Assembly (NCBI GenBank): GCA_031266515.1
Contig: JAISAW010000144.1
Coordinates: 1-34,729, forward strand
DNA: 34,729 nt
DNA from: Eubacteriales Family XIII. Incertae Sedis bacterium
GTDB lineage: Bacteria > Bacillota > Clostridia > Peptostreptococcales > Anaerovoracaceae
Direction: 5' to 3'
Shown here: positions 1 through 34,729 of the stretch, piece by piece
Layout: each line of letters begins with the position of its first letter
How positions within the stretch are numbered: position 1 is the stretch's first letter
Program-made: the position numbers and the translations under genes
Notes under the pieces: generated by a model
What the model was told of the DNA's origin: nothing
Seen by the model: the letters and a program-made list of their open reading frames with translations, nothing else
Database searches by the model: none

Positions 1-71
1 AACCTGCCTGATCGTATGATATATTATTGCATCACTTGCCACTGCGTGTTGAAGAAGGGAGCGATTATCCA

Positions 72-608
72 ATGAAAGCTTTGCTTATAATTGATATTCA
101 AAACGACTATTTCCCAGGATGGGCGAATGAACAGGTTGGGGCGCTGGCGGCACTGGCAAACGCCGAGTCGGCATTGAGGCTTTTCAGGGAAAGAAACCTG
201 CCCGTGATACACTTGCAGCACCTCAATCTACCAGAGGCGTCGTTCTTCAAGCCTGGCACAGAAGGCGCGGAGATACGGGAGGAGCTGAAACCGATTGAAG
301 GCGAGACACATATCGTGAAATACTTCCCGAACGGATTCATGGGGACAGGGCTTGAAGAATTGCTGCTCAAAGAAGGTATAGGCGAACTGGCCGTCTGCGG
401 CATGATGACGCATATGTGCGTAGACACCACGGTGAGAGCCGCAAAGGAGCGGTCGATAGAAATCACTCTCTTGTCGGACGCCTGCGCAACAAAAGACCTG
501 TCCTTTGACGGAGTAGAAGTCCCCGCCGCACAGGTCCAAGCCGCCTATCTGTCCGCACTGGGCACTGCTTTCGCCACTGTCATAAAGACAGGGGAATTAG
601 CCTTATAG
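72..608 (+). CDS. Isochorismatase-family cysteine hydrolase
   Basis: MKALLIIDIQNDYFPGW...; catalytic-type GMMTHMCVDTTVRAA motif. GAAGGGAG RBS upstream of ATG at 72, so the ORF-track start at 27 is probably too early. Confidence 0.9.
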   Translation: MKALLIIDIQNDYFPGWANEQVGALAALANAESALRLFRERNLPVIHLQHLNLPEASFFKPGTEGAEIREELKPIEGETHIVKYFPNGFMGTGLEELLLKEGIGELAVCGMMTHMCVDTTVRAAKERSIEITLLSDACATKDLSFDGVEVPAAQVQAAYLSALGTAFATVIKTGELAL

Positions 609-694
609 AAATGCCTCCTGACGAAATAGCGCGAGCCTTAAAGAGAAGAGGAAAGGGTATCCCTCAACCAGTACGCGCTATACAAATTGAGCAA

Positions 695-858
695 TTATTA
701 CCCCGGCAACAAATAGCAGGAATAAAGTGCCGAGGGTTTCAGCTAATATGCGCGGCGGCGAAACCGCGCATACTTGGTAGTATGTAAGGATTTCGCCAAC
801 AAAGCAGATTAGCGGAAAGGCCGGCGCGACTTCCTGCTATTTGCTGCCGGGGTAATAA
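695..858. repeat. 164-bp imperfect palindromic element, copy 1; ends are a 28-bp inverted repeat (27/28 match)
   Basis: 695-722 ttattaccccggcaacaaatagcaggaa versus 831-858 ttcctgctatttgctgccggggtaataa; the interior also pairs (gtgccgagggtttcagctaat / attagcggaaaggccggcgc). Lies between two convergent genes. Confidence 0.85.
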
Positions 859-869
859 AGATCTCGGTA

Positions 870-3092
870 TTATTCCCGCATTGCGCGCAGGGAATTGAGG
901 ATGGCGATGAGTGCCACACCCACGTCGCCGAATACAGCCATCCACATATTTGCGATGCCCAGAGCGCCGAGCAGCAGTATGACGCCCTTGACGGAAAGCG
1001 CAAAGACTATGTTTTGCATCACTATGCTCTTCGTCTTTTTCGCTATCCGGATAGCCGCCGCGACCTTTGAGGGCTCGTCAGTCATCACGACCACATCGGC
1101 CGCCTCGATCGCGGCATCGCTGCCTATCCCGCCCATGGCTATCCCCACGTCTGCGCGCGCCAGCACCGGGGCGTCGTTGATGCCGTCCCCTGCAAAGATG
1201 ATGGAGCCTTTTCTTCCGGCTCTGTCACGCTCGTTGAAGACCTCTTCAATTTTTTCGAACTTATCAGAAGGCAGCATATTCGCATTTTCCTCATCGATAC
1301 CGATCTCTTCTCCTATCCGCTTTGCCACGTCGATCCTGTCACCCGTAAACATCAGGGTCTTGCGCACTCCGAGCTTTTTCAGATCGGCAATCGCATTTTT
1401 GCTGTCGGGTTTGACCTCGTCGGACGCTTCGAGCCTGCCAGCGTACACACCGTCAATCGCAACGTGGATCACCATACCGCCATCGGCACTTTTCGCCACG
1501 GCAGTCCAGGGATCAGTCTGCGCGGAGGATGCCCAGCTATCATGCGTATTCCCAAGCCGCAGTCCACTGGCGCTTTCCGTCTGGCTGCCTTCTTTCGCCA
1601 TTCCGGTGCCGACGGTTTTCATAAGACTGGCGTTGCCGCATGCAACGAGCTGACCGTCAACTTTCGCCGTCACGCCTTCGCCCACGATCTCCTTTACATT
1701 TGATACAAGCGTGTAGTCTATGGGTTTCCCATACCGCTCAGTCACGGAAAGGGCGACGGGGTGATTCGAGCCGCTCTCCGCAAATGCAGCGAGCCGCAGC
1801 AATTCTTCTTCGCTGATATCTATATCGGGGACTATCCTCGACACGCGGAACTTCCCGAATGTGAGAGTCCCTGTCTTGTCAAAAACCGCCGTGTCCACAT
1901 CCGACAGGGCGTCCATATACGCAGCGCCTTTTACGAGTATGCCCTTCCTTGAAGAAGCGCCTATGCCCGCGAAGTAGCTGAGAGGGATCGATATGACCAA
2001 AGCGCAGGGGCAAGAGACAACAAGAAATACCAGTGCCCTTCCGATCCATTCGGCAAATACCGCGCCGGATATGACAAGAGGCGGAATCAATGCGAGAGCC
2101 GCAGCGGCAAATACGACTGCAGGTGTATATACCTTTGCGAACTTGGAAATAAAGTTTTCGATCTTTGCCTTTCTGTCTGACGCACGTTCCACCAACGCGA
2201 GAATTTTGCTCACGGTAGATTCGGCAAATATCTTCTTCACTTCTATTTCGATCAGGCCGGACATTGATATCGAACCGGACAGGACATCGCTTCCGCGCGA
2301 TACTTCGGCAGGGACCGATTCCCCCGTCAAGGCGGATGTATCGATGGCACTGGCACCTGTGACGACCATGCCGTCAAGAGGGATCTTCTCCCCAGGCTTG
2401 ACCACTATCACATCTCCGATCTTCACTTCCTCGGGATCCACCTTGACTATCTCTCCATCTGCTCTTTTCAGGTTGGCGTAGTCGGGGCGTATATCCATCA
2501 GCTCAGTGATGGACTTTCTTGACTTGCCGACAGCATAGTCCTGAAACGCCTCGCCCACTCGATAAAAAAGCATCACAGCCACGCCTTCGGGAAATTCACC
2601 GATTGCAAAAGCCCCTATCGTGGCTATCGTCATAAGGAAGTTTTCGTCGAATACCTTCCCTTTTAATATATTCTTTCCGGCAGTGAGAAGCACGCCTCCA
2701 CCTATGAGCAGGTAAGCAAGCAAAAACAACGGTAGCTCTATCCATCCAAAGATATTCATCTGCACAGAAATCAGCCCATAGCTTATAGCTACCCCCACCG
2801 CAAATACCGCCGCGCCCACACCGGCACTTATAAGGCTCCCCTTGCTCAGTTCGAGATTACCGTGGTCATGGTCGCAATGGGCACAACCGCAGCCATCCTC
2901 CTCAGCTTCATGTTCGGAGGTTTTTACCTCTTCATGCCCAGGGGCGTGGTCGTGGTGTGCACACCCGCAGTCGTCTGGATGCGCATGCAGTTGTCGCTCA
3001 TCGTCCTCTCCGGCGTACTTGCCGCAGGCGCAGCCATCCTCCAGCTCCGATTCCAATGCCTTTGCACTGCTGCCTTCCGTCAATGTCTTCAT
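870..3092 (-). CDS. cadA: Heavy-metal translocating P1B-type ATPase (Cd/Zn/Pb type) with Cys/His-rich N-terminus
   Basis: DKTGTLT, TGES, SCPCALV (CPC) and GDGINDAPVLARADVGIAMG motifs; adjacent to an ArsR regulator. GAGGAG RBS before the Met at 3092 favours this start over 3146. Confidence 0.92.
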   Translation of the reverse strand: MKTLTEGSSAKALESELEDGCACGKYAGEDDERQLHAHPDDCGCAHHDHAPGHEEVKTSEHEAEEDGCGCAHCDHDHGNLELSKGSLISAGVGAAVFAVGVAISYGLISVQMNIFGWIELPLFLLAYLLIGGGVLLTAGKNILKGKVFDENFLMTIATIGAFAIGEFPEGVAVMLFYRVGEAFQDYAVGKSRKSITELMDIRPDYANLKRADGEIVKVDPEEVKIGDVIVVKPGEKIPLDGMVVTGASAIDTSALTGESVPAEVSRGSDVLSGSISMSGLIEIEVKKIFAESTVSKILALVERASDRKAKIENFISKFAKVYTPAVVFAAAALALIPPLVISGAVFAEWIGRALVFLVVSCPCALVISIPLSYFAGIGASSRKGILVKGAAYMDALSDVDTAVFDKTGTLTFGKFRVSRIVPDIDISEEELLRLAAFAESGSNHPVALSVTERYGKPIDYTLVSNVKEIVGEGVTAKVDGQLVACGNASLMKTVGTGMAKEGSQTESASGLRLGNTHDSWASSAQTDPWTAVAKSADGGMVIHVAIDGVYAGRLEASDEVKPDSKNAIADLKKLGVRKTLMFTGDRIDVAKRIGEEIGIDEENANMLPSDKFEKIEEVFNERDRAGRKGSIIFAGDGINDAPVLARADVGIAMGGIGSDAAIEAADVVVMTDEPSKVAAAIRIAKKTKSIVMQNIVFALSVKGVILLLGALGIANMWMAVFGDVGVALIAILNSLRAMRE

Positions 3093-3193
3093 CCTTTTCG
3101 CTCTCCTCTTCTGGTGCTGCTTTCGGTTGAACATATGAGTGCTCATTCAACCGTTCTGTTAAAAAATTTTATGTATCTCTTACAAAACATCGG

Positions 3194-3297
3194 AACACAT
3201 CGGGGACGGTTCTTTTTGTGTCATAGTCAGAACACACCGGAGACGGCTCTCGAAATTCCTGAGCATCGTACAACAGGGGCGGTTCTTATTGTGCTAT
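3194..3297. repeat. Three tandem-like copies of the REP-like element (GGGGACGGTTCTTTTTGTG and degenerate variants)
   Basis: aacacatcggggacggttctttttgtgtca (about 3194-3223), aacacaccggagacggctct (3231-3250), caacaggggcggttcttattgtgc (3271-3294), all in the cadA-cadC intergenic gap. Confidence 0.75.
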
Positions 3298-3320
3298 TCA
3301 CTACTCCCCATGACCAGTGG

Positions 3321-3734
3321 TCACAGTGCGCCTGTGTGTTTCACGTGCTCTGCGCCTACGTCTATGATCTCCGCCACATGGTCGTCGTCGAGGGAGTAAT
3401 AAACTGTCTTGCCGTCCTTTCTGTATTTGACGAGATTTGTCTGCCTGAGTACGCGGAGTTGGTGAGATATGGCCGATTTGGTCATTCCCAGCAAAAATGC
3501 GATGTCGCATACGCACATCTCGCCCTGTCGCAGTGCACAGAGTATCCTGACCCGGGTGGGATCGCCGAAGACCTTGAAAAGCTCCGCAAGCCCTATCTGC
3601 ACCTCGGGGTTCGGCATGTTTTCGCGCGCACGCTCAACTGCGTCTTCGTGTATCACGTCGCAATCGCAACGGTCCGTGAAAATATCGTCCCTCACGTCCT
3701 TCAAGTTTATTACGCTCTTTTTCGCGCTGGCCAT
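3321..3734 (-). CDS. cadC: ArsR/SmtB-family metal-responsive repressor (CadC-like)
   Basis: LAELFKVFGDPTRVRILCALRQGEMCVCDIAFLLGMTKSAISHQLRVLRQTNLVKYRKDGKTVYYSLDDDHV is a typical wHTH with an ELCVC-like metal-site motif. Confidence 0.93.
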   Translation of the reverse strand: MASAKKSVINLKDVRDDIFTDRCDCDVIHEDAVERARENMPNPEVQIGLAELFKVFGDPTRVRILCALRQGEMCVCDIAFLLGMTKSAISHQLRVLRQTNLVKYRKDGKTVYYSLDDDHVAEIIDVGAEHVKHTGAL

Positions 3735-3821
3735 CTCTTCCCCCTTGCTCCTGCACCTCGTTCATTATCCCGCCCGCACTGTCTGTCGCGAACGGCCGAG
3801 CAAAACCTCTACACTGTACGA

Positions 3822-3882
3822 TACGGTTGAACAATTGCTCAACCGTACATAAATTATAGCACCCACTGAGTATGGATGTCAA
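3822..3882 (-). promoter_or_regulatory. cadC-cadA promoter with ArsR/SmtB-type operator
   Basis: On the minus strand: TTGACA (3882-3877), 18-bp spacer, TATAAT (3858-3853), followed by the near-perfect 26-bp palindrome TACGGTTGAaCAATTGcTCAACCGTA (3822-3847). Confidence 0.8.
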
Positions 3883-3889
3883 TCATTTA

Positions 3890-5545
3890 TCAGTCGACTA
3901 CCGCACCTTTATCGGCGGATGAGACTCTGGCTCTGTATCTCTTCAAATATCCCGTGACCTCTCTGAGGGCAGGCGCGGAAAACTTGCTTTTTCTCGCCTC
4001 GATTTCCTCTTCGGATACGAGAAGCTCTATGCTGTGAGCCGGTATATCTATCTTGATCCTGTCGCCATTCTCTACGTATGCGATCAAACCTCCGGCGGCG
4101 GCTTCGGGTGAGATGTGGCCGATCGCAGCGCCGCGCGTCGCACCTGAAAAGCGCCCGTCGGTGATGAGGGCCACCGATTCATCCAGACCCATGCCGACTA
4201 TCGCTGAAGTCGGGGAAAGCATTTCACGCATGCCCGGCCCACCGGATGGGCCCTCGTAGCGAATAACTACCAAGTCGCCGGCTGAAACTTTTCCTCCGAA
4301 AATATCAGCTATCGCTTCTTCTTCGCCGTCGAACACGCGAGCGATCCCTGTGAACTGCAGCATGGAGTCCTTTACTGCACTTCTTTTGACGATTGCCCCG
4401 TTTTCCGCAAGGTTGCCGAAAAGGACCGCGAGGCCTCCGGTTTTGGAATACGGATCGTCCATGGGGCGAATGACGGTATCATCCTTAACCTCATATCCCG
4501 GCAGAGTTTCCACAAGTCGACGGCCTTCGACCGTCATAGCCGAAGTATCGAGCAAGCCTGCGTCTGCAAGTTCGCGCATGACGGCGTAGACCCCTCCTGC
4601 GGCATACAGATCCTGCATGTGGTGCTTTCCTGCAGGGGCGAGCCGGCACAGGTTCGGAGTGGTATCGCTGATGGAGTTGATATCGCTGAGGTCAAATTCG
4701 AGTCCGAGTTCATGAGCCAGCGCGGCGAGATGCAGCGCCGAATTGGTGGAACAGCCGAGCGCCATATCCACGCGTAGCGCATTTTTCAGCGCGGTCTGCG
4801 TGAGTATGGCCGAGGGCCGAATGTCCTCGCCCACCAGGTTCATTACTGTCGAACCGGCGTCTTTGGCGAGCCTGATCCGCTCGGCGTATACTGCGGGAAT
4901 GGAGCCATTGCCAGGCAGCGCTATACCAATAGCTTCGCACAGGCAGTTCATCGAATTTGCGGTGAACATCCCCGAACATGAGCCACAGCCCGGGCAGGCA
5001 AAACTTTCGATATTGCTGAGTTCGTCAATTCCGATCTTTCCCGCCTGATAGGCACCGACAGCTTCAAAGACCGAATTGAGGTCACGGCCATCTACGGACA
5101 GCATGGGGCCGCCCGACACAAACACACAGGGCAGGTCAAGCCTTGCGGCGGCCATCAGCATCCCCGGGATGATCTTGTCGCAGTTGGGGATAAATACGAG
5201 TGCGTCGAGGCGATGGGCACTCACCATACACTCTACGCTGTCGGCAATCAGCTCGCGCGACGGAAGTGAATATTTCATGCCTTCGTGCCCCATCGCGATA
5301 CCGTCGCAGACGCCTATGGTATTGAACTCTATCGGCGTACCGCCCGCCGCCAGTACGCTGTCCTTTACCCCGCGAGATATTGTCTCCAGATGGATATGCC
5401 CTGGAACGATCTCGTTAAACGAGTTGACTACCCCTACGAGCGGTTTCAGCATCTGTTCCTTCGTATAGCCCATTGCATACATCAAGGCGCGCTTCGGTGC
5501 GCTGCCTGGTTCGTCAAGCATGAGGCCGTCTTTTCTGGTTTTCAT
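3890..5545 (-). CDS. ilvD: Dihydroxy-acid dehydratase
   Basis: [32 protein letters not shown]..., [30 protein letters not shown]. The ORF-track start at 5704 runs through a REP-like repeat, so the Met at 5545 is preferred. Confidence 0.95.
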
Positions 5546-5600
5546 ATCGCTTTCCTTCCTATTTATATGTCTAATGGCGGCTAAATAACTTTTGATCAGG

Positions 5601-5729
5601 GGCACAGCGGAGACGGCTCTTTTTGGATACAGCGGGGACGGCTCTTTTTGTGCTCTTGCCGCCACCGTCGCGAAAACACAACGGCGCGGAGATGGCGAGA
5701 GCACAAAAAGAGCCGTCCCCGCTGTGTCC
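5601..5729. repeat. REP-like cluster containing a 28-bp perfect inverted repeat (5629-5656 / 5698-5725)
   Basis: acagcggggacggctctttttgtgctct versus agagcacaaaaagagccgtccccgctgt with a 41-nt spacer whose flanks also partly pair; an additional direct copy lies at 5601-5626. Confidence 0.85.
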
Positions 5730-5748
5730 TTCTGTTAACAGTAACCCA

Positions 5749-6744
5749 TTACCTGCGGGACTGCCAGCTCATTTTTTCTCTGAGCTCCGCGCCTACTTTC
5801 TCGACCGGAAGCTCTGCCTCTACTTTGCGCCTCGCCGTGAAGTTCGGGCGGCCTTCCTTGTTCTCTTCGATCCAACGCTTTGCGAAGTCGCCGCTTTGGA
5901 CTTCTGACAATACTTTCTTCATCTCTTTTTTCGTCTCATCAGTGATGATCCTGTCGCCTACGGAGTAGTCGCCGTACTCGGCGGTATCGCTGATGGAGTG
6001 GCGCATGAACGAAAGACCGCCTTCGATGATGAGATCTATGATGAGCTTCATTTCGTGGATGCACTCGAAGTATGCGCTTTCCGGCTGATAGCCAGCTTCT
6101 GTAAGGGTTTCGAACCCGGCTTTCATCAAGGCTGTCACACCGCCACAGAGGACACATTGCTCGCCGAACAGATCTGTTTCCGTCTCCTCTTCAAAGGTGG
6201 TATCAAGGATACCTGCACGACCGCCACCGATGCCTTTCGCCCAGGCGAGCGCCGTACTGCGCGCGTTCCCGCTGAAATCGCGATACACGGCAACAAGGTT
6301 CGGAACCCCTTTGCCTTCGAGGAACTGGCTGCGAACCGTATGGCCGGGGCCTTTCGGCGCGATCATTATGACATCGATATCATCCGGAGGGATGATCTGC
6401 TTGTAGTGGATATTGAAACCGTGCGCAAAACCGAGAGTCATACCGGTGCTGAGATTTGGAGCTACCTTTTCAGCATACAGCGCAGCCATTTTTTCATCGT
6501 TTACAAGGAGGATTGCCACGTCCGCTTTTTTTACGGCCTCCGCCGTATCAAAGACCTCGAAACCGTCAGCCTTCGCCGACTCGGCACTCCTTGAACCATC
6601 GTAGAGCCCGATGATCACCGACACGCCACTGTCTCTGAGATTTTGAGCGTGGGCGTGTCCCTGGCTGCCATAGCCTACTACAGCGACGGTTTTCCCATCG
6701 AGCACCGAGAGATCGCAATCCTTGTCATAATACATTTTCGCCAT
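5749..6744 (-). CDS. ilvC: Ketol-acid reductoisomerase
   Basis: [40 protein letters not shown]..., [29 protein letters not shown]. Confidence 0.97.
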
Positions 6745-6769
6745 CGTTTTTTTACCTCCGTATCACTTA

Positions 6770-7309
6770 TCACTTCGCATCAAATATGTTATAGCTTCCG
6801 CTCGAAAGCGCCAGCGTCCCCGAACGGCAAAGTTCAAATATACCTATCGACTTGCATTTTTCTATGAATTCCTGTACCTGTTCAGGGATGCCCGTGACAT
6901 CCGCTACAAGGAAATCCTCTCCCGTTTCGACGATCTTCCCGCCGTATTGGCCGACAAGCGCAGAGGGATCATCTCCGTGGCCCCCGTATTTTTTTAGCTT
7001 TATAAGCAGGTGCTCTACGGCGATTGTGCCCTCGCCTTCAAACAGCGCTGCGGTTTTGACATCGTACAGTTTGTTGAGCTGGCGAACCATCTGAGTCCTT
7101 ACCTGACGGTCGCCGCTCGAGACTATCGTCATCCTGGAATAGGAAGGGTCCTCAGTCTCGCCTACAGACAGGCTGTCGATGTTGTATCCGCGTTTGTTGT
7201 AAAGCCCCGCAATGCGATTGAGGACGCCGTAGCGGTTTGCGACCACGAGGCCGACTGTAAACCGCTCGTTCATATTGCTTGTTTCTTTTTCCGCCGTGCT
7301 GATATTCAT
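6770..7309 (-). CDS. ilvN: Acetolactate synthase small (regulatory) subunit
   Basis: FTVGLVVANRYGVLNRIAGLYNKRGYNIDSLSVGETEDPSYSRMTIV is an ACT-domain ALS small subunit. The start may instead be the Met at 7273. Confidence 0.93.
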   Translation of the reverse strand: MNISTAEKETSNMNERFTVGLVVANRYGVLNRIAGLYNKRGYNIDSLSVGETEDPSYSRMTIVSSGDRQVRTQMVRQLNKLYDVKTAALFEGEGTIAVEHLLIKLKKYGGHGDDPSALVGQYGGKIVETGEDFLVADVTGIPEQVQEFIEKCKSIGIFELCRSGTLALSSGSYNIFDAK

Positions 7310-7478
7310 TTCCCTGTACTCCTGTCAATTTCCTGAACTCTTCTCTAAATGTATTCCTGTCAATTTCCTGCAGCCTTTGCCAAATGCCCCGCGTCCCTGT
7401 GAAGCCTTATCCAGTGAGGCCCCATTCGCGCCATGCTATCCCGTTCCAATACGTACCACCCCTGTCCTATACAGATCC

Positions 7479-9281
7479 CTATGCCCCTATCATGATGTCC
7501 TTGACCGATCCGCCCGGAGGGATCATCGGGAACACTTTCTCGTCGATATCAATCCGGCAATCCAATACGAAGGGGCCGCCTTCCGGCAGATTTCCGTCAA
7601 GGACGGCTTCAAGCTCCGCGAGGGAATCCACACGGCACCCGTCCGCGCCAAAGGCTTTCGCGAGCGCCACAAAGTCTGTCTTGCGTTCAAGCGTCGTACA
7701 GGAATATCGCTCGCTGTAAAAGAATCCCTGCCACTGCCGCACCATGCCGAGCGTACCGTTGTTCAACAGAACGACCGTAAGTGGGAGCCCCTGGGAAACC
7801 GCCGTGGCAAGCTCTGTGAGGTTCATCCCAAAGCTCCCATCGCCGGTGAAAAGCACAGTTCGATTTCGACCCGAAGCCAGACAGCCTCCTATGGAAGCGC
7901 CCAAGCCGTAACCCATGGCGCCGAGCCCTCCTGATGTGAGGAGCGTCCGCGGCTTTGTGAAACCGTAATGCTGCATGACCCACATCTGATGCTGGCCGAC
8001 ATCGGTAGCGACGACTGTGTCGTCTTTGGAAAATTTTCTGACAGTCCTGATGATATTTGCCGGCGAGAAGCGTTCGGCATTTTCACCAGCGTTGTCGGCG
8101 GCTTTGTACATGAGGATTTTTTTGACCCATTCCTCGTTCCATTTCTCCTGGATGCTGTCCGTCAAAGTGCGCAGGATCTGTTTCGCGTCTCCGCAGAGCT
8201 CGATGATCTCAGGTATATTTTTCCCAAGCTCAGCTTCATCGATGTCGATGTGGATGACTGTGCAGTTTTTCGTGTACTCTGCGATATCGCCAGTAGCTCT
8301 GTCCGAAAAGCGTACGCCTGCAGCGATCATGAGATCGGCTTTTGACTGTGTGAGTGTTGCAGCATACTTTCCGTGCATGCCGCTCATGCCGAGGTTCAAT
8401 TCATAAGATTCGGGTATTGCCGTGAGGCCCATCATGCTGAGGCCGATGGGGGCGGAGAGTTTTTTTGAAAGGGCCAGGACTTCGTTTTCCGCCCCCGCAG
8501 ACACTACGCCCCCGCCGCAGTATATGTAAGGCCTCTCGCAGGACCTTATGGCTTCGAGCGCCCTGTCTATACAAGGCAGCTCATTTTTGCCTTGAAGGTT
8601 TTCGCTGTGGCAAGCCACCGCGCCCGCCTTAGGCATTCGCCCATTCGTGCCAGCCTGACCCTCTTGCCCGCCTGCGTCTGTACGGCCATTCGCACTCATC
8701 TGGACTGTTCGCCCATCCACGTCGACTTCATCCTGACAGCGGCTCTCTCCTGCCTCATATTCGCATTCGTCGCGCTGGATATTTTTGGGGATATCGACGA
8801 GCACTGGCCCTTTGCGGTCTGAGGCTGCGAGAGCGAAAGCCTCTCTCACCGTATCCGCCAGCTTCCTGACATCATGGACGATGAAATTGTGCTTCACTAT
8901 CGGCTGGGTGACGCCCACGATATCCACTTCCTGAAAACTGTCTTTCCCGAGCAGGGGCGCGGCGACATTGCCAGTGACTGCAACCAATGGTACGGAGTCG
9001 AGGTAGGCGTTCGCAATGCCGGTCACGAGGTTCGTAGCTCCGGGGCCGCTTGTCGAGATTACGACGCCGGGCCTTCCCGTGACTCTTGCAAAACCGTCAG
9101 CCGCATGGACAGCGCCCTGTTCATGTGCTGTCGTCACATGTTTTATCCTTTTGCGGCTCACATAAAGGGCATCGTATATATCAAGCACCGTACCGCCCGG
9201 ATATCCGAAAACAGTATCGGTGCCATGACGAATCAATTCTTCCACTAATATTTGCGCTCCTGTCAGTACCATCGCTCTCAT
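7479..9281 (-). CDS. ilvB: Acetolactate synthase large subunit (ThDP-dependent)
   Basis: GAQILVEELIRHGTDTVFGYPGGTVLDIYDAL, EQGAVHAADGFARVTGRPGVV, GDGSFGMNLTELATAVSQGLPLTVVLLNN. Contains an unusual low-complexity segment after VDIPKNIQ. Confidence 0.95.
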   Translation of the reverse strand: MRAMVLTGAQILVEELIRHGTDTVFGYPGGTVLDIYDALYVSRKRIKHVTTAHEQGAVHAADGFARVTGRPGVVISTSGPGATNLVTGIANAYLDSVPLVAVTGNVAAPLLGKDSFQEVDIVGVTQPIVKHNFIVHDVRKLADTVREAFALAASDRKGPVLVDIPKNIQRDECEYEAGESRCQDEVDVDGRTVQMSANGRTDAGGQEGQAGTNGRMPKAGAVACHSENLQGKNELPCIDRALEAIRSCERPYIYCGGGVVSAGAENEVLALSKKLSAPIGLSMMGLTAIPESYELNLGMSGMHGKYAATLTQSKADLMIAAGVRFSDRATGDIAEYTKNCTVIHIDIDEAELGKNIPEIIELCGDAKQILRTLTDSIQEKWNEEWVKKILMYKAADNAGENAERFSPANIIRTVRKFSKDDTVVATDVGQHQMWVMQHYGFTKPRTLLTSGGLGAMGYGLGASIGGCLASGRNRTVLFTGDGSFGMNLTELATAVSQGLPLTVVLLNNGTLGMVRQWQGFFYSERYSCTTLERKTDFVALAKAFGADGCRVDSLAELEAVLDGNLPEGGPFVLDCRIDIDEKVFPMIPPGGSVKDIMIGA

Positions 9282-9337
9282 TTCCTTTCCATTGCCAGTT
9301 GAACCAAGTTGAATTAATCAGTTGCCTGCCGAGATAA

Positions 9338-9370
9338 TAAAAAAACCCGCGGCCTTCGCCGCGAGTCCTA
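9338..9370 (-). terminator. Attenuator-type intrinsic terminator upstream of ilvB
   Basis: Minus strand: ctcgcggc-gaag-gccgcggg followed by ttttttt; located between the leader ORF and ilvB. Confidence 0.85.
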
Positions 9371-9395
9371 TTGAGTACATTTTTTCTAAATCCCT

Positions 9396-9518
9396 CTATA
9401 ATCTCATTGCAGCGAAACGCAAATCAATGCTACCGATAACGATAACATTGCTAATAACTAGTACAGCTACGCTGCGGTTTGATAAGTGCATGTCCTTTTC
9501 TCTCAATTCCTGAATCAT
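9396..9518 (-). CDS. Putative ilv leader peptide (40 codons, or 31 from the internal ATG at 9491)
   Basis: Read on the minus strand: MIQELREKDMHLSNRSVAVLVISNVIVIGSIDLRFAAMRL*. Val/Ile/Leu-dense run (VAVLVISNVIVIGSI) just upstream of the terminator. No strong RBS at the first ATG; gagag precedes the internal ATG. Confidence 0.75.
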   Translation of the reverse strand: MIQELREKDMHLSNRSVAVLVISNVIVIGSIDLRFAAMRL

Positions 9519-9554
9519 TTCGCTGCCGCGTCTACAACTTGAATAATACACGTC

Positions 9555-9583
9555 ATTTTGAGGGATAAGAATTGTTTTGTCAA
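9555..9583 (-). promoter_or_regulatory. Probable ilv operon promoter
   Basis: Minus strand TTGACA (9583-9578), 17-bp spacer, CAAAAT (9560-9555); about 35 nt upstream of the leader ORF. Confidence 0.65.
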
Positions 9584-9702
9584 GTGATTTTTTTTTAATG
9601 CCAAATTTTCGTTCGAATTTTCGTTACGGGCGTTACCGGCCAGGCATACGCGGGAGGCTCTATCTGTTCTTTATCCGACTCTGCCTGATTCAGGGACTGT
9701 TT

Positions 9703-9745
9703 GGAAAAAAAGAAAACACGGGGGAACCGAGGAGGTAGTTCCCCC
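9703..9745 (-). terminator. Intrinsic terminator
   Basis: Minus strand gggggaac-tacctcctcg-gttccccc followed by gtgttttcttttttt. Confidence 0.75.
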
Positions 9746-9825
9746 ATGCATGTTAAACTGCGCGGGTTGTGCGCAATGGTATTACAGCGCTTTACTTATA
9801 TGGTCCTCACCTTTGCAGGCGAGCT

Positions 9826-9877
9826 GTTAGCTAATGCTAACTTCTTGCTTATAATATTTGGTTAGCATCTGCTAACC
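9826..9877. promoter_or_regulatory. Two operator-like dyads flanking a TATAAT
   Basis: gttagc-taat-gctaac (9826-9841) and ggttagca-tc-tgctaacc (9860-9877); centres 35 bp apart; TATAAT on the plus strand at 9850-9855. Confidence 0.55.
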
Positions 9878-9977
9878 TCCACTATATTAACCAATTCCCC
9901 CGCTCATGTCAACAGGATATTTAAAAATTTTTCGGGTTTTCACGATTTGGTCGATTTTCCGAGTTTTCCCGATGCTT

Positions 9978-10778
9978 TCACTCAGGCACGGTGATAAGCA
10001 CTCTGCCGTATTTGGCGCAGCGCCTGCCTTTGGTGGATTCGTAGCTCGCCTGGCCTTCCACGATCTGTCTCGCACAGGCCAGATAGTCGTCTATATAGCT
10101 CTTGTCCACAGGGAAGCCATGGTGTCCGGGCCACACAGTATCGAACTCGTCCCACAGGCCTTTGAGGCGCAGCATTGAGCTGAGGAATACCTCCGGCGGG
10201 CAGCCTTCGCCGGGGATGTGCAGCAGGACACCCCATTCGCAGACCGTGTCGCCGCTGAACAGCATTCTTGCCTGCCGGTCCAGGAAGCAGACCGAGCCAG
10301 GCGTATGCCCTGGGGCAGGTACCACCTCAACATCCCTCTCCCCCAGATGAAAGACTTGCTCGTCCCCAAAATATTTGTAATTGCCGCTCGGGTCTATGCT
10401 CAGCACGTTTTTCGCAAGCAGCCTCACCAGAATGCGTTTCGGCCCAGACATGCCTTCTGTCGCCATATCCAGGAGGTAGCCAGGATCCGTATGGAGCGCA
10501 AATATCCCTCTGTCCGCCTCGTGATACCATATCTCACCGAAAAAATGATTGCCGCCTATATGGTCCAAATGCGCGTGGGTATTCGCAACAGTCACAGGCA
10601 GATCGGTCAGGCTTTTCACAGTTTTCTCAAAACCTCTATAGCCAAAGCAGGTGTCTATAAGCAGAGCCTTTTCACTTCCGCAAAGCAGATAGCACAGCCC
10701 CTGGCTGAATCGGGTTTTCTCTTCAATCGTAAATGTGTTTTCGTCAATGGGATGTACAGTGTACCGGCCGGTCGCCAT
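9978..10778 (-). CDS. MBL-fold metallo-hydrolase
   Basis: THAHLDHIGG metal-binding motif, VVPAPGHTPGSVCFLD, LFSGDTV, VWPGHHG. Confidence 0.92.
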   Translation of the reverse strand: MATGRYTVHPIDENTFTIEEKTRFSQGLCYLLCGSEKALLIDTCFGYRGFEKTVKSLTDLPVTVANTHAHLDHIGGNHFFGEIWYHEADRGIFALHTDPGYLLDMATEGMSGPKRILVRLLAKNVLSIDPSGNYKYFGDEQVFHLGERDVEVVPAPGHTPGSVCFLDRQARMLFSGDTVCEWGVLLHIPGEGCPPEVFLSSMLRLKGLWDEFDTVWPGHHGFPVDKSYIDDYLACARQIVEGQASYESTKGRRCAKYGRVLITVPE

Positions 10779-10979
10779 GGGGATCTCCTTTCGACGATTA
10801 TTATACCGCGCCTTTAATTGATTTATATTTTATTATATGAAAGGGGATACGTAGCGTATTTCAATATTTTAATACATGTGCAATTATTTTAACCATTTTA
10901 AAATTATTGTCCAGACATGCGCAGATTTTCCCAGGAGCAGTTTCATAAAGCTATGTCCACGCCGGGCATACATGACTAC

Positions 10980-11006
10980 GGGCGCCCGGCCTACGCCGGA
11001 CGCCCG
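10980..11006. terminator. GC-rich hairpin downstream of the surface cluster, possible terminator (weak U-tract)
   Basis: gggcgcccggcctacgccggacgcccg: near-perfect dyad just past the stop at 11056. Confidence 0.4.
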
Positions 11007-11055
11007 CAAATTGCTCTATACGTCTTTTTCTATTGTAACTGTCCGTAACTCAAAT

Positions 11056-11652
11056 TTACATCTTGCCGGTATGCTTACGCCTGTCTCTATCCCACTTCTT
11101 TTTGGCCCAGACCAGCAGGAGCAGACACAGGAACAGCAGCAGGACAATGACCGCGGCAATCTCAAGCTTGACAAGAGGGCCTGAAGCATCGCGCCCATGG
11201 GCGCCCTTGCCATCCGCATTGTCAGGTTTGCCTGCAATGCCGGAGGCATCTTTGCCTGCGGTATCCCCCTTGGCGTGAGCCGCGCCTGAACCACTTAGCG
11301 TTTTTACGGCGGACCTGGTCACGGTATCCGCGCCGGACGCATTCGCCTTGCCCGCACCAGGCGTATCCGCAGCACCTCCGCCAGGCGTATCGCCGGGCTT
11401 CGGAGGCACTATGGGCGGGACAGGATCAATTGGCGGCGCAGGTGAAGGACCCTCGTCTAAAATAACGTATCCATCTACCTCGATTACAAAACTGTCCCCT
11501 GAATTGCCCTGGACATTTTCATATTCGGTTTCCGCCGCCACAAACCCCGCCTTGCCCTGCGGAGCCTCGGCGGCAGCTACGGCTACAGTAGAGCCTGCAA
11601 TCAACAGGAAACAGACTGAAGCCGCCGTCAGTGCCAGAAGCGTTTTTTTCAC
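11056..11652 (-). CDS. Secreted/anchored Pro-Gly-Ala-rich surface protein with C-terminal TM and basic tail
   Basis: Signal peptide MKKTLLALTAASVCFLLIAGSTVAVAAA; PPIDPVPPIVPPKPGD linker; C-terminal LEIAAVIVLLLFLCLLLLVWAKKKWDRDRRKH. No LPXTG seen. Confidence 0.75.
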   Translation of the reverse strand: MKKTLLALTAASVCFLLIAGSTVAVAAAEAPQGKAGFVAAETEYENVQGNSGDSFVIEVDGYVILDEGPSPAPPIDPVPPIVPPKPGDTPGGGAADTPGAGKANASGADTVTRSAVKTLSGSGAAHAKGDTAGKDASGIAGKPDNADGKGAHGRDASGPLVKLEIAAVIVLLLFLCLLLLVWAKKKWDRDRRKHTGKM

Positions 11653-11682
11653 GTAATCGCCTCCTTCCGCATCTCTCTCCGC

Positions 11683-12348
11683 TTAATTGATCGAGAATTC
11701 AAACGTCAGCGTGTACTTCGGCGTGTACGCCTTATCAAAGCCGCGGCCAATTTTGCTATCGTAAGTTCCCGTCAATTTGAAATCCCACTGCGAATTGGCC
11801 CCAAGTTTAGCGGAACCGATAGGCGTAGAGGAACCATATGATGCATTGGTTCCATTGCCGCTTATAAGCGAAATGTCAGGACCGTTGAATGTATTGCTGT
11901 CGGCTTTAGAGAGCAGCAGCCTCAGGTATTTATCGATCTCGTCGTTACTGGGGTTCACGGCCTCTCTTTCGAATTTAAACATACGGACATTAAGGTCACG
12001 GCTATGATCGTTACCTTCGACCCTGGCGTTATTCCTGATATGGTATACGGGCGATGAGATCGCGCCATCGTCTGTTTCAAACGCCGCCCAGATAAACTTC
12101 GTGGGAACCGATACGTTGACTTCGTACGGCTTGACATCCGGCTCATCATCACCTGTGCCAGGATCGATATTGACGTCTTCGCCCAGGTAGCCGTAAACGG
12201 GAATTTTCGCCGTCTCTGCACTATCGCCTTCAACTGAACCATAATCGACGTGGTCAGGCAGCGAGCCGTCCGCGAAGGCGAACATCGTAAACATGCTCAC
12301 CATCATGGCGATAAGCGCCAAACTTGATATTAATTTTGCTTTTTTCAT
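11683..12348 (-). CDS. Small secreted protein with a WxL-like/beta-rich domain shared with the C-terminus of the 931-aa protein
   Basis: Signal peptide MKKAKLISSLALIAMMVSMFTMFAFA; VPTKFIWAAFETDDGAISSPVYHIRNNAR...DKAYTPKYTLTFEFSIN. Confidence 0.75.
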   Translation of the reverse strand: MKKAKLISSLALIAMMVSMFTMFAFADGSLPDHVDYGSVEGDSAETAKIPVYGYLGEDVNIDPGTGDDEPDVKPYEVNVSVPTKFIWAAFETDDGAISSPVYHIRNNARVEGNDHSRDLNVRMFKFEREAVNPSNDEIDKYLRLLLSKADSNTFNGPDISLISGNGTNASYGSSTPIGSAKLGANSQWDFKLTGTYDSKIGRGFDKAYTPKYTLTFEFSIN

Positions 12349-12372
12349 TTGCTATACCTCCCTGGTATATCC

Positions 12373-12966
12373 TCAGTTATGCACCGTTATTATCAACGCT
12401 GCAGCTTGTTTGCCCTGCCAGGCTTTCGTTTCCGGGTCATAGGCATTCAGATAGGCGGTCGCTTTGTAGTCGCCTGCCTTAAGTGGTACGGACAGTTTCG
12501 CATTATCTATATATTGGTCGGGAAGTATGCCTCCCGAGTCGTAGACCATCTCTCCCGTGTCGTCCAGAAAGATCTGTACGACCATCGGGTAGACGTTGAA
12601 GCTGGGGTTTTCGATACCCAGGTTTCCCATGGCTTTCCCATTATCAAATTCCGGGCGTGCATTGATCTTGAAGCTGAAGTATGAGTCGTCCGCCGCCTTC
12701 TGCATCTGCTCTTTGATCTGGGCTGGCGTCATGCCGGGCAGATGCCCGTCCTCCGCGTCGCCCTGTCCCGGAAAAAGATCGCCTGCTATGATGCCGGCCG
12801 GCTTCTCCCACGGGAATTTGAATACACCCAATTGGTGCAATAGCAACAGGAGCAGGACCAGAGTAAGAAACATGATGGCAATGCGAATAATCCATTTCCG
12901 TTTTTCACCTTCCCTTTTTTCCTGCCCTGTCTCAGGAAATATTTTTTCTTTTGTTGTGATCATCAC
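12373..12966 (-). CDS. Membrane-anchored extracellular protein of unknown function (N-terminal TM, beta-sandwich-like domain)
   Basis: KRKWIIRIAIMFLTLVLLLLLLHQLG anchor; NVYPMVVQIFLDDTGEMVYDSGGILPDQYIDNAKLSVPLKAGDYKATAYLNAYD. Confidence 0.7.
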   Translation of the reverse strand: MMITTKEKIFPETGQEKREGEKRKWIIRIAIMFLTLVLLLLLLHQLGVFKFPWEKPAGIIAGDLFPGQGDAEDGHLPGMTPAQIKEQMQKAADDSYFSFKINARPEFDNGKAMGNLGIENPSFNVYPMVVQIFLDDTGEMVYDSGGILPDQYIDNAKLSVPLKAGDYKATAYLNAYDPETKAWQGKQAAALIITVHN

Positions 12967-13028
12967 CTTCTTCCCTTTCTTATTTTTTATATTTCAACTC
13001 CCCTGGAGCAGAAAACTGTTTTATCCTG

Positions 13029-15824
13029 TCACGAATACTCGTGCAGAGCGAATTTGAAGCCCAGCATGTATACAGGTTTTTTCGCCTTGTCGAAATTCCC
13101 CACATACCCGCCTTCAAGAGTGAAACCTTTTATAGGGTATAGGTAGCCATGGGGCGTAAGAGTCCCTATAAACTTATTGATTGAATCGCTTTTAGTAAGG
13201 AAACCTGTGTCGTCAAAAGCACTGGAGCCGCCATACGATATTCCTTTTAGCTTCAGGCTCATATCACCGTCCACTGCCGGATTCGTGGTCAGGTTAGTCT
13301 CAGCGGGATCCATTATAGCCAGGCTTTCTATCGAAACGTCAAGCGAATTCCTTCCCATGTTTTGGATGTAGTATTTCGGCGCAGTTATGACGCCCTTATC
13401 CGCCTCGAAAGCCGCAAATATCAGCTTTACGGGAACGGCAGCGGTAATTTCGGTCGGGTCGCCTTTCCAGATATTCACGGCAGCCGGAGTGCCCGCGAAA
13501 CTGTTTCCTGCTTGCTTGAGGCGCACATAGTAGTCACCGGATGAAAGGCCGGTGATTTCCGTACCGGAAACGGGATGCCACACGCCTTCTGTAGATTTGC
13601 GCCATTCCATAGCTCCCGTCACGTCTGTGATCCGGCCATCATTTCTGCCGTCGTACGTCTCGCCCTTCCCCTTTGGAGCTGGCGCGCCAGGCCGTGTGGG
13701 GACCGTGAGGCTCTGAGGTGTGCTGGACGCGGCATTTCCATCGCCTTTTCTTACTATGGGAAGGGTTTCGCCGCTCATCCATGTTTCCGGGATAGCGTAT
13801 GTCGTGCCAGGGACAATGACGCCGTCGCCGCCATTAAAAGAGTACGTCCCGCCAGACACAAGCCCATTCAGTACCTCATCTTTATAATCAATCCCGAGAT
13901 TTGGGGCGACGTACCGGTACGTCGCCGTGACTGTAGCCGGGTATGCAGGCATGGTAAATGTGGTATTCGCATTGCTGGCGTCGCCAAACGCCCCTTCCTT
14001 GTTCGTCGTCCACACATTGAACACTTGCCCGGCCGGAGCGGCTGATGCCTTGATGCTTGCATTTGCGCCTTCATTGTATTTGCCTGACCCGGTGCCATTT
14101 ACCACTGTCAGAGTGTGAAGTGTGCTAAAGGGAACGTCCAGCTTGATGAACCCATGAACCGACCCGCTCGGGCTTTTATAAGAGATGCCATGGGAACTGT
14201 TTTGTATATCCCATTCCGCCGTGGCGTCGGATGAGACTGTAAGATAGTCTGACGAGCCGATTTCGGGATCCGAAGATGGAGAGTGGTTGCTGTTATACGC
14301 GATTATAACGCTCTGGCCGGTCGGCTGGAAATTTTCTGTCGTGAGATCCGTATTCGGACTATCATACTTATTGACATAGACCACGTTCCCCTTGCCGACA
14401 AGCTTGGCGCCGTAGGCGAACAGTGTGCCGCCGCTGATGACAACATAGCTTCCACTGCCTGACACGCTGGCAGAAACAGCCAGGCCTGTCTTGGCGGTTA
14501 CCGTACCACCGTTGATCCTGACTCCCCCAATTTCCGGCCTGTCGGCGTAAACAACATCGCCCGTATTAGAGTTTACAAAGCCACCGTTGATACTGACAGT
14601 GGATCCGCCGCTAATATTCCGGGCATAAATAGTGGGGCCATTTTCTGCGCTGACCGTGCCGCCACTTACGATGATTTTCTTAGCATCGACAGCACTACTG
14701 CTTCCATTCGCTGATACGCTGCAATTACCACTGATAAATACGGTCTGAGCGGAAGACGAAGAATAAACAGCTGCTTTGGTTGATGAGCTATTGTATACCG
14801 AGCCTCCTCTGATAGTTATAACGCCGCCAGAACTGATGGCGGATCCATTCCCGGCGGATACCGCGCCGCTGGCAACCTCTACATCTGCGCCAACGAAATT
14901 GATGGTTGGGTTTTCGCCGCTGGAGGATATCGCACCACCTTCAATGAGGACATGTCCATTTTGAGCGTTTGAAGTGATGGCGCTTCCTGACGATGAAGAA
15001 ACTACGCCGTTTAATGCAACCTCAAGGACAGTATAATTATTAGCGCCGTTGAAAACGATAGCGTCGCCTGATGAGGATGTGATACTCCCCCTTGTAATCA
15101 AAACTTTAGCTTCTGATTCCACTGCAATGACGCTTCCTGCACCTCTATTCGCAATACTGTAGCTACTCGAGGCCAGAACGACCTCAAATATGCCTTTTCC
15201 GCTAACAGAAATTAGAGGTACACCGATACTCCCCCCATACCTGGCTCTCCATTGCAACGTTACCCCTTCCTTGATAACCAGATCCAGTGTGTCATTCGCG
15301 TTGGTTTTGCTTCCGCTGCAGTCAACGGTAACGGTATCGCCTTTTTCCGCGTTTTCTAAAGCATACTGTACCTTAGACTTGATAGCGGCTACATCCTCCC
15401 CTGCTGTAAAAGTAACAGGAATGGTGGAGGCCATAGGCCTGATCGCCGACATCGCATTAATTTCATCTGTAACGGATAACGCTGATTCAGTCGTGTCAAT
15501 TGCATTTTCCGCGTCAGGCGCGGGAGCTGTTGCTGTTTCTGTTTCAGATATATCCGCCCCGGCGGCGTCCGATCCGGGCGTATCATCTGCGGGCCCCTTT
15601 GCCGCTTCTGCGTCAGACGTGGACTCCGTCGCCGCAGGCTCTGTCGTCTTGTCAAGCGCGTCTACAGGTACCGATACAGGATCGGGTGCGCCCATGGATG
15701 CCGCAGGTACTGCGATGGGCCCAATATCCCATTCCGCAGCTCCCAAAGCTGACATTGGCATCAATGGCAGTACAATGGCCGACGCCAGCAAAAGCGCGAT
15801 GCTTTTTTGTTTGAGTGTTTTCAT
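13029..15824 (-). CDS. Large secreted beta-helix/adhesin-like surface protein
   Basis: Signal peptide MKTLKQKSIALLLASAIVLPLMPMSALGA; repeated ISGG.V...G.AI..-type rungs; InlB B-repeat-like TLTVVNGTGSGKYNEGANASIKASAAPAGQVFNVW...TFTMPAYPATVTATY; C-terminal domain like the 221-aa neighbour. GGAGGT RBS. Confidence 0.8.
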   Translation of the reverse strand: MKTLKQKSIALLLASAIVLPLMPMSALGAAEWDIGPIAVPAASMGAPDPVSVPVDALDKTTEPAATESTSDAEAAKGPADDTPGSDAAGADISETETATAPAPDAENAIDTTESALSVTDEINAMSAIRPMASTIPVTFTAGEDVAAIKSKVQYALENAEKGDTVTVDCSGSKTNANDTLDLVIKEGVTLQWRARYGGSIGVPLISVSGKGIFEVVLASSSYSIANRGAGSVIAVESEAKVLITRGSITSSSGDAIVFNGANNYTVLEVALNGVVSSSSGSAITSNAQNGHVLIEGGAISSSGENPTINFVGADVEVASGAVSAGNGSAISSGGVITIRGGSVYNSSSTKAAVYSSSSAQTVFISGNCSVSANGSSSAVDAKKIIVSGGTVSAENGPTIYARNISGGSTVSINGGFVNSNTGDVVYADRPEIGGVRINGGTVTAKTGLAVSASVSGSGSYVVISGGTLFAYGAKLVGKGNVVYVNKYDSPNTDLTTENFQPTGQSVIIAYNSNHSPSSDPEIGSSDYLTVSSDATAEWDIQNSSHGISYKSPSGSVHGFIKLDVPFSTLHTLTVVNGTGSGKYNEGANASIKASAAPAGQVFNVWTTNKEGAFGDASNANTTFTMPAYPATVTATYRYVAPNLGIDYKDEVLNGLVSGGTYSFNGGDGVIVPGTTYAIPETWMSGETLPIVRKGDGNAASSTPQSLTVPTRPGAPAPKGKGETYDGRNDGRITDVTGAMEWRKSTEGVWHPVSGTEITGLSSGDYYVRLKQAGNSFAGTPAAVNIWKGDPTEITAAVPVKLIFAAFEADKGVITAPKYYIQNMGRNSLDVSIESLAIMDPAETNLTTNPAVDGDMSLKLKGISYGGSSAFDDTGFLTKSDSINKFIGTLTPHGYLYPIKGFTLEGGYVGNFDKAKKPVYMLGFKFALHEYS

Positions 15825-15860
15825 TGCTATCAGTTACCTCCGTGTTACTGCAAGATTGCG

Positions 15861-16024
15861 TTAGTGCTCCAACAACTAAATATTGCACGTCGCGCCGGTC
15901 TTTTCTCCGTCATACTGCGTTGCCGGAACCCGCTGATACCGCAAGTATCAACGGAGCCCGACGCCTTGTCTGACGGAGAAAATCCTCGCCGCTTTGATGC
16001 AATATTTAATCGTCGAAGCACTAA
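15861..16024. repeat. 164-bp imperfect palindromic element, copy 2
   Basis: Ends ttagtgctccaacaactaaatattgca / tgcaatatttaatcgtcgaagcactaa; inner hairpin ccgctgatac-cgcaa-gtatcaacgg; aligns with the reverse complement of copy 1. Confidence 0.8.
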
Positions 16025-16066
16025 AAAAACAGCCCCTTGCGAGCGGCTCGGCTCGGGCTGTTTTTT
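16023..16066. terminator. Bidirectional intrinsic terminator-like hairpin
   Basis: aaaaaaacagccc...gggctgtttttta inverted repeat with A/T tracts on both sides, abutting palindromic copy 2. Confidence 0.7.
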
Positions 16067-16283
16067 AATGGCCTGTTTATTGGAAAAAGATACGAGAAAT
16101 TCGTATCCGGAGCGTTTGCCTGGCAATACCCCTCCCCTGTCCGGGGCATTGAGGTTGCCAGATTGCCTGTGCATTTTCGAAATCTCCAAGCCGGCTCCAT
16201 CACTAATGAAAGCTGCTCGCGAAAAAACGGCCGCAAAGCCGAACGGCGCCGGAAGTGCACATATTTTCTTGTTTATACTTGTG

Positions 16284-16480
16284 TCATTGCCCCGCTGGCT
16301 GAATGCCGCGCGTCGTCCCGATATTTTTTCCGCCATGCCGCACCGGCGGAACCCTTTGATAACCCTGCCTGGGATGAGCCTCGGCTTCACCTCGCAGTTG
16401 TCATCAAAGGAATTGTTCATCTCGTGCGATGAAGAAAACCCACGCAGACCCGGCGAAACATTCAGTCGCCGACGCGATGG
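16284..16480. repeat. 197-bp imperfect palindromic element, copy 3
   Basis: tcattgccccgctggctgaatg (16284-16305) pairs imperfectly with cattcagtcgccgacgcgatgg (16459-16480); nested ggaaccctttgataac / gttgtcatcaaaggaattgttc; aligns with copy 2 at both ends. Confidence 0.7.
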
Positions 16481-16896
16481 TTTTCGATACGAACCGTACC
16501 TAATCCCCATAATATTTATAATCCCCCAATTATTTGACCGTGCGAGCTGCTCCCGCACCGCATAATTGCTCACTCATAGTACTATCTTTTTATCGAAAGT
16601 AAACACAAAAAATTTAAATTTATAGCTCCAAAGCGTTGGTTTATAATTCACCCTTCCCGGAAAGGGCTAAAATTTCAATGATTTTGCGTGTCTCCTGGTT
16701 TTGTTACAATTTTGTTACACGGCGCACATGCCAGGCAGTATAAATGGGCGGCAGATTGAGTGGGAATCAGATTATAATCAGGCAAAGGTGTTGCAATTTC
16801 AACATTTCTCGGTTGCCAAAAATACATTTTTGACATTTTCGCACTGCTTGCCGATTCGGGGTGCTGAAAAATCGGGGAGTATGGAGAGGAAGCGAA

Positions 16897-18069
16897 CTAC
16901 TCTGCCAGGCGGCGGCGCCTGTATTCTATCGGGGTCATGCCTGTCACGTTTTTGAAAATGGTCGTGTAGTAGCTCTGGCTTGAAAACCCATAGAGCAAAG
17001 CGATCTGAGAGATCGAATAGCCGGTGTGGCGCACGAAATAGCATGACTCCTGCACCTTGCGCATGGCCGTGTACTCGGTGAAGGAAAGCCCGGTCTCGCG
17101 CCTGAATCTGGATGAGAGGTAGGCGGGGTGCACACCTGCATATGCGGCGGCGGCATTCAGTGATACCTTGGTATCAAGGTGGTTTTCCACATAGTGCATC
17201 ACCTTGACGACAGTGGCCGAATACGAGGCTTCCAGACGCTGACGTACCAGTGCGATGAACTGCAGCAGTATATTTTCTTCAAACGCCAACACTGCGTCGC
17301 GGGCGGCCATCTCTTCGACCCTCCGGGTCAGTGCGTCGCTGAGCGCGAAAGCATCGTTTGCACTCACTCCGCCCTGGATGGCGGCGCGCGATAAAAAGGC
17401 AATGGATCCAATCATGGAATTTTTTGCAGAACGCAGGGAATCCTTTGCGAGCACCGCCTTATCGCCTTGGGCCGTTATCTCCCGCAGAGCGACCAAAGCT
17501 GCCTCGCCATCGCCCTTCGTGACAGCTGTAGAGAGCTTTTCCTCAAGCGCATACGGGCTGTGCCTGAACATGGCCTCGCGGTCCGTGTAAATACTGTCAT
17601 AGTACTGTCTGGGCTTCGCCGGCTCTTTCCCCAGACCGAGTGCATCCCTGTTCTCCTCTATGAACCCGTGCGCCAGGAGAATGACATCGATGGCGCAGCC
17701 GTCCTCCGCCCATGCATTTTTTGATGCGCCCTGTGGAATGGCGTCTTCGTATTTTTCGTATTTTTTCTGCCAGGATCTGCACAAGGCAAGTATCTCATGT
17801 CCGCTTAGCTCGTTTAGGCGAGCTTCGCAGGCAATGAACTGTGCGGCTCCGACAAATGCGTTTTGCGCCGCGCCTGCCGCGCCTGCAAAGCGGACGCCTG
17901 TCCCCGCAACTGCCACAGTGTCGTCCAGGGGCACATCAAACAGCTTGCCAAGCGTAGACGAGGCGACTGTCGCGCACATGCCGCCATACCGGGCTTCGGC
18001 GCCTCGCACATGCTTTTGTACAAGGATTCTCAGGTCGTCAGGTTGCGTATTCATCGGTTCACCATACAT
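16897..18069 (-). CDS. AraC-family transcriptional regulator with atypical N-terminal domain
   Basis: C-terminal double HTH: VVKVMHYVENHLDTKVSLNAAAAYAGVHPAYLSSRFRRETGLSFTEYTAMRKVQES...SISQIALLYGFSSQSYYTTIFKNVTGMTPIEYRR. Start ambiguous (18141, 18069 or 18054). Confidence 0.9.
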   Translation of the reverse strand: MYGEPMNTQPDDLRILVQKHVRGAEARYGGMCATVASSTLGKLFDVPLDDTVAVAGTGVRFAGAAGAAQNAFVGAAQFIACEARLNELSGHEILALCRSWQKKYEKYEDAIPQGASKNAWAEDGCAIDVILLAHGFIEENRDALGLGKEPAKPRQYYDSIYTDREAMFRHSPYALEEKLSTAVTKGDGEAALVALREITAQGDKAVLAKDSLRSAKNSMIGSIAFLSRAAIQGGVSANDAFALSDALTRRVEEMAARDAVLAFEENILLQFIALVRQRLEASYSATVVKVMHYVENHLDTKVSLNAAAAYAGVHPAYLSSRFRRETGLSFTEYTAMRKVQESCYFVRHTGYSISQIALLYGFSSQSYYTTIFKNVTGMTPIEYRRRRLAE

Positions 18070-18294
18070 TACGAATTGACATCTTATATATAAGCCGCCC
18101 TTTGAATGACAGGCGCAGTTATCAGGATGGGCGAACGTCAACCCTCTGAGCGGTAAACTCCAAACCCGCTAAAACCGGGAGGGGGTTCTCGCATGGCACC
18201 TTCCAACCATTTGCATTTCATACAAACGGGGGTAGGTGCGCATCGCACGGAGGCTCGCACCCGGGTCGCCGCTTCGCTTTGCACAGTTATTTTT

Positions 18295-18350
18295 TTGCAC
18301 AACGGGTGCACAACGGGGATAACACAAAAGAAACCGTCCCCGTTGTGCAC
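18295..18350. repeat. REP-like element with 13-bp inverted repeat
   Basis: gtgcacaacgggg (18306-18318) versus ccccgttgtgcac (18338-18350) around aacacaaaagaaaccgtc; same core as the 3194 and 5601 clusters. Confidence 0.75.
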
Positions 18351-18363
18351 TTTACAAAAACTC

Positions 18364-21018
18364 CTACACCTGGCTGCCGGCCGAATGTCCTTCTGCCTTG
18401 AGTGCCGCCTGTGCCGCCGAAAGCCTGGCGACAGGCACGCGGAACGGCGAGCAGGACACATAGTCGAGCCCGATGTTGTAGCAGAACTCTACGCTTGACG
18501 GATCGCCTCCGTGCTCTCCGCATATGCCGAGCTTGATGTCAGGCCTGGTCTTTTTGCCGAGTTCGACGGCTGTCTCCATCAACTTTCCAACGCCAACCTG
18601 GTCGATCCTCTGGAAGGGGTCGCTCTCATAGATCTGTTTGTCGTAATATGCGCCGAGGAATTTCTCAGCGTCGTCGCGTGAGAAGCCAAAGGTCATCTGC
18701 GTCAAGTCGTTCGTCCCGAAGCTGAAGAACTCCGCTTCCTCAGCGATCTCATCGGCGGTGATGGCGGCCCTTGGGATCTCTATCATCGTGCCGACCATGT
18801 ACTTCAGGCCCGTCCCGGACTCCGCGATGATCGCATCTGCGGTTTCCGTTATGATATTTTTCACGAACCGCATCTCCTTGACTTCGCCGGTGAGCGGCAC
18901 CATGATTTCCGGAACCAAATTCCACTCGGGATGCTTTTTCTGCACGTTGATGGCAGCTTCGATGATAGCCCTCGTCTGCATGACGCCGATCTCAGGATAG
19001 GTGACATCAAGGCGGCAGCCTCTGTGCCCCATCATCGGGTTGAACTCGTGCAGCGATACGATGATCGCGTTCAGCTCCTCGACCGGAAGGCCCATCTCCT
19101 TTGCGAGGGCTTCAATGTCCTTCGGGTCGGTCGGGAGGAATTCGTGAAGAGGCGGATCAAGCAGCCTTATGGTCACGGGATAGCCTTGCATGGCTTCGTA
19201 GATCCCCTCGAAGTCGCCCCTTTGCATGGGAAGGATCTTATCGAGGGCTTTTTCCCTCTGCTCAGCCGTCTTGGAGACTATCATCTCGCGGACTGCCGCA
19301 ATGCGGTCCTCTTCAAAGAACATGTGTTCAGTGCGGCAGAGGCCGATGCCTTCCGCCCCGAATTTGATAGCCTGCTCGGAATCCTTTGGGGTGTCGGCGT
19401 TCGTGCGAACCTTGATCGTGCGGAAACCGTCGACCCACTCCATGAAGCGCCCGAAGTGCCCGCTTATGGACGCTGGCACAGTCTTGACCTCTTCGCCGTA
19501 GACATTGCCCGTGGACCCATCGAGTGAAATCCAGTCGCCTTCATTATACGTATTGCCGCCGAGCTTGAAGCTCTTGCCATCGGCACCGAAGACTATATCC
19601 CCAAGCCCTGCCACGCAGCAGGTACCCATGCCTCGCGCGACGACCGCCGCGTGTGAAGTCATGCCGCCGCGGGCTGTAAGTATCCCTTTGGCGTAGGTCA
19701 TGCCCTCGATGTCCTCCGGCGAAGTCTCAAGCCTCACGAGGATGACAGGCGTGTTTTTCTTTGTCGCCCATTCGGTGGCGTCCTCAGCGGTGAATACCAC
19801 CTGGCCGCAGGCGGCGCCGGGGGACGCGGGTAGCCCTTTGCCTATGGACTTTGCGGACGCGAGTGCTGCCCCATCGAACTGGGGATGGAGCAGGGTGTCA
19901 AGAGCTTTGGGGTCGATCATCAGGACGGCTGTCCTTTCGTCTATGAGCCCCTCGTCGACAAGTTCACTCGCTATGCGGAGGGCGGCGGCGGCTGTCCTCT
20001 TTCCGTTCCTCGTCTGAAGCATATAGAGTTTCCCCTCTTCAATGGTGAACTCCATGTCCTGCATATCCCTGTAGTGAAGTTCGAGCTTCGTCACTATCTC
20101 CACGAATTCGTCATAGACCGCCGCGTTGATTTCCTTCAGTTTGTCTATAGGCTCAGGCGTACGGATCCCGGCCACGACATCCTCGCCCTGGGCATTCATA
20201 AGGAATTCCCCGAACAGGCCCTTTTCGCCCGTCGAAGGATTCCTTGAGAACGCTACGCCCGTCCCGGATGTGTCGCCCATATTGCCGAACACCATCGCCT
20301 GTACATTGACAGCCGTGCCCCATGAGCCAGGGATGTCGTTGAGCCTGCGATAGGTGATGGCCCTCGCATTGTTCCACGAGCGGAAGACTGCGCGCACTGC
20401 TCCGAAAAGCTGTTCCTTCGCTTCAGTCGGGAAGTCCGACCCAATCTTCGATTTGTATTCGGCCTTGAATTGCTCGGAAAGCCTCTTCAGGTCGTCAGCG
20501 TCGAGCTCAGAGTCAAGCTTCACGCCTTTCGCTTCCTTCATTTTGTCTATGAGCTCTTCGAAATACGCCTTGCCAACTTCCATGACCACGTCTGAGTACA
20601 TCTGGATGAAACGCCTGTATGAGTCATATGCGAACCGGGGGTTTCCGGTCTTGCTCGCTACGCTCTCGACCACTTCATCGTTCAGCCCGAGGTTCAAAAT
20701 GGTGTCCATCATCCCCGGCATTGACGCGCGGGCACCTGAACGGACACTCACTAAAAGCGGGTTTTCTATATCCCCGAATTTCTTGCCGGTGATCTCTTCC
20801 AATTTCGCAAGGCTCTCAAATATCTGATTTTCTACCGCCTCGCTTATCTTCTCCCCGCTGTCATAATAATCAGTGCAGGCCTCTGTAGTGACGGTAAATC
20901 CCTGCGGGACGGGCAGGCCCAGTACGGCCATTTCCGCCAGGTTTGCGCCTTTTCCGCCGAGCAGGTTTTTCATGTCCTTGTTGCCTTCGTTAAACATGTA
21001 CACATATTTGTTTGCCAT
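18364..21018 (-). CDS. ppdK: Pyruvate, phosphate dikinase
   Basis: MANKYVYMFNEGNKDMKNLLGGKGANLAEMA..., GGMTSHAAVVARGMGTCCVAG (phospho-His region), GICGEHGGDPSSVEFCYNIGLDYVSCSPFRVPVARLSAAQA. Met at 21018 preferred over 21099. Confidence 0.97.
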   Translation of the reverse strand: MANKYVYMFNEGNKDMKNLLGGKGANLAEMAVLGLPVPQGFTVTTEACTDYYDSGEKISEAVENQIFESLAKLEEITGKKFGDIENPLLVSVRSGARASMPGMMDTILNLGLNDEVVESVASKTGNPRFAYDSYRRFIQMYSDVVMEVGKAYFEELIDKMKEAKGVKLDSELDADDLKRLSEQFKAEYKSKIGSDFPTEAKEQLFGAVRAVFRSWNNARAITYRRLNDIPGSWGTAVNVQAMVFGNMGDTSGTGVAFSRNPSTGEKGLFGEFLMNAQGEDVVAGIRTPEPIDKLKEINAAVYDEFVEIVTKLELHYRDMQDMEFTIEEGKLYMLQTRNGKRTAAAALRIASELVDEGLIDERTAVLMIDPKALDTLLHPQFDGAALASAKSIGKGLPASPGAACGQVVFTAEDATEWATKKNTPVILVRLETSPEDIEGMTYAKGILTARGGMTSHAAVVARGMGTCCVAGLGDIVFGADGKSFKLGGNTYNEGDWISLDGSTGNVYGEEVKTVPASISGHFGRFMEWVDGFRTIKVRTNADTPKDSEQAIKFGAEGIGLCRTEHMFFEEDRIAAVREMIVSKTAEQREKALDKILPMQRGDFEGIYEAMQGYPVTIRLLDPPLHEFLPTDPKDIEALAKEMGLPVEELNAIIVSLHEFNPMMGHRGCRLDVTYPEIGVMQTRAIIEAAINVQKKHPEWNLVPEIMVPLTGEVKEMRFVKNIITETADAIIAESGTGLKYMVGTMIEIPRAAITADEIAEEAEFFSFGTNDLTQMTFGFSRDDAEKFLGAYYDKQIYESDPFQRIDQVGVGKLMETAVELGKKTRPDIKLGICGEHGGDPSSVEFCYNIGLDYVSCSPFRVPVARLSAAQAALKAEGHSAGSQV

Positions 21019-21426
21019 ATTCCCTTTTCCTTCCCTGGAACCTTTCATTTCGGCGTAATTTTCAGACAGCCACGCCGACCGACTCTCCGCACTGTTCATA
21101 TCTCAAAGCGGCATACACATTATAGTACGATTTCTTCGCGACGGTAATCGTTTTCACTTAGTTTTTCGAGACAAAACTTTGAAACTGTTTCAGAAACCTT
21201 CCGAAAATCATAGCCGCTCAGCGCAAAACAATCCTGGTTTCCCTGATTGCTTCGCTAATGAACAATCAATCCATTTGAGATCGATGCCTGCTATTCTACT
21301 CCTATACGGCGTTTACTGCAGCAGTAAATTGCAATTTCGCAAATTTTTTTCGCCCGACGGCTACTATTCGAGCATAGACGGGGCTTTTTCAGTTGCGCGG
21401 GAGCGGGACAGCCCTGACCGCCTCAT

Positions 21427-22866
21427 TCATTTATCGCGGTTCGGCGCACGGTCTGCATACTGCCTGGAAAATCCGCCTCTCGCCTCATCCTCTGTGATCT
21501 CACCGGCATTGACGCGCGCCATCAGCGCCACGTCGCAATCGCGGAGCCTGTAACCGAACAGGAGCAACAGGAAAGAAACGGCTCCGGCGATAACGGGCAG
21601 GATAGTGTACATACGCCATATCCATTCGATGGTCCCGACCGTTTGTACAGCGCCTTCCCCTTCAACGAAACCCACAGCCCCGAGCACAAACATACCGATG
21701 GCACCGGCTAAAGCCGCGGTGAGTTTTGCTGAGAAGGTCTGAATGGAAAAAGCCATGCCCTGCGCCCGTTCTCCTGTGACAAAATGGCCGTATTCGGCAC
21801 AATCGGCGGTAAACATGACCACCAATATCCCACCGGTGCTTACGAAGAAGGCGCGCGCAACGATGATAGCGAAGAAAAGCGCCATATTGCCATAGCCGGC
21901 AAAGTACATCAATACGCCCAATATCAGGTTGCATCCCATGCAAACCATGTATATGGTGAATTTGTCAATTCTCCTGATTAGCTGTTTGGCCAACAGGATG
22001 GAAACCAGCATTGGCAAAGTCATGACAAGCCCCAAAACGGAGATCCACTCCGTCCCGCCCAGACAGTAAATTGCAACGTAGTTTGTGATGGCCGTAGCGG
22101 TATTGGTGAGAGCCGCGACGATAAGGGCGCCGTTGAAGACCAGCAATGGCTTGTTGCTTGCCAGATAACGAAGCAAGTCACCGACGCTGGCGCTTTTCCC
22201 ACTATCCACATGATGGCGTTCCCTGGCTTTGAATCCGGTGGGGAGCATGGTGGCCATGGCCAGTACCGACATAATGGCGACCGTCATCGTCCATCCGATG
22301 GAAGGGAACAGAAGCGGGACCAGGATGGCGACCAACAGCCCGCCCACAAACATGAACAGGCGATTGAGCAGATACAGCCAGTCCCGCTCTTTGATATCTT
22401 TTGTCATGCTTGTGGCCAGGGCGAAAATAGGTACGTCACAGATGGTGTAAGCCGTATCCCACAACATGTAAGCCACCGCCGCCCAGATCGCTTTGATCTG
22501 TACGCTCACGTCCGCAGGTATGGCGAACAATAGAATGGTGGCGGCCGGGATAAGAAAACTCGATAACCGTACCCAAGGGATAAATTTCCCCGATTTCAGG
22601 CGGGACTTGTCCACAATGATACCAAAAAGTGGGTCGTTCACTGCGTCCCAGACCTTCGCAACAATGAAGATCCCGCCCACAAGTACAGCGGGAATGCCCG
22701 AATCTGTCATGTATAGCTGAAGAAAATTGCCGACGATCATGAAGAACATCATCTGCCCAAAGGCGTACGCCCCGTAGGAAAGCCTTTCTCCTCTGCTCGT
22801 CTGGTACGGAATGCCGGAACCCTGTCTGTCTTTGCCCGAATTGATATCTTTTGCCACGTCAATCAC
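21427..22866 (-). CDS. GPH-family (MelB-like) glycoside:cation symporter, MFS fold
   Basis: RGERLSYGAYAFGQMMFFMIVGNFLQLYMTDSGIPAVLVGGIFIVAKVWDAVNDPLFGIIVD, multiple TM segments. Confidence 0.88.
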   Translation of the reverse strand: MIDVAKDINSGKDRQGSGIPYQTSRGERLSYGAYAFGQMMFFMIVGNFLQLYMTDSGIPAVLVGGIFIVAKVWDAVNDPLFGIIVDKSRLKSGKFIPWVRLSSFLIPAATILLFAIPADVSVQIKAIWAAVAYMLWDTAYTICDVPIFALATSMTKDIKERDWLYLLNRLFMFVGGLLVAILVPLLFPSIGWTMTVAIMSVLAMATMLPTGFKARERHHVDSGKSASVGDLLRYLASNKPLLVFNGALIVAALTNTATAITNYVAIYCLGGTEWISVLGLVMTLPMLVSILLAKQLIRRIDKFTIYMVCMGCNLILGVLMYFAGYGNMALFFAIIVARAFFVSTGGILVVMFTADCAEYGHFVTGERAQGMAFSIQTFSAKLTAALAGAIGMFVLGAVGFVEGEGAVQTVGTIEWIWRMYTILPVIAGAVSFLLLLFGYRLRDCDVALMARVNAGEITEDEARGGFSRQYADRAPNRDK

Positions 22867-22875
22867 ATCCTTTCG

Positions 22876-25416
22876 CTATCGAAACAAAATCCTGAACAGA
22901 AACCAATAGATAAAATTCTTCTTCCTCATCATCATGAAAGCGCGCAGCAGTATATCAAGGTTGTTTCGGGGCTTCACGTCGGCAAGAGTCTTTATCTTCA
23001 ACCCACTTTCAAATGCCCGTTTGTCCATTCCGTCCGGCAGCCTGGCCGTAACCGTAACGCTCTCGCCTGCGGGGATATCAAAGAAATTGTCCGACCAGGG
23101 CGCAGTCACGCCCTCCATTTCAAGAAATACATGCCGTGCGTAGCCGGTTGAGGACAACTCCAGCGTGACGGCGCCTCCGTCCTCTCTGCAGTTGTATTCG
23201 ACCTGTGCCTGAGGCAGGTTTGCAGCCTTATCCGGAACCAACAGCCACCTTTTTATATCCTTTACGCCGCTTTCATCCAGCAGGCGCCCCTCCAGCACGG
23301 CATCTGTTTTTTTTCTGCCCTTCAATATATCGGCAAAACGCAATACTGCCGCTTTTTCGGAAGCGACCGGCCCCACCGCTATTTCTATTTCGCCATCGCT
23401 GACGGGGTGCCCGAAAAAATCCTTCAGAGTCCATTCCAGGCGGCCGTGGAATTCCCGGGGATATTCATTGACGACGGAAATCTCGACCCTGTCTCGAAAA
23501 CAATCGCCGGAAAGACAGAGCGTTTTATTGAAATGCCGCGATTGATAGAGGACCGCCTTCAGCTGCTTCCCGTAATCAATGCCCGCCCATGACGCCACAG
23601 GCCAACAGTCGTTCATTTGCCAGAAGACCGCGCCGTTCTGCCTGCCGATATTGCGCCGCCAGCAATCGGTGGCAAAGTGCACAGTATCGGCCTGCACCAA
23701 TTGGGAAAGATAGACGTAGTCCTCAAGCCTGGCAGGGTTCCTGTATTTTGCCAGTAGATAGTACAGGATTTTCTCATTTCCGCCCGGGCATTTCTGATGC
23801 GACTGCATTACCGGGTCGAACAGCCCGGGATCGGGATCGTCAGTGAAGGTACGGATCGTATGCATTGAAGGCATTGATTCCATACCGTATTCAGAGCAAA
23901 AGCGCGTGGGGAATTTTCGGAAGGCTTCGATGGGCCGCATACCGTGCCAAATCTGCCACAGGTGTGTGTCTCCCCGTATTTGCCCCTCTTTCATGTTGTA
24001 TGGCCGTTCGCTCGCAGAACCGGAAGAAGGCGAGCCTGGCCAATAAGCTGTCACGCCGTCCAATTCGGCTACCCACCCTCTGAGGACATTGTGGTAAAAG
24101 TCCGGATTGCTTTGCAATACCTTTGGCCATTTCCCCCAGGCTTTGACGAAAACTTCGGTTTCATTGTTTCCGCACCACAGCGCCAGGCTTGCCCTATGGC
24201 GCAGGCGGCGTACATTGTCCTCCACCTCTGCGTGTACATTGTCCAGAAAACTTTTTTCATAGAAAGGGTAGGGGTTGCAGGCAAAGATGAAATCCTGCCA
24301 TACCAGAATGCCGTTTCTGTCGCAGGCGTCGTAAAAATCCTCACTTTCATACATGCCGCCGCCCCATACCCTAAGCATATTCATGTTGGCACGTTTAGCG
24401 GTTTCCACGTAAAAATCCACCGTTTCCCTGTCTGCTCGGGTTATAAAAGAGTCGGGAGGGATCCAGTTGGCGCCTTTTGCGAAAACAGGTACGCCATTTA
24501 CCACAAAACGAAATTGGTGGCCGTGGGAGTCGGGCGCTGTATCAAGTTCAACGGTGCGCAGGCCGATTTGGCGTCTGAATCGGTCCGCTTCCTTTCCGTT
24601 TTGCGCTATGGACAGATCCAGGCGATACAGCGGCTGTTCGCCAAGGCCATTGCACCACCACAATCTTGGGTTTTCCACACAAATATCCCAGCGCAGAGAG
24701 GCGCCTTCCGCAGCAGTATGCAGAACTGCCTTTTTCCCGTTCGGTTCGATGATGGCCAGCTTACCCTCAACGCCTGAGGCCTTGGCGTCGCTTAGCTTCG
24801 CGGCGACACGGATGGTGACTGCCCCTTCCCTGTGTTCCTGCCATATGCGCAGGTCCGTCACTCGGATATCGAAGGCTTCCAGGCCGATGCTCCGCGCCAC
24901 TCCGGCCGGCGGCAGTTTTGGGCCCCAGTCCCAACCAAAGTGGCAAGGCGTCTTGCGCAGATGCCCGACTCCGTCCACAGGGTTCATTGGTTTCGGCAAG
25001 GGATCGGATTTTTGTTTGGCCTCAATATAGCCATATGGGTCGGAGAAATCGAGCGTGATGCTGTTTTCGCCGGATACGCACAGGCCTTTGACGTCCAATC
25101 GCCAAACGCGATTGATGTTGTCGGTTTTCCCTGCGGCCTTCCCATTGATTGAGATGGAGCAAAGAGTATCCAGGCCGTCGGCGACAAGCTCAAGATGCTT
25201 TGCTTTCAGAGTTTCTTCATCCAACAGGAACGTGCGCGTGTAGCGATAGTCATGCCTGGCCCATTCGCCTGCTTCGATTTCGTTCTCGCCGTAGTATGGG
25301 TCGGGCATGCCGTTCGCCATAAGGTCAAGGTACGTGCATCCCGGCAATCGTCCGGGTATGGGCTCCGCCCCGTCCCGGTTGAGCCGCCATTTTCCTGAAA
25401 GATCAATGGTTTTCAT
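22876..25416 (-). CDS. Glycoside hydrolase family 2 beta-mannosidase
   Basis: MKTIDLSGKWRLNRDGAEPIPGRLPGCTYLDLMANGMPDPYYGENE; NMLRVWGGGMYESEDFYDACDRNGILVWQDFIFACNPYP; ALWCGNNE; FCSEYGMESMPS. Met at 25416 has GGGGT at RBS spacing. Confidence 0.92.
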   Translation of the reverse strand: MKTIDLSGKWRLNRDGAEPIPGRLPGCTYLDLMANGMPDPYYGENEIEAGEWARHDYRYTRTFLLDEETLKAKHLELVADGLDTLCSISINGKAAGKTDNINRVWRLDVKGLCVSGENSITLDFSDPYGYIEAKQKSDPLPKPMNPVDGVGHLRKTPCHFGWDWGPKLPPAGVARSIGLEAFDIRVTDLRIWQEHREGAVTIRVAAKLSDAKASGVEGKLAIIEPNGKKAVLHTAAEGASLRWDICVENPRLWWCNGLGEQPLYRLDLSIAQNGKEADRFRRQIGLRTVELDTAPDSHGHQFRFVVNGVPVFAKGANWIPPDSFITRADRETVDFYVETAKRANMNMLRVWGGGMYESEDFYDACDRNGILVWQDFIFACNPYPFYEKSFLDNVHAEVEDNVRRLRHRASLALWCGNNETEVFVKAWGKWPKVLQSNPDFYHNVLRGWVAELDGVTAYWPGSPSSGSASERPYNMKEGQIRGDTHLWQIWHGMRPIEAFRKFPTRFCSEYGMESMPSMHTIRTFTDDPDPGLFDPVMQSHQKCPGGNEKILYYLLAKYRNPARLEDYVYLSQLVQADTVHFATDCWRRNIGRQNGAVFWQMNDCWPVASWAGIDYGKQLKAVLYQSRHFNKTLCLSGDCFRDRVEISVVNEYPREFHGRLEWTLKDFFGHPVSDGEIEIAVGPVASEKAAVLRFADILKGRKKTDAVLEGRLLDESGVKDIKRWLLVPDKAANLPQAQVEYNCREDGGAVTLELSSTGYARHVFLEMEGVTAPWSDNFFDIPAGESVTVTARLPDGMDKRAFESGLKIKTLADVKPRNNLDILLRAFMMMRKKNFIYWFLFRILFR

Positions 25417-25622
25417 CAACATACCCCGTTTCCCGGCGCGCCTGTGGATGTTCGGGCATTCGCCGTACAGCCTATACTCAGGGACTGTCAGGACATACCT
25501 GTCTGCTTTCCGAACAGCAGCCATGCCTGAATAATTGGTGAATAGTTATGACGTCCAGTACATATTCACAGTTGCATTTTATCGACGGGCAAAGTATCTT
25601 TATTGCATAAATATATTTTTTT

Positions 25623-26363
25623 ATGAAAGGATGTGTGCTTTTGTCCCGTCTACAAGCGGAGCGGGCGGCCAGACAGATGATCATGAGCGGATACCGCCAC
25701 CATACCTGGGAGGAGGAACGCAGGGCGTACAACGCGCTGTTCCTGCTTGAGAGGGAGGAATTTGTCGAGGTCATCAATTCCCAAAATGCCAACGACGTCT
25801 TGCTCAATTACAAGGAGGTACTGGCACCGACCTCCTTGCGCGCCGTCCAAAACGCCCTCATCTGCCTTATATCGTCAGTCTGCCGGATCGCCATCGAACT
25901 TGGCGTAGACGTGGAGCTGAGCTTTGCTCTCAGCGATTATTACATCAACCTTTTGGAAACCCTGACTGATGAAGAGTCGCTCCTGGCGCTTTCAAGGCAA
26001 ATCCTGCTGCATTACTTTGACCTTGCCCAAAACGCAAGCAGGCAACATTATTCAAAACCCATCATCGGCGCGATGCGCTATATCGGGAGGAATCTTTACG
26101 GCGTTTGCAGGGTGTCGTCTGTCGCCGCCTATGTGGGGCTGGAAGTCCACTATTTTTCCAAACTGTTTTCAAAAGAGGCGGGGCTGTGCCCAAGCAAGTA
26201 CATCATGCAGCGCAAGTTGGAGGAAAGCAAACGCCTGTTGGAGGAATTGCATACGAACGTGACGACTGTCGCTGAATCGCTGGGTTTTTGTGACACCGCC
26301 CATTTTTCCCGTTGCTTCAAAGCAGCGTACGGCGTATCCCCTTCGCGTACAGTCGATCTGTAA
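25623..26363 (+). CDS. AraC-family regulator divergent from the beta-mannosidase/GPH operon
   Basis: C-terminal VSSVAAYVGLEVHYFSKLFSKEAGLCPSKYIMQRKLEESKRLLEELHTNVTTVAESLGFCDTAHFSRCFKAAYGVSPSRTV. Confidence 0.88.
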   Translation: MKGCVLLSRLQAERAARQMIMSGYRHHTWEEERRAYNALFLLEREEFVEVINSQNANDVLLNYKEVLAPTSLRAVQNALICLISSVCRIAIELGVDVELSFALSDYYINLLETLTDEESLLALSRQILLHYFDLAQNASRQHYSKPIIGAMRYIGRNLYGVCRVSSVAAYVGLEVHYFSKLFSKEAGLCPSKYIMQRKLEESKRLLEELHTNVTTVAESLGFCDTAHFSRCFKAAYGVSPSRTVDL

Positions 26364-26468
26364 CCCAAAAGAACCCAAAAGGGACGGGGGGGGGGGTGTG
26401 TTATGCGTATTCCCTTCCGCGCGTTAGCCGGATGAAATATACGAAGGGTAGCGATGGTTGTGATTGAG

Positions 26469-28070
26469 TCATAGTCTCGCGAATTTTTTTGCCCCTGGGA
26501 CTGCGAGCCACGCGAAGATCAAAGCGCTGCCGAGGGCGAACGCCGCGCCAGTGCACCACAGGTACGCCGATATGGAAAGAAATTGCCTGAACGCAAAAAC
26601 CCAGGCAAGCCCGAACACCGCAAGGGCACCGATGGCACCGAACATGGCGACGATAGCTGACATCCCCTGTTTGACAGCACTGACTTCGTTGGTCCAGTCG
26701 AGTTTCGGGATATTGAGGTTTATCGCAAGCCCGGCGGTCGCGGTAAAAGCGCACCACGCCTGAGGGACCAGTATCAATGCGGCTTTGTCTGCAAGGCTGT
26801 CCGCCAAAACCGCTGCGCCGCAAATTGACGCAACCAGACAGGGAAGCCCACACATGGCCAGGTGCGCGCATATCTTTGAAAGCATCACCGTCCCTGTCGG
26901 CGCGGGGATGCTCTTCGCTATCCACAGGTTGCTTCCTTCGAGGGATATGAGGGATGAGCTGAGATTGTTTAACGACCCAAGCACCATGAGCATGATGGCC
27001 ATCAAAGGCACCAAAGGCAATTCGCCGAGCATCGGCGCTATCTGGTCTATGTATGAAAACAGCGCAGCCTTCCTGACGACGAGCATGACGGCTACGATGA
27101 GCATGAACAGCGAACCGAGAGACGCGTTCAGTATGATCGCAGGTTTGTTCAGGCAGTGCAAAAGATCTTTCTTTGTAAGCGCCCACAACGCGCCCCGCTC
27201 CTTCGAGGCCTTTTCCCTGTAGACCGTTTTGGCGGCACCGCGGCGCGCCATGAGGATCCTCATATAGTTCGTGCGGAGCAGCAACACTGTGATTGCAAAA
27301 GGTACCAGCGCCCAGAGCATGAACAGGAAGGTGTCTGTCACGCTGGCTTCGGCGATGCTCTTGCCGAATGAATAGAACGGCGGAAGGCTTTTACGAAACG
27401 CCTCCGCAATCGCGCTTCCGTTCATAAGCAGCTTCACCAGATATCTCTGCAGGTTTGAAACACCATAAAAATAGGCAGCCAAAAAGACTATGCCGATCAC
27501 GAATGACACGATGTTTTTGTGCTTCAGCCGGGATGTGACCGAGCCGAGCACCCACGCCAAAAGCAGTGTAACGGCAAGCGCCATCAAAGGCAAAAGCAAA
27601 TTCACGAGGAAGAAAATAAGCATGCCAGCGGCGGTGGCATACCCTCCTCTCACCCATGGTACGAAAGCCGACAGGGCTATCAGCGTCGTAAAGGCATACT
27701 CGCCGGCGATGATGACCAGCAGCCGGCTGATGAGGATGGCTGATGGGTTTATCGGCATGGCAAGCAGGCGTTCGTTGTCTCGGGCGCTGAATATCTGCGA
27801 AGTAGCGGAAAAAACAGTCCCCACCACGCACATCGCAAACGCCGAAACCCCGAGCAGCGTGAAATACATCCAGCCGATCCCCGCGCCAAAGAGCGGCTCC
27901 AGCAGGGTTTCAAACATAAGGGAAAACATCATGAAAGCAGCCCCTGCAAGAACGGCCGCAATGAGCACAAACATAGCAGTTTTCGTACTGTCACCGCCGC
28001 CTTTCCTGTCCGGCTTTATGATGGTCGCCGCCAGCGATCTCAGATTGAGGATAAAGAGTTTTCCTATCAT
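26469..28070 (-). CDS. ABC exporter permease (large ABC-2-like membrane protein)
   Basis: 539-aa polytopic protein immediately downstream of an ABC ATPase; many TM helices. Start 28070 or 28088. Confidence 0.75.
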   Translation of the reverse strand: MIGKLFILNLRSLAATIIKPDRKGGGDSTKTAMFVLIAAVLAGAAFMMFSLMFETLLEPLFGAGIGWMYFTLLGVSAFAMCVVGTVFSATSQIFSARDNERLLAMPINPSAILISRLLVIIAGEYAFTTLIALSAFVPWVRGGYATAAGMLIFFLVNLLLPLMALAVTLLLAWVLGSVTSRLKHKNIVSFVIGIVFLAAYFYGVSNLQRYLVKLLMNGSAIAEAFRKSLPPFYSFGKSIAEASVTDTFLFMLWALVPFAITVLLLRTNYMRILMARRGAAKTVYREKASKERGALWALTKKDLLHCLNKPAIILNASLGSLFMLIVAVMLVVRKAALFSYIDQIAPMLGELPLVPLMAIMLMVLGSLNNLSSSLISLEGSNLWIAKSIPAPTGTVMLSKICAHLAMCGLPCLVASICGAAVLADSLADKAALILVPQAWCAFTATAGLAINLNIPKLDWTNEVSAVKQGMSAIVAMFGAIGALAVFGLAWVFAFRQFLSISAYLWCTGAAFALGSALIFAWLAVPGAKKFARL

Positions 28071-28078
28071 GTTTTCGC

Positions 28079-28798
28079 CTACTCCCACTCATCGTCTTCG
28101 TCAAGTTCGAAAAACAGTTCTTCCAGCGAGGAGTCTCCGCGGATCTCGTCCATGCCGCCGGACGCCACAAGCCGGCCGTCTTTGATGATCGCAACTTTGT
28201 CGCAGAGCTTTTCCGCCACTTCAAGTATATGGGTCGAGAAAAATACCGCGCCTCCATGATCGCATTTTTCGCGCATCAAGTCTTTCATCGTGCGAGACGC
28301 CTTCGGATCGAGCCCCACAAACGGTTCGTCGAACACGAGGAAATCCGGATCGTGTATGAAGGCTGAAATAAGCGCGAGCTTCTGCTTCATGCCGTGGGAA
28401 TATGCAGATATCGATTGGGCGAGGTCAGACGACAGCTCGAAGATATCCGCATACTTCCGGATACGTTCCCGGCGGTCTTCCGCACTGACGCCATACACGT
28501 CGGCGATGAAGTTCAGGTATTTGATCCCTGAGAGAAAGTCGTACAGGTCGGGATTGTCCGGGATGAAGGCGGTGCGCCGCTTGCACTCAAGAGGCTCTTT
28601 TTTCACAGATTTGCCAGCGATATAGATCTCCCCGCCATCAAACTCAATGACTCCGCACACTGCTTTCAGCGTCGTGGTCTTGCCCGCGCCGTTGTGGCCG
28701 ATGAAGCCGTATATTTCCCCGGGGGCTATGTGCAGCGACAGATCGTCTACAGCCCGCCGCCCGCCGTATGTCTTGACTAAATGTTCTATCCTCAGCAT
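28079..28798 (-). CDS. ABC transporter ATP-binding protein
   Basis: MLRIEHLVKTYGGRRAVDDLSLHIAPGEIYGFIGHNGAGKTTTLKAVCGV (Walker A), SAYSHGMKQKLALISAFIHDPDFLVFDEPFVGLDP. Confidence 0.92.
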   Translation of the reverse strand: MLRIEHLVKTYGGRRAVDDLSLHIAPGEIYGFIGHNGAGKTTTLKAVCGVIEFDGGEIYIAGKSVKKEPLECKRRTAFIPDNPDLYDFLSGIKYLNFIADVYGVSAEDRRERIRKYADIFELSSDLAQSISAYSHGMKQKLALISAFIHDPDFLVFDEPFVGLDPKASRTMKDLMREKCDHGGAVFFSTHILEVAEKLCDKVAIIKDGRLVASGGMDEIRGDSSLEELFFELDEDDEWE

Positions 28799-28908
28799 TT
28801 GGATTCCTTTCGTCCGTGAAGTGTGCACGACCGACAGTATTATTACACATCAGGGAAGTTAAGGCAAAGCCGAGTCTCATCCCTTGCGTCTGAACAGTAG
28901 GGCCATTC

Positions 28909-29580
28909 CTATAAATCCCGTTTGTCATACAAATAAACCGACAGATGGTATGACACGAAGAACAGCGTCGCGCCAATGGCGAACATCGCTGCGCACACTG
29001 TGCCCGTATTCTCAGACCAGTACGTCAGCCATCCGGAAAAAAGATCCATCCTTGTGTTCAATAACGCTACTGCCGCCCCGGCCAACATTGACACAAAGAC
29101 CACCGGTATATAGAATCCGAAAACTTTTCCCTTTTCATAACCCATGCGGAACATCACAGGGTACATGGTCAGATTGGTAAAACCGCCTAATGCGAAACCG
29201 AAAAAACACATAAGTGCGACTATTTTCGGGTTTATCCCAAATGTAAACGCGCCGAATACCAGCACCCGTGCCGTCATCATGATGATCGCCCCGCAGCAGG
29301 TGAGCGCAACCGCGAGCAGCAATATCATAAAGGCGAACCGCCCCCGCACTATGCTTTTTCTTGAAACCGGCAACGACAGGTAGAGTTGGTTGAGGTTGCC
29401 TTTTTCCTCCACCGCGAAGGTGTTCATCGAAAACGTTATCGCCATATACGCGGACAGGGGAATGATCGCCATTTTCAATCCGGTAGCGCAAAAGAGCACG
29501 ACGATTCCTGCTACTACAAGGAGCCTCCAGTGGTGCGACTTTATTGCGAGCCAATCCGTCCTGATCATTTTGAGAGTCAT
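28909..29580 (-). CDS. ABC-2 type permease
   Basis: 223-aa membrane protein, overlaps the upstream ABC ATPase by 4 nt; NTFAVEEKGNLNQLYLSLPVSRKSIVRGRF. Confidence 0.8.
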   Translation of the reverse strand: MTLKMIRTDWLAIKSHHWRLLVVAGIVVLFCATGLKMAIIPLSAYMAITFSMNTFAVEEKGNLNQLYLSLPVSRKSIVRGRFAFMILLLAVALTCCGAIIMMTARVLVFGAFTFGINPKIVALMCFFGFALGGFTNLTMYPVMFRMGYEKGKVFGFYIPVVFVSMLAGAAVALLNTRMDLFSGWLTYWSENTGTVCAAMFAIGATLFFVSYHLSVYLYDKRDL

Positions 29581-30362
29581 CCGACTTTCCCCCTTTCAAA
29601 GTAGACCACTATGTCATCAAGCGTCGGCGCTTCGGCCACAACCGTCTGCGGCAAACCTCCAATCCTGTCCATGAGGCGCAGTTCATCAAGGCCGTTTCCG
29701 CGGACGAGCGCGTACTTTTCGAGCAGCACGTCCTTCTCATCGTCGAACACGATCTTCCCATCTGATATGAAAATGATGCGGTCGGCGAATTTCTCCAAAT
29801 CGCTCGTGATATGCGTCGAGAAGAAAATCGTCTTCGTCTCATCAAGCAGGTAGTCGCGCATGGTATCTATAATCTCTTCGCGCACGACGGGATCGAGCCC
29901 TCCGGTCGGTTCATCAAGCAATAGCAGCTTCGCATCGTGGGCGAGCGCGGCGGATATCCCGAGCTTCATCTTCATCCCCCGCGAAAAATCCTTGAATTTC
30001 TTGCGCTCCGGGAGCGAGAAAGTATCAAGGTATTTGCGCCAGACCTCCCCGTCCCAATGCTCGTAGTAAGGACGCAAAACTTTTTCCACGTCTTTGACGG
30101 TCCAGTCCTCCTGGTAGTAAGGCTGTTCGAACATCACACCCAGATCCGCTTTAAGAGATACGTCGCTGAACGGTTTGCCGAGTATGGAAATCTCGCCGCC
30201 ATCGGGGATTGCCATCCCGAGCAGGCATTTCAGTGTCGTCGTCTTACCTGCGCCGTTCCGTCCGACGAACCCGCATGCAAAGCCCGTCGGCACACTGAAA
30301 CTCACGTCAAGTGTGAAACCGTGATAGCTTTTTCGAAGGTTCCTGACTTCAATCGCATTCAT
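29577..30362 (-). CDS. ABC transporter ATP-binding protein (YtrB-like)
   Basis: FVGRNGAGKTTTLKCLLGMAIPDGGEISILGKPF, FSRGMKMKLGISAALAHDAKLLLLDEPTGGLDPVVREEI. Confidence 0.92.
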   Translation of the reverse strand: MNAIEVRNLRKSYHGFTLDVSFSVPTGFACGFVGRNGAGKTTTLKCLLGMAIPDGGEISILGKPFSDVSLKADLGVMFEQPYYQEDWTVKDVEKVLRPYYEHWDGEVWRKYLDTFSLPERKKFKDFSRGMKMKLGISAALAHDAKLLLLDEPTGGLDPVVREEIIDTMRDYLLDETKTIFFSTHITSDLEKFADRIIFISDGKIVFDDEKDVLLEKYALVRGNGLDELRLMDRIGGLPQTVVAEAPTLDDIVVYFERGKVG

Positions 30363-30771
30363 TGAATTTTTCCTCCAGCTTTTGTTTTAATTCCTTGAGT
30401 GTCAATCCCGCAGCCTTTCCCTTGACCGCGACGTTGGTGAGGTTTGCAGCGATCTCATCGAGATACTGCTTTCGTACTATCTCGCCTGGCAGCGCGTTCA
30501 CGAAGCACCCGCGGCCCTGTACCGTGGTGACAAGCCCTTCGTTCTCCAAATCGCTGTAAGCGCGTATCGTCGTGATATTGCTCACTTTGAGATCCCGCGC
30601 AAACCCTCTGACCGACGGCAGCATTTCTCCCGCATTCAGCCCGCCCGACATGATAAGGGCCTTTATCTGTTCTTTGATCTGTTCGTAAGCCGGCAAGCCG
30701 CTATGCAGCGATATGGTTACGGCTATGGTGGTGGTTGCGTCCGTGTTTGTCAATGGCGTCGCCTCATCCAA
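30349..30771 (-). CDS. GntR-family regulator, YtrA subfamily
   Basis: LPAYEQIKEQIKALIMSGGLNAGEMLPSVRGFARDLKVSNITTIRAYSDLENEGLVTTVQGRGCFV; short C-terminus; heads the ABC operon. Confidence 0.9.
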   Translation of the reverse strand: MDEATPLTNTDATTTIAVTISLHSGLPAYEQIKEQIKALIMSGGLNAGEMLPSVRGFARDLKVSNITTIRAYSDLENEGLVTTVQGRGCFVNALPGEIVRKQYLDEIAANLTNVAVKGKAAGLTLKELKQKLEEKFNECD

Positions 30772-30796
30772 AATTTAGTAGCTACTGTATATGCTC

Positions 30797-30824
30797 ATTA
30801 TACACAGCAGCGCATAGGTGTCAA
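30797..30824 (-). promoter_or_regulatory. Promoter of the GntR-ABC operon
   Basis: Minus strand TTGACA (30824-30819), 16-bp spacer, TATAAT (30802-30797), ~26 nt upstream of the GntR start. Confidence 0.75.
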
Positions 30825-30861
30825 GCATGGAGTTTTCGAAATCCCGGAAAGGGCTGTAACC

Positions 30862-30897
30862 AGAAAAATACAGGCGCTGTCGGGGAGACAGCGCCTG
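30862..30897 (-). terminator. Intrinsic terminator of the aminotransferase gene
   Basis: Perfect 11-bp stem caggcgctgtc-tcccc-gacagcgcctg on the minus strand followed by tatttttctgg. Confidence 0.75.
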
Positions 30898-30971
30898 ATA
30901 TGGTGGTACGGCGAAGAGTGTCGTTTGTCTCTTCTGCGTATCGGTTTTTTTATTGCCTCGGCTATCGTATA

Positions 30972-32069
30972 TCAGCCATTAAGCTCTTTTACAGCGGCAA
31001 TCATCCTGTCCCACTCGTTTTCATGCGGGATGCGCAGGCGTACGCTGTTGATGCCGAGGCCGTCAAAGTTGGCACCGGAGTAAGTCAGTATGCCTCGTTC
31101 CATGAGGGCGGCTTCCAAATCAAACTCGGGGTCGTCGTGGTAGAGAAGGCAGATGGAGCAGGTTTCAAACGTATGCGCCATATGCATCTTGTTCCCGGTC
31201 GCGGCTTTGAGGGCGGCTTTGCCTCTTCCGAACGCGGCTCTGCATTCCTGCAAAAATCCGGGGTTTGACAGAGAGGCAGCGGCAGCCATCCTCGAAGGCT
31301 GCGATACCGCATAAGGATTGTGCAGCTTGTTTATGGCCTGGGCGAGCTCTTCGCCCGCAAGCAGGTACCCGGCTCTGAGGCCGGCCATGCCAAAGCCTTT
31401 CGAAAATGTGCGGAGCACTATCAGGTTCTCGTATTCATCCAAAAGCGAGATAGCTGACGCGCTCTCCTCCACGAAGTCCCCGTATGCTTCATCGGACAGC
31501 ACACAGACATTGTGTTCGCGGGCCTTGTCCAGTATGCGTCGCAGGTCGCCAGCAGGGATGGTCTGCCCTGTCGGGTTGTTGGGGTTGTCCAAATAGATGA
31601 GGCTGAGCTGGCCGTCTATGGCGGCGAGAAGGTCGTCCGCGTCAAACTTGTAGTTTTCTTCGGCTTTCAAGTATACGGGTTTGTAGGTGATGTTCATAAA
31701 CGCTGCATTCGATGTATAGTCCGAGAACTGAGGCGCTGATGCGAGCGCCGCCGCGCCGGGGACAGAGAATGCTGCATTCACCAAAGTGAGCCCTGGCATC
31801 GAGCCGTCGGTCAGCAGCAGGTTTTTCTTCGTCAGCTTTGCAAATGGCGACCAGTATTTCAGGATCGCTTCCTGCAAAAAATCACCGTGGGGATAATCGA
31901 AAATTGCGGAGGGAGACAGATCCTTGAACACCGCGACGGATTCAGGCGGCGTACCGAAAGGATTGTATCCCGCAGCACAGTCCACGGCGTTTTCGGGAAC
32001 CTTCGCGCCGTCCTTGGCATAGCTCAGTTTTTCTTCCTGGATAATGGTTTCGCGGATTTTTAACTTCAT
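30972..32069 (-). CDS. PLP-dependent class I/II aminotransferase (HisC-like)
   Basis: IYLDNPNNPTGQTIPAGDLRRILDKAREHNVCVLSDEAYGDF; LRTFSKGFGMAGLRAGYLLA; GAGGTG RBS before Met at 32069. Confidence 0.9.
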   Translation of the reverse strand: MKLKIRETIIQEEKLSYAKDGAKVPENAVDCAAGYNPFGTPPESVAVFKDLSPSAIFDYPHGDFLQEAILKYWSPFAKLTKKNLLLTDGSMPGLTLVNAAFSVPGAAALASAPQFSDYTSNAAFMNITYKPVYLKAEENYKFDADDLLAAIDGQLSLIYLDNPNNPTGQTIPAGDLRRILDKAREHNVCVLSDEAYGDFVEESASAISLLDEYENLIVLRTFSKGFGMAGLRAGYLLAGEELAQAINKLHNPYAVSQPSRMAAAASLSNPGFLQECRAAFGRGKAALKAATGNKMHMAHTFETCSICLLYHDDPEFDLEAALMERGILTYSGANFDGLGINSVRLRIPHENEWDRMIAAVKELNG

Positions 32070-32265
32070 CAAATTCACCTCATTTCTGCAGTTTTTCAAG
32101 TTTTTTTATAGTGTGCGCCCACAGGATCCTGACGCTCCTTACAGATGAGGTAATCATATCTGTTAATACCTTACTATTCAATGGTTTTTTGGCAGTTCCT
32201 GGAGTTCGGCTCTTGGAGTCATTGATGTGCCGCTCCCGTTTGTTACGGTTTACTTATGGAGCCGG

Positions 32266-34362
32266 CTATTTACTTTTACACTCCTCTTGCGGAGCGGCGA
32301 GCAGCGGCCTTGTGCCGGATACCCCCAAGCCAATCGTCGAGAGGTTGTGCAAAAGAGCTGATGTGCCGGGCGAAAGGATATCTGTGGCACCGAGCGCTAC
32401 AAGCGCCGTATTGAATCCGATTATAAACCGATAGTTGTTCATAATACGGCGCATCAGCCTCTGGGCGAGCCGCCTCGCCGTGGTGAGCTGATTCAAGTTT
32501 GCCATCAGTATAGTGACGTCGGCCACTTCGCGCGCCAGGTCAGAAGCGTCGCTCATCGCGATTGAAACATCTGCGGCGGCAAGCGCGGGAGAATCGTTGA
32601 TCCCGTCGCCCACCATAGCGACCTTGTGCCCGGCTGCCCGCAACTCTTCGATGATACGAACCTTGTCCTCGGGCAGCAGCTGCGCATGCCATATGTCTAT
32701 TCCGAGTTCATCCGCTACTTTGCGAGCCGTCTGTTCGCCGTCTCCGGTGAGCATCACTATCCGCTTCACTCCAGTGCGGCGAAGCCCCGCAATCGCCGCA
32801 GAGGCCTCAGTGCGCACAGGGTCGTCAACACAGAGGTAACCGCAAAACTCGCCGTCGATAGCAAGGCAGATGACCGTCTCCGTCTCCGAATCGATCAACT
32901 CTTCATGTTCCTTGCTCAAGGGGACGGATTCGTCTTCAAACAGAAAATGGCGGCTTCCGATCACGGTGCGGCGTCCTTCGAGCATCGTAGCTATCCCGTG
33001 CGCGACTATATACTGGACTTCGGCATGCCTCTCATCATGCCTCAGATCCTCTTCTTTTGCAGCTCTTACGATCGCGCGCGCGACACTGTGAGGGAAGTGC
33101 TCTTCTATACAAGCCGCCGTGCGAAGTATCTGTGCGCGCGTATATTCGCCGAAAGCCACAACTTTGTTCACGTGCGGTTCGGCGAGGGTAAGGGTCCCGG
33201 TCTTGTCAAAAACAAAAGTGTCTACATCCGCGAGCGTCTCCAAATGCTTTCCGCCGCGCAGCAAAATACCGTTCCTCGCGCCCTCGCGCATAGCGGAAAG
33301 CACTGCGAGCGGAGTCGCTAATTTGATCGCGCATGAATAGTCTACGAGCAGTACGGAGAGCGCTTTGCGGGTATTTCGCGTAGTGAGCAATACGAGCAGG
33401 GCAAACAGGAAATTGTAAGGGACGAGTTTGTCGGCAAGCTGCTCGGCCTTCTTCTGCATCACGGCTTTCAAAGACTCCGAATGCTCGATCAAGTCGAGGA
33501 TCCTTCGTATGCGCGTCTCTCCTTCTTCCTTTCGAACTGAAACGATGAGCTGTCCGCTTTCAACGACGGTTCCGGCAAAGACGCTGTTTCCCGCATGACG
33601 CGCCACGGGCAGAGGCTCTCCTGTCATGGACACTTCATTCACTTCGGCTATACCGTCTGTGACTTCTCCATCTACAGGGATGACGCCGCCTGCCCGGACC
33701 ACCACAAGGTCGCCGAGGGAAAGTTCGGATATGTGGACCTGTATTTCCATCCCATCCTTAAGCGTCCACACCTGCTCAACTCTGCCGACAAGGCTGTCCG
33801 CCAAAGCAGAGCGGGTTTTTTCCAGAGTATGCTGCTCGATCAAATCCGCCACTGACAGCAAAAACATGATCGAGGAGGCAGTGTCAAAATCTCCCTGGAT
33901 CTGAGCCGCGCCAACTGCGGAAGCGTCCAAGACGTCTACATTCAACCGTCCCTTCAACAACTGCGCCAATCCCTTTCTGAAATACCCGAGTGCAAAAAAG
34001 ACTGACAGTGCTACGCGAACCGGTTTCGGAAACAAATAGCGGATGAGAACCCGTTTCAGGGCCATGCGCTTAAGCTGTCTTTTGATGGCATTGTCGAGCA
34101 AAGGCTCCGGCGATAGAGTGCCGGGGACAAAATCGAGCGACAGGCTCCCAAGCCCGGAGAGTTCGTCCAACACCATTTCCCGGGTACAGCCTTCGTAGAC
34201 GATGAGCAAACTTCCGGTACGGTATGCCGCCTGCGCGTAAAGCACTCCGTTTAAGCCGATGAAATGATCCTCAGCCGCGCGCGAAAAATCTTCCGTGAAA
34301 GCGTATCGCCCGAACCTTACACGGATACGGCCCGGGATATCGCTGGTTATCCTATACTGCAA
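32266..34362 (-). CDS. P1B-type heavy-metal translocating ATPase lacking a canonical CPC (has SCA)
   Basis: DKTGTLT, TGEPLPV, GDGINDSPALAAADVSIAMS; TM motif VDYSCAIKLATPLAVLSAMREGARNGILLRGG; N-terminal HMA-like fold without CxxC. Confidence 0.9.
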   Translation of the reverse strand: MQYRITSDIPGRIRVRFGRYAFTEDFSRAAEDHFIGLNGVLYAQAAYRTGSLLIVYEGCTREMVLDELSGLGSLSLDFVPGTLSPEPLLDNAIKRQLKRMALKRVLIRYLFPKPVRVALSVFFALGYFRKGLAQLLKGRLNVDVLDASAVGAAQIQGDFDTASSIMFLLSVADLIEQHTLEKTRSALADSLVGRVEQVWTLKDGMEIQVHISELSLGDLVVVRAGGVIPVDGEVTDGIAEVNEVSMTGEPLPVARHAGNSVFAGTVVESGQLIVSVRKEEGETRIRRILDLIEHSESLKAVMQKKAEQLADKLVPYNFLFALLVLLTTRNTRKALSVLLVDYSCAIKLATPLAVLSAMREGARNGILLRGGKHLETLADVDTFVFDKTGTLTLAEPHVNKVVAFGEYTRAQILRTAACIEEHFPHSVARAIVRAAKEEDLRHDERHAEVQYIVAHGIATMLEGRRTVIGSRHFLFEDESVPLSKEHEELIDSETETVICLAIDGEFCGYLCVDDPVRTEASAAIAGLRRTGVKRIVMLTGDGEQTARKVADELGIDIWHAQLLPEDKVRIIEELRAAGHKVAMVGDGINDSPALAAADVSIAMSDASDLAREVADVTILMANLNQLTTARRLAQRLMRRIMNNYRFIIGFNTALVALGATDILSPGTSALLHNLSTIGLGVSGTRPLLAAPQEECKSK

Positions 34363-34410
34363 ATTAAAAACCTGTCCCTGTGTCTTCGTTTCGGCGATTG
34401 AGGGGTCTCT

Positions 34411-34707
34411 CTACTCTTTGGCTGTGGCGGGAACGGTGGGCTTGCCGTCGCTGTCCACCGGCTTGCTTGAGATCTCGACATCTTTGGCGGCGGAATTTTT
34501 CCGCTCCTTCGCCTCGGCGTAAATATCCTGCGCGTCCTCTTTCAGCGACTCAAGCTGCGCCACTGCGGAGTCTTTTGCCTCAAGGCCTGCTGCAAGCGCT
34601 TTCACCGCTGCTTTTCTGAAACGATTTTTCCCTCCGACTATCGGCAACAGTATTCCTGTTGCGAGACCGGCGATATAAATCCCGGCTTTTACGCTGTTAA
34701 CAATCAT
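34411..34707 (-). CDS. Small TM + Ala/Lys/Glu-rich helical protein, PacL/DUF1490-like partner of the adjacent P-ATPase
   Basis: VKAGIYIAGLATGILLPIVGG (small-residue-rich TM) then KNRFRKAAVKALAAGLEAKDSAVAQLESLKEDAQDIYAEAKERK; 48 bp upstream of the P-ATPase start. Confidence 0.65.
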   Translation of the reverse strand: MIVNSVKAGIYIAGLATGILLPIVGGKNRFRKAAVKALAAGLEAKDSAVAQLESLKEDAQDIYAEAKERKNSAAKDVEISSKPVDSDGKPTVPATAKE

Positions 34708-34729
34708 TTGATCCCTCCTGTCTGCTATT

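Follow-up and report, generated by a model that had tools for sequence, protein, structure and literature searches.

A four-gene cluster in Clostridia that may display a large adhesin-like protein on a WxL/csc-like plan

In a gut Clostridia bacterium, four tightly spaced genes on the minus strand of the window (the whole 34,729-nucleotide stretch of DNA that was analysed) encode products that are each exported or anchored. On balance, we favour the reading that they form an operon for the surface display of a large adhesin-like protein, according to the plan of WxL/csc clusters but built from different protein families. The 931-aa protein would probably be clipped onto the surface by cluster proteins, much as in the csc clusters of lactic-acid bacteria. 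The features on which this reading draws are as follows.

13029..15824, minus strand: 931-aa secreted large protein, with a putative CscC-like role; the same C-terminal domain is found on large proteins in the relatives L017, L033 and L034
13041..13460, minus strand: C-terminal copy of the shared domain in the 931-aa protein, not preceded by an N-terminal strand motif
12373..12966, minus strand: 197-aa membrane protein, with a putative WxLIP-like role (AF2 model, profile comparison)
12376..12675, minus strand: Ig-like domain of the 197-aa protein (AF2, pLDDT mostly above 90)
11683..12348, minus strand: 221-aa small secreted protein, with a putative CscB-like role
12175..12243, minus strand: N-terminal motif of the 221-aa protein, YGSVEGDSAETAKIPVYGYLGED, the proposed donor strand (matches the 198-aa family by profile, P 3.8e-5)
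11686..12117, minus strand: shared domain of the 221-aa protein (sequence match to the 931-aa protein; AF2 model)
11056..11652, minus strand: 198-aa exported protein, with a putative CscD-like role; homologs in L017, L018 and L032
11452..11523, minus strand: N-terminal motif of the 198-aa protein, YENVQGNSGDSFVIEVDGYVILDE (profile comparison)
11059..11181, minus strand: TM helix and basic tail at the C-terminus of the 198-aa protein, forming a membrane anchor (sequence)
16897..18141, minus strand: AraC-type regulator (PF12833/PF00165), 1.07 kb upstream of the cluster

Organisation of the cluster

All four ORFs are present in the order given by the first-pass annotation (931, 197, 221 and 198 aa), with intergenic gaps of 62, 24 and 30 bp and with GGAGG-type ribosome-binding sites ahead of the 931-, 221- and 198-aa genes. 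The spacing is operon-like, and export or anchor signals run across all four genes. Searches of Pfam, NCBIfam and PHROG gave no family covering the 197-, 198- or 221-aa protein, and searching solved structures by sequence gave no convincing relative for the 221- or 197-aa family. Judged by sequence, the protein families of the cluster appear to be matched by no library searched, while the plan itself looks csc-like.

The AraC-type regulator is a possible candidate for control of the cluster. Of the curated families, TIGR04094 (the YSIRK-adjacent surface-antigen regulator) comes nearest, at E 1.4e-32 but below its cut-off. A 242-aa ORF at 15845-16573 was set aside, as it looks spurious because of its overlap with a repeated hairpin element. 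A viral origin was also considered and rejected, no viral contigs matching the 197-aa protein or the shared domain.

A C-terminal domain shared by the 931- and 221-aa proteins

The proposed homology between the C-termini of the 931- and 221-aa proteins is borne out: the 221-aa protein aligns, at 37% identity and E 6e-9 (profile E 4.7e-48), with residues ~789-928 of the 931-aa protein. This is the only match of the 221-aa protein elsewhere in its genome, and the rest of the genome lacks the shared domain. The 221-aa protein comprises, in order, a signal peptide, an N-terminal strand motif, an acidic linker and the shared domain. It has few relatives, and AF2 confidence is limited accordingly: the model is weak, with a mean pLDDT of 64 and an unstructured N-terminal segment. 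The top Foldseek matches of this model are donor-strand fibre subunits (Caf1, CfaB, PapA and an archaeal thread), all with E > 1e-3. In its predicted fold the shared domain is pilin-like, with weak structural scores.

The first-pass annotation had likened the layout to WxL-type clusters while seeing no clear WxL pair. The layout stands, in that this is a surface cluster arranged like csc and co-conserved in relatives (G130, L032 and L033); the defining WxL domain was tested for and not found. The shared domain showed no similarity to WxL by profile (P 0.28, with 74 of 300 shuffles equally good), and the WxL domain PF13731, with its two W-x-L motifs, had no Pfam match in the cluster and was found in none of nine genomes. 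By profile, then, the shared domain was rejected as WxL.

A membrane-anchored Ig-like protein as putative partner

The 197-aa protein was expected to be anchored at its N-terminus, and the AF2 model places a TM helix at residues 14-45, between a cytoplasmic basic N-tail and a linker leading to the Ig-like domain (residues ~98-197). Among six profiles tested against this domain, DUF3324 of the WxL-interacting proteins was nearest (P 2e-4 to 9e-6, equalled by none of 300 shuffles). Because generic Ig families were likewise above background (BsuPI, P 1.4e-4; CARDB, P 5e-4), this relation to the nearest profile may instead derive from generic Ig similarity. Neither DUF916 nor DUF3324 was matched by the 197-aa protein in Pfam, and the absence of DUF916 speaks against full WxLIP identity. 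What the sequence does suggest is a membrane-anchored partner of the shared domain, as had been supposed.

The N-terminal strand motif and a possible linkage

The 198-aa protein consists of a signal peptide, an N-terminal strand motif, a Pro/Gly-rich spacer, a C-terminal TM and a basic tail, the last two as previously described. Also as described, LPXTG is absent from the window cluster, and no sortase signal is seen in the 198-aa protein. Anchors of the sortase type or with two TMs occur in the homologs from L017, L018 and L032: the L032 homolog ends in MPQTGE and the L017 homolog in TPTTGD, each followed by a TM and a basic tail. TIGR01167 gave scores of 11.9 and 15.0 bits, against a cut-off of 15.9. 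Because relatives bear such sortase-type signals, the anchor type appears to be interchangeable within the family. The earlier view of the 198-aa protein as a membrane scaffold is consistent with its TM anchor, but it would be more than a scaffold, given these relatives and the segment that it has in common with the 221-aa protein.

That N-terminal segment is absent from the first-pass annotation. The 198- and 221-aa families have one strand motif in common over 34 aligned columns (P 3.8e-5), a significance that rests on profile comparison rather than on the single-sequence test, which was not significant for the 198-aa protein of the window (p 0.43) and gave p 0.0004 for the L032 member. One of the 300 shuffles gave an abnormal score of 131.5, which was taken as a degenerate alignment. 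Whole-length hhalign runs that included the signal peptides returned only signal-peptide or two-column matches and were discarded. We also see that the N-termini of enterococcal CscD and small WxL proteins are alike (P 5.6e-4, 0 of 300 shuffles); the strand motifs of the window system and the enterococcal system gave no mutual match (P 0.16-0.81).

Following export through Sec, capture or stabilisation of the shared domain, in both the 221- and the 931-aa protein, would fall to the Ig-like domain of the membrane-anchored 197-aa protein, a WxLIP-like role. The 221-aa protein could then link the 931- and 198-aa proteins, the latter being membrane-fixed in the window organism and, in relatives, probably attached by sortase to peptidoglycan. 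Donor-strand complementation would be the most economical way of linking them, and we put it forward as an attractive but tentative hypothesis: the strand common to the 198- and 221-aa N-termini would fill an open beta-sandwich in the shared domain. Precedents for the overall reading are the csc clusters themselves (PMC1534035), strand insertion into WxL by WxLIP (PMC10599100) and the donor N-terminus common to TapA and TasA (PMC10151520). The 198-aa protein would be the base (donor and anchor), the 221-aa protein the linker (donor and acceptor) and the 931-aa protein the tip (acceptor and binding domain). A complete donor-strand surface complex of this kind in Gram-positive-type Clostridia, with tip adhesin, linker, base with interchangeable anchor and membrane-tethered Ig-like chaperone, is a similarly tentative proposition.

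The same features could belong to a TasA/camelysin-like secreted fibre or matrix. A polymer of the 221-aa protein would then be assembled with help from the 197- and 198-aa proteins, and the 931-aa protein would be a minor component or sit at the tip. We consider this unlikely. It would fit the donor-strand fibres at the top of the Foldseek list, and the N-terminal segment found in two genes parallels TapA and TasA, which have a donor N-terminus in common (PMC10151520). Distant relatives encoded beside 197-aa homologs are likewise built of a signal peptide, a strand and a VxVP beta-sandwich. However, none of 11 members matched camelysin/TasA of Pfam, even with E allowed up to 10, no SipW-type gene occurs among the ORFs of the cluster, and confidence in the 221-aa model is low. 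The conserved association with a single large protein also points to display more than to a fibre made in bulk.

The large protein and its possible ligand

The 931-aa protein comprises a signal peptide, an acidic/Ala-rich spacer, a repeat-rich probable beta-helix, an InlB B-repeat and the shared domain. The beta-helix of the first-pass annotation is plausible from the repeats, but the sole Pfam match is to the InlB B-repeat (Flg_new_2, residues 572-638).

Carbohydrate acquisition has been proposed as the role of csc clusters (PMC1534035), and large proteins in enterococcal WxL clusters are annotated as pectate-lyase-like adhesins. By analogy, the cluster could encode a plant-fibre or glycan capture complex, with the large protein as the polysaccharide binder, kept near transporters by the others. 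The window does encode a GH2-type glycosidase and a sugar-type MFS transporter (Pfam), and some relatives are probably termite-gut isolates. Against this, pyruvate phosphate dikinase and a regulator stand between these sugar genes and the cluster, and the sugar genes are not kept beside it in L032. Moreover, the 931-aa protein has no match to a carbohydrate-binding family, and its repeat region shows no similarity to an enterococcal large WxL protein. Glycan capture is, in our judgement, rather improbable.

Conservation in relatives

The synteny check proposed in the first-pass annotation was run, and the cluster held up. G130 (Clostridiales Family XIII) has two copies with the order kept, the large gene being cut by a contig end in both, and its homolog of the 197-aa protein is 80% identical. 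Two other MAGs carry parts of the cluster, with three of the genes in L032 and two in L033. The shared domain occurs in 4 of 351 family genomes, each time adjoining a homolog of the 197-aa gene; in L034 there is a large protein with the shared domain, and the partner genes are not adjacent. A regex survey of the neighbours of 197-aa homologs recorded an exported protein with a VxVxVP-type match in 13 of 20 loci, compared to 5 of 61 background ORFs; on inspection by eye some of these 13 proved false, and there were true neighbours that the survey missed. Homologs of the 197-aa domain do occur in varied settings, among them fusions to sortase and, in G126, element-like regions, as would be expected if these were unrelated secreted proteins with a common mobile beta-sandwich domain and no joint function, but this is very improbable because of the synteny seen in the two G130 clusters, the partial clusters and every family genome with the shared domain.

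Comparison with known systems

The display operon that we favour has points in common with several known systems. Like the TapA-TasA fibres of Bacillus subtilis (PMC10151520, PMC9674648), it has co-encoded secreted beta-sandwich proteins with a common N-terminal segment, and an initiator and subunit logic. It differs in two additional components, a large adhesin-like protein and an Ig partner anchored in the membrane; no sequence relation was found, and a polymer is not indicated here. The pilin-like predicted fold of the shared domain and the tip/linker/base logic would recall chaperone-usher pili, as does the 197-aa domain, which resembles PapD-type chaperones among many Ig folds. Unlike those pili, the four genes include no usher, there is no sequence relation and the structural scores are weak. 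A link to the sortase-dependent pili of Firmicutes is seen in G335, where an Ig-like domain homologous to that of the 197-aa protein is fused to a class C sortase, in a locus with LPXTG pilin-like proteins. The window cluster, in contrast, has no dedicated sortase, LPXTG pilins or recognised pilin domain, and the three sortase genes of the genome all lie on other contigs.

The closest comparison is with the csc clusters, which comprise CscA (a DUF916-DUF3324 WxLIP), CscB (small WxL), CscC (large WxL) and CscD (a short LPXTG protein) (PMC1534035, PMC9772566, PMC10599100), and in which the WxLIP inserts a strand into WxL (PMC10599100). Both have large and small secreted proteins with a common C-terminal domain in one operon, a membrane-anchored Ig-like partner, and a short N-terminal segment borne by a protein anchored in the wall or membrane (here the 198-aa protein, in the putative CscD slot), with an N-terminal strand common to the small protein and the anchor protein. 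In both, the genes are conserved together, and a beta-helix-type large protein occurs in WxL clusters and probably here. The window cluster differs in having no WxL domain, WxL pair or DUF916, in the position of the TM (at the N-terminus of the 197-aa partner, but at the C-terminus in WxLIP) and in its host, a Clostridia lineage rather than Bacilli.

WxL/csc clusters have been described as essentially restricted to Bacilli, which hold 99% of Firmicutes WxL proteins (PMC9772566), and the way their parts hold together is unsettled. The same four roles, taken by different families in uncultured Clostridia, suggest that this kind of display extends beyond the WxL domain, and provide an independent comparison for WxL/csc display. 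The question of strand donation by short anchor proteins extends to CscD of enterococci and lactobacilli; if true, donor-strand logic would also give the CscD peptides of WxL clusters an explanation that they have so far lacked.

A four-gene cluster with a duplicated C-terminal domain

Our main claim is that the cluster has a display role. Its four minus-strand genes lie where the first-pass annotation had placed them, separated by gaps of 62, 24 and 30 bp, and GGAGG-type ribosome-binding sites precede three of them. The domain duplication described in that annotation also holds: the 221-aa protein and the C-terminus of the 931-aa protein are homologous (37% identity over 147 residues, E 6e-9), and this C-terminus is the only other match to the 221-aa protein in its genome. 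No family covering the 198-, 221- or 197-aa protein was found in Pfam, NCBIfam or PHROG. For the 931-aa protein the only Pfam match was an InlB B-repeat, and "beta-helix" is a putative label suggested by the repeat pattern. A regulator gene that may control the cluster lies nearby:

16897-18141: AraC-type regulator; closest curated relative TIGR04094 (regulator adjacent to YSIRK surface antigens), score below cut-off

The stretch separating the cluster from the AraC gene contains a repeated MITE- or REP-like element in the form of a near-perfect long hairpin (15861-16024, 164 nt; fold z-score -9.9 for 15825-16075), with a terminator-like hairpin adjoining it at 16024-16066. Two further contigs of this genome carry copies that are 85-86% identical, and G130, a related genome, has a partial copy.

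Synteny and distribution in relatives

The window spans one entire contig (C95) of a metagenome-assembled genome that totals 1.79 Mb, comprises 147 contigs and is approximately 82% complete. Its closest syntenic relative is G130 (Clostridiales Family XIII bacterium isolate Gx485_bin216), and it has further relatives in Nc350_bin65 (Clostridiales) and in Cu122P5bin19, which carries an Actinomycetes label and is represented by a 3.5-kb contig. That contig (L033, WQUG01000084.1) carries a Clostridia-type cluster and is probably mis-binned in the Actinomycetes assembly. As the Cu122 prefix occurs in a paper on genomes from higher-termite guts, the group likely originates in the termite gut, and we infer the same for the window genome itself.

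G130 has two clusters. The first (L017) encodes a large protein with a terminal shared domain and homologs of the other three: one 80% identical to the 197-aa protein, one of 214 aa related to the 221-aa protein and one of 144 aa related to the 198-aa protein. The second (L018) keeps this gene order, and its contig includes only the end of the large gene. Locus L032 holds 197-, 221- and 198-aa-type genes in the same order; on a separate contig of that genome (L034), a large protein that has the shared domain stands alone. In L033 the gene for a large protein precedes that for a 197-aa homolog, which lies where the contig ends. By profile search, the shared domain occurs in 4 of 351 family genomes, always at a locus that also holds a 197-aa homolog.

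The 197-aa family is broader, found in 11 of 149 genomes of the family (single-sequence search) and in 16 of 297 genomes of the order (profile search, in which the weakest matches may be chance). Its members often have small exported neighbours that contain a "VxVP" beta-sandwich; by a crude regular expression, such a neighbour was present at 13 of 20 loci vs 5 of 61 background ORFs. In one genome (G126), a VTVP segment ("SVTVPLKV") and the 197-aa-type domain are joined in a single protein (L022 8107-8778). A second domain homolog (L023 7743-8423) lies ~46 kb away, and both are surrounded by many short hypothetical, methylase and resolvase-like genes with the look of mobile elements. Another genome (G335) has pilin-like loci in which LPXTG pilin-like proteins occur alongside fusions of the domain with class C sortases:

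L065 2871-4331, minus strand: class C sortase, C-terminal TM segment and 197-aa-type Ig-like domain
L066 2747-4432, plus strand: class C sortase, C-terminal TM segment and 197-aa-type Ig-like domain

The sortase family scan covered L065 only (NF033745, E 5e-61).

The 197-aa protein and the shared domain

The AlphaFold2 model of the 197-aa protein consists of a TM helix (14-45) and an Ig-like domain predicted with confidence (pLDDT mostly above 90). Foldseek matched this model to numerous Ig folds, among them pilus chaperones; no match was close. The best profile-profile partner was DUF3324 (score 27.4, P 2.2e-4, 0/300 column shuffles; up to P 9e-6 after two members were added), which is the second domain of WxL-interacting proteins; comparison with DUF916, WxL and the shared domain gave nothing. 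Since BsuPI (1.4e-4) and CARDB (5e-4), which are likewise Ig-like, also scored above background, we describe the domain as Ig-like and nearest to DUF3324, and withhold the label "DUF3324 protein". Within the class, only 2 of 291 genomes had true DUF3324, in one case with a score under the curated cut-off.

Profile comparison of the shared domain with WxL showed no similarity (P 0.28; 74/300 shuffles equally good). The shared domain is poorly modelled (mean pLDDT 64, with values mostly 60-84 in the domain), and the Foldseek list was headed by Caf1, CfaB, cannulae, FimH and PapA, with E-values of 2e-3 and up; an archaeal thread subunit was also among the matches. Most of these assemble by donor-strand exchange, and the predicted resemblance to donor-strand subunits is suggestive only.

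A common N-terminal motif

In the 198-aa protein a signal peptide is followed by a conserved N-terminal segment, a Pro/Gly-rich spacer and a membrane anchor, the last of which differs within the family: MPQTGE with TM segment and basic tail in L032, TPTTGD with TM segment in L017, and only a TM segment in the window; LPXTG-model scores of the relatives fall below cut-off. In L018 (1832-2728) the same gene slot holds a third anchor type, a two-TM tail with no sortase signal.

The mature N-termini of the 198- and 221-aa families align over 34 gapless profile columns (YENVQGNSGDSFVIEVDGYVILDE / YGSVEGDSAETAKIPVYGYLGED, P 3.8e-5), exceeded by one abnormal shuffle of 300. With the window 198-aa protein as a single sequence the test was not significant, and neither the window's large protein nor that of L017 has the motif ahead of its shared domain. 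Among the fetched enterococcal clusters, CscD (the short LPXTG protein) and small WxL proteins also have similar N-termini, e.g. NYDSNGVTAFYGKY and NYDTNGVITFTPN (P 5.6e-4, 0/300 shuffles). As the motifs of the enterococcal and Clostridia systems are unlike in sequence, we regard the pattern as a design common to both and do not claim homology. On an Enterococcus gilvus plasmid (L072 4819-5204), the CscD-type gene of a WxL cluster is apparently frameshifted and annotated as two hypothetical proteins.

Comparison with known assemblies

We hypothesise that the cluster proteins are linked by donor strands. The large protein, as acceptor only, would form the tip; the small protein, donor and acceptor, would be the linker; and the 198-aa protein, donor and anchor, would be the base. 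Gram-positive precedent exists in TapA/TasA, two proteins with a common donor N-terminus (PMC10151520), and AlphaFold2 predicts that a strand from WxLIP completes the WxL sandwich (PMC10599100).

The WxL-type layout noted at first pass stands in part: the arrangement fits that of csc clusters, which are reported absent from clostridia (PMC1534035), and Bacilli hold 99% of Firmicutes WxL proteins (PMC9772566). The WxL domain was tested for and not found, so we set this class aside and do not file the cluster under it. The four-gene cluster probably works like a WxL cluster, and the tip, linker and base logic of donor-strand assemblies matches the domain logic of its large, small and 198-aa proteins.
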